64,000 bases of DNA from contig NZ_JANJOU010000008.1 of assembly GCF_024594815.1 (NCBI RefSeq), forward strand, positions 124,001 through 188,000, in the 5' to 3' direction. Each line of letters begins with the position of its first letter. Position 1 is the first letter of the stretch. The position numbers and the translations under genes are program-made. Positions 1 to 64,000 of this stretch are shown one piece after another. The DNA is from Roseomonas populi. Its GTDB lineage: Bacteria; Pseudomonadota; Alphaproteobacteria; Acetobacterales; Acetobacteraceae. The notes below the pieces were generated by a model, which ran no database searches, was not told the DNA's origin, and worked only from the letters and a program-made list of their open reading frames with translations.

Positions 1-854
1 CGGTCGATCTCCGCCACCGCGGAAACGGACTGCGTGGCCACGTCCGCGCGGCGGGAAAGGTGCAGCACGCGGCCTTCCGCGCCCTGGGTGGGCACCAGCA
101 CAGGCGCGCCCGGCTCCAGCGCCGCGGCTGCGGCGAGCGGAACCTGGATGTTCAGCCAGAGCGGATCCAGCTCCGCCAGGCTGAAGAGCGGCGCGGACTG
201 TGCCACGCGCTCCCCGGGCACCGCGTCCCGGCCCATGGCGATGCCGTCCGCCGTGGCGTGGACGGTGACGCTGTCATTCAGCCGGCGGGATTGCCGAAGC
301 TGTGCGATTTCGGCCGCTGCCATGCCGAGCAGGGCGAGCATCTGCTCGCGCTCCTGCATCGTGGTCAGCGCCACCACGTGCTCGGCACGGGTGACGAGAA
401 GGCGCCGCTCCGCGATGATCCGCTCCCGGGACAATGCTTCATCGCGCCGCAGCTTCTCGCGCGCGAGCGCCTCACCGTTGATGGCGTCCAGGAACAGGCG
501 TTGCGCCTCCAGCAGCTCCGTGCTGCGGATGCGCGCCAGGGGCTGGCCCTTGCGCACAAGCTCGTCCGGGGTGACGAGCAGTGCCTCGATCAACCCGCCC
601 ACGGGTGCGGCCACCACGCGCAGCTGCTGCGGCGGGATCGAGACGCTGGCGGGCAGCCGGATCTCGGCCGCGCGCTCCTCGGACTCCACCACGGCCCATT
701 CGATACCCGTGCTGCGGATGCCGCGCTCATCAAGCGGGATCACGGGCAGGCGCTGCTGCGCCCGGGCATCCGATGCCGTGGCAATCAGGCCGAGGATCAC
801 CAGGGCACCCGAAAAAACCGATAAGGCACGGCCTGTTGTCACAACTGTCCTCAT
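1..854 (-). CDS. Efflux RND transporter periplasmic adaptor (HlyD/CusB type), 3' end outside window
   Basis: The leftward frame opens at the ATG whose complement ends at 854 and stays open to the window edge (284 codons seen). The first ~32 residues form a Sec signal peptide ending in ARA before QQR. A barrel/lipoyl-like segment follows (PVGGLIEALLVTPDELVRKG, residues ~90-110), then a long helical hairpin rich in Arg/Glu/Leu and a return strand with VTVHATADG. This is the layout of membrane-fusion proteins bridging an inner-membrane RND pump and an outer-membrane channel. Metal (Cu/Zn/Co) export is plausible from the adjacent copper genes but is inference; the substrate-determining C-terminus is missing. 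Pump and channel genes would lie to the left of the window. Confidence 0.8.
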   Translation of the reverse strand, partial: MRTVVTTGRALSVFSGALVILGLIATASDARAQQRLPVIPLDERGIRSTGIEWAVVESEERAAEIRLPASVSIPPQQLRVVAAPVGGLIEALLVTPDELVRKGQPLARIRSTELLEAQRLFLDAINGEALAREKLRRDEALSRERIIAERRLLVTRAEHVVALTTMQEREQMLALLGMAAAEIAQLRQSRRLNDSVTVHATADGIAMGRDAVPGERVAQSAPLFSLAELDPLWLNIQVPLAAAAALEPGAPVLVPTQGAEGRVLHLSRRADVATQSVSAVAEID

Positions 855-1294
855 AGCCGCACCCCGCCGTCGTACATGGCCCAGATATGACACCGTGTTC
901 ATGAATGACACATGGTGCAGTGCAACATTTTGTGACGCCGTTGCTTTCCCTTTCGTGATGATTCGCTCCTCTCCTCCCTCATCTGACGGGTCTGTGAAGC
1001 CACCTGAGCTTGCGAAATCGCGTGTCGCAGCGAGGCTGACGTCATCTCGTCTTCTGGCGGGTGGGATCGCGTGTTGCTGGGCGCCGTTCCTCTTTCGATC
1101 TGCTCACGAGTAACGTGGCCCTGCGTCTCGCCTCGGCCCAACGGAGGTGTCGAGGATGGCAGGATCCAGAGTGACGTCTGGCCAATGCGAGACAGCCCTC
1201 ACCCACCGACAGCCACCGGACTCGACCTCTCGCGTTTGAGTCGAAATCACAACGGACGGTGACGGCGAAGCGCCTCCCTGTTACCCTCTTGCGG
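855..1294. other. Intergenic region between divergent efflux adaptor and DUF2946-like gene
   Basis: A 440-bp stretch between two divergently transcribed genes. It is less GC-rich around 890-960 than its surroundings and presumably carries both promoters. I see no convincing -35/-10 pair, no CueR/CzrR-type operator that I can recognise, and no credible small gene. Open frames crossing it have no ribosome-binding site and resemble nothing. Confidence 0.4.
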
Positions 1295-1663
1295 ATGCCC
1301 CGCGCTCGGACAGGCCTCGTGCGCCTTCTCGCGATCCTGCTGCTGATGCAGTGGGCGGGCGCGGTCGTGCCGCACGCCCGAGCGATGGAGCGAGCGGCCT
1401 CGGCCCAGCGGGTTGAACTCTGCACCCACGATGGGCAGCGCTCCATCCTGCTGGACGAGAACGGCAAGCCCGTGCAGCCAGCACCGGCGACGGATTGCTG
1501 CAGCCTGTGCCAGTGGGCGATGGGAGATGCGCCGCCCGGGCCCGCGATGGTTATCCGAGCCATCACCTTCCTGCTCGCCGCCGAACCGTTCCGGCATCCC
1601 GGCTTACCCCACTCTCCGCCGCGTTCTCCCCCGCATCAGCCCAGAGCACCCCCGCACGCCTGA
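1295..1663 (+). CDS. DUF2946-like small secreted protein (copper-cluster associated)
   Basis: Predicted protein of 122 aa starting at the ATG at 1295; an in-frame GTG at 1259 would add 12 residues. It begins with a signal peptide/TM segment (RLLAILLLMQWAGAVVPHARA), then a short polar domain with a Cys cluster, DCCSLCQW, and ends in a Pro/Arg/His-rich tail. Small proteins of this kind (DUF2946-like) commonly precede PCu(A)C and copper-import genes in proteobacteria. Their biochemical role is not established. The vicinal Cys residues could bind Cu(I), which is inference. It is the first gene of the rightward copper run, 279 bp before the chaperone gene. The intervening DNA shows no gene. Confidence 0.6.
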   Translation: MPRARTGLVRLLAILLLMQWAGAVVPHARAMERAASAQRVELCTHDGQRSILLDENGKPVQPAPATDCCSLCQWAMGDAPPGPAMVIRAITFLLAAEPFRHPGLPHSPPRSPPHQPRAPPHA

Positions 1664-1942
1664 CGAAGCGATCGGGCCACCGCCCCGGGCCTGACCCTTG
1701 GCGGGCCCCTCTCGTTTCGCGCCGGGGTGAGTGGCCGCCATCCTGCTTCACGAGCCCGCATGCCTGACGCATCGCGGGTCCCGCCTCCGCGCCGCCCTCC
1801 TTAGCAACCGGCCTACAGGGCACGATCACCGCCGACCGGCCGCCGGTTTGAGCACGGCCTGCCGGGCATGCCCCGGCAGGATGAATCAATCGGTCGCATG
1901 TCGGGCCTGACAAGAATCAGCAACCACCAAGGAGACAGACCC

Positions 1943-2419
1943 ATGTCCATCCCGCGTCGCGCCGCGATTGCCGCCGCCCTTGCCCTGGCTCCGGCCCTCG
2001 TTGCCGCGCAGCAGCCCCCGCCGGGCGGCGTCGCCGTGGAGCAGCCCTGGATGCGCGCGGCGATCCAGGGCGGCACCGGCGGTGCCTTCCTGACGCTCCG
2101 CAACACCGGCAGCCAGCCGGACCGTCTGGTTTCGGCCAGCAGCCCGGCCGCCCGTGCTGTCGAGTTGCACACCACCGTGCGGGACGGCGACGTGATGCGG
2201 ATGCAGCCCGTGCAGGCCATCGAGGTGCCGGCAGGCGGCAGTGTCACGCTCCGGCCGGGCGGCCTGCACGTCATGCTCGTCGGCCTGGCCCAGGCGGCGC
2301 AGCCCGGCAGCAGCGTGCCGCTGACCCTCACCTTCGAGCGGGCGGGCGCCGTACCCGTGCAGCTCGCCGTCCAGGCGGCCGGGGCATCCGGTCCCGCGGG
2401 GCACGCCAACCAGCACTGA
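1943..2419 (+). CDS. Periplasmic copper chaperone PCu(A)C
   Basis: 158 aa. The ATG at 1943 is preceded by AAGGAGA at 1929-1935, so I chose it over an upstream in-frame ATG. Residues 1-22 are a signal peptide ending in LVAA. The Cu(I)-binding signature H-x10-M-x21-H-x-M is exact: His76, Met87, His109, Met111. PCu(A)C delivers copper to cytochrome c oxidase or acts in periplasmic copper homeostasis. The neighbours downstream (YcnI, CopC-CopD) form a common copper-acquisition set, with 40 bp to the next gene, so co-transcription is likely. The Gln/His-rich C-terminus (GHANQH) is an additional possible metal ligand. Confidence 0.92.
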   Translation: MSIPRRAAIAAALALAPALVAAQQPPPGGVAVEQPWMRAAIQGGTGGAFLTLRNTGSQPDRLVSASSPAARAVELHTTVRDGDVMRMQPVQAIEVPAGGSVTLRPGGLHVMLVGLAQAAQPGSSVPLTLTFERAGAVPVQLAVQAAGASGPAGHANQH

Positions 2420-2459
2420 CCGGCCCCGTGCCGAACCTGACCCCGTCAAGGATCCTCCC

Positions 2460-2966
2460 ATGCCCCGCACCCGAATTCCGGCGGCCGCCATCGGCCTCTC
2501 GCTTCTCGCCGGCCCGGCCCTCGCTCATGTGACCGTCGACCGGGCCACGATGCCCGCCGACAGCTACGTCCGCATCGCTATCCGCGTGCCCCATGGCTGC
2601 GAGGGTGCCGCCACCACCGGCATCCGGCTCCAGGTGCCGCCCGAGCTGCGCGGTGCGAAGCCCATGCCGCTCGCAGGCTGGACGCTGACCACCCGGATGG
2701 AGGGCGGCGTGACCGTGCAGGGCGAGCACGGCACAGCGCATGTCCCCCGCGAGGTCTCCTGGCAGGGCGGCAACCTGCCGGACGAGCAGTACCAGGAGTT
2801 CGTCATGCTCGTCCGGACCCCCTCCGAGCAAGGCGCGACGCTTTACTTCCCGGTGGTGCAGGAATGTGAGGGCGGAAAGGTCTCGCGCTGGATCGAGCGG
2901 CCCGCCGGGCCCGGCGATCGGCCCCGCTACCCCGCCTACGCGATCCGCATCGTGCCGAAGGGGTGA
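2460..2966 (+). CDS. YcnI family copper-binding protein (DUF1775)
   Basis: 168 aa. The signal peptide is residues 1-22, leaving His23 (LA|HVTV) as the mature N-terminus. In YcnI proteins this His and a conserved Trp form the copper site; candidate Trp residues are in the SWQGGN and LAGWTLTT segments. The body has the DUF1775 pattern: VPHGCEGAATTGIRLQVP, then DEQYQEFVMLV and YFPVVQECEGG. The family is periplasmic or membrane-tethered and is usually encoded with CopC/CopD. Here no C-terminal TM helix is visible, so the protein is probably soluble. It sits between the PCu(A)C gene and the CopC-CopD gene in one orientation. Confidence 0.9.
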   Translation: MPRTRIPAAAIGLSLLAGPALAHVTVDRATMPADSYVRIAIRVPHGCEGAATTGIRLQVPPELRGAKPMPLAGWTLTTRMEGGVTVQGEHGTAHVPREVSWQGGNLPDEQYQEFVMLVRTPSEQGATLYFPVVQECEGGKVSRWIERPAGPGDRPRYPAYAIRIVPKG

Positions 2967-2998
2967 GGCGAGGTCTGTAGGGCGCCACGCCGATCACC

Positions 2999-4597
2999 AT
3001 GCTCCGTCTCCTGCGTGCCGCCTGGGCCGCGCTCCTTCTCTGCACGGTCCCGCTGGGCGGCGCCTTGGCGCACGCCGCCCTGGTTGCCGCCAGCCCGGAG
3101 GACGGGGCCACCCTGGCGGAGGTGCCACGCTCCGTGACGCTGCGCTTCGACGAGGCGGTAACCTTGATCGGGCTCCGCATCGCCGGCCCGGCGGGCGAGG
3201 TCGCGCAGCCGGCCCCGGCGGAGGCGGGCGGCGACACCGTCCGGGCGAGCCTGCCGCCAGGGCTCGCAACCGGCACCTATCTCGTCAGCTGGCGCGTGAT
3301 CTCGGCCGATGGCCATCCGATCGGCGGCACCCTGGCCTTCGGCCTCGGCAGCGCGCCGGTCCCTGCCACGACTCCGGCAGGGGCGGGGATGGGCGGTTGG
3401 ACCGCGGCGGCCGAAGTCCTCCGCTTCCTCCTGCTCAGTGCCTTCGCGCTGGGCGGGGGTGGCGCGCTGTTCCGCGCCCTGGTCCAGGCTCCTCCCCCAT
3501 CGCTGCGCCGATGGCTCGCTGCGGCGTCGCTGGTCGGCGTCGTGGCGGCCGCTGCCACGATCGGCTTCCAGGGGGGCGCCATGGAGGACGCCCCGTTCCC
3601 CGGGGGACTTGCCGATCCGGCGACCTGGCGCGCCGCGCTCGGATCGACCGTCGCCGGGCGCGCGGCGGTCACCGCGGCCGGCCTCCTGGTCGTCGCCGGT
3701 TCGCTCCTGCTCCCGGCAGGCTCCGCCGCGCTTCTCGGCGCGGCCGGTTCCGCCGTCGCCGCCATCGGCCTGAGCCTCTCCGGGCATGCTGCGGCGGGCG
3801 GATGGCCGGTCCAGGCCCTGCTCGCGCTGCACGCCCTGGCGGCCGCCTACTGGCTGGGCGCCTTCCTGCCGCTTCTGGCGCTTCTCTCTATGGGCAGGTT
3901 GGGCGCGCTGCCGGCGGTGCGGCGCTTCTCCTCCATCGCCATCCCCACGGTCGCCGTGCTGATCCTGAGCGGAGCCGCCCAGGCCGCGCTGCATCTGGGC
4001 GAATGGCGGGGGCTGCTGGGTAGCTTCTACGGCCGGCTGGTGGTCGCCAAGGCGGTCGGGGCCGTCCTGCTCCTTCTTCTGGCCTTGCTGAATCGCCTGT
4101 TCCTCACGCCGCGCCTGTCCACGGGTGCGTCCACGGCACTGTCCCGCAGCATCCGCCTGGAGGTGGTGCTGGGGGCCGTCCTGCTCGGCGTCACGGCGGT
4201 GCTCGGCATGACCTCCCCCCATCCCGGCGCCGTCCACGCCCATGCCCACGACCATGGCGTGCCGAGCCGGCAGGGCGCCATCGTCGCGACCCAGGTGGCG
4301 GGCCTGGACGCGCTGCTGGAGGTCCGGCCGGCGCGTCCCGGCACCAACACGATCACGCTCCGGCTGGAGCAGGGGGATGGCAGCCCCGCGCGGCCGCAAG
4401 AGGTCTCGATCGAACTGTCGCAGCCGGCTGCGGGCGTCGTGGGGCTGCGCCGCCGGATGAGGGCGGAGGCTCCCGGCCAGTTCCTGTATCAGGGCCCGGA
4501 GCTCGCGCTGGCCGGCCGCTGGGTTGCCAGGGTGGAGATCCTGGTCAGCGACTTCGAGCAGGTGTCCGCCGATCTGGGCTTCGATGTCGTGCCGTGA
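2999..4597 (+). CDS. CopC-CopD fusion copper transport protein (YcnJ-like)
   Basis: 532 aa. After a signal peptide (1-24) the mature protein starts at His25 and carries a CopC domain to ~residue 120, including the Cu(II)-site segment SADGHPIGG. Eight or so TM helices typical of CopD follow (~135-405). A His-rich loop, HAHAHDHG, lies at about residue 413-420. A C-terminal ~100-residue beta-rich domain resembles the YtkA-like domain of YcnJ-type importers. The protein is likely to move copper across the inner membrane for respiratory enzymes. It is the last gene of the copper run; 213 bp without a gene follow (4598-4810), in which I see no strong terminator. Confidence 0.9.
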   Translation: MLRLLRAAWAALLLCTVPLGGALAHAALVAASPEDGATLAEVPRSVTLRFDEAVTLIGLRIAGPAGEVAQPAPAEAGGDTVRASLPPGLATGTYLVSWRVISADGHPIGGTLAFGLGSAPVPATTPAGAGMGGWTAAAEVLRFLLLSAFALGGGGALFRALVQAPPPSLRRWLAAASLVGVVAAAATIGFQGGAMEDAPFPGGLADPATWRAALGSTVAGRAAVTAAGLLVVAGSLLLPAGSAALLGAAGSAVAAIGLSLSGHAAAGGWPVQALLALHALAAAYWLGAFLPLLALLSMGRLGALPAVRRFSSIAIPTVAVLILSGAAQAALHLGEWRGLLGSFYGRLVVAKAVGAVLLLLLALLNRLFLTPRLSTGASTALSRSIRLEVVLGAVLLGVTAVLGMTSPHPGAVHAHAHDHGVPSRQGAIVATQVAGLDALLEVRPARPGTNTITLRLEQGDGSPARPQEVSIELSQPAAGVVGLRRRMRAEAPGQFLYQGPELALAGRWVARVEILVSDFEQVSADLGFDVVP

Positions 4598-4810
4598 GCC
4601 GGTGGCCGAAGGCACCCAGCTATGTCGAAGCTCCGGAGGTGGTCCGGCCTGGCTGGAGAGCGTGGGGGCGAAGGGGGTAAAGCGCCTCTCGTCCGGCGGC
4701 CGACAGCACGCTCAGGGATTGCGGCCTGTCCAGGCAGGGCAGCGGAACGAGGATGACGGAACTGGCTGGCAGGCGTTCGGAGTTCTGAACTCCTCTCCCC
4801 TATCCCGCCA

Positions 4811-5659
4811 CTAGCCGCTGGCAGCCGGAACCTGCCGCCCTGCCGCGCCGGACCTTGCGGCAGCCTTCTTCCCGGCCCCTTCGCGCGCGGAGCGGGAGCG
4901 TGCCTGTGGGGCAGCATCGGCCGGGGTGCGCCGGGCCTCGCCGCCGAAGCGCGCGAGAGCGCCGGTCTCGACCACGTGCCGGACGCAGTTGCCCAGGTGC
5001 TCGGCCAGGGCCTGCCGGCCCGTGGCGCTGTCGCGTGCCAGGGCGCTGTCCAGCAGGCGCCGGTGCTCCTCCGCGGCCGCCTCTCCGCGGAACACCACGG
5101 CGACGATCTGGTAGCGCAGGTAGCGGTCATAGATGGCCGCGTGCGTCTGCAGCAGCAGCCTGGACCCGCAGGCCGCGATCAGCGCGCGGTGGAACTCCCA
5201 GTCGTAGCGCTTCCAGGTCTCCACATCGACCTCCTCCCGCGCGAGGAGCCGGCGCTCGAGCGCGGCGAGCTTGTGGTGCGCCGCGACCACTCCGCCCTCC
5301 CAGTCGAGCCCGCCGGCCGCGAAGGACTGCTCCATCGCGTGCGCTTCAAGCAGGAGCCGGAGCGACGTGACCTCCTCGAAGTCGCCCTCCGACACGGGCG
5401 CGACCTCGAACCCCTTCTGTCCCTCGGCCACCACCAGGCTCTCCGAGGCCAGGCGACTCAGCAACTCCCGCAACGTGCTGATGCTCGCGCCATAGGTCTC
5501 GCGCATCCGGTCAAGGCCCAGCTTCTGCCCGGGCGCTAAGCGCCCGAACACGATGTCGGCGCGGATCCGGCGGTACGCCGCCTCGCCGATCGTCGGGACG
5601 TCCGGGATTGGAGAACCGTCCACTGTCGAGAGTGCCTCCTTGTTGAGCCAATCATGCAC
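4811..5659 (-). CDS. GntR-family (FCD subfamily) transcriptional regulator
   Basis: 282 aa. N-terminal winged helix at ~25-95 (IGEAAYRRIRADIVFGRLAPG...LDRMRETYGASISTLRELLSRL...), then an all-helical FCD ligand domain (~105-235) with the expected acidic/His pattern (EFHRALIAACGSRLL). The last ~45 residues are Ala/Arg/Lys-rich and probably disordered, which is unusual for the family. It is divergent from the AroQ-like/Bug operon at 5899-8133, its most likely target. Such regulators normally respond to the carboxylate substrate or product of the adjacent pathway. Confidence 0.88.
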   Translation of the reverse strand: MHDWLNKEALSTVDGSPIPDVPTIGEAAYRRIRADIVFGRLAPGQKLGLDRMRETYGASISTLRELLSRLASESLVVAEGQKGFEVAPVSEGDFEEVTSLRLLLEAHAMEQSFAAGGLDWEGGVVAAHHKLAALERRLLAREEVDVETWKRYDWEFHRALIAACGSRLLLQTHAAIYDRYLRYQIVAVVFRGEAAAEEHRRLLDSALARDSATGRQALAEHLGNCVRHVVETGALARFGGEARRTPADAAPQARSRSAREGAGKKAAARSGAAGRQVPAASG

Positions 5660-5687
5660 CGAAGCGTCAGGAGCGCCAAATTCTTGA

Positions 5688-5704
5688 TGATCATTGTTTT
5701 ACAC
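5688..5704. promoter_or_regulatory. Candidate GntR operator in divergent promoter region
   Basis: Within the 239-bp divergent spacer (5660-5898) lies an AT-rich patch with the palindrome ATGATCAT (5688-5695), running into TTGTTTACAC (5695-5704). The latter resembles the TTGT-N-ACAA style sites bound by FCD-type GntR proteins. It lies about 30-45 bp upstream of the regulator start, fitting autoregulation. This is a pattern match only. Confidence 0.3.
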
Positions 5705-5898
5705 GATCGCCCGATGATTCAGAAATAAACAGTTGATTCGCGCTTCGATGGGACATAGTAATGTCCGGCCAGCACGCTTCATGAGCGCGCCGGCCGGAGG
5801 GGACAGGGCTTGCGGGACGTTGGAGCAGGGGCGCGCAGCCGCGCCCGCCATGTGGAAATAGGCACCTGGGTTCGTCCCCGCATGGCGGGCCGCCTGCC

Positions 5899-6333
5899 GT
5901 GAGCGGGCCGATCCATGTCCTGAACGGTCCCAACCTTAACAGGCTCGGGAAGCGCGAGCCGGAGATCTACGGGCGGACGACGCTCGCCGAGGTCGAGGCC
6001 ATGTGCCGCGAGGCCGCCGGCGACAGCGAGATCGTCTTCCGCCAGACGAACTGGGAAGGCCAGCTCGTGGACTGGATCCACGAGGCGACGGACGGGGACG
6101 CGGCCGGCATCGTCATCAACCCGGCCGGGCTGACCTTCACCTCTATCCCGGTACTGGACGCGCTGAAGATGTTCGGCCGCCCGATCATCGAACTGCACAT
6201 CACCAACATCCACCGGCGGGACGCGATCTACCACCGCTCGCTCGTCTCCACCGTGGCAACCGCGGTGATCGCGGGGCTCGGCGCGCGCGGCTACGCCACG
6301 GCCATACGGTCCATGCACGACCTTCTGGGCTGA
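5899..6333 (+). CDS. Type II 3-dehydroquinate dehydratase-like protein, altered active site
   Basis: 144 aa, GTG start. The flavodoxin-like AroQ fold is clear: NGPNLNRLGKREPEIYG with the catalytic Tyr and Arg, VINPAGLTFTS, ELHITN and the C-terminal helix IAGLGARGYATAIRSM. True AroQ enzymes have T-H-T-S where this has T-F-T-S, and an F-R-R-H-S helix where this has I-Y-H-R-S. So two residues that normally hold dehydroquinate (the His and a following Arg) are replaced. Together with its place next to a Bug receptor and a GntR regulator, this suggests a catabolic hydro-lyase rather than the shikimate-pathway enzyme. The activity itself is not predictable from sequence. It is first in a three-gene operon. 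Confidence 0.8.
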   Translation: MSGPIHVLNGPNLNRLGKREPEIYGRTTLAEVEAMCREAAGDSEIVFRQTNWEGQLVDWIHEATDGDAAGIVINPAGLTFTSIPVLDALKMFGRPIIELHITNIHRRDAIYHRSLVSTVATAVIAGLGARGYATAIRSMHDLLG

Positions 6334-6393
6334 GGCCCGGCAACCCGGGCTGCCCGGACACGAAGAACAACGGGAACGAGAGGAGGAGTGACG

Positions 6394-7416
6394 ATGCGAG
6401 AGGATAAGATCGGCATGAAGCCGGGCGCCCTGCGCCGCCGCGCGCTGCTGGCGGGCATGGGCGGGATCGGCGCCCTGCCCCTGATGGGGCAAGGCGAGGC
6501 CCGGGCGCAGGCGCAGGGCTATCCGAACAGGGCGGTCACGGTGATCGTTCCCTTCGCGCCGGGCGGCTCGACCGATTTCGTGGCGCGCCTCCTCGCGCAG
6601 CACCTCTCGACCAGGCTGGGGGGCAACTTCGTGGTGGAGAACCGCGCCGGCGGCAGCGGCACGGTAGGCCACGGGGCCGTCGCCCGCGCCCGGCCGGACG
6701 GCTACACCCTCGGCGTCTCGCCCACCGGCACCTTCGCCCTCGCGCCCTTCCTGTTCGAGAAGCTGCCCTACGACAGCGACAAGGGCTTCGCGCCGATCAG
6801 CCTCCTGGCCGGCAACGCCATGTTTGTCTGCGTCCACTCCGCCAGCGGCATCAACACCTATGCCGACCTGATCGCGGCGGCGAAGGCGCAGCCGGGCAAG
6901 CTCACCTACGCCTCGGCCGGCGCCGGCACGATCGCACACCTCGCGCCCGAGCTGATGCTCGACATGTCCGGCACGGAGATGCTGCACGTCGCCTACCGGT
7001 CCGGCGGGCTGCAGGTGCAGGCCGTGATCGGGCGTGAGGCGAACATGGGCTTCATCGACACGGTGACGGCCATCCCGCACGTCCAGTCCGGCGATCTGCG
7101 CGCGCTGGCGGTGACGAGCGTCGGGCGCAGCCCCCAGCTCCCGCAGGTTCCCACCCTCGCGGAGTGCGGCCTGGCCGGCTACCGCGCCACCAACGACTTC
7201 GGCTTCTTCGCACCGGCTGGCACGCCGCCGGCGATCGTGAGGCAGCTCTCCGAGGCCGCCCGCGAGATCCTCGCCATGCCGGAGGTGAAGGCGCGGCTCG
7301 ATGCCGCCTCGATCGACATCTACGCGGGCACCTCGGAGGCCTTCCCGCCCTATCAGGCGGAGGAAGCCCGGCGCTGGGGCGACCTGATCCGCCGCCGCAA
7401 CATCAAGATGGAATAG
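6394..7416 (+). CDS. Bug-family tripartite tricarboxylate transporter receptor
   Basis: 340 aa. The ATG at 6394 lies 7 nt after AGGAGG (6381-6386). A twin-Arg-like signal (LRRRALLAG...GEARAQA) is followed by the family hallmark YPNRAVTVIVPFAPGGSTD and the second signature VENRAGGSGTVGHGAVARA. Further landmarks are LTYASAGAGTIAHL and HVAYRSGG. These periplasmic proteins capture carboxylates or aromatic acids for TctAB-type permeases. No tctA/tctB lies in the window. It follows the AroQ-like gene by 60 bp and precedes the 230-aa gene by 24 bp, so it is probably the uptake component of that small pathway. Confidence 0.93.
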   Translation: MREDKIGMKPGALRRRALLAGMGGIGALPLMGQGEARAQAQGYPNRAVTVIVPFAPGGSTDFVARLLAQHLSTRLGGNFVVENRAGGSGTVGHGAVARARPDGYTLGVSPTGTFALAPFLFEKLPYDSDKGFAPISLLAGNAMFVCVHSASGINTYADLIAAAKAQPGKLTYASAGAGTIAHLAPELMLDMSGTEMLHVAYRSGGLQVQAVIGREANMGFIDTVTAIPHVQSGDLRALAVTSVGRSPQLPQVPTLAECGLAGYRATNDFGFFAPAGTPPAIVRQLSEAAREILAMPEVKARLDAASIDIYAGTSEAFPPYQAEEARRWGDLIRRRNIKME

Positions 7417-7440
7417 TCGGCCGCAGGAGGGGGACGCATC

Positions 7441-8133
7441 ATGACCGGCGCGATGCTCGCGATCTGGAGCGACGTGACGAGGGAGCAGGAGACGGACTAC
7501 CTGCACTGGCTGACGCGCGAGCACACGGCGGAGCGCGTGGGCATCCCCGGCTTCGAGGCTGTGCGCGTGTTCCGCGCCGACCTCTCGGAGACGTGCCGCT
7601 ACCTGATCCTCTACGATCTCGCGGCGCCCTCGGTGCTGACCAGCGCGGCCTATATGGCCCGGCTGAACGAGCCGACGCCCTGGTCCCGGCGCATCATGCC
7701 AACGCTGGGGAACTTCGCGCGCGGCGGCGGGCCGGTGCGGGCCGCGCGCGGGACCGGCAGCGGCGCGCATCTCCTGCCGCTCCGGCTCGATCGGCCGGCC
7801 GGCGGCGCGGAATCCCTGCTGGACACCCTGGCGGCGGAGGATCGGGTCTGCGCCGCCCGGCTGCTGGAGGTCGACCAGCAGGGCTCGGGCGTTCCGACGA
7901 GCGAGAAGGCGCTGCGCGGCGGGGATGGGAGCTTCGCCGGCCTGCTTCTGATCGAGGCCACGGGAGTCGACGGGCTTCGCGATGCGCTCTCCCGCCACCG
8001 GCATGCCATCGCCGCGCTCGGCACGGATGTAGAAGCCCCGGCGCTCTACACGGCCGTCTTCTCGCTACGGAAGGCAGAACTGGAAACAGGGCAGGCCGAT
8101 GCCCCGATCCAAGCCCGCTTTCACACGGCTTAG
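7441..8133 (+). CDS. Protein with EthD/DUF4286-like ferredoxin-fold repeats, unknown function
   Basis: 230 aa, no signal peptide, so cytoplasmic. The N-terminal half (AIWSDVTREQETDYLHWLTREHTAERVGIPGFEAVRVF) has the strand-helix-strand pattern of dimeric alpha/beta-barrel proteins related to EthD/DUF4286, with the W...REH..ERVG motif. The second half seems to repeat the fold (GLLLIEATG...LYTAVFSL). Members are often encoded beside catabolic hydrolases or dehydratases, with no agreed activity. It is last in the operon with the AroQ-like enzyme and Bug receptor. The assignment to a superfamily is a pattern judgement. Confidence 0.65.
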   Translation: MTGAMLAIWSDVTREQETDYLHWLTREHTAERVGIPGFEAVRVFRADLSETCRYLILYDLAAPSVLTSAAYMARLNEPTPWSRRIMPTLGNFARGGGPVRAARGTGSGAHLLPLRLDRPAGGAESLLDTLAAEDRVCAARLLEVDQQGSGVPTSEKALRGGDGSFAGLLLIEATGVDGLRDALSRHRHAIAALGTDVEAPALYTAVFSLRKAELETGQADAPIQARFHTA

Positions 8134-8348
8134 AACTGGTCGGCCAGGTAGTTCCACGCGCTCCGATCCGCGCCGATGCAGCTGGGCACCTTCGCGGTGC
8201 CCGGCCGCACTTCCGTGCCTTTACCTCAAGAGCTCGGACCCGGCCGTGGCTTCGCATGGCCACCGTGACCGCGTGTCTATGGCATCAACGGGCGGTATCG
8301 GCGCTCAGGCACGGCGCTGAACGACACTGGACTTTCGGGTTTTTATCG

Positions 8349-8358
8349 TAATACAAAT
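8349..8358. promoter_or_regulatory. ATTTGTATTA element upstream of TctC-type gene
   Basis: Inside the otherwise featureless 251-bp gap 8134-8384, an AT-rich island at ~8339-8362 contains TAATACAAAT, the reverse complement of ATTTGTATTA. The same 10-mer occurs at 15185-15194 upstream of the aconitase-like gene. It lies 27 bp before the ATG at 8385. It could be part of a promoter or an operator shared by the two GntR regulators of this block. Confidence 0.35.
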
Positions 8359-8384
8359 CCCAAAACGTCCAGGAAGAACCTCGA

Positions 8385-9350
8385 ATGATCTCCCGGCGCA
8401 CTCTCCTTGCCGCATCCATGATTCCGACCAGCGGAGCCACCCTGGCCGGCGCTCGCTTCTCCAGCCCACCGGACCTTCGCCTCTTCGTTCCCGCCGCCCC
8501 CGGTGGCGGCTGGGACGGCACGGCGCGGGCCGCTGAGAAGGTTCTGCGCGAAACGCGGGCCGCCTCCTCCCTCCAGTTCGAGAATGTTCCCGGCGCGGGC
8601 GGCACGGTCGGCCTGCCACGCTTTGTTGGCATGCGCGGGCGCCGCAACCTGCTGATGGTCAGCGGCCTCACCATGATCAGTTCGGCCATCACCAACAAAA
8701 GTCCGATCGCCGTCTCGCAGCTCACGCCGGTTGCGCGGCTGATCGGCGAGGTGCACGTCCTCGTCGTGCCGGCGGAAAGTCCCATCCGCACCTTGTCCGA
8801 TTTCGTCGCGGCCTTCCGGGCGGACCCGAAAGGCATGTCGGTGGCCGGCGGCTCCGCCGGGGGAACGGACCACATGCTGCTCGGGATCATGGGCAGCGCC
8901 CTCGGGATCCCCGCAACCCAGCTCTCCTACGTCGCCTTCTCCGGCGGGGGTCCGGCGGTCACTGCCATCATCGGCGGGCAGGTCAAGGCCGGTATCAGCA
9001 ACTGGAGCGAGTTCGAGCCGCACGTCGCGAGCGGCCGAATGCGCGCCATCGCCCTCTCCGGCACGGAGCGCCTGCCGGATGTGGATGTGCCGACCATGCG
9101 CGAGGGCGGGCTGGATGCCGTGCTCTACAATTGGCGCGGCGTCTGGGCTCCGCCGGGCATTCCGGAGGAGCATCGGGAGCAGCTCGCCTCCCTCATGGAG
9201 GACTTGGTGCGCTCCGAGGAATGGAAGCGCGAGTGCAAGAACCGCGGCTGGCAGGAGCTCTACATGCCGCCGGCAGAGTTCGCAGCGTTCCTGAAGGCCG
9301 AGACAGGCTCTATCGAGGGAGTCCTCAGGCAGCTCGGCCTGGCGGGGTAA
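8385..9350 (+). CDS. TctC-like tricarboxylate receptor
   Basis: 321 aa with AGGAAG upstream. The signal starts MISRRTLLAAS. The motif LRLFVPAAPGGGWDGTARA is the form seen in genuine TctC (tricarboxylate) receptors rather than the usual Bug VPFAPGG. Further matches are VPGAGGTVGLPRFV and FSGGGPAVTAIIGGQVKAG. It probably binds citrate-like tri- or dicarboxylates in the periplasm; no TctA/TctB partner is nearby. Its last 26 bp overlap the convergent GntR gene. The association with an aconitase homologue a few genes away supports a tricarboxylate ligand, which remains inference. Confidence 0.9.
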   Translation: MISRRTLLAASMIPTSGATLAGARFSSPPDLRLFVPAAPGGGWDGTARAAEKVLRETRAASSLQFENVPGAGGTVGLPRFVGMRGRRNLLMVSGLTMISSAITNKSPIAVSQLTPVARLIGEVHVLVVPAESPIRTLSDFVAAFRADPKGMSVAGGSAGGTDHMLLGIMGSALGIPATQLSYVAFSGGGPAVTAIIGGQVKAGISNWSEFEPHVASGRMRAIALSGTERLPDVDVPTMREGGLDAVLYNWRGVWAPPGIPEEHREQLASLMEDLVRSEEWKRECKNRGWQELYMPPAEFAAFLKAETGSIEGVLRQLGLAG

Positions 9351-10293
9351 GGCCACTCGCTTCCTGCGCGGCCGAAGTCAGCCCTTCCAGCTTCAGCCGC
9401 GCATCGGCGAGCAGCCGCGCCTTCGAGGCGCGGCCCGCATCGAGGTGCCGCAGGAGCAACGCGGCGGCTTCCTCCCGATCCCCCGCCTCCAGCCGGTCGA
9501 GGATCGCCAGGTGCTCGGTGGATTGCGCGGCGAGCCGGCCGTGGTCCAGGGCGATCACGTAGCCGACCACGCGCCGCAGGCGGGTGATGCGAAGCGCCGC
9601 GTCGGCGAAGAAGCGGTTGTTGGACGCCTGCACGAGGGCGAGGTGGAAGCCTGAGTTCAGCTCAAACACCTCCCGCGGGCTCGCGACCTCGGCGCGCTCC
9701 AGCAGGTCGCGCTGTTCCCGCCGCAGCCGCGCGAGGGTGAGCGGGGGCAGATCGAAGGCAGGGTCCAGCAGGGCAGCCGGCTCGATCGCGCGGCGGAAGC
9801 GGTAGGATTCATCGTAGCTCTCCGGGCCGTCGATGAGCGAGAGGAAGCGCCACGTCCCGGAGGGCGCGCGCTCCACCCAGCCCTCTCCCATGGCCTGGAG
9901 AAGGGCGCGATGGACCGGGCCGCGGGGGATCTCGTAGCGGCGCACCAGGTCCGCTTCTCCCACCACGTCCGGCAGGATCCCGGCCAGCCGGTCCGCCGCG
10001 AGGCGCCAGTAGGCGCGTTCTACGGCATCCGCCTCGGCGTCGGTACTCCCGATCTCCTCCCCCACCGCTGGCAGGTGGCGCAGGACCAGCCGCCCGTTCT
10101 CCTGCCGTGTCACCACTTCCGCTTCCAGCAGAAGCTGGAGTGCGCCACGAACGGGAGAGCGCGAAGTACCAAGGCGCCCGGCCAAGTCGTTCTCGCTCAG
10201 CCTCTCGCCCGGCTGGGCGGCCGAGGCGCGCAGCTGCTCCACGATGGCGCGGGCGAGTTCGCGGTGCAGGATGGCGGCGGGCGGGCGTGGCAT
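9325..10293 (-). CDS. GntR/FCD regulator with duplicated winged helix
   Basis: 322 aa. A GntR winged helix spans ~8-70 (HRELARAIVEQLRASAAQPG, then LSENDLAGRLGTSRSPVRGA). A second winged-helix-like segment at ~92-150 has a DNA-recognition helix pattern (DLVRRYEIPRGPVHRALLQA, then a GTWRF wing). Only then comes the helical FCD domain (~160-300; SGFHLALVQASNNRFF). Ordinary FCD regulators have one winged helix. It is the last gene of the leftward run acnA-like, Bug, lactonase, GntR (34-bp gap) and overlaps the convergent TctC gene end-to-end by 26 bp. The protein at 15351-16283 is a paralogue with the same architecture. Confidence 0.85.
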   Translation of the reverse strand: MPRPPAAILHRELARAIVEQLRASAAQPGERLSENDLAGRLGTSRSPVRGALQLLLEAEVVTRQENGRLVLRHLPAVGEEIGSTDAEADAVERAYWRLAADRLAGILPDVVGEADLVRRYEIPRGPVHRALLQAMGEGWVERAPSGTWRFLSLIDGPESYDESYRFRRAIEPAALLDPAFDLPPLTLARLRREQRDLLERAEVASPREVFELNSGFHLALVQASNNRFFADAALRITRLRRVVGYVIALDHGRLAAQSTEHLAILDRLEAGDREEAAALLLRHLDAGRASKARLLADARLKLEGLTSAAQEASGLTPPGRAA

Positions 10294-10327
10294 AGCCGTC
10301 GCAGCTTAGCCCAGGCCGCCGCGTCAG

Positions 10328-11401
10328 TCAGGCGGGCAGGAAGATGATGCAAACCGGGCTGCCTGTCCGCGCCGCCTCCCCGGCGGGGGCGAGCCGGCCG
10401 GTTTCCGGCGAGACCGAGAAGGCGGCGATGGCGTCGTCATCCTCGCTCGCCACGAAGAGAAAGCGCCCGGAAGGGTCGAGCGTGATGAAGCGCGGCGTGC
10501 GGCCGACCGAAACCCATTCGACGGGCGCGAGCCGCCCTGTCGCCTTCTCCACCGCGAAGACGCCGACGGAGTCATGGCCGCGATTGGAGGCATAGACGAA
10601 GCGGCCATCCGCCGAGACGGTGATCTCCGCGGCCCGGCTGTTGCCGGTGAAGCTGTCCGGGAGCGAGGGAAGCAGCTGGAACGGCTCCAGCGCTCCCGTG
10701 TCCGGGTCGTAGTGATAGGTGGTGATGGTGGAATCGAGCTCGTTCAGCACATGGGCGAGCCGCCCGCCGGGGTGCATCGCCACGTGTCGCGGCCCCGCAT
10801 TCTCCCGCGCGACGACGGAGCCTTGCCCGCTCGGCGCCAGCTTCCCCGCCGCAGGATCGAGCCGAAAAGCGAAAACCCGGTCCAGGCCCTTGTCGGGGAC
10901 GATGACGAAGCGGCCCTGGCGGTCGAACTCGGTCTGGTGCGGCTTGGCGAAGGGCTGCTCCACTTTGTGCGGCCCAGTCGCTCCCTCCAGCGCCACGAGG
11001 TCCGTCCGCTCGCTGAGATGCCCCGTTTCCCGGTCGATCCGGAGCACGGCGAGGGTGGAGGTGACGTGGTTGGGAACCACGATGAAGCGGTTGGTGGGGT
11101 CCACGGCGAGGTGGACGGGATTGCGCCCGCCGGTCGAAGCCGCGTTGAGGAAGGTGAGCCGCCCGCTCCCCGGCTCTACCCGGAAGGCACTGATCTCCTC
11201 CCGGTCGCCGTGCACGGCGTAGAGGAAGCGCCCCGTGCGGTCGAGCGCGAGGAAGGACGGGTTCACCAGCCCTTCCACGAGCTGCACATGCGTCCAGCGC
11301 CCGGACGACGCCTCCATCCGATAAACCTGGATGCCGTCACCGCGCGCGTTGCGCTCGCGCGTGGTGCGGCACCCGACATAGACGTGGTAGGCGTCGGTCA
11401 C
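10328..11401 (-). CDS. Lactonase-family seven-bladed beta-propeller protein
   Basis: 357 aa, GTG start. It belongs to the 6-phosphogluconolactonase (Pgl)/muconate-lactonizing-like propeller family. Repeated blades contain [PS]-x-F-[LI]-x-LDxxGRFLY-type motifs (ALDRTGRFLYAVHGD, AVDPTNRFIVVPNH, TVSADGRFVYASNRG, TLDPSGRFLFVASED). No signal peptide is visible, so it is probably cytoplasmic. Family members hydrolyse sugar lactones or cyclise carboxymuconates. With an aconitase homologue and carboxylate receptors in the same operon, a role in ring-opening of a lactone intermediate is plausible. It lies 31 bp after the Bug gene. Confidence 0.85.
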   Translation of the reverse strand: MTDAYHVYVGCRTTRERNARGDGIQVYRMEASSGRWTHVQLVEGLVNPSFLALDRTGRFLYAVHGDREEISAFRVEPGSGRLTFLNAASTGGRNPVHLAVDPTNRFIVVPNHVTSTLAVLRIDRETGHLSERTDLVALEGATGPHKVEQPFAKPHQTEFDRQGRFVIVPDKGLDRVFAFRLDPAAGKLAPSGQGSVVARENAGPRHVAMHPGGRLAHVLNELDSTITTYHYDPDTGALEPFQLLPSLPDSFTGNSRAAEITVSADGRFVYASNRGHDSVGVFAVEKATGRLAPVEWVSVGRTPRFITLDPSGRFLFVASEDDDAIAAFSVSPETGRLAPAGEAARTGSPVCIIFLPA

Positions 11402-11432
11402 TGGGCGGCCCTGCTCCGGTGTTGGGGGCGGA

Positions 11433-12425
11433 TCACAGCTCGGCCGTGATGCCGGCCTCCTCGATGATGTGCGTGAAGCGGCGTGTCTCCTCCGCCACGA
11501 AGGGGCGGAACTCGGCGGCTGGCATGGCGCGCGGGATGGCGCCCTGCTCCTCCAGCTTCGCGCGCAGGCCCGGGTCGCGCAGCGCGGCGGCGACGGCGCT
11601 GCCCAGGCGCGCCACCACCGGCTCCGGCGTGCGGGCCGGGGCGAAGAGGCCGAACCAGTTCAGCAGCTCGTAGCCCTCCAGGCCCGGCCCTTCGGAGAGC
11701 GACGGACAGTCCGGCAGCTGCGGCATTCGCTCCTTCGAGGTGACGCCGATCGCGCGCAGCTTGCCGTCGCGGATCAGTGGCAGCGCAGGGCCAAGGGAGG
11801 AGAAGTTCAGCGTCACCCGGCCGGAGGCCACGTCGGTCAGCGCGGGCGCCGCGCCGCGATAGGGGACATGCAGCAGGTCGATCCCGGCCATCCGGTTCAG
11901 CAGCTCCCCCGCCAGGTGCTGCGGGTTGCCGATGCCGGAGGACGCGTAGCTGAGCTTGCCCGGATTGGCCTTGGCATAGGCGACAAGGGTGGCCGGGTCC
12001 CGCACCGGCACGTTTGGTGCCGCCACCAGCACGTTGGGCACGGTGGCGACAAGCGAGACCGGCACCAGGTCCCGTGCCGGATCATAGGGCATCTTGCCCT
12101 TGAGCAGGGCGGGGTTGGCGGCGATCTCGCCGGCGGCCGCCATCAGCAGGGTGTAGCCGTCCGCCGGCGCGCGCGCGACCGTCTGGGCACCGATCATGGC
12201 GCTGGCGCCCGGGCGGTTCTCCACGATCGGGACCTGCCCCAGCGCGCTTCGCATGGCCTCGCCGACCAGCCGCGCGACGATGTCGACGCCGCCACCCGGC
12301 GCGTAGCCGACGACGAGCTTGATCGGGCGATCGGGATAGCCGCCCTGCGCCCGGGCGCTCCGTACCGCCAGGGGCACGAGGGAGGCGGCCAGCGATGCGC
12401 CGAGCAGCGCGCGCTTCTGGATCAT
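11433..12425 (-). CDS. Bug-family solute receptor
   Basis: 330 aa from the ATG at 12425, which sits about 9 nt after GGAGGA. The in-frame ATG three codons earlier (12434) is too close to that site. The signal peptide MIQKRALLGASLAASLVP ends near ARA. Signatures are YPDRPIKLVVGYAPGGGVDIVARLV, VENRPGASAMIGAQTVARA, LSYASSGIGNPQHLAGE and HVPYRGAAPAL. It is a periplasmic carboxylate-binding protein. It is the second gene of the operon headed by the aconitase homologue (58-bp gap), so it probably supplies that pathway's substrate. Confidence 0.92.
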   Translation of the reverse strand: MIQKRALLGASLAASLVPLAVRSARAQGGYPDRPIKLVVGYAPGGGVDIVARLVGEAMRSALGQVPIVENRPGASAMIGAQTVARAPADGYTLLMAAAGEIAANPALLKGKMPYDPARDLVPVSLVATVPNVLVAAPNVPVRDPATLVAYAKANPGKLSYASSGIGNPQHLAGELLNRMAGIDLLHVPYRGAAPALTDVASGRVTLNFSSLGPALPLIRDGKLRAIGVTSKERMPQLPDCPSLSEGPGLEGYELLNWFGLFAPARTPEPVVARLGSAVAAALRDPGLRAKLEEQGAIPRAMPAAEFRPFVAEETRRFTHIIEEAGITAEL

Positions 12426-12492
12426 CGGGAACATTCCTCCTGCGGCCGTGCTTTCCGCCGGCCTTCTTGTCTGAACCGGGCCGGGCGGCGCC

Positions 12493-15150
12493 TCAGGCGG
12501 GCGCGGCCGCCCTCTCCCCCGTCGCCACGAGGGCGCGGCGCAGGATCGTCGGGATCATGCCCCCCGCCTGGATGAGGCGGACCTCGCGCGCCGTATCGAG
12601 GAGCGCCGTGGCGACGCCTTGCAGGGCGGTTCCATCGGCCCGCCGCAGCGTGACCGGCACCTCGGCACGGGGCGTCAGCGCCGCGGGATTCCAGGTGATC
12701 TCAAGCACCTCGCTCGGCCGCAGGCCCAGTGCGTCGAAGCGCCATCCCTCCGGCATGCGCAGCGGCAGCACGCCCATGCCGACGAGGTTGGAGCGGTGGA
12801 TGCGCTCGAAGCTGTTTGCCAGCACTGCCCGCGCTCCGAGGAGCTGCGCGCCCTTGGCCGCCCAGTCGCGCGAGGAACCGGTGCCGTAGCGCTCGCCGGC
12901 GACGATCACTACCGGCAGCCCGGCCTCAGCGTAGCGCGCCGCGGCGCGCCACGCGGGCAGCACCTCGCCCGTGGGGGCGAACACCGTCTGCCCGGCCGGG
13001 AAGCCCGGTGCGAGGTGGTTGACGGCGGCCTTGTTCGTGAACAGCCCGCGCAGCATCACCTCCCAGTTGCCGCGGCGGGAGGCGTAAACGTTCAGGTCGC
13101 GCGGATCCTCCCCACGCTCCACCAGCCAGATGGTGGCGTCGCTGCGGGCCGGGATGGCGCCGGCGGGGGAGATGTGGTCGGTGGTCATGTCGTCGCCCAG
13201 CACCAGCAACGGGTGCGCGGCCAGCACGCCCACTTCCTGCCTATCCGGCCCGAAGGACACGAAGGGCGGCGGGCGCAGGTAGGTGGAGGCAGGATCCCAG
13301 GGGAAGAGCGGCGTGGCCGGAGCTTCCAGCGCGGCCCAGGCGGGGGAGAGGTCGGCAGCCTCTCCCGCCGCCGCGATGTCGGCCGGGTCGCTCGCCGCTG
13401 CCACAGCGGCCTCGATCTCCGCCGCGTGCGGCCACAGATCCGTCAGGTGGACGGGGCGGCCGTCCGGGGCGGCACCCAATGGGTCGCGCGTGATGTCGAG
13501 CCCCGCGCGCCCCGCTACGGCGTAGGCGACCACCATGGGCGGGGAGGCGAGCAGGGCAGATTCGATCTGCGCGTGTACCCGCCCCGGGAAGTTGCGGTTG
13601 CCCGAGAGCACGGCGATGGGCCGGAGGCCGGCCCCTTCCACTGCTTGCGCCACCGCCGGCAGCAGCGGGCCCGAGTTGCCGATGCAGGTCGCGCAGCCAT
13701 AGCCGGCGATCCCGAAGCCGAGCGCCTCCAGGTCCTCCAGCAGGCCCACGCGCTGCAGCCGCCGCTCCGCGCTGGGCGAGCCGGGCGTCAGCGACGTCTT
13801 CACCCAGGGCGGCACGGAAAGGCCGAGCGCACGGGCCTTGCGCGCCACCAGCCCCGCCGCGACGAGCAGGCCGAGATCGGTCGTGTTGGTGCAGGACGTG
13901 ATGGCCGCGATCGCCACCGCGTCGGAGGGAATCCCCCCCTCCCCAGCCGCGGCGATGCGGGTTCCTGCCGCCTGCAACGCGGCCGGCACCTCCGCGGGCG
14001 CCAGCCGGTCCTGCGGCCGGCGCGGCCCGGCGAGGGATGGCCGGAGGGAGGAGAGATCCAGCTCCAGCACGTCCGTGTAGCGCGGGGCGTTGTCCGGGTC
14101 GTGCCAGAGGCCCTGCGCCCGTGCGTAGGCCTCCACCAGCGCGACCTGCGCCGCTTCGCGCCCTGTCACCCGCAGGTAGTCCAGCGTGTGGGCGTCGATC
14201 GGGAACATGCCGGTGGTGGCGCCGTATTCAGGCGCCATGTTGGACACCACGGCGCGCTGCCCGGCGGTGAGGGTCCCAACACCCGGGCCGAAGAACTCCA
14301 CGAACTCGCCCGCGATGCCGTAGCCCCTCAGCATCTGCGTGACAGCGAGCGCCATGTCCGTCGCGAAACTCCCTTCCGGCAAGGCCCCGGACAGGCGCAC
14401 GCCGATCACCTCCGGCACGCGCAGCGAGACGGGCACGTCGAACATCACGCCCTCGGCCTCGATCCCGCCGACGCCCCAGCCCAGCACGCCGATGCCGTTC
14501 ACCATCGGCGTATGACTGTCCGTGCCCACCAGCGTGTCCGGCACGGCCCAGGGTTCGCCGTCGTGAATTTCCGTCGCAACCACGGTCGCGAGGCGCTCCA
14601 GGTTGATCGTGTGCATGATGCCGGTGCCCGGCGGGAAGACGCGGAAGCCGCTGACCGCCCCGGCGGCCCACTTCATGAAGCGGTAGCGCTCCGCATTCCG
14701 GGCCATCTCGTTCGCCATGTTCGTCCGCAGCGCGCCGGGAATGGCGGAGACGTCGACCGGCAATGAGTGGTCGGTGGAGGTGGCGACCGGCACGGCGGGG
14801 TTCAGCCGGCCGGGATCGCCCCCGGCGCGAGCCAGCACGTCCCGCATGGCGGCGATGTCCACCAGTGCTGGGCCGCAGGTTGTGTCGTGCATGAGAATGC
14901 GGGCGGGGGCGAAGGGAATTTCCGCTTCCGAGCGGCCCGTCTCCAGCCAAGCCATCAGGGCGGCCCGCCCGGCGTCCCGCACATCGGCCTCGGGCTGGCG
15001 CAGCACATTCTCGAGCAGAACGCGCAGGCACCAGGGAAGCCGGGCCAACATCCCGGCACCGCCTGCGGCGGCGGGCAGATCAACGATTCGACGCTGGCCG
15101 AAGGGCCCCACCAGCTTGCGGGTGGGAGGGACGGAACCGGTCCAAGACAT
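12493..15150 (-). CDS. Aconitase (AcnA/IRP family) homologue with modified substrate pocket
   Basis: 885 aa, full length for AcnA. The [4Fe-4S] ligands are Cys420 (AITSCTNTTD), Cys486 and Cys489 (GYGCATCIGNSG). The C-terminal swivel domain has GDDMTTDHISPAG and RYGTGSSRDWAAKGA. In canonical AcnA/IRP1 the N-terminal segment reads L-x-Q-D-F-T-G-V-P; here residues 86-94 read LMHDTTCGP, so the active-site Gln is His88. That, and its place in an operon with a Bug receptor, a lactonase and a GntR regulator, argue for a hydratase/isomerase acting on a citrate analogue in catabolism rather than the TCA-cycle enzyme. An AT-rich promoter region with a palindrome lies just upstream. Confidence 0.88.
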   Translation of the reverse strand: MSWTGSVPPTRKLVGPFGQRRIVDLPAAAGGAGMLARLPWCLRVLLENVLRQPEADVRDAGRAALMAWLETGRSEAEIPFAPARILMHDTTCGPALVDIAAMRDVLARAGGDPGRLNPAVPVATSTDHSLPVDVSAIPGALRTNMANEMARNAERYRFMKWAAGAVSGFRVFPPGTGIMHTINLERLATVVATEIHDGEPWAVPDTLVGTDSHTPMVNGIGVLGWGVGGIEAEGVMFDVPVSLRVPEVIGVRLSGALPEGSFATDMALAVTQMLRGYGIAGEFVEFFGPGVGTLTAGQRAVVSNMAPEYGATTGMFPIDAHTLDYLRVTGREAAQVALVEAYARAQGLWHDPDNAPRYTDVLELDLSSLRPSLAGPRRPQDRLAPAEVPAALQAAGTRIAAAGEGGIPSDAVAIAAITSCTNTTDLGLLVAAGLVARKARALGLSVPPWVKTSLTPGSPSAERRLQRVGLLEDLEALGFGIAGYGCATCIGNSGPLLPAVAQAVEGAGLRPIAVLSGNRNFPGRVHAQIESALLASPPMVVAYAVAGRAGLDITRDPLGAAPDGRPVHLTDLWPHAAEIEAAVAAASDPADIAAAGEAADLSPAWAALEAPATPLFPWDPASTYLRPPPFVSFGPDRQEVGVLAAHPLLVLGDDMTTDHISPAGAIPARSDATIWLVERGEDPRDLNVYASRRGNWEVMLRGLFTNKAAVNHLAPGFPAGQTVFAPTGEVLPAWRAAARYAEAGLPVVIVAGERYGTGSSRDWAAKGAQLLGARAVLANSFERIHRSNLVGMGVLPLRMPEGWRFDALGLRPSEVLEITWNPAALTPRAEVPVTLRRADGTALQGVATALLDTAREVRLIQAGGMIPTILRRALVATGERAAAPA

Positions 15151-15184
15151 GACTTCCCGAGCGCTCCCGATCTGCCCTGGCCGT

Positions 15185-15206
15185 ATTTGTATTATATAAG
15201 CTTATA
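15185..15206. promoter_or_regulatory. Promoter/operator of the aconitase-like operon
   Basis: A sharply AT-rich island in the 200-bp gap between the aconitase-like gene and the upstream GntR gene. ATTTGTATTA (15185-15194) abuts the perfect palindrome TATAAGCTTATA (15195-15206). On the leftward strand TATAAT occurs at 15191-15196, about 40 nt from the start codon, and would serve as a -10 box. The palindrome would then sit in the -10/-35 spacer, a typical repressor position. No good -35 hexamer is seen. The 10-mer recurs at 8349-8358. Confidence 0.5.
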
Positions 15207-15350
15207 AGACCGCAAGGGAGATCTGTGACCCGGCAAACTGATCTTCCAGTTCTTGGAGAGGTGATACGGCATGCGGTCGGCCCAGGCGCGCGATCGAGGC
15301 CTGAGGGTCGCGAAACGCGAGAAGGACCTTCCCCGGCCGGGGGCGTGGCC

Positions 15351-16283
15351 TCAGCCCTCCGGATGCGACTTCGCTTCCAGAAGGGGGCGGACGGCGGACA
15401 GCTTCTCCATCACGCCCTGCAGATGCGCCCGCAGCAGCGCCGCCGCCTCGGCCTGGGCACCTCTTTCGAGAGTGGCGAGAAGCTCGAGATGCTCCGCCGC
15501 CTGCTGCCGGTACCGGCTGCGATCGGCCAGCGAGCGATAGACGAGAAGGCGCCGGATCCGGTTCACCCGCTTCAGAGTGTCCAGAAAGAACGGATTGCCC
15601 GAGGCGCCGACGATGGCTTCATGGAAGCGCACGCCACGCTCGTAGAGCGTGTCGGCGCTGGCCGTCTCGATTTCCCCGTCGAGCATCCGCAGCTCCACTT
15701 CGCGGCACTGGCGCAGCAGGTTCCCGTCCAGGCGGTAGCCCGGCTCCAGCAGGCTCGCCGGCTCGATGGCCAGGCGGAGCCTGTAGCTCTGCTCCAGGGC
15801 CGCGGGGGTGGTAAGCACCGCGGAGAAGCGCCAGCCATAGCCCGGGCGCCGTTCCGCCCAGCCCTCCCCCGCCATCCGGTTGAGGAGCTGTGCCAACTGG
15901 CCCCGCCCCAGCCCGTAGCGGTCCCGCATGGCTTGTTCTGAGATGTGCTCGGGCAGGGCCCCGCTCAGGCGGTCCTCGGCGATGCGGAAATAGGCCGATG
16001 CGAGGTCGCCGCCGCCGCGTTCCGCGCGAAAGCTGGCGGCATGGCACGGCCCGTCGGTGGCGACGCTGAAGCCCCGGCCGGGGTCCGCGGTCAGTAGGCC
16101 GCGCTCCGCCAGGATTCGCATCGCCTGCCCGATCGGGAAGCGGGAGATCCCCAGCCTGTCGGCGAGCCGCTGTGCGAGCAGGCGGTCCCCGGGCTTCAGG
16201 GTCCCCTCCGCGACCAGCGCGGCGATGGCCGCCGTCGCCTCCGTCACCACGCGCCCGGGCAGGCGCTTCGTCGCGTCGCTCAT
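15351..16283 (-). CDS. GntR/FCD regulator with duplicated winged helix (paralogue)
   Basis: 310 aa from the ATG at 16283 (MSDATKRLPG); longer upstream starts give an implausible low-complexity N-terminus. First winged helix at ~10-75 (LKPGDRLLAQRLADRLGISR, then a GLLTADPGRGFSV wing). Second winged-helix-like segment at ~95-155 (MRDRYGLGRGQLAQLLNRMA, GYGWRFS). FCD helical domain at ~165-300 (RFHEAIVGASGNPFFLDTL). It matches the 9325-10293 protein domain for domain. It lies upstream of the aconitase-like operon and divergent from the Bug/MBL/Ldh operon, so it probably controls one or both. Confidence 0.86.
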   Translation of the reverse strand: MSDATKRLPGRVVTEATAAIAALVAEGTLKPGDRLLAQRLADRLGISRFPIGQAMRILAERGLLTADPGRGFSVATDGPCHAASFRAERGGGDLASAYFRIAEDRLSGALPEHISEQAMRDRYGLGRGQLAQLLNRMAGEGWAERRPGYGWRFSAVLTTPAALEQSYRLRLAIEPASLLEPGYRLDGNLLRQCREVELRMLDGEIETASADTLYERGVRFHEAIVGASGNPFFLDTLKRVNRIRRLLVYRSLADRSRYRQQAAEHLELLATLERGAQAEAAALLRAHLQGVMEKLSAVRPLLEAKSHPEG

Positions 16284-16461
16284 CGGCTGAACCGGAACCG
16301 CTCCTTCGTGCCGGCTTCCTCTCCGGCCGGCGGCGTGAGTGCCTTCTCTCCCCATCCGGCAACCCTCCGCAAGACCGTGGGCGCAGGGCGGCCGGGCACG
16401 GTGCCGTCCTGGCCTGAGGAGTGCCGCCCGTGGCTGAGCGCCCCGGCAGGCATTCGATACT

Positions 16462-16485
16462 TGCATTTCTTGCGGCGTAAATGCA
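16462..16485. promoter_or_regulatory. Inverted repeat TGCATTT-N10-AAATGCA, candidate operator
   Basis: Perfect 7-bp arms at 16462-16468 and 16479-16485 separated by 10 bp. It lies in the 237-bp divergent spacer between the GntR gene (start 16283) and the Bug gene (start 16521). The spacing puts the half-sites about 17 bp centre to centre, suitable for a dimer with two recognition helices per subunit. Confidence 0.5.
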
Positions 16486-16520
16486 CAAATTCGGCAAGAG
16501 CAAAACGAGGAGGACGTGCC

Positions 16521-17576
16521 TTGACCAGCTGTGCCGTGCCCGGGGCCGAGAACACGCCGCCCTGCCCGCCGACCCGACGCCGCGTGGCCGCCTCAATCCT
16601 TGCGGGCGCTCTCTCCGTCGCCCTCTCCTCCCCGCACGCTGCGCGGGCCCAGTCCGGCTACCCGGACCGGCCGGTTCGGCTGATCGTTCCCTTCGCGCCA
16701 GGCGGCGGGGTGGACATCGTGGCGCGCCTTCTCGCGGAGCCGATGCGCGCCGCCCTGAGCCCCAGCGGCGCCGTGCCCCTGGTGGTCGAGAACCGCGGCG
16801 GTGCGGGCGGCCAGCTTGGCGCCCAGGCGGCCGCGAAGGCGCCGGCGGACGGCTACACCCTCCTCCTCGCCTCGGCGGGGGAGATCGCGGCAGCGCCCGC
16901 CCTCTACGGCGGGAGCCTTCCCTATGATCCGGCGAAGGACCTCGTGCCGATCACCCTCGTCGTCCGGGTGCCGAATCTGCTGGTCGTCTCCAGCACCCTC
17001 CCGATCCGCAACGCGGCGGAGCTGATCGAGCGCGCGAAGCGCCAGCCGGGCGCGCTGAGCTATGCCAGCTCGGGCGTGGGCAATCTCCAGCACCTCAACG
17101 GCGAGCTGTTCAACCGGCTGGCCGGGGTGGACACGGTCCATGTCCCCTATCGCGGCACCGGCTCCACCCTGGCGGACGTCGCGGCGGGCCGGGTCAGCAT
17201 GACCTATGCCGGCGCCCCTGCCCTGCTGCCCCTGATCCGGGACGGGAAGCTGCGGCCCATCGGCGTGACCTCGCGCAACCGGGTGCCGGGCCTTCCCGAC
17301 ATCCCCGCCCTGTCTGAAACCCCGGCGCTCGCCTCCTACGAGCTGGTCAACTGGTATGGCCTTTTCGCGCCTGCAGGCACGCCGGCGCCTGTGCTGGAGC
17401 GGCTGCAGGCGGCGGCCACCCGGGCGCTCGGCGATCCCGAGCTGATCCGCAAGCTGGCGGAGCAAGGCGCCGAGGCCGCGCCGATGTCGGCCGACGCGTT
17501 CCGCGGCTTCGTCGCGGCCGAGAGCGCAAAGCTGGCTCAGCTGATCCGGGAGGCGGATATCCGCCCCGAGAACTGA
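16521..17576 (+). CDS. Bug-family solute receptor
   Basis: 352 aa using a TTG at 16521 that follows GAGGAGGA (16507-16514) by 6 nt; there is no ATG at a sensible position. A GTG at 16536 is a poorer alternative. The signal region contains PTRRRVAASILAGALSVAL and ends AARA. Hallmarks are YPDRPVRLIVPFAPGGGVD, VENRGGAGGQLGAQAAAKA, LSYASSGVGNLQHLNGE and HVPYRGTGSTLADV. It heads the operon with the MBL hydrolase (11-bp gap), Ldh-type dehydrogenase and a further Bug receptor. It is closely similar to the receptor at 11433-12425, suggesting related ligands. Confidence 0.88.
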   Translation: MTSCAVPGAENTPPCPPTRRRVAASILAGALSVALSSPHAARAQSGYPDRPVRLIVPFAPGGGVDIVARLLAEPMRAALSPSGAVPLVVENRGGAGGQLGAQAAAKAPADGYTLLLASAGEIAAAPALYGGSLPYDPAKDLVPITLVVRVPNLLVVSSTLPIRNAAELIERAKRQPGALSYASSGVGNLQHLNGELFNRLAGVDTVHVPYRGTGSTLADVAAGRVSMTYAGAPALLPLIRDGKLRPIGVTSRNRVPGLPDIPALSETPALASYELVNWYGLFAPAGTPAPVLERLQAAATRALGDPELIRKLAEQGAEAAPMSADAFRGFVAAESAKLAQLIREADIRPEN

Positions 17577-17587
17577 GGAGCACTGAG

Positions 17588-18343
17588 ATGTACAGGCTGG
17601 ATGTGCTCGTGCAGGGCTATCCCGGGAAGAGCGTGTGCCACGGCGGACTGGGCTGGAGCACCATTGCCCTGCTGCGCGGTGAGGGCCGCACCATCCTGAT
17701 CGACGTGGGCGCCTTCGGCATTCGCAAAGAGCTGGAGAAGCAGCTGGCCGCGCGCGGCGTCTCGGCCGATGCCGTGACAGACGTCGTGCTGACGCACGCG
17801 CATTACGACCACAGCGTGAACTACACGCTCTTCCCCTCGGCGACGGTGTGGATCGGCCGCACGGAACTGGAGTGGGCGCGCGATGTTCCGCCCGGCTTCA
17901 ACCCGCTGCCGGAACTCTATGTGCAGGACATGGCCCGTTCCCCGCGGGTGCGGCTGATCGAGGACGGCGCGACGTTCCTGCCCGGGCTGACCGCCGTCGC
18001 GGCGCCGGGCCATACCCCGGGCTGCCTGCTCTTCCGGCTGGACGCGGCCGAGCCGCCGGTCCTCTTCACCGGCGACGCGGCGAAGAACCGGGCGGAGCTG
18101 CTGTCGCTCCGCACCGACATGACCATGGACGCCGATGCCAGCCGCGCCTCGCTTGAAACCGTCTGGCGGCTCTGGCGGGAGGCGCCGGGCATGATCGTGG
18201 TGCCCGGGCACGACCTGTCCATGCGCCTGGATGCCGATGGCCGCCCCGAATACCTCGGCGAGCGCCGGGCGGCGATCGCCGCCTGGTTCGACGAGGACCT
18301 CTCCGTGACCACCCCCATCGACCTGACCGAGGGCCAGCCATGA
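17588..18343 (+). CDS. MBL-fold metallo-hydrolase (lactonase-like)
   Basis: 251 aa, cytoplasmic. Zinc motif H-x-H-x-D-H at 70-75 (THAHYDH), followed by the other family ligands in APGHTPG, FTGDAAKN and VPGHDLSMR. The general architecture resembles N-acyl-homoserine-lactonase-like and other small-ester or lactone hydrolases. In this operon (Bug receptor before, Ldh-type dehydrogenase overlapping by ATGA) hydrolysis of a lactone or thioester intermediate in organic-acid catabolism is the simplest reading. Quorum quenching cannot be excluded but has no contextual support. Confidence 0.85.
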   Translation: MYRLDVLVQGYPGKSVCHGGLGWSTIALLRGEGRTILIDVGAFGIRKELEKQLAARGVSADAVTDVVLTHAHYDHSVNYTLFPSATVWIGRTELEWARDVPPGFNPLPELYVQDMARSPRVRLIEDGATFLPGLTAVAAPGHTPGCLLFRLDAAEPPVLFTGDAAKNRAELLSLRTDMTMDADASRASLETVWRLWREAPGMIVVPGHDLSMRLDADGRPEYLGERRAAIAAWFDEDLSVTTPIDLTEGQP

Positions 18344-19377
18344 CCGACACCGTGATCGCGGAGGACGCGCTCCTTGCCCTCGCCACCCGTGCCCTCGTCG
18401 CCGGCGGCATGACTGAGGAGGATGCCGTGCCCACGGCCCGCATCCTCGTGCTCGCCGACCTCTTCGGCCTGCGCACCCACGGCGTGAGCCGCGTGGCGCA
18501 GTATCTCGGCCGCGTCGAGGTGGGCGGTGTCGATGCGCGCGCCCCGGTGCGCGCGACGCGCGTGGCACCCGGCCTTTCCCTGGTGGACGGCGCCAACGGC
18601 ATCGGCCCGCTGGTCGGGATGCGCGCGCTGGAAGCGGCCATGGAGTCGGCGCGCGAGGTCGGCATCGGCGCGGCCTTCGCGCGCGCCTCCAACCACTTCG
18701 GGCCGATCATGCCCTACGCGCTGATCGCGGCCGAGGAGGGCTTCGCCTCCATCATCGGCACCAATGCCACCACTACCATCGCTCCCTGGGGCGGGCGCGA
18801 CACGCGGCTGGGGAACAACCCGCTCGGGATCGGCGTGCCCACGCCGGGCGGCGACCCCATCCTGCTCGACCTCGCCATGAGCGTGGCCGCCCGCGCCAAG
18901 ATCCGCCGCGCCCTGAAGGACGGCGCCACACTGCCCGAGGGCTGGGCGACCGACGCCGAAGGCAAGCCGACCACCGACCCGGCCGCCGCGCTCGCGGGCT
19001 TCCTGCTGCCCTTCGGCGGGCACAAGGGCTATGGCCTGTCACTCATGGTGGACCTGCTGTCCGGCCTTCTCTCCGGCGCGTCCTACCTCACCCGCGTCAA
19101 GGCCTGGGACAAGGAGCCGGAGGCGCACCAGGACCTCGGGCATTTCTTCATCCTCATCGACACGAAGCGGCTGGCGCAGCCGGAGGTGCTGGCCGGGCGG
19201 ATGGAGGACTTCAAGAGCATCATCCGCTCCACCCCGGCCGCGGATGCCGCGCGTCCGGTCCGCCTGCCCGGCGACATGGAGTTCGAAGGCTTTCACCGCC
19301 AGCGCCGCGAGGGCGTTTCCATCGCCACCGAGGATTTCGCCGCGCTCGAGAAGCTGGCGGGTTCCGCGGCGGCCTGA
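18340..19377 (+). CDS. Ldh-family (malate/L-lactate/ureidoglycolate type) NAD(P) dehydrogenase
   Basis: 345 aa; the start overlaps the MBL stop as ATGA. Family motifs: SNHFGPIMPYALIAAEEG with the catalytic His, TNATTTIAPWGGRD, LGNNPLGIGVP, LLDLAMSVAARAKI, and FGGHKGYGLSLMVDLLSG. These enzymes use a fold distinct from classical MDH/LDH and oxidise 2-hydroxy acids to 2-oxo acids (malate, lactate, ureidoglycolate, sulfolactate and others). The substrate cannot be read from sequence. The operon context suggests a 2-hydroxycarboxylate released by the preceding hydrolase. Confidence 0.9.
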   Translation: MTDTVIAEDALLALATRALVAGGMTEEDAVPTARILVLADLFGLRTHGVSRVAQYLGRVEVGGVDARAPVRATRVAPGLSLVDGANGIGPLVGMRALEAAMESAREVGIGAAFARASNHFGPIMPYALIAAEEGFASIIGTNATTTIAPWGGRDTRLGNNPLGIGVPTPGGDPILLDLAMSVAARAKIRRALKDGATLPEGWATDAEGKPTTDPAAALAGFLLPFGGHKGYGLSLMVDLLSGLLSGASYLTRVKAWDKEPEAHQDLGHFFILIDTKRLAQPEVLAGRMEDFKSIIRSTPAADAARPVRLPGDMEFEGFHRQRREGVSIATEDFAALEKLAGSAAA

Positions 19378-19410
19378 CCACAAGCAGAAAAACAACACGG
19401 GAGAGAGACG

Positions 19411-20400
19411 ATGACACCCATGAGGAGGCGCAGCATCGGCCAGGCCGCCCTGGCCCTGGCCTTCGGCGGGGCCGCTGGCCGCGAGGCACGGGCGCAGGAG
19501 GGCTGGCCCTCCCGCTCCGTCACTATGATCGTGCCCTGGGCCGCGGGCGGCTCAAACGACGTGGTGGCCCGGCTGCTCTCGCCCGGGCTGCAGAAGGCCT
19601 TCGGGAAGTCCTTCGTGGTGGAGAACCGCGCGGGTGGCGGCGGCGCCGTCGGCATGGGCCAGGTCGCGCGCGCCCGGCCGGATGGGTACACGCTTCTCGT
19701 CTCCTCCGCCTCGAACCACGTCTTCAACCACTTCGTGGTTCCCGACCAGGGCTACGATCCGCGCGAGGCCCTGTCCGCCATCTGCATGATGGTCGACGTG
19801 CCGAACGCCCTGGCCGTGCATCCCTCACTCGGCGTGAGCGACGTGCAGGGGCTGCTGACGAAGATCCGGGCCACTCCCGGCGGGCTCAGCTACGCCTCGA
19901 CCGGCGTCGGCAGCAGCAACCACCTTGCCGGGGAACTGCTCCGGCTGCGTACCGGGGTGGAGCTGAACCATATCCCCTACCGGGGTGGCGGGCCGGCCCT
20001 GAGCGACCTCATCGCCGGCACCGTCCCCGTCGCCTTCCTCAATCTTCCCACCGTGATGCCGGCTGTCGAGGCTGGGCAGGTCCGCCTGCTCGGCATTGGC
20101 GGCAAGTCGCGCCTCCCGAGCCGGCCGGACACGCCGACCATCGGCGAGCAGGGCGTGGAGGGATATGAGATCCAGTCCTGGACCGGCCTCTTCACCCCAC
20201 GCGGGACGCCGAGACCGGTGATCGAGCGCGTCGCCGCACAGGTGAAGCTGCTGCTCGCGGAGCCGACGACGCACGAACGGCTGGTGGAGAGCGGCTCCGA
20301 GAACATCTGGGCCGGACCGGCTGACACGGACGCCTTCGTCCGCGCGGAGTTCGAGCGCTGGGGGCCGATCGTGAAACAGGCCGGCGTGACGAACGGCTGA
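19411..20400 (+). CDS. Bug-family solute receptor
   Basis: 329 aa, 33 bp after the dehydrogenase, with GGGAGAGAG upstream. Signal peptide with MRRRSIGQAALALAFGG, ending AREARA. Hallmarks: WPSRSVTMIVPWAAGGSND (Trp-Ala variant of the usual PFAPGG), VENRAGGGGAVGMGQVARA, LSYASTGVGSSNHLAGE and HIPYRGGGPALSDL. It is a second receptor in the same transcription unit as the one at 16521, so the operon may import two related acids or have one receptor of relaxed specificity. Confidence 0.92.
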   Translation: MTPMRRRSIGQAALALAFGGAAGREARAQEGWPSRSVTMIVPWAAGGSNDVVARLLSPGLQKAFGKSFVVENRAGGGGAVGMGQVARARPDGYTLLVSSASNHVFNHFVVPDQGYDPREALSAICMMVDVPNALAVHPSLGVSDVQGLLTKIRATPGGLSYASTGVGSSNHLAGELLRLRTGVELNHIPYRGGGPALSDLIAGTVPVAFLNLPTVMPAVEAGQVRLLGIGGKSRLPSRPDTPTIGEQGVEGYEIQSWTGLFTPRGTPRPVIERVAAQVKLLLAEPTTHERLVESGSENIWAGPADTDAFVRAEFERWGPIVKQAGVTNG

Positions 20401-20867
20401 CCGCGCAGGGCCGTGCGGGCGCTGCGCCAAGCTCCCGTGCAGGGCGGCGGCGCTGTCTTCGGCAAGAAGACTGGCCGAACATCAGTGGCTGTCGTGCCGG
20501 CAGGAGGGCTGGCCGAGTCCACGAGTGGCGCGAAGGCTAGGCGGCCAAGCTTCTGCCGGTGGTTGGGGGCGATCCAGCCCTCGATCGCCGCGCCTCGCAG
20601 CACCGTGGGCCGAGAGCGACCAGGTTTGGCTCCGCCCGGTCCTCAGGACAGGCTCTGGAAGGCAGGAACCCGCTCACCACCGGCGCCAAGCCAAGTGGCG
20701 GTGCGGCCGGGAGAGCGGTGCCGACTGCACTTCGCCCTTTCGTCACGCGAAAGCCTCGCGCAATTGTCACGGGAAGCGTTCTTGTCGGAATGGTGCGGCC
20801 CGGCTCCATTCCCGCCGCGCGAACCGGCCCGCACCGCCGCTGCCGCCGCGCCCACCGGGAGAACGCG
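20401..20867 (+). other. 467-bp gap with no recognised gene
   Basis: The stretch between the Bug gene and the small secreted protein has no frame with a ribosome-binding site or recognisable protein. TTGTCA near 20764, followed by weak AT-rich sequence, could be part of a promoter for the gene at 20868. I see no strong hairpin or terminator. Confidence 0.3.
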
Positions 20868-21371
20868 ATGATCACACGGCGCAGCACCCTCGGCCTCGCG
20901 GCCGCCCTCGCCACAGCGCCCGGCCTTGCCCGGGCGCAGGGCGGCATCGGTCTCGCCGAGCGCCGGGCCATCGCGGCCTATCGCCAGGAGAAGTACCCGG
21001 CCATCGAGGCGGGGATCCAGCAGGCCGCCGGCTTCGCCGTGCCGGTCGAGGTGGAGTGGGACCAACTCACCCTGCCGGGCGACGCCCAGTACTACGCGCG
21101 CGACGACTACTTCGGGAAGACGATCTTCGAGCCCCTGACCACCGCGCTGCGGAGCATCACCGCGGACGCGATGGGGCGCGATGCGCTGCGCGCGAAGCTT
21201 CAGCGCATCCACATCCGCTACGACGAGAAGACAGCGCCTGCCTCCAACTACCCGAACGGGCTCTCCTTCCAGGGCGGCACGCTCGGCATCAACTGGCGCC
21301 CCTACGCCAACACCGGCGACGTGACGGAGCGCACGCAGGCGATCACGGGGCTGCTCGAGAAGAACCTCTGA
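20868..21371 (+). CDS. Secreted protein of unknown function
   Basis: 167 aa from the ATG at 20868. A twin-Arg-like signal peptide (MITRRSTLGLAAALATAPGLARAQ) gives a ~143-residue mature periplasmic protein with no family I recognise. It contains an Arg/Lys-rich start, YPAIEAGIQQAAGFAVPVEVEWDQL, and a central strand-rich part ending WRPYANTGDVTERTQAI. The regular alternation and lack of low complexity suggest a real folded domain. It stands alone between the Bug operon and the convergent CoA-transferase. The lack of a clear SD and the long upstream gap make its expression unit uncertain. Confidence 0.6.
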   Translation: MITRRSTLGLAAALATAPGLARAQGGIGLAERRAIAAYRQEKYPAIEAGIQQAAGFAVPVEVEWDQLTLPGDAQYYARDDYFGKTIFEPLTTALRSITADAMGRDALRAKLQRIHIRYDEKTAPASNYPNGLSFQGGTLGINWRPYANTGDVTERTQAITGLLEKNL

Positions 21372-21494
21372 CGCGAGGCGCCGGAGCGGGCGTCATCCGT
21401 CCCGCTCCGGGCCATGAACGGCCGCGATGTCGGCCGCCGCGATCGTCCCGCTGAACCCCGCCTCCCCCGACAAGGAGGCCGATCCTGCAGCCCG

Positions 21495-23048
21495 CTATTC
21501 CGCCGCCTGCGCCGTCGCGAAGCGATCGAGCGCCGGGCGCGGCGGGCGCGCCGGAAGGCGCGCGGCCAGCCCCATCAGCCCTTCGGCAAACAGCCCTGTG
21601 TCCATCCGTCGCAGCGCGGGGGATACGCGCGGGCGAAAGCCCATCTGCCCGATCACATCCGCCTCGACATCGGCATCGGGCGCAATCTCGATCAGTTCCG
21701 GCCCGCTCTCGGCAAGCCGGAACACGGCACGCTCCGTGACGTAGAGAACCCGCTGGCCCCGGCTCCGGGCATAGGGGCCGGAGAAGGTCACCTGCTCCAC
21801 CCTCTCCACCGCCTTCGGCGCGGCGCCCGCCGTGAGCGTTCCTCCGAACACCACGGTGCCAGCCCCCTGGCTGATGTTGATGAAGCCGCCCGGCCCGACG
21901 ATGCGCCCGCCGAAGCGGGAGACGTTCACGTTCCCGGAGCTGTCGAACTCCGCGAAGGAGAGAAAGGCGAGGTCGAGGCCGCCGCCATCGTAGAAGTCGA
22001 ACTGATAGGGCTGGTCCACCTGCGCGTCGGGGCTCATCGCGGCACCCGCCTCGTTGCCGCTGGCCGGCGCGCCGCCGATATTGCCCTGCTCGTTCGTCAG
22101 GCAGATCCGGCGCAGGATTCCCTCCTCCGCCGCGACGTTGGCGATGCCGGTGGAGATACCGGAGCCGAGATTGCAGATCGCACCCTCGAAGAGTTCCATC
22201 GCGCCCCGCCGGGCGACGATGCGGCGCGGGCCGGGTGGCAGGCGGGGAACGTCTTCGAGCGCCACACGCAAATGCCCGGAATAGGCCGCGCTATCCTGGG
22301 TGCCGTAGGTCTGCCACTGCTCGGGATCGACCACCACCGCATCGACCAGGATGCCGGGAACCTTCACCATCTTCGGATGGATGGAGCCTGCGGGCACGAT
22401 GCGCTTGACTTGCACGACGACGATCCCGCCCATGCGGCGCGTGGCCTGCGCCATGCTCAGCATCTCCAACGTGACCGCCTCGTGCTCCATCGAAATGTTG
22501 CCGTCCTCATCCGCTGCCGAACCGCGCAGGAAAGCGACGTTCACCTGGTACGGCTTGTAGAAGAGGTACTCCTCCCCCTGGAACTGCACGAGTTCGACCA
22601 GGTCCTCGGCGGCGCGCGCGCTCTGTCGCCCGCCGTTCAGGCGCGGGTCCACGAAGGTGTGCAGCCCGATCTTCGTCAACAGCCCCGCCCGGCCAGCGGC
22701 CATTTCCCGCATGAGCTGCGACAAAGCCCCCTGCGGCAGGGTGTAAGCTTCGATCTCCTCGTCGAGTGCCAGGCGCGCGATGCCCGGCGAATTGACGAAG
22801 GTTCCGGAGGCCACGCGCCTCAGCAGGCCCTTCTGGGCCAAATGGCCGGCCCCGCGCGCCTTGCCATCTCCCAGCCCCACGGGGTGCACGGCCGTGATGC
22901 GGCGGGGCATGCCGGTGGCGCGGAAGCGCTCCCCGACAGCCGCCAGAAGTGCATCCGGCACGGCGTGGCCGCCGCCGGATCCGCCGATCAGCAGCGTGTC
23001 CTCATCCTGGAGAAGGGCGGCGGCCTGGGAAGCGGTGATCTGCCTCAT
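21495..23048 (-). CDS. Family I CoA-transferase (fused alpha/beta subunits)
   Basis: 517 aa from the ATG at 23048. The N-terminal alpha-type half has the CoA-binding glycine motif IGGSGGGHAVPDALLAAVGE. The beta-type half has LTNEQGNIGG with the probable catalytic Glu320 that forms the glutamyl-CoA thioester. The fused layout and length match acetate/propionate-type CoA-transferases (YdiF/Pct group). It is the last gene of a leftward run after the ABC importer (43-bp gap), so imported acids could be activated directly as CoA thioesters. The donor and acceptor are unknown. Confidence 0.87.
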   Translation of the reverse strand: MRQITASQAAALLQDEDTLLIGGSGGGHAVPDALLAAVGERFRATGMPRRITAVHPVGLGDGKARGAGHLAQKGLLRRVASGTFVNSPGIARLALDEEIEAYTLPQGALSQLMREMAAGRAGLLTKIGLHTFVDPRLNGGRQSARAAEDLVELVQFQGEEYLFYKPYQVNVAFLRGSAADEDGNISMEHEAVTLEMLSMAQATRRMGGIVVVQVKRIVPAGSIHPKMVKVPGILVDAVVVDPEQWQTYGTQDSAAYSGHLRVALEDVPRLPPGPRRIVARRGAMELFEGAICNLGSGISTGIANVAAEEGILRRICLTNEQGNIGGAPASGNEAGAAMSPDAQVDQPYQFDFYDGGGLDLAFLSFAEFDSSGNVNVSRFGGRIVGPGGFINISQGAGTVVFGGTLTAGAAPKAVERVEQVTFSGPYARSRGQRVLYVTERAVFRLAESGPELIEIAPDADVEADVIGQMGFRPRVSPALRRMDTGLFAEGLMGLAARLPARPPRPALDRFATAQAAE

Positions 23049-23091
23049 GCAGAACCCTCTCGACGGGAAGGAGGATAGAGCCCCGGGGAGC

Positions 23092-25146
23092 TCACTGCGG
23101 CATTCCCCGCGGCGGTGCGAAGGCGCCCGGGAAGTGGCAGGCCACGCGCCGGCCGGCTTCGACCTCCGCCAGGGGCGGCGCCTCCTCGCAGACCGGCTGG
23201 GCGATAGGGCAACGGCCACGGAAGACGCAGCCGGTGGGCAGCTTTAGGGTGGAGGGAGGCTCGCCGCCCAGGATCACCCGCTCCCGCCCCGGCTCCGGCA
23301 CCGCGCTGGTCAGGGCGACGGTGTAGGGATGGAGCGGCCGTGCGAAGAGGGCGACAGCCGGCCCCTCCTCCATGATGCGGCCGAGATACATCACCGCCAC
23401 CCGGTCGCAGAAGGCGCGCACGACGGCCAGGTCATGCGCGATGAACAGGTAGGAAAGGCCCAGGCGCTGCCGCAGGTCCAGCATCAGGTTCAGCACCTGC
23501 GCCTGCACGTTCACGTCCAGCGCCGAGACAGGCTCATCCGCGACCACCAGGGCTGGATCGAGCGCCAGCGCCCGGGCGATGGAGATCCGCTGACGCTGCC
23601 CCCCGGAGAACTCATGCGGGAAGCGGGCAGCCCATTCCGGCTTCAGCCCGACCGTGCCCATCAGGTCCAGCACGCGGCGGTCCGCCTCCGCGCGGTTGCC
23701 GGCGCGCCCGTGCGCCATCAGCGGCTCCGCCAGGATGTCGCGCACGCGCATTCTTGGATTGAGCGAGGCGTAGGGGTCCTGGAACACCATCTGCAACCGC
23801 GGCCGCAGCGGCCGCATCTCGGCCGGGGAGGCATGGGTGATGTCCTGTCCCTCGAAACGCACGGTGCCCGATGTCGGCTCGTGCAGGCGCGTGACCAGCC
23901 GCGCGAGGGTGGACTTGCCGCAACCGCTCTCGCCAACGATCCCCAGGCTCTCACCGCGCACCAGGCGCAGGTCCACGCCGTTCACAGCGTGCACCACGGC
24001 GCGCGGGCCGAAGAAGGAGCTGCGCGCGCCGGGGAAGTGCTTCACCAGGCCATTGGCCTCAAGCAGCAGCGGTGCATCGGCCTCCTGCTCCCGCGCGGCG
24101 GCCTCCGCCGCCACGGGCGGAGGCGGAAGGGAGCGGCCATCGGCTGTCACCCAGCAGCGGGCACGGCGGCCGGGCGCCACCTCCATCAGTGGCGGATGCT
24201 CCTGCCCGCAGCGTGAGATCCTGAAAGGGCAGCGCGCCACGAAGCGGCAGGCAGGCGGCGGATGCAAGGCATCAGGCGGCGCGCCCTCAATACTGGTGAG
24301 CCGCGTGCCCGCTGGGCTGTCCAGCCGCGGCACGGCGTTCACCAGCGCCCAGGAGTAGGGATGGCGCGGATCGGTGAGGACGGCCTCCGTCTCCGCCTCC
24401 TCGACCACCTCGCCCGCATACATCACCGCCACACGGCGGCAGACCGTGCCGATCACGCCGAGGTCGTGGCTGATCAGGATCATCGCGGTGCCGAACTCGG
24501 CGTTCAGGTTCCGCAGCAGGTCCAGGATCTGCGCCTGGACGGTCACATCGAGCGCCGTTGTCGGCTCGTCCGCGATCAGGAGGACCGGATCATTGGCGAC
24601 GCCGATCGCCAGCATCACGCGCTGCCGCATCCCGCCGGAGAACTGGTGCGGGAAGGAGGCCGCCGCGCGCTCGGGCGCCGCGACGCCCATGCGGCGCAGC
24701 AGCTCCACGGCCCGCACGCGCGCCTTTGCCGGCGTCTGCCGGCCGTGGGAGATCATATGCTCCGTCACCTGGCGAAGGATGCGGATCACGGGGTTCAGCC
24801 CGGTCATCGGATCCTGGAACACCATGGCGGCCCGGTCGCCGCGCCATGCCCGAAGCTCGGCGCCGCTCATCGCCAGAACGTCGCGGCCCTGGAAGCGCAC
24901 GGCGCCCCCGATGATGCGGGCGGGTTCCTCTAGTAGGCGCATCAGCGAGAGGGCCGTCACGCTCTTGCCTGACCCGCTCTCGCCGACGATGCCCAGCGTC
25001 TCGCCAGGGCCGACAGAGAAGGAAACGCCGTCCACGGCGCGCACCGCCCCGGCATCAGTTAGGAAGACGGTGCGGAGGTCCTCCACATCGAGTACCGGGG
25101 CGGCGGTGCTGGCCGCTTCCTCCCGCTTCGGCAGGGAACCGTCCAT
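23092..25146 (-). CDS. Dipeptide/oligopeptide-type ABC ATPase, DppD-DppF fusion
   Basis: 684 aa, starting at the ATG at 25146 that overlaps the permease stop as ATGA; an upstream open frame is only shadow sequence. Two complete nucleotide-binding domains lie in tandem. The first has Walker A GESGSGKS (~55-62), signature FSGGMRQRVMLAIG and Walker B LLIADEPTTALD. The second has GESGCGKS (~405), FSGGQRQRISIARAL and VVADEPVSALD. Each is followed by the oligopeptide/dipeptide C-terminal module with Cys-rich CRFVARCPFRISRCG and CVFRGRCPIAQPVC segments, which bind FeS or zinc in the family. One polypeptide therefore supplies both ATPases. Confidence 0.93.
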   Translation of the reverse strand: MDGSLPKREEAASTAAPVLDVEDLRTVFLTDAGAVRAVDGVSFSVGPGETLGIVGESGSGKSVTALSLMRLLEEPARIIGGAVRFQGRDVLAMSGAELRAWRGDRAAMVFQDPMTGLNPVIRILRQVTEHMISHGRQTPAKARVRAVELLRRMGVAAPERAAASFPHQFSGGMRQRVMLAIGVANDPVLLIADEPTTALDVTVQAQILDLLRNLNAEFGTAMILISHDLGVIGTVCRRVAVMYAGEVVEEAETEAVLTDPRHPYSWALVNAVPRLDSPAGTRLTSIEGAPPDALHPPPACRFVARCPFRISRCGQEHPPLMEVAPGRRARCWVTADGRSLPPPPVAAEAAAREQEADAPLLLEANGLVKHFPGARSSFFGPRAVVHAVNGVDLRLVRGESLGIVGESGCGKSTLARLVTRLHEPTSGTVRFEGQDITHASPAEMRPLRPRLQMVFQDPYASLNPRMRVRDILAEPLMAHGRAGNRAEADRRVLDLMGTVGLKPEWAARFPHEFSGGQRQRISIARALALDPALVVADEPVSALDVNVQAQVLNLMLDLRQRLGLSYLFIAHDLAVVRAFCDRVAVMYLGRIMEEGPAVALFARPLHPYTVALTSAVPEPGRERVILGGEPPSTLKLPTGCVFRGRCPIAQPVCEEAPPLAEVEAGRRVACHFPGAFAPPRGMPQ

Positions 25147-26030
25147 CAGCGCGACCTCGCCCTCGGATCCAGCCAATCGCGCAGTCCGTCGCCGCAGAAG
25201 TTGAAGCCCACGACAACCGTCAGGATGGCGAAGCCGGGGAAGGCGGCGATCCACCACTGCTCCACCAGCTCGCGCCCCTCCGCGACCATGGAGCCCCATT
25301 CCGGCGTGGGCGGGACGACGCCGAGGCCAAGGAAGGACAGGCCCGCGAAGGTGAGGATCGCGTTGCCGAGATCCAGCGTCACCAGCACGGCCAGCGGCCC
25401 CAGCGTGTTCGGCAGGATGTGGCGGCCGAGGATGCGGCTCGGCTTGAGGCCCAGCACTGTCGCCGCCTCCACGTACTCCTGCCCCCGTTGCACCAGGGCG
25501 AGGGCCCGCCCCAGCCGCGCGAACTTCGGCCACCACACGACCAGCATCGCCAGGATGGTGTTCTGCGTGCCGATGCCCAGCCCGGCCGCAATGGCCAGCG
25601 CGAGGATGATGGGCGGGAAGCAGAGCACGAGGTCTGTCAGGCGCATCAGCGCCTCGTCCCAGAAGCCGCGTGCCCAGGCGGCGACGATGCCGATCGTGGT
25701 CCCGATGGCAGCCCCCAGCAGCACCACGGTGAAGCCCGCCAGCAGCGACAGCCGCGCCCCATGCAGCAGCCGCGAGAAGACGTCCCGCCCCAGCACGTCC
25801 GTTCCGAGCCAGTGCGCCGCGCCCGGCGGCTGCAGCCGGTTCGCCACCTCCTGCGCATCCGGCGAATAGGGCGAGATCCACGGCGCCAGGAGCGCGACAA
25901 GGATCCAGAGGAGGACGACGGCCCCGCCCAGCCAGGCCGGCCCGTAGCGGCGCAGCCGGCGGCGCCAGCGCGGCCGCGGCACCGGCATGGCGGGCGGAAC
26001 GGCGAGAGGGGGGATCGTGCTCGCGCTCAC
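25146..26030 (-). CDS. ABC importer permease, DppC type
   Basis: 294 aa with a GTG start at 26030 that overlaps the upstream permease stop (GTGA). A Pro/Arg-rich cytoplasmic N-terminus is followed by ~6 TM helices. It has the OppC N-terminal motif (APWISPYSPDAQEVANRLQPP, HWLGTDVLGRDVFSRLLHGAR) and the EAA loop EAATVLGLKPSRILGRHILPN. With DppB it forms the membrane pore of a nickel/peptide/opine-type importer. Translationally coupled on both sides. Confidence 0.93.
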   Translation of the reverse strand: MSASTIPPLAVPPAMPVPRPRWRRRLRRYGPAWLGGAVVLLWILVALLAPWISPYSPDAQEVANRLQPPGAAHWLGTDVLGRDVFSRLLHGARLSLLAGFTVVLLGAAIGTTIGIVAAWARGFWDEALMRLTDLVLCFPPIILALAIAAGLGIGTQNTILAMLVVWWPKFARLGRALALVQRGQEYVEAATVLGLKPSRILGRHILPNTLGPLAVLVTLDLGNAILTFAGLSFLGLGVVPPTPEWGSMVAEGRELVEQWWIAAFPGFAILTVVVGFNFCGDGLRDWLDPRARSR

Positions 26031-27037
26031 CGCCGCACCCTCGGATCCAGCGCCGCGTAGGAGAGGTCCACCAGCAGGTTGACCAGAAGGTATGTCGCGG
26101 AGACGACGAGGGTGATTCCCATGATCGCCGGGAAGTCCAGCGCCGCCGCGGAGCGGAAGGTGTAGCGGCCGAGGCCCGGCCAGGCGAAGACCGTCTCCGT
26201 CATCACCGCGCCGGCCAGCAGGTTCGCGAAGGCCAAGCCGCCCAGTGTCACCACCGGCACGAGTGCGTTGGGCAGGGCGTGGCGCATCACGATCGCCCGT
26301 TCCTTCAGCCCCTTGGCGCGTGAGACGCGCACGTAGTCCTGCCCCAGGCTGTCCAACATCGCCGCGCGCGTCGTCCGGGTGATCAGGCCGATGGTCGCGG
26401 CCGCCAGCACGATCGAGGGCAGGACCAGGTGGGCTGCGCAGTCCCGGAAGCCCTCCCAGTCCTGCTGCAACGCCGTATCCACCAGGAACAGGCCGGTCGG
26501 ACCTTCGGGCGGGAAGGCGATCGGGTCCATGCGGCCGGGCCCCGGCGCCCATTCCAGCCCCCCGTAGAAGATCGCGAGCATGATGAAGGCGAGCCAGAAG
26601 GTGGGTGCGGAAACGCCGAGCAGCGAGATCGCGCGCGCCAGGGAATCCACCCAGCTGTCCCGCCACACCGCCGCCGCGATGCCCAGCGGGACGCCCACGG
26701 CCAGCGTGAGCAGGAAGGAGACCGTCGCCAGTTCCAGCGTGGCCGGGGCGTACTGGGCAATATCCTCCAGCACCGGCCGCCGCGTTGCGATGGAGATGCC
26801 GAGATCGCCGTGGGCCAGCCCGTTCAGGAAGATCCCGTAGCGTTCCCACAGGGGCAGGTCGAGGCCCCATCGGGCCCGCCATTCCGCGACGGTGACGGGA
26901 TTGCTCGCCAGGATGTCGCCCAGCTGTGCCAGCACCGGATCGCCGGGCACCAGCGCGGAGATGAGGAACACGACCAGGCTTGCCAGCAGTGCCATGACGG
27001 CGGCCGCAAGCAGTCGCGTCGCGATGTAACGCGGCAC
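26027..27037 (-). CDS. ABC importer permease, DppB type
   Basis: 336 aa from the GTG at 27037, which follows AAGGAGG by 9 nt; a GTG nine codons earlier would overlap that ribosome site. N-terminal TM (YIATRLLAAAVMALLASLVVF), then LVPGDPVLAQLG, periplasmic loop, and five further TM helices with the EAA motif YVRVSRAKGLKERAIVMRHALPN. First gene of the leftward permease-permease-ATPase-CoA-transferase unit. Its start is 71 bp from the divergent crotonase gene, so the two units share a promoter region (27038-27108). Confidence 0.92.
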   Translation of the reverse strand: MPRYIATRLLAAAVMALLASLVVFLISALVPGDPVLAQLGDILASNPVTVAEWRARWGLDLPLWERYGIFLNGLAHGDLGISIATRRPVLEDIAQYAPATLELATVSFLLTLAVGVPLGIAAAVWRDSWVDSLARAISLLGVSAPTFWLAFIMLAIFYGGLEWAPGPGRMDPIAFPPEGPTGLFLVDTALQQDWEGFRDCAAHLVLPSIVLAAATIGLITRTTRAAMLDSLGQDYVRVSRAKGLKERAIVMRHALPNALVPVVTLGGLAFANLLAGAVMTETVFAWPGLGRYTFRSAAALDFPAIMGITLVVSATYLLVNLLVDLSYAALDPRVRR

Positions 27038-27108
27038 GCGGACATTCCTCCTTGTTGCGCTCACTCTGCGCCTGCTGGACAGATACGATCAAGACAGGAG
27101 GAATCGCC

Positions 27109-27876
27109 ATGGATGGTGACGTGCGCTTGACGATCGAGGACGGGGTGGCCGAGCTGGTGCTGGACCGCCCCGCCAAGCACAACGCGGTCACGCCGGCGAT
27201 GGCCAGGCGCCTGCTGGACCATGCCCGCGCCCTGGACGCGGATGACGCGGTCCGGGCCGTCCTGGTCCGGGGCGAGGGAGAGCGCGCCTTCTGCGCGGGC
27301 AGCGACCTCAACGCGCTGGCCGCCTATCCCTCGGCCTGGCACTTCCGCAACCGCGTGGAGTACGCCACCGCAATCCGCAACATCCGTAAGCCCGTGGTGG
27401 CGGCCTTGCAGGGCTGGACCCTGGGGGGTGGCGCGGAAACCGCCCTTTCCGCCGATCTGCGCGTGGCCTCGGAAACTATGCGCTTCGGCTTTCCCGAGGT
27501 GCAGCGGGGTTGGGTGGGCGGCGGCGGCGCCTCGCAGCTCCTGCCTCGGCTAATCGGCCAGGGCCAGGCGGCGCGCCTGCTGATGCTCGGCGATCCGATC
27601 GAGGCCGCCGAGGCCCTGCGCCTTGGGATCGTCGAGGAGGTGGTTCCGCAATCCGCGCTGCTGGATCGTGCGAGGGAGATCGCCCGCAAACTCGCCGCCC
27701 TGTCGCCGGTCGCGGTGCAATCGGTGAAGGCGGCGATGCGGATGGCGCTGGAAGCCCCGCTTTCCGCAGGCTTGACCTATGAGAACGAGATGAACGTGCT
27801 CTGCTTCTCGGCCGGGGACCACCTGGAGGGCATCCGCGCCTTCAACGAGAAGCGCCCGGCGGAGTTCGCCCGATGA
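27109..27876 (+). CDS. Enoyl-CoA hydratase/isomerase (crotonase) family protein
   Basis: 255 aa; ATG at 27109 preceded by CAGGAGG. Crotonase signatures: FCAGSDLNAL (first oxyanion-hole strand), LQGWTLGGGAETALSADLRVA (second oxyanion glycine) and FGFPEVQRGWVGGGGASQLLPRL carrying a candidate catalytic Glu. It could be a hydratase, isomerase or C-C lyase acting on an acyl-CoA; the family does not allow a finer call. It overlaps the following hydroxyacid dehydrogenase by ATGA, and is divergent from the ABC importer. Confidence 0.9.
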   Translation: MDGDVRLTIEDGVAELVLDRPAKHNAVTPAMARRLLDHARALDADDAVRAVLVRGEGERAFCAGSDLNALAAYPSAWHFRNRVEYATAIRNIRKPVVAALQGWTLGGGAETALSADLRVASETMRFGFPEVQRGWVGGGGASQLLPRLIGQGQAARLLMLGDPIEAAEALRLGIVEEVVPQSALLDRAREIARKLAALSPVAVQSVKAAMRMALEAPLSAGLTYENEMNVLCFSAGDHLEGIRAFNEKRPAEFAR

Positions 27877-28859
27877 AGGTCTTCCTCTCCCACTCCACCG
27901 CGACATTCCCCGGATATTTCGGAGAGCGTGCCCTTGCTGCGCTGAAGGAGCACGCGGAGGTTGTCCGCAACATGACGGACCGCGAGTTGCGGGATGGCGA
28001 GCTGGCCCAGGCCGCTGCCGGATGCCAGGCCATCATCGCCTATCGCGGAAGCCCGGGCACCGCCGCCACCTTTGCTGCATCGCCGGATCTCGTCGCCTTC
28101 CTGCGCTGCGCCGTGGACATCAGCACGATCGACGTGCCCGGCGCTTCGGCTCATGGCATCCTCGTCACCCGTGCCACGCCCGGCTTCACGGATTCCGTGG
28201 CGGAGCTGGGCATCGGGATGCTCGTGGACCTTGCGCGCGGCGTGACCCGGGCCGCCAGCGCCTATCACCGCGGCGAGACCCCGGCGCCCACCGTGGGCGT
28301 GCAGCTCTCGGCCTCCACGCTGGGGCTGATCGGCTATGGCCGCATCGCCCGCCGGATGGCCATTACCGCGCGCGCCCTCGGCATGCGTGTCCTGGCCTAC
28401 GACCCCTACGCTCCTCCGGAGGATCCGGGCGTGCAGGCCGCGAGCTTCGCCGAGGCGCTGTCGGCGGACTTCGTCGTCTGCCTCGCGATCGCCTCGCCAG
28501 AGACCGAGAACCTGATGGATGGGAAGGCGTTCGCGGCGATGCGGCGTGGCACCTTCTTCATCAACCTGTCCCGCGGGGAGCTGGTGGACGAGGCAGCGCT
28601 GGAGGCGGCGCTGGATTCCGGCCACCTGGCCGGTGCCGCGATGGATGTCGGCCGCGCGCCGGATCAGATGCCCTCCCCCGGCCTCGCCCGCCGCCCGGAC
28701 GTGATCGCCACGCCCCATCTGGCGGGGCTGACGCCGGAGGCGGCGGAGCATCAGGCCATGGACACCGTGCGGCAGGTGGCGGCCCTGGCCGCAGGGCAGG
28801 TGCCGGAAGGCGCCGTGAATACGGAGGCCGCGCACCGGCTGGCCCGGCTGAAACGGTAG
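27873..28859 (+). CDS. D-2-hydroxyacid dehydrogenase family protein
   Basis: 328 aa, coupled to the crotonase gene (ATGA). The NAD-binding Rossmann segment is LGLIGYGRIARRMAITARALGMRVLAYDP. The catalytic Arg is in FINLSRGELVDEAALEAAL and the catalytic His in VIATPHLAG. The usual D-V-F-x-x-E-P segment carrying the acid is here D-V-G-R-A-P-D, so the normal Glu is not in place; an Asp is adjacent. It may reduce or oxidise an unusual 2-hydroxy acid. It is followed by a C12 tract and the convergent ABC receptor gene. Confidence 0.88.
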   Translation: MKVFLSHSTATFPGYFGERALAALKEHAEVVRNMTDRELRDGELAQAAAGCQAIIAYRGSPGTAATFAASPDLVAFLRCAVDISTIDVPGASAHGILVTRATPGFTDSVAELGIGMLVDLARGVTRAASAYHRGETPAPTVGVQLSASTLGLIGYGRIARRMAITARALGMRVLAYDPYAPPEDPGVQAASFAEALSADFVVCLAIASPETENLMDGKAFAAMRRGTFFINLSRGELVDEAALEAALDSGHLAGAAMDVGRAPDQMPSPGLARRPDVIATPHLAGLTPEAAEHQAMDTVRQVAALAAGQVPEGAVNTEAAHRLARLKR

Positions 28860-28876
28860 ATGCGGCGGGGAGGCGT

Positions 28877-28888
28877 CCCCCCCCCCCC
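28877..28888. repeat. Homopolymer run of 12 C
   Basis: An uninterrupted run of twelve C in the 43-bp convergent spacer between the D-2-hydroxyacid dehydrogenase and the ABC receptor gene. Such tracts are unstable in replication and are also a common assembly-error site. Here it lies outside both coding regions, so length change would not shift a frame. Confidence 0.9.
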
Positions 28889-28902
28889 GCTCCGCTCCGC
28901 TT

Positions 28903-30516
28903 TCAGGCCAGCGTCACCTTCCCCGTGTCGAGCTGCCAGCCCGCGGCGGTGAGGGGGAAGTTCTTCACCGTGTTCCGGACCGCGATCTGGTAGATCGGCT
29001 GGAACAGGACGAAGTGGTTCGCCTGGTCCACCGCCCGGCGCTGCCACTCCACCCAGAGACTGGCGGCTCTCGCCAGGTCCTGCTCCTCGGCGGCGCGCTT
29101 GGTCAGGGCCGTCATGTCGGCCGGCACCTCCCAGCCGACGCGCTTCGCCACCCGCTCCACGATGGCGCTGGCCCAGAGGTCGTTGGAGACGGCGGGCGGG
29201 TTCCAGAAGGTCAGCAGCCCGCCGGCCATGCGGCCCTGGGTATAGACGGTGCGCAGGTTCACCTGATCCATCGGGTTCAGCCGCACCCGTATCCCCACCC
29301 GCGCCAGGTCCGATTGCAGCTTCTGCCCGAGCACTTGGTAGGAGATGCCGGCCACGGCGGCCTGGCCGTAGGCGATCTCCATCTCGAACCCCTCGGCCAG
29401 CCCGGCGGATTGCAGGAGCTGCCTCGCCTTGTCCAGGTCCTGGTGGAACCCGACCTGGCGCGCTACCGCCTCCGTGCTGCCATTGACGCCGATTGGCAGG
29501 AAGTGCGCGGCGCGCAAGGCTGCGCCGCCGAGCAGGTTGTTGAGGATGCCATCATAGTCGATGGCGTGGCCGATCGCGTGCCGCACCTCCTTCCTGGCCA
29601 GTGCAGGGTTCGCGGCCGGGTTCTGCGTCACGGCCATGTAGACGTGGTCCAGGCTTGGCAGCCGGTCCACGCGAAGATTCGGGTCGCCCCGCAGCGTCGC
29701 GATCTGCTCGGGGATCAGGTTGAAGGCGGCGTGCACGTCGCCGCGCCGCACCGCGAGAAGCTGCGCCGCGCTGTCCGAGAGGTGGCGGATCACCACGCGC
29801 TCGAAGGCGGGCGCGCCGCGCCAGTGGTTCGGGTTGCGCTGCAGCAGGATCTGCCCGTTGCGTTCCCAGCGCACCAGCCGATAGGGCCCGGTGCCCGCGG
29901 AATTGCTGTTCAGCCAGTCCGTCGCCTTGTCCTGGTCCTTCGCCTCCACGCCCTGCACGCCGCCGTGCTGCAGCAGCACCGCCTTTTCCAGGATCGCGCA
30001 GCCCGGGTTGCACAGGATGGAGAGGATTGGCGCATTGGGCGAGTTCATGATGAAATCGACGGTGCCGGCGTCCACCACCTCCACCCGGTCCACCGCCTTG
30101 ATGTACTGCTGCGTCTGATCCTTCATGTTGATCAGCCGGTCGAAGGTGAACTTCACGTCCTCCGCCGTCATGGTCACGCCGGAGACGAACTTCACGCCCT
30201 GGCGCAGCGTGAAGCGCCACCCGTCGCCGCCCGGCCGCCGCTCCCACTTCGTGGCCAGCGAGGGCTTCGGGTTCACAAGGTCGTCCGGCTCCAGCGTCAT
30301 CAGGCTGTCGTAGCAGGCGGCCAGGGTCAGGGGCGGCGTGTACTGGGCCTGCCGGACCGGATCCAGGGTGATCGTGTCGCTGATGTCGATGCCGAGCACC
30401 AGCGTGTCGCGCCGCGACTGCGCCAGCGCCCGCCCGCCAGGCAGGAGAGGAAGCAGTGCCGCGGAGGCACCGAGCAGCCGCGCGAGATCGCGCCGGGAGA
30501 GGGACATCACGGTCAT
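28903..30516 (-). CDS. ABC importer substrate-binding protein, family 5 (DppA/OppA type)
   Basis: 537 aa from the ATG at 30516 with GAGGA upstream. Twin-Arg-like signal peptide (LSRRDLARLLGASAALLPLL...ALA). Family 5 landmarks: LVLGIDISDTITLDPVRQAQYT, the ATKWERRPGGDGWRFTLRQGVKF block, TAEDVKFTFDRL, GTGPYRLVRWERNGQILL and HWRGAPAF. Soluble periplasmic receptor, almost certainly the partner of the DppBC/DppDF importer at 23092-27037. It is separated from it by two rightward genes and so must have its own promoter in 30517-30894. Confidence 0.92.
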   Translation of the reverse strand: MTVMSLSRRDLARLLGASAALLPLLPGGRALAQSRRDTLVLGIDISDTITLDPVRQAQYTPPLTLAACYDSLMTLEPDDLVNPKPSLATKWERRPGGDGWRFTLRQGVKFVSGVTMTAEDVKFTFDRLINMKDQTQQYIKAVDRVEVVDAGTVDFIMNSPNAPILSILCNPGCAILEKAVLLQHGGVQGVEAKDQDKATDWLNSNSAGTGPYRLVRWERNGQILLQRNPNHWRGAPAFERVVIRHLSDSAAQLLAVRRGDVHAAFNLIPEQIATLRGDPNLRVDRLPSLDHVYMAVTQNPAANPALARKEVRHAIGHAIDYDGILNNLLGGAALRAAHFLPIGVNGSTEAVARQVGFHQDLDKARQLLQSAGLAEGFEMEIAYGQAAVAGISYQVLGQKLQSDLARVGIRVRLNPMDQVNLRTVYTQGRMAGGLLTFWNPPAVSNDLWASAIVERVAKRVGWEVPADMTALTKRAAEEQDLARAASLWVEWQRRAVDQANHFVLFQPIYQIAVRNTVKNFPLTAAGWQLDTGKVTLA

Positions 30517-30649
30517 GGACAATTCCTCAGGGGCGTCCGACAGTTCCGCCGGATCGTTGTGGGCGCGGGACGAACCCGCGCACGGAAACGATAGGTTGCG
30601 GCCGCCGCGCCTGGGAAGCGGAAAGGCAGCACCAGGGGGAGCGAGGACG

Positions 30650-30898
30650 ATGTCCACCGGCGGAGGCCTCGCAGGCCCCGGCATGGCCGCTGCGCCGCAA
30701 GCGCCGGTCCTGCGCGGCCCCCTGCGCGGCCCCCTGCGCGGCCCCCTGCGCGATCCGGAGCGGACCGGGCGGGTCCGGATCACCGGCGGGCAGGGCCCTA
30801 TCGAGGCTGGCCGCAAGCCCTCCGGCAGCGGCCGCGTTGCCCTGGCGGTGCAGCGCCGGGTCCAGTCGCCGCTGGCCGACCCGGACCGCCGCGCGTGA
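30650..30898 (+). CDS. Possible 82-aa low-complexity leader ORF
   Basis: An ATG at 30650 with GAGGA a few bases before opens an 82-codon frame whose TGA overlaps the GTG start of the AroE-like gene (GTGA). The product is Gly/Pro/Arg-rich and contains the LRGP repeat encoded by the 12-bp tandem repeat. It matches no family known to me. Chance overlap is common in this GC-rich DNA, so it may be non-coding 5' sequence. It fills most of the 378-bp gap 30517-30894, which otherwise holds only the divergent promoters. Confidence 0.22.
   Translation: MSTGGGLAGPGMAAAPQAPVLRGPLRGPLRGPLRDPERTGRVRITGGQGPIEAGRKPSGSGRVALAVQRRVQSPLADPDRRA
30711..30752. repeat. 12-bp tandem repeat, 3.5 copies
   Basis: Three perfect head-to-tail copies of TGCGCGGCCCCC (30711-30722, 30723-30734, 30735-30746) and a partial fourth, TGCGCG (30747-30752). 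The unit is a multiple of three. It lies upstream of the AroE-like gene. It is a likely slippage locus. Confidence 0.9.
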
Positions 30899-31698
30899 CG
30901 ATCACCGGCCGAACCCGCCTGATGGCGATCGTCGGGGATCCCGTGGCGCCGCTCCGCTCCCCGGCCCTGTTCAACCAGGCCTTCGCACGGCTCGGCATGG
31001 ACGTGGCCTTCATCGCCTTCGAGGTGTCGGCAGGCGAACTGCCCGCCGCCTGGGCCGGACTGACCCGCCTGCGGAACCTGGACGGGCTCGTGATCACCAT
31101 GCCGCACAAGGAAGCAGTGATCCCCCTGCTGGATGCCCTCGGTCCCACAGCCCGGCGCACCGGCACGGTTAACACCGTCCGCCGCCGCCCTGAGGGCGGC
31201 TGGGAGGGCGAGATGTTCGATGGCGAGGGCTTTCGCGAGGGGCTGGAGCGCGCCGGCCACGCCGTGCGCGGCGCCGCGATCCTGCAAGTGGGCTGCGGCG
31301 CCGCCGGCCGCGCGATCGCCCATGCCCTGGCCCGCGCCGGCGCAGCGCGGCTGGTGCTGCACGACGCTTCCCCGGGCCGCGCGGCGGCGCTCGCCCAGGC
31401 GCTCTCGGAGACCTATCCCGGCATTTCCGCCGCCGAAGGCGCGGTAGACAGTGCGGGCCACGACATCATCCTGAACGCAACTCCTCTCGGGCTCAGGGAG
31501 GGCGATCCCCTTCCCTTCGACACCTCCCGCCTGCGCCCGCCGCAGGTAGTGGCCGATGTCATCCCCCATCCCGAGGTGACGCCGCTGATCGCCGCCGCGC
31601 GCGCCGCCGGCTGTGCCACCGTCACCGGGCGGTCCATGCATGAGGGCCAGGCGCGGCTCGCCGCCGCCTATCTGGGCATTGCGGGCTGGGAGGGCTGA
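30895..31698 (+). CDS. Shikimate/quinate dehydrogenase-like protein (AroE family)
   Basis: 267 aa, GTG start. AroE fold: VGDPVAPLRSPALFNQAF, VITMPHKEAVIPLLDALG with the catalytic Lys, TGTVNTV, FDGEGFREGL with the catalytic Asp, and the Rossmann glycine loop LQVGCGAAGRAIAHALARAGA. The usual H-S-x-S-P substrate motif is P-L-R-S-P, so one of the two Ser residues that bind shikimate is lost. The H-N after it is F-N. It is probably a catabolic paralogue acting on a related cyclic hydroxy acid. It stands convergent to the MaoC/SDR/acyl-CoA dehydrogenase operon, 7 bp apart. Confidence 0.85.
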   Translation: MTITGRTRLMAIVGDPVAPLRSPALFNQAFARLGMDVAFIAFEVSAGELPAAWAGLTRLRNLDGLVITMPHKEAVIPLLDALGPTARRTGTVNTVRRRPEGGWEGEMFDGEGFREGLERAGHAVRGAAILQVGCGAAGRAIAHALARAGAARLVLHDASPGRAAALAQALSETYPGISAAEGAVDSAGHDIILNATPLGLREGDPLPFDTSRLRPPQVVADVIPHPEVTPLIAAARAAGCATVTGRSMHEGQARLAAAYLGIAGWEG

Positions 31699-31705
31699 CG
31701 GGGGC

Positions 31706-32155
31706 TCAACCGGGCCGGCGATGCACCATCATGTCGTTCTCGCCGCGCTGCACCGTCTCCCCGCGCTGGTTGCGCAGGTCGAGATCCAGCGTGACGATCC
31801 CGCGTTCGGGCCGCTTCGTCTCCCGCCGGGCCGTCACCCGGATGGTGGCGCTGATCCGGTCCCCCGGCAGGATCGGGCCGGTGAAGCTCCAGCGCCAACC
31901 CAAGGAAACGATCGCCGCCAGTTGCACGGAGGACCGGTTCTTCAACCCATCCGCCAGCGCCAGGCCCAGAAGCCCGTGCGCCACCTTCGTCGGGTAGCCG
32001 AGCGACCGGGCATAATCGTCGTCGACATGCAGGTCGTAGAAGTCGCCCGTCAGCCCGGCAAAAGCGAGGACATGCGCCTCCGTCACCGTGATGCCCGGCG
32101 TCTCCCAGTTCAGCCCCTCCGGGATCTCCTCGTAATGCAGGCGGTGGTCCGGCAT
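31706..32155 (-). CDS. MaoC-family (R)-specific enoyl-CoA hydratase/dehydratase
   Basis: 149 aa hot-dog fold protein. The hydratase motif is FAGLTGDFYDLHVDDDYA (Asp and His of the active site five residues apart), followed by VAHGLLGLALADGL and a C-terminal strand pair ending DMMVHRRPG. It hydrates trans-enoyl-CoA or dehydrates 3-hydroxyacyl-CoA. Last gene of the leftward operon acyl-CoA dehydrogenase, SDR, MaoC (1-nt stop/start overlap with the SDR), which together would give dehydrogenation, hydration and 3-hydroxy oxidation of an acyl-CoA. Confidence 0.88.
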   Translation of the reverse strand: MPDHRLHYEEIPEGLNWETPGITVTEAHVLAFAGLTGDFYDLHVDDDYARSLGYPTKVAHGLLGLALADGLKNRSSVQLAAIVSLGWRWSFTGPILPGDRISATIRVTARRETKRPERGIVTLDLDLRNQRGETVQRGENDMMVHRRPG

Positions 32156-32925
32156 TACAGCCGCCCCAGATGCAGGCCGCCATCCACGTGGAAGGCGTCG
32201 CCCGTCGTGAAAGGCAGGTCGCCTGCCACCAGAAGAGCAATGGTGCGGCCCACATCCTCGGCCTCACCCCAACGGCGAATGGGGGAGAGGCCGGCCGCGA
32301 TCCGCGCTTCGTAGGCGGCGGCGACGGGCGCCGTCATGTCGGTCCGGATCACCCCGGGCCGGATCTCGTGCACCGCGATCCCTTCCTCCGCGAGGCGTAG
32401 TGCGAAGACGCGCGCCACCATCGAGGCCGCCGCCTTGGAGGCTGCGTACTCGCCCCGCTCCGGGGAGGCGAGGGTCGCATTGGCCGAGGAAACGAAGACG
32501 ATGCTGCGCGCTCCCCGCACCGGCGCGCCCTCCGACAACATCCGCCGCGCCACGCCCTGCGCCAGGAAGAACCCGGCCCGCACGTTCACGCCGAAGGCAC
32601 GGTCCCAGGATTCCGGCGTCACCTCCAGCAGGTCGCCGCGCCGCATGGCTCCGACCCCGGCATTGTTCACCAGGCACTCCAGCCCGCCAAACGCTTCCCA
32701 GGCGGCATCCAGCAGCGCCGGATGCCCCTCCAGCGCCGCAACATCGGCCTGCCGGAAGGTGAAGCGGCCGCCGGCTGCCTCCACCGCGGCTGCTGTTTCC
32801 GCCACGCCATCATCCGACAGATCCGCGCCGAAGACGTCGAAGCCCCGGGCCGCCAGCGCCGCGCAGGTGGCCCGCCCGATGCCGCGCCGCGCGCCGGTGA
32901 CGAGGGCCGCAGGACGCGCACTCAT
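32155..32925 (-). CDS. SDR-family oxidoreductase
   Basis: 256 aa classical short-chain dehydrogenase. Cofactor motif VTGARRGIGRATCAAL, NNAGVG, catalytic Ser in IVFVSSANA and Y-x3-K in EYAASKAAASM, C-terminal PFTTGDAFHVDGG. An Asp at the end of beta-2 (VFGADLSD) suggests NAD(H) preference. It is translationally coupled to the acyl-CoA dehydrogenase (ATGA) and to MaoC, so 3-hydroxyacyl-CoA oxidation is its likely job. Confidence 0.9.
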   Translation of the reverse strand: MSARPAALVTGARRGIGRATCAALAARGFDVFGADLSDDGVAETAAAVEAAGGRFTFRQADVAALEGHPALLDAAWEAFGGLECLVNNAGVGAMRRGDLLEVTPESWDRAFGVNVRAGFFLAQGVARRMLSEGAPVRGARSIVFVSSANATLASPERGEYAASKAAASMVARVFALRLAEEGIAVHEIRPGVIRTDMTAPVAAAYEARIAAGLSPIRRWGEAEDVGRTIALLVAGDLPFTTGDAFHVDGGLHLGRL

Positions 32926-34064
32926 GCGAGAAGCGCCCGTGCCATGATCATGCGCTGCACCTGGTTCGTCCCCTCATAGATCTGCGTGATCTTCGCATCG
33001 CGGAACAGGCGCTCCACCCGCACGCCGCGGATGTACCCGCTGCCCCCATGGATCTGCACGGCATCCGCCGTGCGCGCCACGGCGGCATCGGAGGCGAAGC
33101 ACTTCGCCATGCTCGCTTCCAGCGTCGCGCGGCCGCCCGAATCCAGCACGCGGGCGGCATGATGCACCATGAGTCGGGCGGCATGCGCGTCCTTGGCCAT
33201 GTCGGCGATCATCCACTGCACTGCCTGGAAATCCGCGATGGGCTGACCGAACTGCCGCCGCTGCTTCGCATAGGCGATGCTGTCCTCCAGCGCCGCCTCA
33301 ATAATCCCGACGGCGAGGGCAGCGATGCCGATGCGCCCCTTGTCCAGCACCGACATCATCATGTGGAAGCCGCGGCCCTCCGGCCCCAGCATCGCGTCTC
33401 CCGGCAGGCGCACGCTATCGAAGTGCAGCCCCCCCACGGGCGAGGCGCGCTGGCCCATCTTGTGCTCCTTGCGGTCCCGCGCGACGCCGGGGCGGTCGAG
33501 GTCCACCAGGAAGATGGACATGCCACGATGCGCCGCGCCCGGATCCGTGCGTGCGAGGACGGCAGCGAAATCGGCCACAGGCGCATTGTGGATCCACAGC
33601 TTGGCCCCATCCAGCACCCAGCCATCCCCGTCCCGGCGCGCCGTGCTCTTCAGCCCGCCGAGGTCCGAGCCGGCCTCCGCTTCCGTCAGTGCGTAGGCGC
33701 AGCGCCGCTCCGCCCGCAGCAGGGGCCGGAGATAGAGGTCCTGCTGCGCTGGCGTGCTGTGCTGCGTGAGCAGCGTGCCCAGCAACTCCACCAGCCCTAC
33801 CTGATCGGCGACGGAGGCGTAGCCGCGCGACAGTTCCTCCATCACCAGCGCATAGGACAGGACATCGGCGCCGACACCGCCCAGCGCTTCGGGCACCGTG
33901 ATGCCGAAGAGCCCTAGCGAGGCAAGTTCAGCATAGAGTTCCGAAGGGTACCGCTCCTGTTCGTCGAGTTCGGAGGCTTGGGGGGCGATCTTGGACTCAG
34001 CGAAGCGGCGCGCGGCCGCGCGCAGCGCCAGATGCGTCTCCGACAGTTCCATGTCCGTTGTCAT
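32922..34064 (-). CDS. Acyl-CoA dehydrogenase
   Basis: 380 aa from the ATG at 34064; a second ATG at 34052 is equally possible (spacing to GGAGG is too short for the first, a little long for the second). Three-domain ACAD: N-terminal helical domain, central AYALTEAEAGSDLGG and WVLDGAKLWIHNAPVADF FAD-contact segments, and C-terminal AYAKQRRQFGQPIADFQAVQ and IHGGSGYIRGVRVERLFRDAKITQIYEG segment. The I-Y-E-G sequence holds the usual catalytic Glu of short/medium-chain enzymes. First gene of the three-gene beta-oxidation-like operon. Electron acceptor is normally ETF. Confidence 0.92.
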   Translation of the reverse strand: MTTDMELSETHLALRAAARRFAESKIAPQASELDEQERYPSELYAELASLGLFGITVPEALGGVGADVLSYALVMEELSRGYASVADQVGLVELLGTLLTQHSTPAQQDLYLRPLLRAERRCAYALTEAEAGSDLGGLKSTARRDGDGWVLDGAKLWIHNAPVADFAAVLARTDPGAAHRGMSIFLVDLDRPGVARDRKEHKMGQRASPVGGLHFDSVRLPGDAMLGPEGRGFHMMMSVLDKGRIGIAALAVGIIEAALEDSIAYAKQRRQFGQPIADFQAVQWMIADMAKDAHAARLMVHHAARVLDSGGRATLEASMAKCFASDAAVARTADAVQIHGGSGYIRGVRVERLFRDAKITQIYEGTNQVQRMIMARALLA

Positions 34065-34369
34065 GCCTCCCCGGATCGCCGGATCATGCCGGCGTCCAGA
34101 TGGCGTCCGCCATCTTGAGCCGTGCGTCCTCCCGCGCTGATCAGGTTGGGCGCCCCGTTTTGGCTGGTCAACTCCGCAACGGTCGGCTTCCAGGGGCCAG
34201 CGGATGCTGCCACCCGCGCCAAGGGCGCTCCCACCGCCGCGGCCGCGGGCGATAGGGTTGCCCGGTGACTTCGCTGTGAGATCGGAGCCGTACACTTCGG
34301 ATTAACGTTGTGCATCTAGCCTGGGCCGATAAGAAATGAGCCCCCCACCCGCCTTCCAGGTCTATTGAG
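34065..34369. other. 305-bp divergent spacer
   Basis: Lies between the acyl-CoA dehydrogenase and the small secreted protein. The right half contains a lower-GC stretch around 34295-34335 (GGATTAACGTTGTGCATCTA) that may hold the promoter of the rightward gene. No gene is visible. Confidence 0.35.
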
Positions 34370-34720
34370 ATGCGACACGCCACGCGGTGGCTGACAGGCC
34401 TGATCCTCTCGACCGGCCTCATGGCAGGCGGCGATCTCCGCGCCGAGCAGGTGCGCCATGCCCTGCTTGTGAGCGCGGTGGTCCGTGCGCCCTCTTGCAT
34501 CGCGTCCGCGACGGAACGGGCCGCCCTCGCCGTTTCCTGTGCCGGCAGCATGCCTTTCGTGGCGCACGCATCAGGTGGCTCCGCCCCACGGCTCCGCCCG
34601 GGAGCAACGGGCACCTCTCTGCCGCAAGCCGTACCAGCGGGATCGGGGGCCAGCATACCCTGGACGCTCGCGACACTGCCCGAGAGCCAGGGGGTCATCG
34701 TCGTGGCGGTGACCTACTGA
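34370..34720 (+). CDS. Small secreted protein with degenerate spore-coat-U (SCPU) features
   Basis: 116 aa. A signal peptide (residues 1-~25, ending LRA) is followed by a HALLVSAVVRAPSCIAS stretch that matches the first strand and Cys of Csu pilins (compare FQVTATVLKLCSV in the pilin pseudogene at 38306). The protein ends GVIVVAVTY, like the VTVTY terminus of the two pilins. The middle is Pro/Gly/Ser-rich and much shorter than a normal SCPU domain. It is probably a pilin-related accessory or decayed subunit encoded convergently to the Csu cluster, 45 bp away. No close family can be named. Confidence 0.55.
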   Translation: MRHATRWLTGLILSTGLMAGGDLRAEQVRHALLVSAVVRAPSCIASATERAALAVSCAGSMPFVAHASGGSAPRLRPGATGTSLPQAVPAGSGASIPWTLATLPESQGVIVVAVTY

Positions 34721-34724
34721 TCCA

Positions 34725-34742
34725 GGGCTGCAAGGCCAGCCC
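34725..34742. terminator. Weak bidirectional hairpin between convergent genes
   Basis: GGGCTG (34725-34730) and CAGCCC (34737-34742) form a 6-bp stem with a 6-nt loop just after the rightward stop codon, in the 45-bp convergent spacer. No T tract, so the call is tentative. Confidence 0.3.
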
Positions 34743-34765
34743 GCACCCAAAAGCTGCGCAGCAGT

Positions 34766-35242
34766 TCAGTACGTTACGGTGACCACGATCGTGTCCTGAT
34801 AGGTTCCCGGCGGAACATTCTGCCTGGCCATGATCCGCCCGTAGATGGAGTAGCTCTTCCCTGTGCCCAGCAGCACGAGAAGCTGCCGGTCCGTTAGGGG
34901 GGTCGTCCCCGACGAGCCGTCACCCCAGGGAATACTTCCGGCAGCATCCTGGTAGAGCTGGTATCGCAGGTTGGCCGAGCCGCTGCTGAGGTACCGGTTT
35001 CCCGGGTTTCCACTCATCCCCGCCGAAAGCGCGATGGTGTAGGATAGGTTCAGGCCAAGCAGCGTGGCACAGCGCACCGTGACCGTTCCGACCGACTGCG
35101 TCGGGCTTGTGCTGACCGGCGAGTAGTTCCCGAACGCGAGCGGCGTTGCCTGCACGGAGCAGGCCGCCTGCGCAGCTCCAGCAACTGAAAGAAGGAGCCA
35201 GGCCGACAGGGCGCACCGCCGGACATGGGCACTCAGCGGCAT
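34766..35242 (-). CDS. Csu-type spore coat U domain pilin/tip subunit
   Basis: 158 aa from the ATG at 35242 (10-bp overlap with the usher). Signal peptide 1-~27 ending AAQA, then the SCPU domain beginning ACSVQATPLAFGNYSPV, with a Cys pair (Cys in ACSV and VRCATLL), LRYQLYQDAAGSIPWGDG and the terminal strand YQDTIVVTVTY. Secreted through the chaperone-usher route and assembled into thin Csu-like pili used in surface attachment. It is encoded last after the usher, the place of the tip subunit (CsuE) in such clusters, although it has only one SCPU domain. Confidence 0.85.
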   Translation of the reverse strand: MPLSAHVRRCALSAWLLLSVAGAAQAACSVQATPLAFGNYSPVSTSPTQSVGTVTVRCATLLGLNLSYTIALSAGMSGNPGNRYLSSGSANLRYQLYQDAAGSIPWGDGSSGTTPLTDRQLLVLLGTGKSYSIYGRIMARQNVPPGTYQDTIVVTVTY

Positions 35243-37593
35243 GGGACCGGCCCGACCAGGGGAAGGTCGTTCTCCACCGGCACGAAGGGGAAGCGCGCCT
35301 GGCAGCTGCCACCATCGGGCAGCTGGACTTCCACGCTGTTCGAGGGCTGCAACCGCGTCATGAAGACCTCGCCATCGTACCCGACCGGCAGGCGCTCCCC
35401 CTCGGTGGGCAGGGCTATGCTGCCGAGCGGAAGTGGCTTCCCGGCGGCATCGACGAGCCGCACGCGGGCACTGGCGCCGCGGGAGATGGGGAAGCGCACC
35501 ACGGTGCCCGCGCGCTGCCGCGGCGTGACCAAGCGACTCGTCTCGGAGACCGTGGCATCCGGCGGCACATCGCCCGGCACGATCCCGATCCGGTTGCGCT
35601 CGTAGGCCCGCAGGTCGGTCACGAGCAGCCTGCCTCGGCTGTCGGTCCGGCCGACCGGCCGGTTCTCCTGCAGCACACCGACGCCGGATTGGCCGGTCTC
35701 CACGATCGCGAAGCTGTTCTGGACAGTATCCGAGAGGAAGAGCCCACCGGTGGCGGCCGTGATTGCGCCGCGAGCCTCGGCGCGCAGGGCCGTCTCCCCG
35801 GAGAAGCGGTCCACCCCCGCAAGCACGCGCCCGGTCGGGGCCTTGTACTCCAACTCCCCGAGTTGGCGGGACAGCCCTCCCTCTGCCGCGTAGGCACGCC
35901 ACCCCAGGTCCCCCGCCGCCACGGCGGAGCGCGACGCCTGCAGGCCGCCATAGGCGCGGCCCTGGTCCATGGAAGCAGTGGCTGCCACCGTGGTCCGATC
36001 TCCCAGGGCGAAGGAGAGGCCGAACAGCAGGCCCTCGCCACTGTTGCCGGACAGGTCGGTGTACCCGGTGGCGTAGAAGTTCGCGCGGCCGAACAGGCTG
36101 CGGCTGTAGGTCGCGGACAGGATCGAGGCGCTCGGCAGATCTGCGAAGAACAATCCCCTTTCGTCTTCCCGGGGCCGCAATCCCTTGTCCCGCCGGACAT
36201 CGGCGTAGGCGAGGGAGAGCGCGCCGCCCAGCAGCGGCACGGACGCGCTTGCCCGCGTGATCCGGCGCGGATAGGAGGCGCCTTCCAGCGCCGCGACGTC
36301 GGCGAAGCGGGCGCTCGCCCAGGTGACGGACGCGCCGAGGCTGAGGCCGGTGGAGACGCGCTCCAATCCCGCGCCGACCTGCCAGCCCAGTTCGTCGCCC
36401 CCGGCCCTGCCCCGCGCCCGGCTTCCCGCGGCGGAGAGGGTGACCGACCCGAGCGCACCGATCGACATGGCCGCGCCGGCACCGCCCATCTGCAGGTCCG
36501 CACCACCCTCGGCGTGCGCCTCGGCCGTGAGCCAGTTCGTCACGCCGTAGCGGAGCGTGCCCACGCCGACGAGCGGGCCATAATCATTGCTGAGGATGCC
36601 GTAGTTGCGGCGGATGAAGCCCAGCTCGGCCGAGTAGGAGAACAGGCCAGGGGCCAGCAGGGCGGACGAGGCGTAGAACGGCAGGGTGCTCGTCGTCTCG
36701 CGCCCCAGCGCGTCCCGCACGCGCACGGAGACCTCTCCCGCGCCGGTGATGACGGGAAGCTGGCGGACGACGAAGGGGCCGGTTCCCGTGGTGGTGGAGA
36801 GCTGCTGCACGCCGTTGACCAGGACGTCCACGGTGGACGGCACGGCCGCCGAGCCGGACACGATCGGCACCGGAAAGGTCACGAGATCCGGGCGCAGGGA
36901 GAAGCTGCGCGACACCTGCGCCCCGCCAAGGCGCACCGGCCGCGTCCAGGCCAGGCCACCGCTGATGAAATCCCCGAGCCGGTACTGGCGCAACGCCTCC
37001 TCATCATCCCGGACAAAGCTCGTCTCGAGGCGCACGAAGGGATCCCCCCTCCCCTCCCCCGTGCTGCTGTAGGCGAGCCCATCCGAGGAGAAGACGCCGG
37101 CGGAGCCGAAGATGCGCCCCTCGAAATACCCGGCCCCCAGCGTGCGGCCGGCCGCCGAGGTCACGTTGATGTCGTAGTTGAGCAAGGCCCCGAGGGTGGC
37201 CTCAGCCCGAGGAGGAGGCGCCGCGCTCCCGCCGCGGCCCAGCTCGGAGGGGATCAGGCTCTCATCCCCGGCGGTGAAGCTGATCTGCTGGTTCGGCTCG
37301 TCCAGGCGGAAGCTCATTCCCGGCAGCTTGGAGAGCGGGATCGGCGTCTCGCCGGCGATCCCCGTGGAGACCGCGATCCCGAGGCTCCGCAGGTCCTCCG
37401 CGCGCGCCGAAAGGACGCCGTCGCGCTCCGTGAAGGTGCCGATCATGCCGACGGACCGCCCGTTGACGACCACGTCGAGCAGCAGGACCCGCTCCTCTGC
37501 CCGGGCCGGGCGGAGGGGCAGAAGAGCCAGCGCGACGAGGATCAGGAGGGCGCGACCCGTACGGCCCGGCTCAGCGCCCCGAAACCGGAACAT
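35233..37593 (-). CDS. Outer-membrane pilus usher (CsuD-like)
   Basis: 786 aa from the ATG at 37593 (MFRFRGAEPG); a signal peptide ends LRPARA. Typical usher layout: N-terminal periplasmic domain with VLLLDVVVNGRSVG and ARAEDLRSLGI, a long beta-barrel, the plug/middle segment VDVLVNGVQQLSTTTGTGPF, and C-terminal domains ending GGSCQARFPFVPVENDLP. It forms the pore through which pilin subunits pass from the periplasmic chaperone. Overlaps the chaperone gene by 23 bp and the following pilin by 10 bp, so all are co-translated. Confidence 0.92.
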   Translation of the reverse strand: MFRFRGAEPGRTGRALLILVALALLPLRPARAEERVLLLDVVVNGRSVGMIGTFTERDGVLSARAEDLRSLGIAVSTGIAGETPIPLSKLPGMSFRLDEPNQQISFTAGDESLIPSELGRGGSAAPPPRAEATLGALLNYDINVTSAAGRTLGAGYFEGRIFGSAGVFSSDGLAYSSTGEGRGDPFVRLETSFVRDDEEALRQYRLGDFISGGLAWTRPVRLGGAQVSRSFSLRPDLVTFPVPIVSGSAAVPSTVDVLVNGVQQLSTTTGTGPFVVRQLPVITGAGEVSVRVRDALGRETTSTLPFYASSALLAPGLFSYSAELGFIRRNYGILSNDYGPLVGVGTLRYGVTNWLTAEAHAEGGADLQMGGAGAAMSIGALGSVTLSAAGSRARGRAGGDELGWQVGAGLERVSTGLSLGASVTWASARFADVAALEGASYPRRITRASASVPLLGGALSLAYADVRRDKGLRPREDERGLFFADLPSASILSATYSRSLFGRANFYATGYTDLSGNSGEGLLFGLSFALGDRTTVAATASMDQGRAYGGLQASRSAVAAGDLGWRAYAAEGGLSRQLGELEYKAPTGRVLAGVDRFSGETALRAEARGAITAATGGLFLSDTVQNSFAIVETGQSGVGVLQENRPVGRTDSRGRLLVTDLRAYERNRIGIVPGDVPPDATVSETSRLVTPRQRAGTVVRFPISRGASARVRLVDAAGKPLPLGSIALPTEGERLPVGYDGEVFMTRLQPSNSVEVQLPDGGSCQARFPFVPVENDLPLVGPVPCR

Positions 37594-38293
37594 CCACTGC
37601 GAACTGCCCCGCCTCGCCGTTTCCGGTGGCGCGCAGCGTGGTCCCCGGGCGGGGCGGGGCGCCACGCAGGCGCCAATGCCGCTCCACCCCCGGCAGCACG
37701 TAGGGGTTTTCCGGCGCGGCGAGCGGAATGCTGGCCCCACCCGGCGCGGCCAGGCTCAACCCGGCCAGCTGGGCGCGCCGTGTCCCACGGTTCAGGATGA
37801 CGAGATCCCCGCCCGGCTGGAGGCGCCATTCGAGCTGCGCGCGGCCGTTCGCGCTTGTCTGGGCGAAGACCGGCAGCGAGAGGCGGAGGGCGAAGCGCAC
37901 CTGCTGCCCGGCATCGGCCGGGCTCGGAATCTGATCCACGAGCAGGCGGAAGGCCCGCTCCCCCCCTGCCGGCGGGCGGCGAAGCACCATGCGCACCACC
38001 TGCGATCCGCCCGGCGCGAGCTGGAAGGCGGGCGGGCTGACCAGGAGGTCCTGCGTCGGCGTCAGCCGGTCACGCGTCGCGTCCTGGCTCCAGTCGAAGG
38101 CGCGCACCTGGACGGAGGTCGGAGTGGCGTCCCGGTTGGTCACGGTCACGACGGAGGTTTGCTGCCCCGGCATGAGGTCCGTGGAAACCGGCGCAACCTC
38201 GAGCGAACCGGCCCGGGCCGGGCCGGGTGGCAGCAAGGCGGCCCCGGCGAGCCCGAGAGCGGCCAGGAACCGCGAAATCTGCGGTGGCAGCAT
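37571..38293 (-). CDS. Periplasmic pilus chaperone (CsuC-like)
   Basis: 240 aa, normal length for the PapD-like family. Signal peptide ends GPARA. N-terminal Ig-like domain with the family pattern VTVTNRDATPTSVQVRAFDW, then PAFQLAPGGSQVVRMVLR and the donor-strand region ERAFRLLVDQIP. The C-terminal domain has LVILNRGTRRAQLAGLSL. It stabilises pilin subunits by donor-strand complementation and hands them to the usher. It lies 12 bp after the broken pilin gene. Confidence 0.92.
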   Translation of the reverse strand: MLPPQISRFLAALGLAGAALLPPGPARAGSLEVAPVSTDLMPGQQTSVVTVTNRDATPTSVQVRAFDWSQDATRDRLTPTQDLLVSPPAFQLAPGGSQVVRMVLRRPPAGGERAFRLLVDQIPSPADAGQQVRFALRLSLPVFAQTSANGRAQLEWRLQPGGDLVILNRGTRRAQLAGLSLAAPGGASIPLAAPENPYVLPGVERHWRLRGAPPRPGTTLRATGNGEAGQFAVDVPVSGR

Positions 38294-38305
38294 CCCTGTC
38301 CCCCC

Positions 38306-38821
38306 TCAGTAGGTCAGGGTCACCGTGACGGTGTCCGTGTAGGCACCGGGCTGCGGGCGCTGGTCGGCGGGGATGCGGCCGTAGACGGGAATGGTCTGGG
38401 TGGCGCCGGTCCCGTTCCCTGCCAGGGTATCGGTGCCCGTCGTCTCGCCCCAGATCGCCGTGCGCGAAGAGTCCCGGTATAGAAGGTAATTCAGCGTCGT
38501 CGTCGCGCTCGCACTCGTCATCTGCCGCGCGGTCGGGCTGGTGGCGGAGCCGAGGTTCAGGGCGATCGTGTAGGGCGTGTTCGTCGTGCAGAGCACCGAC
38601 AGGCTGGAGGCCTGGTCGAGCGCCGTCGTCGGCGTGTAGTCGCCGAAAGCGAGGTTCGTGGCCGTCACGGAGCACAGCTTCAGGACGGTGGCCGTGACCT
38701 GGAAGGTGCTGGTCGCCGTCTAGGTCGTCTGCGAAAATGCGGGGCAAGCCATCAGTGCGACCGCGAAGAGGCCGGCGCCGAAAGATGCTGCTCCAAGCCG
38801 TGACACGCCGGGGATGAACAT
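38306..38821 (-). pseudogene. Csu major pilin (SCPU domain) interrupted by in-frame amber codon
   Basis: Reading leftward from the ATG at 38821 gives a signal peptide (MFIPGVSRLGAASFGAGLFAVALMACPAFSQTT) that ends at TAG, 38722-38720. The same frame then resumes at once as TATSTFQVTATVLKLCSV and a complete SCPU domain ending DTVTVTLTY at 38306. One sense codon in place of TAG would restore a 171-aa pilin. The only internal restart (GTG at 38668) would lack a signal peptide and the first strand. It occupies the major-subunit (CsuA/B) position. Either a recent nonsense mutation, a sequencing error, or an amber-readthrough switch. Confidence 0.85.
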
Positions 38822-39347
38822 ACGTTGGGCGATCCGCTCGATGAAAGACCGTGGCAGGTTGTGGAAACGCCCGGTTAGTACAACTTTAACGTGTAGTGAG
38901 GCAACGGAAATCCACCGCCGCGGCCGGGCCCGGCTGCGGGTGGCGAGGAACCATCCCCCGGTGCCGCGCGGACCAGCCCCGGGGCGGCGCCCGGCACGAC
39001 GATGCTCGCGGATGAACCGTTCATGGGGCCGAGCATGCCCTTCTCGGCCGTGCCTGGGGTTTTCAAACGAAGAGCCGGTCGCTCCGGCGCCGCGGCGACG
39101 AGCGCGCGTAGCGTGCCGGCGAGGATGTGCTTCCCGGCGGCGGGCGTTGCCTCGGCGGCGGCGAGACCTCGCCGGTAAGCACCACCTGCGGGCCTGCAAC
39201 GTGCATCAGCATGGTTCCGCCGTCGGGGCGGGTGCACTCTGGCGCGCGACTGCCGCTGACCGCCTGGGTCAGCGGCTCTGATATGGAACTGGCGCTCTGC
39301 CGCCTATCAGGATGGCGTAGGCAGCGGGCGTTCCCGATGCCGGCCGG
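38822..39347. other. 526-bp region upstream of the Csu cluster, no gene recognised
   Basis: Contains one AT-richer patch at ~38875-38905 (GTTAGTACAACTTTAACGTG), about 60-80 bp upstream of the pilin start, which is the best candidate for the Csu promoter. The remainder is GC-rich without a supported frame, a clear terminator for the Bug gene at 39348, or a repeat. Confidence 0.35.
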
Positions 39348-40343
39348 TCAAAGGCCGGACTGGATGTTGCGGCTGCGGATCACCTCGGCCCAGGTCGCGG
39401 TCTCCTTGCGGATGCGGGCGGCGAATTCGGCCAGTCCCTCGTCATTCACGGCCAGGCCCTGGGCTTCCAGCGCGGCGCGCGTGGCCGGGGCGTGCAGCAC
39501 ACTCCGGATGGCCTCGTAGATCGCCGTCTGGGTAGTGCCGGGCACCGCCTTCGGCGCGAGCAGGCCGTACCAGGAGGTGATGTCGAACCCACCCACGCCC
39601 AGTTCCTCCAGTGTCGGGATCTCCGGCGCGGCGGGGGTGCGGGCGGCGGTGGTCAGGGCCAGGGCGCGCACCTGCCCCCCGCGGACCGCCGCCAGCGTTG
39701 CGGGCAGGTTGGTGAAGAGCAGCTGCACGTTGCCGGAGATCACGTCCGTCAGTGCCTGGCTGGAGCCCTTGTAGGGAACATGCAGCATCTGCATGCCCGT
39801 CTTCTGCGCCAGAAGCTCGCCCGCCAGGTGCAGCTGGCTACCGACGCCGGGCGAAGCGTAGGTCAAGCCGTCTCGCTGCGACTTCGCATAGGCGATCAAC
39901 TCCGGGATCGTGCGCACGGGCAGATCATTGGCGCAGACGATGACGTTGGGCGCGGTGGCGAGAAGGCTGATGGGCGCGAAGTCCCGCTCGACGTCGAAGG
40001 TCAGGTCTCTCATCAGCGTGGGGTTGATGGTCAGGTTCCCGGCCGGGACCAGCAGCAGCGTGTTGCCGTCCGGCGCGGCGCGGCGCACGGCATCGATGCC
40101 GATGTTGCCCTGGGCGCCGGTGCGGTTGTCCACCACCGCTGGCTGGCCGGTGCTCGCCTGGATTCCCTGGGCGATGACGCGTGCCAGCACGTCCACCGGA
40201 CCACCAGGGGTGAAAGGGGCGACGACCGTGACGGGACGAGTGGGCCAGGCCTCGGCCGCGCGGCCGGTGCGGGAGAGGGCGAGGAGACCGAGGCCGCCGA
40301 GCGCGAATGCGCGGCGCGCCAGGGTGGGCTGGACGTGGATCAT
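39348..40343 (-). CDS. Bug-family solute receptor
   Basis: 331 aa. Signal peptide with LARRAFALGGLGLLAL. Hallmarks WPTRPVTVVAPFTPGGPVDVLARVI, VDNRTGAQGNIGIDAVRRA, LTYASPGVGSQLHLAGE and HVPYKGSSQALTDVISG. A periplasmic carboxylate receptor. It lies 72 bp downstream of the IclR gene in the same orientation and could be co-transcribed with it. The divergent bicupin gene beyond the regulator would be the enzyme of this small unit. Confidence 0.92.
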   Translation of the reverse strand: MIHVQPTLARRAFALGGLGLLALSRTGRAAEAWPTRPVTVVAPFTPGGPVDVLARVIAQGIQASTGQPAVVDNRTGAQGNIGIDAVRRAAPDGNTLLLVPAGNLTINPTLMRDLTFDVERDFAPISLLATAPNVIVCANDLPVRTIPELIAYAKSQRDGLTYASPGVGSQLHLAGELLAQKTGMQMLHVPYKGSSQALTDVISGNVQLLFTNLPATLAAVRGGQVRALALTTAARTPAAPEIPTLEELGVGGFDITSWYGLLAPKAVPGTTQTAIYEAIRSVLHAPATRAALEAQGLAVNDEGLAEFAARIRKETATWAEVIRSRNIQSGL

Positions 40344-40415
40344 GGGGACCTCATTGGATGAAGGGGCGGATCTGTTCCGAGGTTCGGTGGCAAGGATGGT
40401 GCCGCAGGAAGGGGG

Positions 40416-41252
40416 TCAGGCCTGGCGCGGGCGGGGATCGGCAGATCGGGAGCCGAGGGCGGCAGAGATGCGGGCGGCAGTGCCCACCACCTCCCGCATC
40501 AGGGGGCCACGCAGCTCCTCCTCCGAGGTGAGAAGGGCGACGGTGGAGATGTTGATGGCCGCGACTGTCGCGCCGGTCACGTCGCGCACAGGAGCGGCGA
40601 CACTGGCGACACCGGCCTCGTAACCCGCGACATGGGCGGCAAAGCCGGCGCTGCGATCGGCTTCCGCCTGGGCCAGCAGCGCTGGCAAGGTAGTGGGCGT
40701 CCGTGCCCCGTGCTGTTCCAGAGCCACACCGGCGTAGAGGTCCCGCAACTCCGCGGTGGAATGAGCGGCCAGCAGCACGCGCCCCATGCTGGTGGCGTGC
40801 GCCGGCAGGCGCGTGCCCACCTGCACCACGCTGGACAGTGACCGGCGCGTAGGGAGCCGCGCCAGATAGACCACCTCTCGCCCTTCCAGCACGCCAAGGT
40901 GGGCGGACCAGCCAGTTCGGTCGCGCAGCGCTTCGAGCTGCGGCCGTGCCACTTCCAGCAGGTCGCGCGAGGCGAGATAGCCGTAGCCCAGCCGGAGCAC
41001 CTGAGGCCCCAGCGCATAGGTGCGCGTGCCCGGATCGTAGGTGAGGAAGCCGAGCTGATCGAGCGTGTAGGCGATGCGGAACACGGCTGAGCGGGTGACG
41101 CCCACGACCTGCCCCATTTCCGTCAGCGTCATGCGTCGCCGCTCCGGCGTAAAGGCCAGCATCACCTCCAGCCCGCGCTGAAGCCCAGGAACGATGTAGC
41201 GGTCGTCCACCGGGCCGCCACTCTCGCCGACTGCGCTACTCTGTTTGTCCAT
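40416..41252 (-). CDS. IclR-family transcriptional regulator
   Basis: 278 aa from the ATG at 41252. N-terminal winged helix (VPGLQRGLEVMLAF, MTLTEMGQVVGVTRSAVFRIAYTLDQLGFL), then the GAF-like effector domain (VYLARLPTRRSLSSVVQVGTRLPAHATSMGRVLLA, ASVAAPVRDVTGATVAAINIS). IclR proteins bind small aromatics or organic acids. It is divergent from the bicupin gene (81-bp spacer) and precedes a Bug receptor, so both are likely targets. Confidence 0.9.
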   Translation of the reverse strand: MDKQSSAVGESGGPVDDRYIVPGLQRGLEVMLAFTPERRRMTLTEMGQVVGVTRSAVFRIAYTLDQLGFLTYDPGTRTYALGPQVLRLGYGYLASRDLLEVARPQLEALRDRTGWSAHLGVLEGREVVYLARLPTRRSLSSVVQVGTRLPAHATSMGRVLLAAHSTAELRDLYAGVALEQHGARTPTTLPALLAQAEADRSAGFAAHVAGYEAGVASVAAPVRDVTGATVAAINISTVALLTSEEELRGPLMREVVGTAARISAALGSRSADPRPRQA

Positions 41253-41278
41253 AAAACGGTGTCTAGCATTCAAAACGG
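41253..41278. promoter_or_regulatory. Direct repeat AAAACGG, candidate IclR site
   Basis: AAAACGG occurs at 41253-41259 and again at 41272-41278 (19-bp period) in the 81-bp divergent spacer between the IclR gene and the bicupin. The copies begin right beside the regulator start. Suggestive of regulator binding but not of a known IclR consensus. Confidence 0.3.
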
Positions 41279-41333
41279 GCGGTGAATAGTCTTGCTGTGC
41301 CGGCGATGGCCGGAAGCAGCCGGAGAGCGCACC

Positions 41334-42284
41334 ATGAACGTCCTTGCCCCCGTTCCCTCTACCCTCGAGGCCGAGCTCCGCGCCCATGTGGGCCGCCACG
41401 TCGCCAAGACGTTCGATTGGGACGCCTTCCCCAGCAATCGTGGCTTCCCGGACCTGGAGCGCGCCCAGATGCGCTATATCGGCGCCGGCGGGTCGCCGAA
41501 GGTGGGCGACAACTCCACCTTGAAGCCGGAGCACTTCACGGTCAGCCTTATCTACAAGCACGTCGGTAAGTACGCGGCCTGCCACGCGCACGAGATCGAG
41601 GAGAGCTTCCTGATCATCGACGGCGTGCTGACGGTGGGATGGGAGAAGGACGGCGAGGTGGTCGAGGTGAAGCTCGGCCCGAAGGACATGATCCTGAACG
41701 CCCGCGACATCGGCCACGGCTTCCGCAACGACGGGATCGAGCCCGTGCTGATGTCCATCAGCGTCGATGTCGGCAAGCCGCTGCCGCCGCGCTACCTCTA
41801 CCACCCGAAGAACACCGCGCCGGAGCTGGCGCGCAGCTTCGGTGCGGAGCCGGGCCACACCATCCCCTTCAGCCCCACCGGCGAGCACCCGCTGAACCAG
41901 CACATGGCGCGCTACGTGATCCGCCACAGCGAGCAGCCGACCCTCTGGGATCCGGCGGGCTTTACCCGGAAGGTCTATGTCGGCCCTGGCGGCATCGAGA
42001 GCGACACCTGCCGCAAGGAGATGCTGGGCATCCCGGTGGGCGCCGGCGTGAAGCCCTATTCCCGCGATGTGGAGGACGCCTTCCTGGTGCTGGAGGGCAG
42101 CCTGACTGTGGGCTGGGAGGATGAGGCCGGAAACAGCGTAGAGGTTGAGCTGGGCCCGCGCGACCTGGTGATGAACCCGGCCGGGCGCCGCCACTGGTTC
42201 CGCAACAACAGCGCGGGACCGGTGACCGTGTGGCAGGTGATCGGCACCGCCGAGCCGGAGACGGTGCGCTTCGAGGCGGCGTAA
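41334..42284 (+). CDS. Bicupin protein with one degenerate metal site
   Basis: 316 aa from the ATG at 41334. Two cupin domains (residues ~60-155 and ~215-310) share the lines SL(I/T)VGWE-x-(K/E)LGP(K/R)D(M/L)(I/V)-(L/M)N. The N-terminal cupin has a metal set in AACHAHEIEESF and, in motif 2, GHGFRND. In the C-terminal cupin the first motif is VKPYSRDVEDAF, lacking the H-x-H pair, so it probably cannot bind metal. No signal peptide. May be a dioxygenase or isomerase of aromatic or sugar acids; gentisate-dioxygenase-like enzymes have the same bicupin plan, but I see no decisive similarity. Divergent IclR regulator. Confidence 0.8.
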   Translation: MNVLAPVPSTLEAELRAHVGRHVAKTFDWDAFPSNRGFPDLERAQMRYIGAGGSPKVGDNSTLKPEHFTVSLIYKHVGKYAACHAHEIEESFLIIDGVLTVGWEKDGEVVEVKLGPKDMILNARDIGHGFRNDGIEPVLMSISVDVGKPLPPRYLYHPKNTAPELARSFGAEPGHTIPFSPTGEHPLNQHMARYVIRHSEQPTLWDPAGFTRKVYVGPGGIESDTCRKEMLGIPVGAGVKPYSRDVEDAFLVLEGSLTVGWEDEAGNSVEVELGPRDLVMNPAGRRHWFRNNSAGPVTVWQVIGTAEPETVRFEAA

Positions 42285-42292
42285 GTGCAGGT

Positions 42293-42322
42293 GGGTGGGT
42301 CGGGCACCTGCCCGCCCCACCC
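42293..42322 (+). terminator. Strong hairpin after the bicupin gene
   Basis: Arms 42293-42306 and 42309-42322 pair with one mismatch (GGGTGGGTCGGGCA against TGCCCGCCCCACCC), 8 bp after the bicupin stop. There is only a short T run afterwards, so it may be an intrinsic terminator of the GC-rich kind or an mRNA 3'-stabilising stem. The following DNA to 42648 (326 bp) holds no recognisable gene. Confidence 0.5.
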
Positions 42323-42648
42323 AGGCACCTTTCCCCCGCTCCGCCGCCACCCGTGAGATCGGCCGGCCGACGAAGCAATGACGGTCAATCGGCGCCGGTT
42401 AGGAGCAAAGGCGAAGCGCGGCGAGCCTGGGGCGCTGGGAAGATGATGAGCGATATGCGATAGCTTTCTGCGATCTTCAGCGGGAAGAGCGGCAGAGGGC
42501 TGGAGTTTGAGTACGCAGTTGGACGCGCATCGCCCGGCCGGCGCTTCCGCCGGCCACATGACCAAGCCGCGACGCACCGCAGCGGGAACGATGCGAAATG
42601 AAAGGTAACGGGGCCCGTTCACGTGAGCGGCCGGACCGGACGGCCAGC

Positions 42649-43128
42649 ATGGACACGAAGCATGATAGTCGCTTCGATCTCCTTGACCACCCGATGTTCT
42701 TCCTGGCGCACATCCTCACCCGGTTCGACGGCAACGTCGTCGTGGACCTTCGTCGGCACGGCTTCACCCAATCGGACTGGCGCCTGATCTCGACTCTGCA
42801 GTACTCGGACAACCTCACATTGACTGAGCTGGCGCGCATCACGACGCTGGAGCGCTCATTCGTTGGACGCGTCGTAGGCACCCTGGAGGAGCGCGGCCTC
42901 GTCCGCCGAACCTCCCCCACGGACGACCGCCGGACAACGCGGGTCAATCTGACGGAGAAAGGCCGCACGAGTTTCGCTGAGGTGCTGTTGCCCACCACGG
43001 CCGCGCAAATCGCCAATGCCTTCGAAGGTATCAGCGACGAGGACCGAACGACCTTGTTCCGCGTGCTGCGGACGATGATGCGGAACGTCTACCACGTTGC
43101 GCGGGAGGCGACTCCGATCCTCGACTGA
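42649..43128 (+). CDS. MarR-family transcriptional regulator
   Basis: 159 aa from the ATG at 42649; an ATG at 42598 would add 17 Arg-rich residues. Winged helix: TLTELARITTLERSFVGRVVGTLEERGLVRRTSPTDDRRTTRVNLTEKG, with the characteristic D-D-R-R wing. Helical dimer segments at both ends. Convergent with the molybdenum hydroxylase operon (9-bp spacing to CoxG). MarR proteins usually repress catabolic or efflux genes in response to phenolics, so control of the hydroxylase is plausible. Confidence 0.87.
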   Translation: MDTKHDSRFDLLDHPMFFLAHILTRFDGNVVVDLRRHGFTQSDWRLISTLQYSDNLTLTELARITTLERSFVGRVVGTLEERGLVRRTSPTDDRRTTRVNLTEKGRTSFAEVLLPTTAAQIANAFEGISDEDRTTLFRVLRTMMRNVYHVAREATPILD

Positions 43129-43137
43129 CGGCGGCCC

Positions 43138-43933
43138 TTATCGTAGATCCTTGAGCCATCGGGCAGCCTCGGGCGCAGCGCTAGCGGGCCAGAGCACCTT
43201 CACCACGCCGTCCGCGCGATGCAGTTCGACGTAGATGTCGCTCGCCAGGCGACGCTCCCCGAGCCCCGTTGGCGAAAGGGTTGTTCCAACGAGGCGCTGC
43301 CACCAGCGAGGCTTCGTCGAGCCTTCCTGCTGGCCCTGCGGTACCGTGCCCACGGGCTGCGGCGCCAGGACGGGACCGAGCCCTTCGGCTGCTGCATCGC
43401 CTGCGGCATCCTGAACGGGCGTGAGGGCCGGAGAGCCCGGAGGAGCGTAGGCCTGGCCATCCGGCTTCGCGCTGTCCGCACCGTGCCCCAATTCCATGTC
43501 GCGCAGCACGACAGCAGTGAAATTCGCGCCGAACTCCTCCCACATGCGATCGGCCTTGGTCTTCATCATGGCAAGGCCGAAGGATCCGAGCCGGCCCAGT
43601 ACATCCGCTTTTGCCTTCACGCGGATTTCAGTGCTGCCGTCGCCAAGGTCGGTCAGGAACAACTCGCTGCTCTGGCGCATTGAGCTCGTGACGGACGCAT
43701 CCTCACCCGTGCCCTCGATGCGCAGGTACTCCGGCGCCCGAGCCTCCAGGATCCGTGTCCTCACCTTGAAGCGCGCGGCAATGAAGGAGATCTTGACCTT
43801 GATCTCCGCCAGGTACTCGGTATCGCTCAGTACCTCGACCGATCCGGTACCGGGGACACAGCCAGCCATGATCTTCGGATCGAGCAGCAGCGCCCAAACC
43901 CGTGCCACCGGCGCTGCGATGGTCAGTGTCTTC

Positions 43934-43944
<11 letters not shown>
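43138..43944 (-). CDS. CoxG-family SRPBCC protein (molybdenum hydroxylase accessory)
   Basis: 268 aa, GTG start, overlapping the preceding FeS subunit gene by 11 bp. The first ~150 residues are a CoxG SRPBCC domain (LTIAAPVARVWALLLDPKIMAGCVPGTGSVE, FKVRTRILEAR, TEIRVKAKADVLGRLGSFG). The remaining ~115 residues are a linker plus a basic, Trp-containing C-terminal segment not needed for the fold. CoxG proteins recruit CO dehydrogenase-type hydroxylases to the membrane or aid their maturation. Last gene of the large-medium-small-CoxG operon. Confidence 0.87.
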
Positions 43945-44406
<462 letters not shown>

Positions 44407-44410
<4 letters not shown>

Positions 44411-45285
44411 GCAACGATCCTGCCTTCACTGTCCTGCTCCACCAGGCGCTCAATCGTACGACGCGCAACGACCCGCACCATGTCGCGACGGAAGGCGGAG
44501 CCACCGCGAATGTCGGACACAGGGTCGATCGCCTCTGCCACGATGTCGGCCGCTTCCCGTGCCAGCGCGGCCGTGACCCTGCGGCCGGCAAGGACGGCCT
44601 CGGCGGCTGCAACGCGGGTTGGCACAACCGTGGTCGCCCCCACCACCAACCGTGCCTCGCCCACGACGTCGCCGTCGCGTCGAGCAAGGAGAGCGAGGTT
44701 GATAAGGGGGCGGTGTTCGGCCGCCGTCCGATGGAAGCGAGCGTGGTAGCCGAAATCGAAGCGCGGCGCCGGAATGCGGATCTCGGTCAGGACCTCGTCA
44801 GGCTCCAGTGCACTTGCATAGTAGTCCACCAGGAAATCTGTAACCGGCAGGTACCGATACCCGCGGGCGCTACCCAGCACCAGCATTGCCTCCAGCGCGG
44901 CAAGACAGGTCGGCGGGTCCGTCGTGGGGTCCGCGTAGCAGAGATTGCCGCCCAGCGTTCCCTGGTTGCGGACCTGTGGGTTCGCCAACCGGGACGCCAT
45001 GTCCGCCAACACCGGGTAGCGCTGCCGAACCAACGGCGATCGTGCCACGGCCGCGTGCGTCGTCAGCGCGCCTATACGGAGGCCATCCCGTGGATCGTAG
45101 GTTATGCCGCGCAGGCCGCGAACCCGCGCAAGTGAGACAAGATGGGTCGGCGTGACCATGCGCTGCCGCAACGCGAGCAGCAGGGCCGTACCACCAGCGA
45201 TCATCCGGCAGTCGTCCCCAAGTCGCGCGAGCAGGCCGCTGACCTCCCCCACGGTTTCGGGCATCAGGTAGTCGAAGTCACGCAT
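44407..45285 (-). CDS. Molybdenum hydroxylase FAD subunit (CoxM-like)
   Basis: 292 aa from the ATG at 45285, overlapping the large-subunit stop by 8 bp. FAD-binding motifs IAGGTALLL and NQGTLGGNLCYADPTTD, followed by the CO-dehydrogenase flavoprotein C-terminal domain (EHRPLINLALLARRDGD...ARLVVGATTVVPTRV). Delivers electrons to the external acceptor (quinone, cytochrome or NAD). Confidence 0.93.
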
Positions 45286-47623
45286 GGCGCCGCTCCCGTG
45301 CGGCGGCTGTTGCCTCCTGCTCTCGCAGCCCGGCCAGAATCTTCTCTGGCGTGATCGGAAGCTCGCGGATGCGCACGCCAACGGCATCATAGACCGCGTT
45401 GGCGATAGCCGCTGCCCCCGGCAGCATCGCCGTCTCACTGGCACCCTTGGCGCCGTACGGGCCGTTTGGCTCCAGCGATTCGATGATCCCGGACTGGATG
45501 TTCGGCAGGGACTCCGCCGTAGGCATCGTATAATCGGCAAAGTTGCCGTTCAGCAGCTGGCAGTCCTGGAACTTCATCTCTTCATAGAGAGCCCACCCGA
45601 TGCTCATGGCGGCCGCCCCACAGGTCTGACCATGCACGGCCAGCGGGTTGATTGCCTTGCCGCAGTCGTCGGAGACGAAGGTCTCCAGGATCTCCACCTG
45701 GCCAGTTTCCGTATCCACCTCGACCTCGACGGCCTGCGCCGCGAAGGAGTAGCCAGGGGCTACGTTGCCGTACTGATCGGGCCGCGACATGGCCAGGAAG
45801 GTTGGCGGGTCATAGGTCGCCGTGACCCTCAGTTCCTCGCCACCGTGCCGGTAGATGTGCATGCGCGCGAGCTCGCCGAAGGTCAGTCGCCGATTGGGTA
45901 AGGCCGAGGTCGCGAAAATCTCACCACCGGAGACGGTCAGGTCGCCTTCCGGCACCCCGAGCGTCTCGGAGGCCAGGGCCAGGAGCCGGCCTCGGATCTC
46001 GCGGCCGGCCCGGATCGCCGCATTGCCCGCAAGGATAGTCACTCGGGACGCTATGGAGCCATGCCCGTACGGCGACACGTCCGTGTCGGTCGGGAGCACG
46101 GTGACGTGGGAAACAGGGATCGCCAGCTCACTGGCGCAGCACTGTGCCAACATCGTGTAGGCCCCCTGCCCCATATCGGACTCTCCTGTCGAGAGAGTGA
46201 CGCGCCCGTCCGTCGTCATCCGGGCCGTCACGATGGAGCCGTCCCAGTTTCCCATCTCCCGATTGCCGCTGACATGTATGGCGCCCGCGAACCCGATGCC
46301 CCGGCGCTTCAATCCGGTGTCAGGCCGGCGCGCCTTCTTGGTGATCCAGCCGATGCCTTCGCTCACCTGGTCGAGACACTCGGTGAGGCCGGCGCTCCCC
46401 AGCTCGAACCCATGTACGGTGGTGTCGCCAGCCCGTACGGCGTTCCGCCTCATGAACTCTACAGGATCGATGCCCAGTTTCTCCGCCAGCTCGGCCATAT
46501 GGCTGTTGAGCGCGAAAGCGGCCTGTGGACCGCCGAAGCCTCGAACCGCACCGCGTGGCGGATGATTGGTGAAGGCGAGCCGGCCGTGGAGCCGGACGTC
46601 TTTGAGGTAACGGTGCATGTTGTCGCTTCGCACCAACGACACCTGCAGGACATGGGTAGCGAGCCCCTCGTAAGCACCGCAATCGGCCAGGATTTTGACT
46701 TCCTTGGCGATGATGAGGCCTTGGTTGTCGACACCCATTTTCAGCCAGATGCGCTCTGCCGGGCTGGATCGGGCGCCGAGGAAGTCGTCAAGGCGACTGT
46801 TGACGAACCTGACTGGTCTCCCCAGCCTGTAAGCCATCCAGGCACAGATGAGGCTGTTGCATTCCTCGACCGTCTTGCCGCCAAAAGCGCCCCCGACGGT
46901 GGATTGAATGACGCGCACTGCGGAGACCGGCAGGCCGAGCGCCTCTGCGAAGCGGTTGCGCTGGAGGAACGCCGTCTGAGTCGATGCCCGTACCACAAGT
47001 CTGCCGTCACCTTCGACCCAGGCCACGGTCGCCATGGGTTCCAGATAGCCCGGATACTGCGAGGTGGTCTCGTAAGTTGCCTCGTGCACCAGCGCAGCAC
47101 GCGCAAAGGCGGAGTCCACATCGCCGCGCTCCACCTTGTACTCGATCGAGAGATTGCCGGTGCTCTCGTGAACCTCGATGGTTCCTGGAGACAGCGCTTC
47201 ATCCATGTTGTGGACCAAAGGCAAGGGCTCGTACTCGACGCGAACGAGGTCGAGCGCATCCCGGGCCGTATCTTCGTCGATGGCGGCTACCGCGACCACC
47301 TCTTCTCCAACGAAGCGGACCTTCGAGGTGGCGAGAATGCGATGCTGCTTGCGATGAACGCCGGTCAGGCGGTCGGGCGTGTCATCGCCTGTCAGTACGG
47401 CGTGAACGCCCGGAAGAGCGCTGGCAGCGGCGGTGTCGATCGAGATGATTCTGGCGTGAGCGTAGGGACTACGCAGCACTTTGAGATGCAGCATGCCCGG
47501 CGTCCTGAAGTCGCCGCCATAGAGCGCCCGGCCCGTCAGCTTCTCCTGCGCGTTCACCTGCGGCGTTGGCCGGCCGATCGTGGAAGCATCACCGTCAAGC
47601 CGGGCTTGTGTCGTCATGGTCAT
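45278..47623 (-). CDS. Molybdenum hydroxylase large (molybdopterin) subunit, xanthine dehydrogenase family
   Basis: 781 aa. Begins with the a/b hammerhead domain (VNAQEKLTGRALYGGDF) and carries Mo-cofactor segments QSTVGGAFGGKTVEE, RGAVRGFGGPQAAFAL, GESDMGQGAYTML and the C-terminal GAKGASETAML holding the catalytic Glu. The Cys-containing S-x-F-R active loop of true CO dehydrogenase is absent, so despite the Cox-like gene set this is a hydroxylase of an aromatic or N-heterocyclic substrate, or a hydroxybenzoyl-CoA-reductase-like enzyme. First of four overlapping genes. Confidence 0.92.
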   Translation of the reverse strand: MTMTTQARLDGDASTIGRPTPQVNAQEKLTGRALYGGDFRTPGMLHLKVLRSPYAHARIISIDTAAASALPGVHAVLTGDDTPDRLTGVHRKQHRILATSKVRFVGEEVVAVAAIDEDTARDALDLVRVEYEPLPLVHNMDEALSPGTIEVHESTGNLSIEYKVERGDVDSAFARAALVHEATYETTSQYPGYLEPMATVAWVEGDGRLVVRASTQTAFLQRNRFAEALGLPVSAVRVIQSTVGGAFGGKTVEECNSLICAWMAYRLGRPVRFVNSRLDDFLGARSSPAERIWLKMGVDNQGLIIAKEVKILADCGAYEGLATHVLQVSLVRSDNMHRYLKDVRLHGRLAFTNHPPRGAVRGFGGPQAAFALNSHMAELAEKLGIDPVEFMRRNAVRAGDTTVHGFELGSAGLTECLDQVSEGIGWITKKARRPDTGLKRRGIGFAGAIHVSGNREMGNWDGSIVTARMTTDGRVTLSTGESDMGQGAYTMLAQCCASELAIPVSHVTVLPTDTDVSPYGHGSIASRVTILAGNAAIRAGREIRGRLLALASETLGVPEGDLTVSGGEIFATSALPNRRLTFGELARMHIYRHGGEELRVTATYDPPTFLAMSRPDQYGNVAPGYSFAAQAVEVEVDTETGQVEILETFVSDDCGKAINPLAVHGQTCGAAAMSIGWALYEEMKFQDCQLLNGNFADYTMPTAESLPNIQSGIIESLEPNGPYGAKGASETAMLPGAAAIANAVYDAVGVRIRELPITPEKILAGLREQEATAAARERRHA

Positions 47624-47722
47624 CTTCGTCCAGGCTCATCACTGCGGTGCACTTCCCTCGCCGGGGTGCATGGGACGCGGCTCATGAACTCTAGGTGGCA
47701 CATCTGATGCCCGCAACGACAA

Positions 47723-47740
47723 ACGTGCTTGAACACGTGC
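47723..47740. promoter_or_regulatory. ACGTGC direct repeat upstream of the hydroxylase operon
   Basis: ACGTGC at 47723-47728 is repeated at 47735-47740 (12-bp period), about 100 bp upstream of the large-subunit start. It is followed at 47741-47748 by an AT-rich TAAAATGA. This is the only conspicuous motif in the 268-bp spacer 47624-47891. It might be an activator or MarR site; no consensus is known to me. Confidence 0.3.
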
Positions 47741-47891
47741 TAAAATGAACTCGTCCCTGTCTGTGTATCTGGCCGCCAGTCTGCGCTAGCGGCAGCGCGG
47801 GGCCGCAATGCCAGCCAAGATCGCCTGGCGTGTCAGCTTCGCGCCCGGTCTGAACCACGACCAGGCGCTTGGCAGGGCTACACCTTTCGGA

Positions 47892-48269
47892 TCATCCCGG
47901 CTGGGAGACAGATCCGTCCGGCCGGTATGACATTGCGTACTGGAAGTAGTCTGCCTGCCCGCCACCGTAGATCGTGACAGAGGCACCCCCACCAGCACGG
48001 CCAGTGAAGCGTTCACCCGAGGCGTGATCGAAACCTTCGAAATCGAGATCACCCGTGGCCTGCAGATCCACAGGACCGGCGCCATCCAGGACGAAGCTGT
48101 CGGGTCCGGGACGCACCACCTGACCTGAGGCGACGTCGCGGAAGCCGTCCGGGAGAGGCTCGATGACAAAGCTCTCGCCAGTGCCGAGCGCGTGGACCAG
48201 GACGGGACAGCGGCCTGCGCGACTGCGATGCGCCACGACCGCCACAATGCGCCTTGTGTCTGGGTCCAT
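47892..48269 (-). CDS. Small beta-rich protein of unknown function
   Basis: 125 aa from the ATG at 48269, preceded by AGGGGAAGG. No signal peptide or TM segment. Rich in Gly, Asp and beta-prone stretches (RCPVLVHALGTGESFVIEPLPDGFRDVASGQVV, DLDFEGFDHASGERFTG, ASVTIYGGGQADYFQYAMSY). I recognise no family. It lies alone between the molybdenum hydroxylase operon and the Rieske gene in the same orientation, with 222 bp upstream and 268 bp downstream. Whether it belongs to either pathway is unknown. Confidence 0.55.
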   Translation of the reverse strand: MDPDTRRIVAVVAHRSRAGRCPVLVHALGTGESFVIEPLPDGFRDVASGQVVRPGPDSFVLDGAGPVDLQATGDLDFEGFDHASGERFTGRAGGGASVTIYGGGQADYFQYAMSYRPDGSVSQPG

Positions 48270-48491
48270 CTCGGCCTTCCCCTCAGTTCCTGGCCAGGTC
48301 ATGCCGTCCATCCAGCAATCATCTCCCTTCTCGGTGCCTGCCCGGCTGCGGCGGCAGTGAGGGCCTGGGACTCTTCGGCCAGGATCGCGGGGCGAGCCGC
48401 GCGATCCCGTGTTGGGCAATGGCAGGCGGGGGACATAGCGTACTTCCCACCGCCAAGCGCTCTGCCTCAAGCGGAGCGGCGGGTCTGCGGA

Positions 48492-49592
48492 TCAAGCCTT
48501 GCCGGCTGCCCGGAGCTCCGTGAGTTGCTTGCGCGTGACCTGAGCAAGGTAGCGCCGCAGGCGGATCAGTCCGGCGTCATGCTGATAGAGCATTTCGTGC
48601 TTCTCAAGCCCCGGCTTACAGCCGGCCAGCATCTCGCGATCCTGCTCGAGCACCGCCCAGTGCCGAGGCTCCATGCGGGTCTTGTACAGAAAGCGCCAGA
48701 CGTCACGCTGCCAGCCCTGCACCTTCCGGCAGCGCCAGAAGAAGCTTGCGGTGTTGTTCTCATCGATCGGAGTGGCAAAGCCAATGATGGCGAAGTTGCC
48801 GCCCGGACCTCCGGAAGGGGGATAGGGGATCTCCAGCCGGACATAGATCGCGCCATCATCGACGAGCTCGGACCAGTCGAAGTTCACGTCCCGCTGGCCC
48901 TCCTTCTCGAAGAAGAATCCTGTGGGCGTGTCGCGGGTAACGAAGTGGGCCTGGGTGTCTCCCTGGTACATGGTGTGCGAATTGGCGTGCAGGAAGGTCC
49001 CGTGCATCGGGTCCATCGCGTTGTCCAGAGAATAGCGCCAGTACATCTCCCAGTCGGCGTAGCAGACGAACCTTTCCCAATCGGGGGCGGCGAGCTGTGG
49101 CGGCGGGATGAACTCGGGTGCTTCCTCGTGCAAGGCGTCGCCGAACCAGACGAAGACGGCACCCGCAACTTCCACTGCAGGGTAGGTCTTCACGGCCCTT
49201 TTGCCCTCGAGCGGGCAACCCGGCTGGCCGGGTACCGAGAGCACCGTGCCATCCGGCCCCACTTCCACCCCATGGTAGTTGCAGCGAAGCCGGTCGCCCT
49301 CGTTCTGTCCGCGGGAGAGCGGGACGGCGCGGTGCGGGCAGCGGTCCACCTGCACGTGAACGGCGCCCGCCGCGTCGCGCCACAGCACGATGGGCTCACC
49401 GAGCCGCGTCAGCCCTACGGGCTTCTCGCCCGGCTTTACAAAGCGGGAGGGCAGGACAGGCCACCAGCGGTTACGGACGCCAAGCTTCAAGGCCTCCCGG
49501 ATCTCTGCATCCGTGACCGGGCCATTGTTGGTCGGTGCTGGCGCGCGTGCGGCCGTGCGGGCGGCGGAAGGGGAGATGGTGGTAGCGCTCAT
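48492..49592 (-). CDS. Rieske non-heme iron oxygenase, alpha subunit
   Basis: 366 aa. The Rieske cluster ligands are Cys85, His87, Cys104 and His107 (RCPHR and RCNYHG). The mononuclear iron site is in DNAMDPMHGTFLHANS, with His197 and His202 the likely ligands. Single-component alpha subunits of ~350 aa with a VanB-type reductase nearby are typical of aromatic O-demethylases and monooxygenases such as VanA and of phthalate-type ring dioxygenases. The reductase is encoded 390 bp upstream in the same operon. No small beta subunit is present. Substrate unknown; 4 bp after the 76-aa gene. Confidence 0.92.
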   Translation of the reverse strand: MSATTISPSAARTAARAPAPTNNGPVTDAEIREALKLGVRNRWWPVLPSRFVKPGEKPVGLTRLGEPIVLWRDAAGAVHVQVDRCPHRAVPLSRGQNEGDRLRCNYHGVEVGPDGTVLSVPGQPGCPLEGKRAVKTYPAVEVAGAVFVWFGDALHEEAPEFIPPPQLAAPDWERFVCYADWEMYWRYSLDNAMDPMHGTFLHANSHTMYQGDTQAHFVTRDTPTGFFFEKEGQRDVNFDWSELVDDGAIYVRLEIPYPPSGGPGGNFAIIGFATPIDENNTASFFWRCRKVQGWQRDVWRFLYKTRMEPRHWAVLEQDREMLAGCKPGLEKHEMLYQHDAGLIRLRRYLAQVTRKQLTELRAAGKA

Positions 49593-49596
49593 CGGC

Positions 49597-49827
49597 TTAG
49601 GCTCCCAGTTCCTGCATCGTGGCCTGGAAGTTTTCGGCAGTCCACTGTCCCCCGGACTTCGGGCGGATGCGGGAGCGGTTCAGGGCCGCCACCAGGTCGT
49701 CCAACTCCCAGTTGCCCTTCGCGAATGCGGCCTCGATCGCATCTGCTAGGCTGCCCTCCCATTCGGTCGGCAGGCGGCTGATGGATTGCCGCTCCTCAAG
49801 ATGAGGGAAGCGATAGGTGTCGTTCAC
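49597..49827 (-). CDS. 76-aa recombinase-like helix-turn-helix protein
   Basis: GTG start with AGGAGAAGG ahead. The sequence has SLADAIEAAFAKGNWELDDLVAALNRSRIRPKSGGQWTAENFQATMQ. The stretch LVAALNRSRIRPKSGGQWTA resembles the small HTH-like domain at the C-terminal side of serine recombinases (A-L-N-x-x-G-I-x-T-x-x-G-x-x-W-t). There is no catalytic domain, so it is not a recombinase. It is encoded 4 bp before the Rieske alpha gene, suggesting a conserved accessory or regulatory role for the oxygenase. The function is unknown. Confidence 0.75.
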   Translation of the reverse strand: MNDTYRFPHLEERQSISRLPTEWEGSLADAIEAAFAKGNWELDDLVAALNRSRIRPKSGGQWTAENFQATMQELGA

Positions 49828-49982
49828 GATGCCTTCTCCTCTCGCCTAGATCGCTGTCCGCCCGGCCGCTCTGCACGGGCAGGGACGGCATGACGGGTCG
49901 AATGCCGTCCGGCCGGGGCGATACCCCGGGGTGAGCCGCGTCGCGCCAACGCACAACCGGGACCGCACGTTGATCGACGGAC

Positions 49983-50963
49983 TCACAGGTCGAGCACCAG
50001 CCGCGACGACTTGGCGCGCGACACGCAGGTCATCATTGTCGTGTTCGCTGCCCGCTCGGACGCGGAGAGGATGCTGTCCCGATGATCCACCTCCCCTTCC
50101 AGCACCGGCACCTCGCATGTTCCGCAGACTCCCTGCTCGCAGGAGCAGGGTACGGAAAGGCCGGCGTCGTTCAGGACCTGGAGCACGGTGCGGTCTTCCG
50201 GGACGGTGAGCGTGATGCCGGCTTGGGCGCACTCCACCTCAAACGTGTCGGAGACCTCGCCTTCCGGCCGGGCACGGGCCGTGAACCACTCGAAGCGGAC
50301 GCTGCCTTCGGGCCAGTGGGATGTGGCCTCTTCCACGGCCAGCATCAGCCGCTCGGGGCCGCAGCAGTAGAGAAGCGTGTCGGAGGGGGCGTCGCGCAGG
50401 CGCTCGGCAACGTCCAGGCGCGTCCCTTCCTCGCTGGCATGAACGGAAACCTCGCCACCCAGGGCGCGAGCTTCGCGGATGAAAGGGGCGTCGGCGCTGC
50501 GGGGTGCGCAGAGGAGCAGGGTCCAGCGCGCACCGGCCTGGGTGGCGGCCCGCATCATGGGCAGCAGCGGGGTGATGCCGATGCCGCCGGCGACGAAGAG
50601 GTAGTTCGCCGCCGCGTCGAAGGCGAAGTTGTTGCGCGGCAGGCCCAGGGTGACGACCACACCAGGGCGCAGCTCTCCGCGATGCACGAAGCGGGAGGCG
50701 CGGCCGCCTTTCACGTCGCGAACGGCGATGCGGTAGGTGGTCCGGTCGGCCGGATCGCCGCACAGGGAGTACTGACGGACCGAGCCGTCCGGCAGGTGCA
50801 GGTCCACATGCGAGCCGGGCTCGAACGGCGGCAACCCGCTTCCGTCCTCCGCCTCGAAGTCGAGGGCGAGGATGCCGGGCGCCACATAGGTCATGCGGCG
50901 CAGCAGGGCGGGGAAGGTCTGGGCAGCGGCGGCGCCCGCCATGGGGCTGCTGATGGCGTTCAT
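49983..50963 (-). CDS. PDR/VanB-family ferredoxin reductase
   Basis: 326 aa from the ATG at 50963 (ATGA overlap with the aldehyde dehydrogenase). Flavin domain with RQYSLCGDP, NAD-binding domain with VAGGIGITPLLPM and YCCGPERLM. The C-terminal plant-type [2Fe-2S] ferredoxin domain has Cys275, Cys280, Cys283 and Cys313 (C-x4-C-x2-C-x29-C). Transfers electrons from NAD(P)H to the Rieske oxygenase encoded downstream. A 155-bp gap (49828-49982) separates it from the 76-aa gene. Confidence 0.93.
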   Translation of the reverse strand: MNAISSPMAGAAAAQTFPALLRRMTYVAPGILALDFEAEDGSGLPPFEPGSHVDLHLPDGSVRQYSLCGDPADRTTYRIAVRDVKGGRASRFVHRGELRPGVVVTLGLPRNNFAFDAAANYLFVAGGIGITPLLPMMRAATQAGARWTLLLCAPRSADAPFIREARALGGEVSVHASEEGTRLDVAERLRDAPSDTLLYCCGPERLMLAVEEATSHWPEGSVRFEWFTARARPEGEVSDTFEVECAQAGITLTVPEDRTVLQVLNDAGLSVPCSCEQGVCGTCEVPVLEGEVDHRDSILSASERAANTTMMTCVSRAKSSRLVLDL

Positions 50964-52459
50964 GCGGCGATCCCGGCCCAGGGATGGGGCTGACCGGAGG
51001 TGTCGAGGTAGAAGGACTTCTGCCGCTGCCAGGCGCGCAGGCCCTGCCGCCCCTTCTCCCGCCCCAGCCCGCTGTCCTTGATGCCGCCGAAGGGGGTGGA
51101 AATGGAGAACTGCTTGTAGGTGTTCACCCAGACCGTGCCCGTGCCAACGCCGCGGCCGATGCGCCAAGCGCGGTTGAAGTCTCGCGTCCAGATGCCGCAT
51201 GCCAGGCCGTAGCTGCTCTCGTTGGAGAGGGCGATCGCCTCCGCCTCGTCCTCGAAGGGCTGGACGTGGAGGACGGGGCCGAAGATCTCCTCCTGGCAGG
51301 TCCGCGCGGCGCTGGGCAGGCCGGCGATGATGGTGGGCAGGTAGTAGATGCCGGCGTCGTATTCCGCGCCCTCCGGCCGGCGACCGCCGCAGAGGATCGT
51401 GCCGCCTTCGCCAACCGCCTGAGCCACAGCGCGCTCAACGCTGTCGCGGTGCGGATCGCGGATCATGGGGGCGACCTGGGTGGCGGGATCGGCGGGGTGG
51501 CCGACACGGAGTGCCTTCGTGGCGGAGACCAGGCGCTCCACGAAGCTCTCGTAGATAGTGCGCTGGACCAGCAAGCGGGAGCCGGCGATGCAGGACTGGC
51601 CGGTCGAGGAGAAGATGCCGAAGAGGATGCCCGCGATCGTCAGGTCCAGGTCGGCATCGGCGAAGACGATCGTGGGGGACTTGCCGCCGAGTTCCAGCGA
51701 GACGGGCATCAGCTTCTCGGCGGCCTTGCGGGCGATGCCGCGGCCGACTTCCGTGCCGCCGGTGAAGCTGACCTTGCCGATGGCGGGGTGGGTGACGAGG
51801 GTGTCACCCACCTCCTCGCCGCGCCCGGGCAGGACGGAGAGGAGGCCGGGGGGGAGCCCCGCTTCCTCGCAGATGCGGGCCATCACCAGGGAGACGAGCG
51901 GGCTCCAGGAGGCCGGCTTCATCAGCACGGCATTTCCCGCGGCCAGGGCGGGGGCGAGCTTCTGCGCGTCCGATGCGATGGGGGAGTTCCAGGGCGTGAT
52001 GCCCGCCACCACGCCGATGGGCTCGTGCACGGACATGGTGATGTAGTTGCCGCGGGAGGGGGTGAGGGCCTCCTCCTCCGTTTCCAGCACGGCGGCGAAG
52101 TAGCGGAAGGTGCCGGCGGCGCTGGCGGCGAGCGCACGGGTTTCGGCGAGGGTCTTTCCGGTGTCGCGGCTCTGCACCTGGGCGATGCGCTCGCCGTGCC
52201 TGGTCAGGCCGTCCGCGATGCGGTGAAGGTAGGTGGCGCGCTGGTGCGGCAGGAGGTTGCGCCAGGACGGGTCCTCGGCGGCCTTCTGCGCGCCGGCGAT
52301 GGCCTCCTCCACGTCGTCGCGGGAGGCGCCGCGCAGGGTGAGATTCACGCTGCGGTCGGCGGGGTAGATCGAGGTGATCTCCGCCCCGCGCCCCTCGCGC
52401 CACTCGCCGGCCACGTAGATGCGGCCGTCGGGCAGTCCGATCTCTTGCATCTCTGCCAT
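50960..52459 (-). CDS. Aldehyde dehydrogenase
   Basis: 499 aa; ATG at 52459 shares one base with the ThDP enzyme stop (TGATG). Catalytic Cys290 (STGQSCIAG) and general base Glu256 (SLELGGKSP); ITPWNSPI and SFTGGTEVGRGI are the NAD-binding landmarks. Likely oxidises the aldehyde made by the ThDP-dependent enzyme or by ring-cleavage fragments to the acid. Betaine/hydroxymuconic-semialdehyde-type enzymes have the same length. Substrate unknown. Confidence 0.92.
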   Translation of the reverse strand: MAEMQEIGLPDGRIYVAGEWREGRGAEITSIYPADRSVNLTLRGASRDDVEEAIAGAQKAAEDPSWRNLLPHQRATYLHRIADGLTRHGERIAQVQSRDTGKTLAETRALAASAAGTFRYFAAVLETEEEALTPSRGNYITMSVHEPIGVVAGITPWNSPIASDAQKLAPALAAGNAVLMKPASWSPLVSLVMARICEEAGLPPGLLSVLPGRGEEVGDTLVTHPAIGKVSFTGGTEVGRGIARKAAEKLMPVSLELGGKSPTIVFADADLDLTIAGILFGIFSSTGQSCIAGSRLLVQRTIYESFVERLVSATKALRVGHPADPATQVAPMIRDPHRDSVERAVAQAVGEGGTILCGGRRPEGAEYDAGIYYLPTIIAGLPSAARTCQEEIFGPVLHVQPFEDEAEAIALSNESSYGLACGIWTRDFNRAWRIGRGVGTGTVWVNTYKQFSISTPFGGIKDSGLGREKGRQGLRAWQRQKSFYLDTSGQPHPWAGIAA

Positions 52460-54144
52460 CACTTCACGCTCCCGGCGGCACCGGCGGGCGGGCCGGCGAA
52501 GCTCTCGGCGAAGGGGCCGATGGAGGTCATGTCCACCTCCAGCACGCAGGGGCCGTCCTTCGCCAGGGCGCGGTCCAGCGCGGCCTCGAAGCGATCGATC
52601 TCCAGAACCTTCTCGTGCGGCAGGCGGATGGATTGGCAGAGCAGGCCGAAATCCGGGGTCAGCAGGTCCGCGTAGTGGCGACGGCCGCCATACTGCGCGT
52701 CCTGGATGTTGCGGATCACGCCGTAGCCGCCGTCGTTCATCAGGATGAAAACGACGTTGGCGCCCATATCGGCCGCCGTCGCCAGTTCCCCGATCATCAG
52801 CATGGCGCCGCCATCGCCCACCAGGGCGACGGTCTTCGCCTCGGACGCCATGGAGGCCCCGATGGCCATGGCGATGCCCTGGCCGATGCCGCCGCCCAGC
52901 GCGTGCACGCCCAGATGCGGCGCGGCGAGGTGGACGTAGCGGTTGCCGAAGGTGGAATTGGAAAGGGTGACGTCCCGCACGAAGGGGTGGCGCCCGGCGG
53001 GCACGCGGGCCAGCAGTGCGTCCGCCACCACCTGGTAGGGGCCGAGGGCGGAGCGAAGCGCGCCTTCGGACTGGGCGCGGGCGATGGCGACGTCATGCAG
53101 GAAGGTGGCGTCGGTGGCCAGTGTCTCCGGCAGGCGGGCGAGCAGGCCCTCCAGCACCAGCCGGGCGTCGCCGGCGATGAACATGTCCACGGGGTAGTTG
53201 CGCCCGGCCTGGGAGGGCTCGGCATCCACCTGCACCAGGGGGCGGGGCAGGGGCATGGCGTTGTTGCGCGTCTCGTTCCCGCGGAGGCGGGAGCCGAGGA
53301 CGATCATCAGGTCGGAGCGGTCGTAGAGCGCCTGGGCGGCGGGCGTCATGTTGAAGGCGCCCAGCGACCGGGGGTGGTCCTCCGGCACGGTGGCGCGGCC
53401 CTGGGTGCTGGTGACGGCGGCCAAGCCGCGGTTCACCAGGGCCGTGGCGGCCTCCGACGCTCCGCGGGCGCCGCCGCCGAGCCAGAGCATGGGGCGCTCC
53501 GCGCGCAGGATCATTTCCGCCAGGGCGTCGAGCTGCGCGGGGTCGGGCTGCTGGGGCGCGATGTGCAGGCTGGCCGGCAGGGCGCGGCCCGGCACCTTCA
53601 CGCGCTGCACGTCCACGGGGAACTCGATCGTCACGGGGCCGGTCGGGGCGGTGAGCGCGGCACGGGCGGCGGCTAGCAGCGTGTCCACGGCGTTCGCCGG
53701 CTCCCAAACGCGGAAATAGGCCTTGCTGATGGCCTTCAGCATGTCCGGCTGGCGCGGCACGTCGTGGATAGCGGCGCGGTCGCGGTCCATGAAGGCGCGG
53801 TCGATGGTGGTGGTGATGTGCAGCACGGGGGTGCCGGCCGTCAGCGCCTCTACCTGGCTGCCCGCCGTGTTGCCAGCGCCCGTGCCGGTGGAGGTGATGA
53901 CCACGCCGAGCCCACGAGAGACGCGCGCATGGGCATCGGCCATGTTCATGGCCCCCGCCTCACCGCGCGCGGGGACGAAGCGGATGCGGCCCTGGCGCGC
54001 GATGGCGTCAAGGATCGGCATGTTGTGGATGGAGATGACGCCGAAGGCGTGGGTGACGCCGATATCGGCGAGCGCCTTTGCGACGAGGTCGCCCACCGAC
54101 TCCTCGGTGGTCATCCGCGCGGCGGCGAGGGGGGAGTGGTCCAT
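52459..54144 (-). CDS. Thiamine-diphosphate-dependent enzyme (acetolactate synthase/decarboxylase-like)
   Basis: 561 aa. PYR domain with the cofactor-activating Glu62 in VPARGEAGAMNMADAHAR. A central domain follows. The PP domain has the Mg/ThDP motif VGDGGAMLMIGELATA...ILMNDGGYG (GDG-x-ND rather than GDG-x-NN). Related to benzoylformate decarboxylase, benzaldehyde lyase and acetolactate synthase-like proteins. In this operon a 2-oxo-acid decarboxylase or C-C lyase yielding an aldehyde for the neighbouring dehydrogenase is the best reading. 12 bp from the upstream SDR gene. Confidence 0.9.
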   Translation of the reverse strand: MDHSPLAAARMTTEESVGDLVAKALADIGVTHAFGVISIHNMPILDAIARQGRIRFVPARGEAGAMNMADAHARVSRGLGVVITSTGTGAGNTAGSQVEALTAGTPVLHITTTIDRAFMDRDRAAIHDVPRQPDMLKAISKAYFRVWEPANAVDTLLAAARAALTAPTGPVTIEFPVDVQRVKVPGRALPASLHIAPQQPDPAQLDALAEMILRAERPMLWLGGGARGASEAATALVNRGLAAVTSTQGRATVPEDHPRSLGAFNMTPAAQALYDRSDLMIVLGSRLRGNETRNNAMPLPRPLVQVDAEPSQAGRNYPVDMFIAGDARLVLEGLLARLPETLATDATFLHDVAIARAQSEGALRSALGPYQVVADALLARVPAGRHPFVRDVTLSNSTFGNRYVHLAAPHLGVHALGGGIGQGIAMAIGASMASEAKTVALVGDGGAMLMIGELATAADMGANVVFILMNDGGYGVIRNIQDAQYGGRRHYADLLTPDFGLLCQSIRLPHEKVLEIDRFEAALDRALAKDGPCVLEVDMTSIGPFAESFAGPPAGAAGSVK

Positions 54145-54156
54145 GGATCGCTCTCG

Positions 54157-54936
54157 TCAGATGTGCCGCGAGACGCCGCCGGAGACTTCCAGGCTGGCGC
54201 CGGTGACGTAGCTCGCCGCTGGCGAGCCGAGGAAGAGAATGGCGCGCGCCGGCTCCTCCGGCCGGCCGAGACGGGCCAGCGGGATGCCCTTCTTGGCGGC
54301 CAGGGCGCCGAACCAGGCCTCGCGCGTCTGGGAGCGGTCCTCCCGTGCCTCGTAGCGGCGCTGCCACTGGCCGGAGTCCACCAGGCCCAGCAGGATGGAG
54401 TTCACGCGGATCTTCGGCGCGAATTCCGTGGCCAGGGACTTCAGCAGGCTCTGCACGCCGGCGCGGGCAGCTGACGTGCAGACCATGTGGGCTTCGGGCT
54501 GCAACGCGAGGAGGGAGTTCACCCCGACGATGGCCGGGGCCTCTGCCTTCTCCAGCATCGGGCGGAAGGCGTGCAGGGTGTGGATCTGGGAGAAGAACTT
54601 CAGCTCCAGCTCCTCCCGCCACGCCGCCTCGGTGGTGTCGGTGAAGGTGGAGACGCGGCCCTGGCCGGCATTGTTCACCAGCAGGTCCAGCGCGCCGCCG
54701 CCCCATTCGGCAACGGCGGCGGCGAAGGACTGCACCTGGTCGCGCTTCAGCACGTCGCACTGCACCGCCAGCACGTCGCCGCCCAGCTCGGCGCGCGCGG
54801 CCTCCAGCCGGCCGGTGTCGCGGCCGCAGATGGCGACGCGCGCGCCCTCCTCCAGCAGAAGCCGCGCGGTGGCGAGGCCGATGCCGGAGGTGCCGCCGGT
54901 GACGACGGCAACGCGGTTGGAGTAGCCGAGATCCAT
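54157..54936 (-). CDS. SDR-family oxidoreductase
   Basis: 259 aa from the ATG at 54936, 4 bp after the VOC stop. Cofactor motif VTGGTSGIGLATARLL, NNAGQG, Ser in VGVNSLLALQPEA. The canonical Y-x3-K is replaced: the corresponding segment reads HMVCTSAARAGVQSLLKSLA, without the Tyr. This is unusual and may mean altered chemistry or a non-catalytic SDR. C-terminal YVTGASLEVSGGVSRHI. It may act on a dihydrodiol or hydroxy intermediate of the pathway. Confidence 0.85.
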   Translation of the reverse strand: MDLGYSNRVAVVTGGTSGIGLATARLLLEEGARVAICGRDTGRLEAARAELGGDVLAVQCDVLKRDQVQSFAAAVAEWGGGALDLLVNNAGQGRVSTFTDTTEAAWREELELKFFSQIHTLHAFRPMLEKAEAPAIVGVNSLLALQPEAHMVCTSAARAGVQSLLKSLATEFAPKIRVNSILLGLVDSGQWQRRYEAREDRSQTREAWFGALAAKKGIPLARLGRPEEPARAILFLGSPAASYVTGASLEVSGGVSRHI

Positions 54937-54940
54937 GGGT

Positions 54941-55870
54941 TCAGCCCGCCGTCTGCCAGCCGGCATCGGGGCGGCCGGCCATGACGGTGCGCATGGCCGG
55001 CGTGGGCGGGCCGGCGGTCATCCAGGTGTCCATCTTCTCCGGCACGTCGCGCGGCCAGACTTCCGGCTGGTGCGTGGCCTCCTCCACCTTGTGCACCTCG
55101 GAGGTGAACTCGATGACGAAGCCAGAGGGAGAGACGAAATAGGCGAAGGGATTGTTGCCCGGGCCATGGCGGCCGGGGCCCCAGGCCGGGGACTGGCCGG
55201 CCACGCGCATGCGCCCGATCCCCCGCATGAAGCTGTCGATCGAGGGCATCTCGAAGGCAACGTGGTTCACGGAGGAGTACTGGGCGCGATTAAGCGCGAT
55301 GGAGTGGTGGTCGCTGAAATCCGCATCCGTCGCGGCGCGCAGGAAGACCATCATGTCCGCGGAATAGTCGGTGATGCGGAAGCCCAGGTGCTCCTGATAC
55401 CAGCCGCTCAGCGCCTCCATGCCCGGCGTGTTCAGCACGACGTGGGAGACCTTGCGCGGCATGGCACGGCTGTCATCCGTGTCCTCGTGCCGCGCCACGT
55501 CGGCAGAGAAGCGCAGGCGGCGGCCCTCCGGGTCCAGCGCGGTGAAGCCGTAGCCACCGCCCGGGGTGGAAAGCTCGGCGGGGGCGCCGCTGACCGCGAT
55601 GCCCTCGGCCACCAGCCCGGCGTGCAGGGCGTCCACGCGGGCGCGGCTGTTCATGCCGAAGTGGATGTACTCGATGCCGAAGGTGCTGTCCTCGCGCAGG
55701 GCGTAGATCCAGTGCTCGGCGCCGGTGCCGCGGAAATAGACCGTGCCGTCATTACCCTGGGCCACCGTGCGCAGGCCCCAGCTCTTCTCGTAGAAGTCGC
55801 GGGTCGCGGTCACGCCGGGGGCGCGCATGGCGATGCCGCGCATGAAATCGACCGTCGCCTTCTCGCTCAT
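54941..55870 (-). CDS. Extradiol-type ring-cleavage dioxygenase (VOC superfamily)
   Basis: 309 aa with two glyoxalase-like modules, the plan of catechol 2,3- or 2,3-dihydroxybiphenyl 1,2-dioxygenase. The Fe(II) triad is present in the C-terminal module: His143 (KVSHVVLNTPG), His203 (SSVNHVAFEMPS) and Glu254 (SGFVIEFTSEV). The N-terminal module lacks it, as expected. It would open a catechol ring next to the hydroxyls, giving a product for the alpha/beta hydrolase in the same operon. Overlaps the IclR gene (ATGA). Confidence 0.88.
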   Translation of the reverse strand: MSEKATVDFMRGIAMRAPGVTATRDFYEKSWGLRTVAQGNDGTVYFRGTGAEHWIYALREDSTFGIEYIHFGMNSRARVDALHAGLVAEGIAVSGAPAELSTPGGGYGFTALDPEGRRLRFSADVARHEDTDDSRAMPRKVSHVVLNTPGMEALSGWYQEHLGFRITDYSADMMVFLRAATDADFSDHHSIALNRAQYSSVNHVAFEMPSIDSFMRGIGRMRVAGQSPAWGPGRHGPGNNPFAYFVSPSGFVIEFTSEVHKVEEATHQPEVWPRDVPEKMDTWMTAGPPTPAMRTVMAGRPDAGWQTAG

Positions 55871-56697
55871 ACCACCACCTTCAGTTTTGTCGGATTGGGG
55901 GAAGCTGCCGGCCCGGCCCAGCCAAGGCGGCGGGAGATCTCCTCCGCCGTCTCGCGCACGAGGGTGCCGATGCGCTCGCGCCGCGCCGGGCCTTCGAAGG
56001 CCGCGGTGTTGCCGCTGACGTTCAGCGCGGCGATGGGAGTGCCGGAGGAATCAAAAATGGCTGCGGCCACAGAACTGATGCCGGCCTCGAAGAAGCCGTC
56101 GCTCCAGGCCAGGCCTTCCTCTCGGTCCTCGTCCAGTCTGGCACGAAGCTGCTCCATCGTGACGGGTGTCTGGGCCGTGCTGGCGGACAAGGCCGCGTGG
56201 CCAAAGATCTCCTGGACCCGCGCGGGGGGCAGGTAGGCCAGGATGATGCGGCCCATATTCGCGGCGTGCGCGGGAAGGCGGCTGCCGATACGGATGTTGC
56301 TGACGTAGCGCCCGTTCTCCGGCGTGCGGCGGACGACGTAGACGATCTCGGTTCCGTCCATCACGCCAAGATGGGCGGAGAGCTCCACCTCATCGGCCAG
56401 GCGGCCGATGGCGGGGGCGGCGGTCTGCACCAGATCCTGGGAGAAGAAGGCCTGCGCCGCGACGCCGATGAGACCGAGGCCGATGCGCCAACCGCCATTG
56501 GGGGCGGGCTCGATGAAGCGCTCGGCTTCCAGCGTCGTCAGCAGGCGGAGCAGGGTGGTGCGGTTTATGCCAAGGGCGCGGGCGGTTGCGGCCATGTTGG
56601 TGACGCGGTCGCCCTCAGCGATGTGGCGTAGCAACCGCGCCGCGCGCTGCACGGGCGGGGAAAGATAGGCCGAGTCTTCGGAATCGGTATCAGGCAA
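55867..56697 (-). CDS. IclR-family regulator of the aromatic operon
   Basis: 276 aa, TTG start, overlapping the upstream hydrolase by 8 bp. Winged helix: QRAARLLRHIAEGDRVTNMAATARALGINRTTLLRLLTTLEAERFI. Effector domain: VYVVRRTPENGRYVSNIRIGSRLPAHAANMGRIILA and SSVAAAIFDSSGTPIAALNVSG. Being inside the operon it probably regulates its own expression. The paired three-half-site sequences at 58310-58332 and 58472-58494 are the obvious candidate binding sites. Confidence 0.88.
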   Translation of the reverse strand: MPDTDSEDSAYLSPPVQRAARLLRHIAEGDRVTNMAATARALGINRTTLLRLLTTLEAERFIEPAPNGGWRIGLGLIGVAAQAFFSQDLVQTAAPAIGRLADEVELSAHLGVMDGTEIVYVVRRTPENGRYVSNIRIGSRLPAHAANMGRIILAYLPPARVQEIFGHAALSASTAQTPVTMEQLRARLDEDREEGLAWSDGFFEAGISSVAAAIFDSSGTPIAALNVSGNTAAFEGPARRERIGTLVRETAEEISRRLGWAGPAASPNPTKLKVVV

Positions 56698-57496
56698 GGA
56701 TCGTCTCCCCGAGCAGGGCGGCGACCTCGGCCGGGAACTCCTGCGGCAAGGCGTGGCCTGCTGCGGGATACTCGGCCAGGCGGATGGGGTTCGGCAGGGC
56801 AGCGTGGAGGCGGCGGGCGTTGTCGGGCGGGGTCACGACATCCTCCAGCCCCGTGGCAACCAGGACGGGCATGGGCAGGCGCGCGGCATCGGCCAGCAGG
56901 TCGCCGGCGCCGAGGGCATGGACGGCCTGGGCGTAGCCGGCAGGGTCCACTGCGGCCATGGCGCGGCGGACTCCGTCCAGCACCTTCGGGCGGTTCGCCG
57001 CGTCGTGGACCAAGCGCGCGGCGCGGCGGGCGGCGAAGTCCTGCGGCCCGAGGGCGTTCAGGTCGTCGATCCGCGCCTGCACGCCGGGCGGCAGCGGGCC
57101 GGCGGTGACGCCGTAGCCGAGGGCGGGCGACATCAGCGCCAGGCGCTCCACCCGGGCGGGGTTGCGGGCCGCGAAGCGCGCGGAGAAGAGGCAGCCGAGG
57201 GAGTGGCCGGCGAGAGTGATGCGGCCCAATCCCAACGCGTCCAGCAGGCGCTCCAGCACGACGGCATAGTCGTCCGGCGTGGGAGTCCGAGGCACGACGG
57301 GAGCGGAGTTGGCGTAGCCCGGCGCGTTCCAGGCCCAGAGGGCGCGGTCCTGCGGTAGGGCGTTCATGAGCGGGAGCCAGCTCTCCGCGTTGCTACCGAT
57401 GCCGTGCAGCAGGATCAACGGCAGGGCCGGGTCCGGGCCGGGGCGATGCAGCAGGGAAAGACCGGCCGCTTCGGTCCGGGTGATCTCGGCGCTCAT
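56690..57496 (-). CDS. Alpha/beta hydrolase (meta-cleavage-product hydrolase-like)
   Basis: 268 aa from the ATG at 57496 (ATGA with the SDR). Oxyanion segment LILLHGIGSNAESW, nucleophile elbow GHSLG, acid near VATGLEDVVTPPDN and His in PAAGHALPQEFP. Size and motifs match C-C hydrolases of the BphD/MhpC kind and simple esterases. With an extradiol dioxygenase in the operon, cleavage of a ring-fission product is likely. Clearly paralogous to the protein at 60725-61603. Confidence 0.88.
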   Translation of the reverse strand: MSAEITRTEAAGLSLLHRPGPDPALPLILLHGIGSNAESWLPLMNALPQDRALWAWNAPGYANSAPVVPRTPTPDDYAVVLERLLDALGLGRITLAGHSLGCLFSARFAARNPARVERLALMSPALGYGVTAGPLPPGVQARIDDLNALGPQDFAARRAARLVHDAANRPKVLDGVRRAMAAVDPAGYAQAVHALGAGDLLADAARLPMPVLVATGLEDVVTPPDNARRLHAALPNPIRLAEYPAAGHALPQEFPAEVAALLGETILA

Positions 57497-58239
57497 GTGA
57501 AGACAAAGCCCGCATCGACAGGCAGCACCTGGCCGGTGAGGGCAAGGGCGCCGGGGGTGAGAAGGAACGTCACCGTGTCCGTGATGTCCTCCGGCATCTG
57601 CGGGCCGGGAACGGCGCGGCCGGTCTCGTAGAGGCGGTGGCGCTCCGCGGGCACGTACTCCGTCGCCTCGTTGCGCATGATCCCCGGCGCGATGCACGTG
57701 ATGCCGATGCCGCGCGGGCCCAGTTCCCGCGCCAGTGATCGCGTCATGGAGATCACGGCGCCTTTGCTGGCCGTGTAGGCGAGCAGCCGCGGCGCACCCC
57801 AGAGGGCGGTGTCGGACGCGACGTTAACGATACGCCCCGCCCCCATCAGTGGCACCATCGCGCGCGTGACCAGCCAGGTGCCGCGCACATTCACGCGCAT
57901 CACCCGGTCCCAGGTATCGATTTCAATGGCGTCGAATTCGGGGCCGCCAATGCCCGTGGCGATGGCGGCGTTGTTGACCAGCCCATCGACCCGTCCCTCA
58001 TGCGCGGCGACATCCGCGGCAAAGGCAACGATGCTTTCGGGATCCGCAAGGTCCAGCGGCACGGCACGGGTCACATGGCCGGCCGCCGCGAGCTGGGCGG
58101 CCGTCTCCGACAGCTGGTCCACAAGGATGTCGGCCAGGATCAGCCGGGCCCCGGCGGAGGCGCAAGCCAGGGCGATGGCGCGCCCCACTCCCCGCGCCGC
58201 GCCCGTGACGACCACGGTGCGGCCGGCGAGCGTCCGCAT
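57493..58239 (-). CDS. SDR-family oxidoreductase, first gene of the aromatic operon
   Basis: 248 aa from the ATG at 58239; GTG codons at 58251 and 58266 are alternatives and no start has a clear SD. Motifs: VVTGAARGVGRAIALACASAGA, NNAAIA, Ser in IVNVASDTALWG, Y-x3-K in AYTASKGAVISM, C-terminal ALTGQVLPVDAG. Asp in LILADILVD favours NAD. May dehydrogenate a cis-dihydrodiol or a hydroxylated side chain. A half-site operator cluster lies 71 bp upstream. Confidence 0.88.
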   Translation of the reverse strand: MRTLAGRTVVVTGAARGVGRAIALACASAGARLILADILVDQLSETAAQLAAAGHVTRAVPLDLADPESIVAFAADVAAHEGRVDGLVNNAAIATGIGGPEFDAIEIDTWDRVMRVNVRGTWLVTRAMVPLMGAGRIVNVASDTALWGAPRLLAYTASKGAVISMTRSLARELGPRGIGITCIAPGIMRNEATEYVPAERHRLYETGRAVPGPQMPEDITDTVTFLLTPGALALTGQVLPVDAGFVFT

Positions 58240-58309
58240 TGCGTCGCTCACCGGGCCCGTTCCCACCGGGAGCTCAGGCTGCTGTGCCCGGCCGTCCTGT
58301 CGGCAGGCC

Positions 58310-58332
58310 GTTCATATAAGAACGTAGTGTTC
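58310..58332 (-). promoter_or_regulatory. Operator A: GTTC-N6-GAAC-N5-GTTC
   Basis: Three four-base half-sites at 58310-58313, 58320-58323 and 58329-58332 with spacers ATATAA and GTAGT. Lies 71 bp upstream of the SDR start of the leftward operon and overlaps a TTATAT that could be its -10 region. It matches operator B, read on the opposite strand, at 19 of 23 positions. The three-half-site layout (palindrome plus a further repeat) recalls binding sites described for IclR proteins of aromatic pathways such as PcaU. Confidence 0.65.
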
Positions 58333-58471
58333 ATGGATGCAGCATGGCGGCGGCACCCCAGGTTGTCAAAGGCAATCTTCCCGTCGGAGAGTTGCGACAT
58401 GCCGCTACTCGGGAGCGTGAAGATTACGGCTTGACCTCCCAGCCGATCTTCTCGCACGCTGGCTTAAATCC

Positions 58472-58494
58472 GAACACAACGTTCAAATAAGAAC
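58472..58494 (+). promoter_or_regulatory. Operator B: GAAC-N5-GTTC-N6-GAAC (inverse of A)
   Basis: Half-sites at 58472-58475, 58481-58484 and 58491-58494 with spacers ACAAC and AAATAA. It is the reverse-complement arrangement of operator A and faces the rightward Bug gene (start 58632). Each divergent unit thus has its own copy in its own orientation, 139 bp apart between inner edges. The rest of 58240-58631 shows no gene. Confidence 0.65.
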
Positions 58495-58631
58495 TATTCT
58501 GCGCCGTCTCCCGGATCGTTGCACGACGTGGATGCCTGCCGCCGCTCACGGCGCGGAAGGCAGTCCCGCGGCGGGCGACGATGTCACCAAACACGCTCGA
58601 ACCTCTTGTCCGCCATATCGGAAGGCTGTTC

Positions 58632-59588
58632 ATGAAGACCCTCGGACGACGCGCTCTCACGCTCGGCTTCGCCGCCCTATCCGCCCCCGCCGTCGCGCAA
58701 CCCGCGCGGCCGATCACCCTCGTCGTTGCCTATCCACCGGGCGGCGACACGGATGCACTGGCGCGCCTTTTTGCGGACCGCCTCGCGCCTCGCCTTGGCC
58801 GGCAGGTCATCGTGGAGAACCGATCCGGAGCCAGCGGTGTTGTCGGCACCCAGTACGTCGCCCGCGTGCCGCCGGACGGGTCGATCCTTCTTTTCGCTCC
58901 CTCGACATTCCCGCTCGCGCCGCTCGTTCTGAAGCAGGGAGTCACCTACAATCCCGTCAGTGACTTCACGCCCGTCCACATGATCGCGACCAACCCGATG
59001 GTCCTGGTGGCCAGCCGGCAGAGCGGCATCCGTTCCCTGGCGGACGTTGTTTCTCAGGCGCGAGCCGGGCATCTGGTCGGCTACGGCTCACCCGGTTCCG
59101 GGTCGCCCATGCACATCTTCGCCGAGATGTTCAATCACCTCGCGAAGTTGCAGCTCGCTGAGATCTCCTACCGAGGTGTCGCCCCGGTGGTGAACGACCT
59201 GCTCTCCAATTCCATCGGGATCGGGTTGGTCACCATCGGCGCCGTGTATGATCACTTCAAGGCGGGAACGCTCGTCCCGGTCGCAGTCTCGGAAGGCGCA
59301 CGCAGTCCGGTTCTTCCCGAGGTCCCGACCTACAAGGAGTCTGGATACGACCTGGACGTGACGACATGGTGGGGATTGTTCGGTCCGCGCGGGCTGCCGA
59401 CCTCCATGGTGGAAACGTTGAACTCTCACATGAACGACGTGCTAGCGCTCCCCGACGTGCAGGAGCGGCTGGCAGCGTTCGGCGGCGTACCGGCAGGCGG
59501 GCCGCCGTCACGCCTGGCAGACGTCAATCGAACCGATTTCGAGCGCTTCGCCCGCGTGGTGCGGGACTTGAATATTCGAGTGGAGTAG
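58632..59588 (+). CDS. Bug-family solute receptor, divergent from the aromatic operon
   Basis: 318 aa from the ATG at 58632 with GGAAGG upstream. Signal peptide MKTLGRRALTLGFAALSAPAVA. Hallmarks: RPITLVVAYPPGGDTDALARLF (Tyr-Pro variant), VENRSGASGVVGTQYVAR, VGYGSPGSGSPMHIFAE and ISYRGVAPVVNDLLSNSIG. The shared operator suggests it imports the aromatic or acid substrate of the leftward operon. A strong inverted repeat follows its stop. Confidence 0.92.
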   Translation: MKTLGRRALTLGFAALSAPAVAQPARPITLVVAYPPGGDTDALARLFADRLAPRLGRQVIVENRSGASGVVGTQYVARVPPDGSILLFAPSTFPLAPLVLKQGVTYNPVSDFTPVHMIATNPMVLVASRQSGIRSLADVVSQARAGHLVGYGSPGSGSPMHIFAEMFNHLAKLQLAEISYRGVAPVVNDLLSNSIGIGLVTIGAVYDHFKAGTLVPVAVSEGARSPVLPEVPTYKESGYDLDVTTWWGLFGPRGLPTSMVETLNSHMNDVLALPDVQERLAAFGGVPAGGPPSRLADVNRTDFERFARVVRDLNIRVE

Positions 59589-59600
59589 GCATCACTCCGG

Positions 59601-59642
59601 GGCGTGTTGGCGTAGCACTGCCTGGCAGCGCGCCAACACGCC
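59601..59642 (+). terminator. Perfect 12-bp inverted repeat with inner stem
   Basis: GGCGTGTTGGCG (59601-59612) and CGCCAACACGCC (59631-59642) are exact complements, with an inner TGCC/GGCA stem in the 18-nt loop. It lies 12 bp after the Bug stop, in the convergent spacer to the next Bug gene. No T tract; likely a terminator for one or both genes. Confidence 0.65.
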
Positions 59643-59721
59643 AGGAGCGCCATGGTTTGCGGGCCGGCGGTGGAGGGGTCAGCGACCGTCCTCCTCTACG
59701 CGACAGTGCAGCGAAGGCTCG

Positions 59722-60690
59722 TCAATCCACTCGCGCGCCGGATACCCGGACCAACTCTGCTTTTAACGCAAAGTCTGCAGCCACCATCCGCGCTGAATCC
59801 GCCGGCGTCGCCGCGTGGACCGTGTAGCCGTTCGGCGTCAGGTGCCGATCTCGGATCACCGGATCCTCCAACACCACCGCCACATCGCGCTGGATGCGCT
59901 CCCGCAGCGTCTCCGGGGTTCCCGCGGGCGCGAAGATCCCGAACCAGGTGCGCGGATCGATCTCCGGATACCCAGCCTCCAGCAGGGTCGGCACGTCGGG
60001 TAACTGTGGCAGCCGCGCGGGCCGCCCCACTGCCAGCGCTCTCAACACCCCTGTCGTCAGGAACTCGCGGGAGGAGGCCACGCCGGAGAGCGTGCCCTGA
60101 ACCTCGCCCGCCACGGTCGCCAGCACCGCCGGCGTCAGCCCGCGATAGGTCACCTGGGCGATCTCCACGCCTTCGCGCGCCTTCAGGGCCTCAAACAGCA
60201 GGTGCGGCTGGCTTCCCGGACCGTAGGAGCCGTAGTTCAGCGCCCCAGGCCGCGCCCGGGCTGCCGCCACCAGCCCGGCCATGTCCTTCGCCTGGAGGGA
60301 CGGATGCACCAGCACCATCTGGTGCACGTCGAGCAGGTAGGAGACCGGCACCAGATCCTTCATCGGGTCGTGCGGCAGCTTTGCGTGCGTATGCGGGTTC
60401 GACGTGATCGATGAATCCGAGGTCATCAGCAGCACGTGCCCGTCCGGAGCCGCCTTCGCCGCCGCGTCCGTACCGGGAATCGTCGCACCTCCCGGCCGGT
60501 TATCGACCGTAACAGTCTGACCCCATTGCGGCATCAACCGCTCCGCAACAGCCCGCGCCAGGGCGTCCAGGCCCCCGCCCGGTGGATACGGCACAATGAT
60601 CCGCACTGGCTTTACCGGCCAGGGCGCCTGGGCGAGGGCGGGGCAGGACAGAAGCGGCAGGGCCAGTACGGCACGGCGGGAGAGCGTCAT
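59722..60690 (-). CDS. Bug-family solute receptor
   Basis: 322 aa. Signal peptide MTLSRRAVLALPLLSCPALAQ. Hallmarks: WPVKPVRIIVPYPPGGGLDALARAV, VDNRPGGATIPGTDAAAKA, LNYGSYGPGSQPHLLFEAL and VTYRGLTPAVLATVAGEV. It lies 34 bp after the hydrolase at 60725-61603 in the same direction, so these two are probably co-transcribed. Confidence 0.92.
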   Translation of the reverse strand: MTLSRRAVLALPLLSCPALAQAPWPVKPVRIIVPYPPGGGLDALARAVAERLMPQWGQTVTVDNRPGGATIPGTDAAAKAAPDGHVLLMTSDSSITSNPHTHAKLPHDPMKDLVPVSYLLDVHQMVLVHPSLQAKDMAGLVAAARARPGALNYGSYGPGSQPHLLFEALKAREGVEIAQVTYRGLTPAVLATVAGEVQGTLSGVASSREFLTTGVLRALAVGRPARLPQLPDVPTLLEAGYPEIDPRTWFGIFAPAGTPETLRERIQRDVAVVLEDPVIRDRHLTPNGYTVHAATPADSARMVAADFALKAELVRVSGARVD

Positions 60691-60724
60691 GTGTGAAGCC
60701 TTGCAAATCTGCGGCCGTGCCGCA

Positions 60725-61603
60725 TCAGAACAAATGCTTTTCCAGTGCTGCTACCGTGGCTCTCGGCGCTTCCAGCTTTGCTTGGTGCCCGATCCCTTCC
60801 TGCAGCACCAGCCGAGCCCCGGGAATCGCCTCTGCAAGTGCCTTGCTGACGTCTAGCGGGTTCACCCGGTCCTCGCTTCCCACCAGGATCAGCGTCGGGG
60901 CACGGATCTGCGGGGCGAAATCCAGGGAGTCCGTTTCGTCGCTTGCCCGGGCCGAGCGCATCAGCCCCTTGGCATGAGTGGCAGCCAGCGTCTCCTGAAC
61001 CCATTTCCGCACGAGATCCGGCGTGCCGGGCCCGACGAGGTTCTGCCACCGCTCCCGCGCCAGGACCATGCCACCGCCGGCTATGCTGTCGCGCCGCATG
61101 GCCAGCATCCGCGCGCGTTCCTCCGGCGGCTTCCAACGCTGCCCCCGAGATGCGCCGAGCAGGGCAAGCCGCCCCACGCGCGCCGGATGCTCTGCCGCCG
61201 CCACGATCGAGACCATCGAGCCGAAGGAGGAGCCAACGAAATGGGCCCGTTCGATCCCCAGCGCATCCAGCAGCGCCACTGCGACACGGGCATAATCCCC
61301 GGCCGAGGGCGTATCCGCCGCGAAATCGGCCGAGAGCCAGTAGCCCGGTGCGTTCCAGGCGATCACCCGTGCCCGCTGCGCCAGGGCCGGCAAGACGAAG
61401 CGCCAGCCCGTGGAGTTGGAGCCGATGCCGTGCAGCAGCAGCACCGTCTCCGGCCCCTCCCCGGCTTCCATGAACGAGAGTCGCCCATGCTCCAGCCCTA
61501 GCGCGGCGGCGTCCAACTCGATGAAGCGGGTCTCAGGCAGCGGCGGTGCCGTACTGCCGTCCGGATGGTACGCCGCTGATTGTGGGACAGCTGCCAATAC
61601 CAA
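60725..61603 (-). CDS. Alpha/beta hydrolase, paralogue of 56690-57496
   Basis: 292 aa using a TTG at 61603; another TTG at 61597 has better spacing to GGAGAG. LLLHGIGSNSTGW, then VIAWNAPGYW, nucleophile elbow GSSFG, ILVGSEDRVNPLD and a C-terminal His in QEGIGHQAKLEAP. The near-identical spacing of LLHGIGSN, W-N-A-P-G-Y and LLDALG with the operon hydrolase shows common origin. The elbow has G-S-S-F-G instead of G-H-S-L-G. Ester or C-C bond hydrolysis is expected. Confidence 0.87.
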   Translation of the reverse strand: MVLAAVPQSAAYHPDGSTAPPLPETRFIELDAAALGLEHGRLSFMEAGEGPETVLLLHGIGSNSTGWRFVLPALAQRARVIAWNAPGYWLSADFAADTPSAGDYARVAVALLDALGIERAHFVGSSFGSMVSIVAAAEHPARVGRLALLGASRGQRWKPPEERARMLAMRRDSIAGGGMVLARERWQNLVGPGTPDLVRKWVQETLAATHAKGLMRSARASDETDSLDFAPQIRAPTLILVGSEDRVNPLDVSKALAEAIPGARLVLQEGIGHQAKLEAPRATVAALEKHLF

Positions 61604-61706
61604 GCTCTCCAGCAGGCTGCGGGGATCTCATGCTACCCGAGCGGCTGCGCCCGGGAATAGTCTGCTGGGCCGGTGCGCCTTCCGGAGCATGTCAGGACAG
61701 CGCGGC

Positions 61707-62585
61707 TCAGGGGGCGACGGCCGGGCCGTCCTCCCGGGAGAGCCGCAGGGCTGTCCGGGTCAGGGCACTGCTCGGGTCCAGGAAGTCCAGCAGGATATCG
61801 AAGTGGCCGCGGCCAGCGATCTGCTGGCCCTCACATCGCGCCCCGGCGGCGGCGGCGGCAAGGGCGTACTCCCGGGATTGGCGAATGAATTCCGGGCTCT
61901 CCCCCTCACCCCAGACGACCGCGATGCGTCCCGAATGTGGGGATGCCAGATGGCGGATCGGGCTGAGGCGGTGCCGGTCCGCCGCGGACAGGGTGACGTA
62001 GCTGCTGCGCGAGGAGAGGAGGACGGGCTCCATCTCGTACATGCCGGAGATCAGGAGGGCCGAGCGGAGCAGGCGTGGGATGTCCGCTCCCTCTGCCCCA
62101 GCCAGCAGGCAGCCTGCGATGTGAGCGCCGGAGCTGTGCCCGGCGAGCACGACCCGGGTCGGGTCGATCCCGTGCTTCGGTGCTTCCTTGACAGTGTGGG
62201 CGAACGCGGACGCGACGTGCCGTGCCATGCCAGGCAGCGTCACATCTCCGATCTTGGGGAAGTCCGGGATCGCCACGGCCACGTCCTGCTCGACCAGACG
62301 GGAGGCGATGAAGCTGTAGAGGTCGCGCGTGCCGGCGCGCCACGCGCCGCCATGCACGAAGAAGAGCAGCGGCGCACCGGGCCCGGCGGGGAAGAGGTCG
62401 ATTTCCTGCAACGCGCCCTCGCCGTAGCGCAGCACGACAGGAGCGGTCACGCCGCGCTGCCTCTCGCTCTCGGCCGCGTAGCGCTTCATGGTTCCCGCCA
62501 TATCGGGGGCCCAGACAGTTTGGTCGTAGGCACGGTCAAGCTCATCCTGCGTGTAGTGCAGGAAGATGAGAGCCTTCGCCTCCAT
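61707..62585 (-). CDS. Alpha/beta hydrolase, arylformamidase/BD-FAE-like
   Basis: 292 aa from the ATG at 62585. N-terminal YTQDELDRAYDQTVWAPDM is typical of the kynurenine-formamidase-like esterase group. Oxyanion motif HGGAW (78-82), nucleophile Ser151 in AGHSSGAH and His in GRGHFDILLDF. A small-ester or formamide hydrolase is likely. 103 bp separate it from the next leftward hydrolase. No tryptophan-pathway genes are near, so a role with kynurenine is not supported by context. Confidence 0.87.
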   Translation of the reverse strand: MEAKALIFLHYTQDELDRAYDQTVWAPDMAGTMKRYAAESERQRGVTAPVVLRYGEGALQEIDLFPAGPGAPLLFFVHGGAWRAGTRDLYSFIASRLVEQDVAVAIPDFPKIGDVTLPGMARHVASAFAHTVKEAPKHGIDPTRVVLAGHSSGAHIAGCLLAGAEGADIPRLLRSALLISGMYEMEPVLLSSRSSYVTLSAADRHRLSPIRHLASPHSGRIAVVWGEGESPEFIRQSREYALAAAAAGARCEGQQIAGRGHFDILLDFLDPSSALTRTALRLSREDGPAVAP

Positions 62586-63057
62586 GTGGTTCTCCGCGGG
62601 GCTTGATCGTTTTGGGATCACGCCATGGCCGAGCCGGCCGCGCAAGCCAATGGCGGATCAGTCTGGACGAGGACGCCGTGTCACGTCTCCTCCTGAGCTG
62701 AGTTGCCGCCCGACCGGCACAGACGCCGCCTCCTGCGGGGTGGGGAGGCCTGCCGCCCGTCCGATGAGGCTCCCTGCTCGACGGTGATCCGCGCGGCCTG
62801 CACCAGTTCCCGAAGCCGATCCCGCTCGGCCTGAAGGCGGCGTAGCGCCCGGCTGTCGATCCGACCGGCTACGCGCCATTCACCAGGAAGATACACTGGC
62901 CCGCGCTACCCAGGCCAGCGTCGCCGCGATGAAGGAAGCCGGGCTCTCCATCGATCCGCCTGCCCCAGCCGTGCAGGATTGGTTCATTCTGGCCGTATCA
63001 GATGGCCACCTGCTCGCAAGCCTGTCTCAGCCGCGACTGCAGGAGGTCGGTGCACAT
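62586..63057. other. 472-bp gap between esterase and sigma-54 activator
   Basis: No convincing gene. Short frames exist on both strands, including a leftward 71-codon GTG frame (62896-62681) with a coiled-coil-like start and a rightward frame from 62929 that runs into the activator antisense. Neither has a ribosome-binding site or a recognisable family. The region may hold a -24/-12 promoter, but I found no clear TGGCAC-N5-TTGC element. Confidence 0.3.
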
Positions 63058-64000
63058 TCAGCCAAAGCCGCGCTCGTCCTCAGGCGCCCGCCCCCCACCA
63101 GCCGATTCCGAGCCGTGCTTGGCCAAGCGATACCGAAGGGTGTCGCGGGTGATGCCGAGATCTCGCGCAGCGCGGGAGACGTTGCCCTCTGCCCGGCGCA
63201 TTGCGCGCTGAATCAGGGCCAGCTCCGCGCTGGCCAGCGTCGCGTCTTCAGCCACATCAACATTGGAAGGAGCCGGCCCGGGCAAAGGTACTCGGACTGC
63301 CACGAGGGCGAAATCATCCGGCGAAACAACCCCTCCCTCGGAGGATAGGGCCGCTTGCTCCATGGCGTTCCGTAGCTCCCGCACGTTTCCAGGCCATGGG
63401 TGTCGCGCAACTGCGGCCCGCGCAGCCGCGTCCAGCCGCGGCACCGGCTTGCCGTAACGGCGCGCGCTGAGGGCCAGGAAATGCTCGGCGAGCATGGGAA
63501 TATCCTCGCCGCGCTCTCGTAGCGGCGGCACGGCGAAGGTCACCACACGCAGCCGATAGAGGAGGTCAGCGCGGAACCGGCCCTCCGCCACCAACTCTTC
63601 CAGAGGTCGATGCGTGGCGGTGATGAATCGTACATCCACCTCACGGTCACGCACGCTGCCAAGCCGCCGGACGGTGCGATCCTCCAGAAGACGAAGGAGC
63701 TTCACCTGCACGGCGGCATCGAGATCGCCGATCTCATCGAGGAACAGCGTCCCGCCATGGGCTGCCTCAACCAGCCCAATGCGACGTTCCCGTGCATCGG
63801 TAAAGGCGCCGCGCTCATGCCCGAACAGCTCTCCTTCCAGCAGATGGGTCGGCAGGGCCGCGCAGTTCAGTTCAATAAACGGCCCGTTGCGGCGTGGGCC
63901 ATCGAAGTGAACGGCCCGGGCCACCAACTCCTTGCCGGAGCCTGTTTCACCGCGCACCAGCACTGCAGGAGGCTGCCCATCCGTCATTCGGCGCTCGGCC
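63058..64000 (-). CDS. Sigma-54-dependent activator (Fis-type HTH), 5' end outside window
   Basis: The frame is open to the window edge; about 313 codons are visible. The AAA+ domain shows Walker A GETGSGKE, the sigma-54 loop GAFTDA (canonical GAFTGA), Walker [14 protein letters not shown], the R-finger region [10 protein letters not shown] and the sensor region [18 protein letters not shown]. The C-terminus is a Fis HTH ([34 protein letters not shown]). The N-terminal signal-sensing domain is missing. It probably activates one of the neighbouring catabolic units, but no -24/-12 promoter was identified. Confidence 0.9.

Follow-up and report, generated by a model that had tools for sequence, protein, structure and literature searches.

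Two opposed copies of a conserved three-half-site operator are predicted to place an aromatic catabolic operon and a Bug receptor gene of Roseomonas populi under one IclR-family regulator

The window analysed here, a stretch of 64,000 nucleotides of Roseomonas populi DNA, contains a divergent promoter region from which a catabolic operon is read leftward and a Bug receptor gene rightward (Table 1). The genes listed leftward are consistent with a ten-gene unit, and from their families we would guess at an aromatic pathway that comprises oxidation, a decarboxylation or lyase step, aldehyde oxidation and O-demethylation; solved-structure searches returned no close named enzyme for the operon's substrate. 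Inside the leftward unit the reductase and Rieske oxygenase genes are separated by a 390-base gap (49593-49982), which could contain a second promoter or a small gene. The receptor gene on the right encodes a protein of the TctC type, which we take to be COG3181, and its nearest solved structures by sequence are Bug27 and terephthalate-binding proteins. TctC-type receptors are also encoded in the IphR and TphR operons.

Table 1. Genes, operators and probable promoter elements of the divergent locus (window coordinates)
Feature	Position	Strand	Remarks
Unnamed protein	47892..48470	-	no Pfam match; last gene of the putative ten-gene unit; conserved in several relatives
Rieske oxygenase	48492..49592	-	with VanA_C domain
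Ferredoxin-type reductase	49983..51200	-	
Aldehyde dehydrogenase	50960..52462	-	
Thiamine pyrophosphate enzyme	52459..54144	-	PRK07064
SDR2, SDR oxidoreductase	54157..54966	-	
Extradiol-type dioxygenase	54941..55870	-	glyoxalase/VOC fold; Pfam, NCBIfam
R1, IclR-family regulator	55867..56697	-	proposed binder of A and B
Alpha/beta hydrolase	56690..57697	-	Pfam; true start uncertain, listed frame overlaps SDR1
SDR1, SDR oxidoreductase	57493..58266	-	Pfam; first gene of the leftward operon
Operator A	58310..58332	+	GTTCATATAAGAACGTAGTGTTC; GTTC-N6-GAAC-N5-GTTC; heads the leftward operon (starts with SDR1)
Weak -10, operon promoter	58341-58346		CATGCT; 17 bases on from the -35
Probable -35 box, operon promoter	58364..58369	-	TTGACA; TTGAC similarly distant in 27 of 31 sites
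Probable -35 box, Bug promoter	58431..58436	+	TTGACC
Weak -10, Bug promoter	58455-58460		CACGCT; spacer 18
Operator B	58472..58494	-	GTTCTTATTTGAACGTTGTGTTC; layout as A; heads the rightward Bug receptor gene
TctC/Bug solute receptor	58581..59588	+	unit under operator B; start codon uncertain

Operators A and B had been described in an earlier note as two copies of one three-half-site pattern, and both indeed fit GTTC-N6-GAAC-N5-GTTC exactly, are identical to each other at 19 of 23 positions and have the same polarity relative to their own units; in the reading direction of the leftward operon, operator A becomes GAAC-N5-GTTC-N6-GAAC. With up to two mismatches allowed the window holds seven matches against 2.46 expected from shuffles, a number reached by 1 of 100 shuffles. 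Apart from A and B none of the seven is exact, and two of the five inexact matches are A and B again, read with a shift on the opposite strand. Across the genome (5,866,663 bases, 96.88% complete) there are two exact matches, both of them here, and one match to the reversed-pattern control, while the chance of two random positions falling within 185 bases is ∼6e-5. A refined form with an A/T six-base spacer finds A and B alone at up to two mismatches (control: 0). As A and B are the only sites of the genome, even when the refined form is searched at two mismatches, the predicted regulon would here consist of one divergent promoter. The bare 12-base pattern was set aside as a genome-wide marker because it is too loose, being present in 126 of 299 genomes, and the A/T-spacer form is sharper (21 of 397); from the 126 genomes with any match we estimate a chance of ∼0.0025 for an exact site per 20 kb stretch. 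That so common a pattern should mark a chance or purely structural repeat without any regulator is nevertheless scarcely credible given the conservation, polarity and promoter phasing of the sites described below.

A scan of named genomes with R1 gave 13 loci, in ten of which R1 is 64-90% identical. Nine of these ten have an exact site and the tenth (L011) has a degenerate four-box version; L013, L014 and L015 (IclR at 29-35%) were considered as R1 loci, are without the site at one mismatch and were treated as encoding other regulators. Across 397 Acetobacteraceae genomes, 30 have an R1-like match at E 1e-50 or better. The earlier note had held that lack of half-site conservation in orthologous promoters would count against its reading; the exact site is found on the same contig in 21 of the 25 R1 orthologs of at least 54% identity. 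Among the remaining four, G194 has its site on another contig beside ABC genes (L080), the loci of G261 and G257 are cut by contig ends, and G152 (the genome of L011) has a degenerate site yet an R1 of 66% identity, which counts against R1 as the reader. None of five family genomes with an R1-like protein at 46-51% has an exact three-box site, though G196 has a site with one mismatch and G226 a two-box site; three 44% paralogs (L164-L166) have no site at one mismatch. The A/T-spacer form, found in 21 genomes out of 397 and, when reversed as a control, in none of them, is accompanied by an R1-like gene (E 1e-50) in 18 of the 21, and the strict form is missing from 12 of the 30 R1-like genomes (Fisher p 1.7e-20, kinship ignored).

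Nine bare-pattern matches were picked blind to genes, for an A/T-rich six-base core (4 to 6 of 6): three of them (L074, L075 and L076) head the operon and one (L080) its ABC genes, two are neighbours of other IclR genes, and no related gene was seen at the remaining three (in G072, where the bare pattern matches three times, the match beside R1 was covered). In G324 an unlinked A/T-spacer site (L192, 4849-4871) lies by an SDR gene 43% identical to SDR1; the polarity of this second site of G324 is opposite to its SDR gene, which counts against reading by R1, and SDR1 was not seen in the stretch of the G324 operon that was mapped. Beyond the family, all four loci from two Pseudolabrys and two Proteobacteria MAGs (L006-L009) have an exact site. 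R1-like proteins of 40-51% identity are encoded in seven plasmid records, six of which were covered (H4, of the same species as H3, was left out); exact sites are present in five of the six loci (Paracoccus sp. MA, Vibrio, Cupriavidus, Nitratireductor and Pseudosulfitobacter), and the Paracoccus pantotrophus plasmid has neither a catabolic operon nor an exact site within 9 kb of R1. The catabolic cluster on the Nitratireductor, Pseudosulfitobacter and Vibrio plasmids (L199, L200 and L194) has an extra 'aspartate dehydrogenase' gene between those of the thiamine enzyme and the aldehyde dehydrogenase.

Site geometry was tabulated for 31 sites from 26 loci, 30 of them exact and one (L010, 8415) with one mismatch. 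This table leaves out opposite-strand readings of the same site, a one-mismatch match at 10129 of L149, the sites of L077, L078, L079, L081 and L082 (where the R1 operon was not seen), the degenerate L011 site, the unlinked G324 site and the 46-51% loci L159-L163, and eight plasmid sites were counted apart. Two of the loci left out contain similar three- or four-box GTTC sites (L077, 9394-9426; L078, 9570-9602) beside IclR genes 31-33% identical to R2, a second IclR gene of the window introduced below, or to R1, and in L078 a Bug-like gene lies on the other side of the site. All 31 tabulated sites read GAAC-N5-GTTC-N6-GAAC in the direction of their own unit and each heads one unit, which bears out the earlier proposal that each operator faces a single transcription unit. 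The exact half-sites in the table are partly there by construction, as exact matches were searched and N6 was a search criterion in relatives; location, polarity, TTGAC phasing, spacer composition and co-occurrence with R1 are independent of that criterion. The six-base spacer is 96% A/T compared with 66% for the five-base spacer, where the former was not part of the first search criterion but loci taken from bare-pattern matches were chosen for it. The six bases preceding the site are likewise A/T-rich across the tabulated set.

The word TTGAC starts 34-43 bases upstream of the site in 27 of the 31 cases, compared with a mean of 0.5 and a maximum of 4 in 1000 shuffles, and the opposite-strand word GTCAA occurs in that span (-43 to -34) in none of the 31. 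Since the sites are related by descent we clustered them at 85% R1 identity, and TTGAC is present in 16 of the resulting 18 lineages; it is missing from the span at four sites, among them every one of the three from the G159/G236/G102 lineage. Six of the eight plasmid sites have TTGAC within a span of -47 to -34. Promoter spacers measure ∼17 bases and transcription starts ∼7 bases after the -10, so that at this distance from TTGAC the start site would be expected to lie under the operator, an arrangement indicative of repression. R1 could instead be an activator at A and B, as reported for PcaU and PobR, which are of the same broad family and have the same three-box layout. However, PcaU and PobR activate from upstream, and the sites studied here, which in 27 of 31 cases begin 34-43 bases downstream of the start of TTGAC, lie on the presumed start site and not upstream of the -35; activation is thus unlikely.

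A fourth box, which would turn the operator into two complete palindromes, is intact in L010 and L154 (palindromes 19 bases apart, centre to centre) and in L011. Over the 31 sites all four of its letters are present in 2 and three of four in 3, and its mean match of 1.42 of 4 is no higher than that at neighbouring offsets (1.68 at -11, 1.45 at -14), so that it finds no support as a feature of the whole set and a tetramer reading is only a possibility.

We next consider which regulator would read these sites. R1 passes the cut-offs for both domains of its family (HTH_IclR 37.4 bits, cut-off 22; IclR_C 131.8 bits, cut-off 24), and the earlier suggestion that it is the binder has held up in that R1 is the best candidate, although the window contains a rival that the note had missed: R2, an IclR gene at 40416-41252 (-), divergent from a cupin gene at 41334-42284 (+). 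In two relatives R1 is separate from most or all of the operon, standing apart from it in L149 and with the thiamine enzyme alone in L153, and in both an exact site lies just upstream of R1. All tabulated site-bearing R1 orthologs share the recognition helix I[NS]RTTL[LI]RLL, which occurs in none of the 22 other IclR proteins of this genome that align there (three more are unaligned over the helix and two have no row). Counting against R1 as the reader, the same motif is kept in four of the five 46-51% relatives without an exact site, and a paralog encoded in this genome, L071, resembles R1 in its helix (STLLRLL). Similar sites also adjoin other IclR genes in G052 and G195, from which it follows that R1 may not be the sole reader of the motif.

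Linkage alone cannot decide between R1 and R2, as R2 orthologs (54-90%) are present in all ten genomes of the first R1 set. Regulation of A and B by R2 would moreover suit L006-L009, where the operator is flanked by the operon and R2 and precedes the R2 start by ∼250 bases, and R2 is also nearby in L004, L005, L012 and L150. Several observations make it very unlikely, however. Many R2 starts bear, over or close to the start codon, a GTTT..AAAC palindrome of their own (exact N8 form in 9 of 25, N7 form by eye in others), and GTTC-N6-GAAC with at most one mismatch is found between -100 and +40 of none of the 25. R2 is missing at E 1e-60 from 12 of the 30 R1-like genomes, a threshold that a more diverged R2 could escape; among these 12 are seven with a close R1 (at least 62%), of which two are truncated at contig ends and the other five possess the site, in one case on another contig. 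Conversely G107, the sole genome with R2 but no R1, has no A/T-spacer site and one bare match, on a contig other than that of R2. Where both genes are present they are distant or on separate contigs in seven family genomes. R2 and the cupin gene are probably a separate regulon linked to the same cluster.

On the strength of these sequence comparisons we consider it likely that R1 binds both A and B and represses the operon and the Bug receptor gene together. R1 would bind the 14-base palindrome and the third half-site of each operator, as a dimer joined by a further subunit or a second dimer; a pair of dimers at a distance of 19 bases may occur, though with weak support. The transcription start of each unit, a short way downstream of the -35 box, would lie under its operator, such that bound R1 would block initiation of the catabolic operon at A and of the import receptor gene at B at the same time, until a substrate or intermediate of the pathway releases it. 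As R1 lies inside the operon headed by A, it would also control itself. Two opposed sites are 151-179 bases apart in four divergent loci and 192 in Nitratireductor, which suggests that R1 at A and B might be joined in one repression loop. This is improbable, because the spacings (162, 179, 161, 151 and 192) correspond to no fixed number of turns and do not agree with looping by fixed phasing, and because two sites occur in only 5 of the 26 tabulated loci, with one in the stretch covered for the rest.

The genes under the operator differ between loci. Sixteen of the 26 loci have a single operator, at the head of ABC transporter genes plus the operon (by Pfam for L004 and L007, otherwise by alignment or tblastn). 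The window, L003, L142 and L010 lack ABC genes in the head position; in these four a divergent Bug gene is preceded by an opposed operator of its own. L154 has its Bug gene and operon in one direction, each with an operator, and in L152 an MFS gene occupies the importer slot. On the plasmids, six of the eight sites neighbour a gene annotated in the expected direction. In Nitratireductor the operon and a FAD monooxygenase gene divergent from it are separated by a region with two opposed operators, and a further ABC unit is preceded by a third. In Vibrio one operator precedes the catabolic unit, and another lies upstream of TRAP genes at a distance of ∼1.2 kb, across a stretch that contains no annotated gene. 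The genes headed by the L194 site at 8716 and by the L197 site are unannotated; in L197 an open frame runs in the expected direction. These arrangements (one site, two opposed, two tandem, before R1 alone) suggest that the operator belongs to the head of the unit and to R1. On balance we lean towards the existence of an 'uptake slot', in which the regulator, the operator with its fixed polarity and much of the catabolic core would persist over a range that extends from Acetobacteraceae to Vibrio plasmids, with unrelated importers (ABC/NMT1, MFS, Bug and perhaps TRAP) replacing one another, those seen as separate units receiving a correctly oriented operator of their own and R2, with its different operator, often travelling along. 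Importer exchange under a constant operator suggests how catabolic operons recruit transport genes, and the analysis offers a specific and testable regulator-operator pair and regulon boundary for an aromatic pathway, to which it ties the Bug receptor.

Finally, for comparison we considered IclR systems already described. Literature searches of limited depth found no prior report of this regulon or aromatic pathway. Three-box and tandem IclR sites, as well as an association of COG3181 with aromatic regulons, are described in the portion of PMC8222616 available to us. According to the same portion, PcaU, PobR and HmgR, which act in aromatic catabolism, have three-box operators made up, like A and B, of a palindrome and an outer direct half-site, and the PcaU half-site is GTTC, as here, in a motif (GTTCGATWATCGMAC) whose 15-base palindrome has an N7 spacer where A and B have N6. 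The likeness to PcaU-type sites drawn in the earlier note therefore stands for the layout, a palindrome plus a third direct half-site, but extends neither to the spacer nor to family membership, as R1 scores 145.4 bits against the curated PcaR/PcaU/PobR model TIGR02431 (cut-off 284.75). A and B also differ from the PcaU, PobR and HmgR operators in being placed on the presumed start site. In the accessible part of their survey, Suvorova and Gelfand (2021) describe 32 IclR ortholog groups with three-box sites and 94 with tandem sites at a distance of 18-22 bases, the boxes alternating in direction as in A and B; the 19-base palindrome distance of L010 and L154, where the fourth box is present, falls within that tandem range, and the spacer of their group 1 consensus GKTYCRYW3-4RYGRAMC exceeds that of A and B by one or two bases.

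IphR and TphR of Comamonas (isophthalate and terephthalate) are, as far as the available sources go, IclR regulators of aromatic operons like R1, and IphR has an additional half-site as here, but with another half-site sequence and spacing (GTCT-N4-AGAC; PMC8222616, in part). PheR of Sphingobium SHPJ-2 is, in what is accessible of its description, an IclR repressor said to link aromatic uptake and catabolism, as proposed here for R1, but its operator is a GCAACG element and the uptake is of the TonB type, not Bug. The type of switch is thus a known one, and its apparent conservation while importers change to unrelated ones would be a new case.
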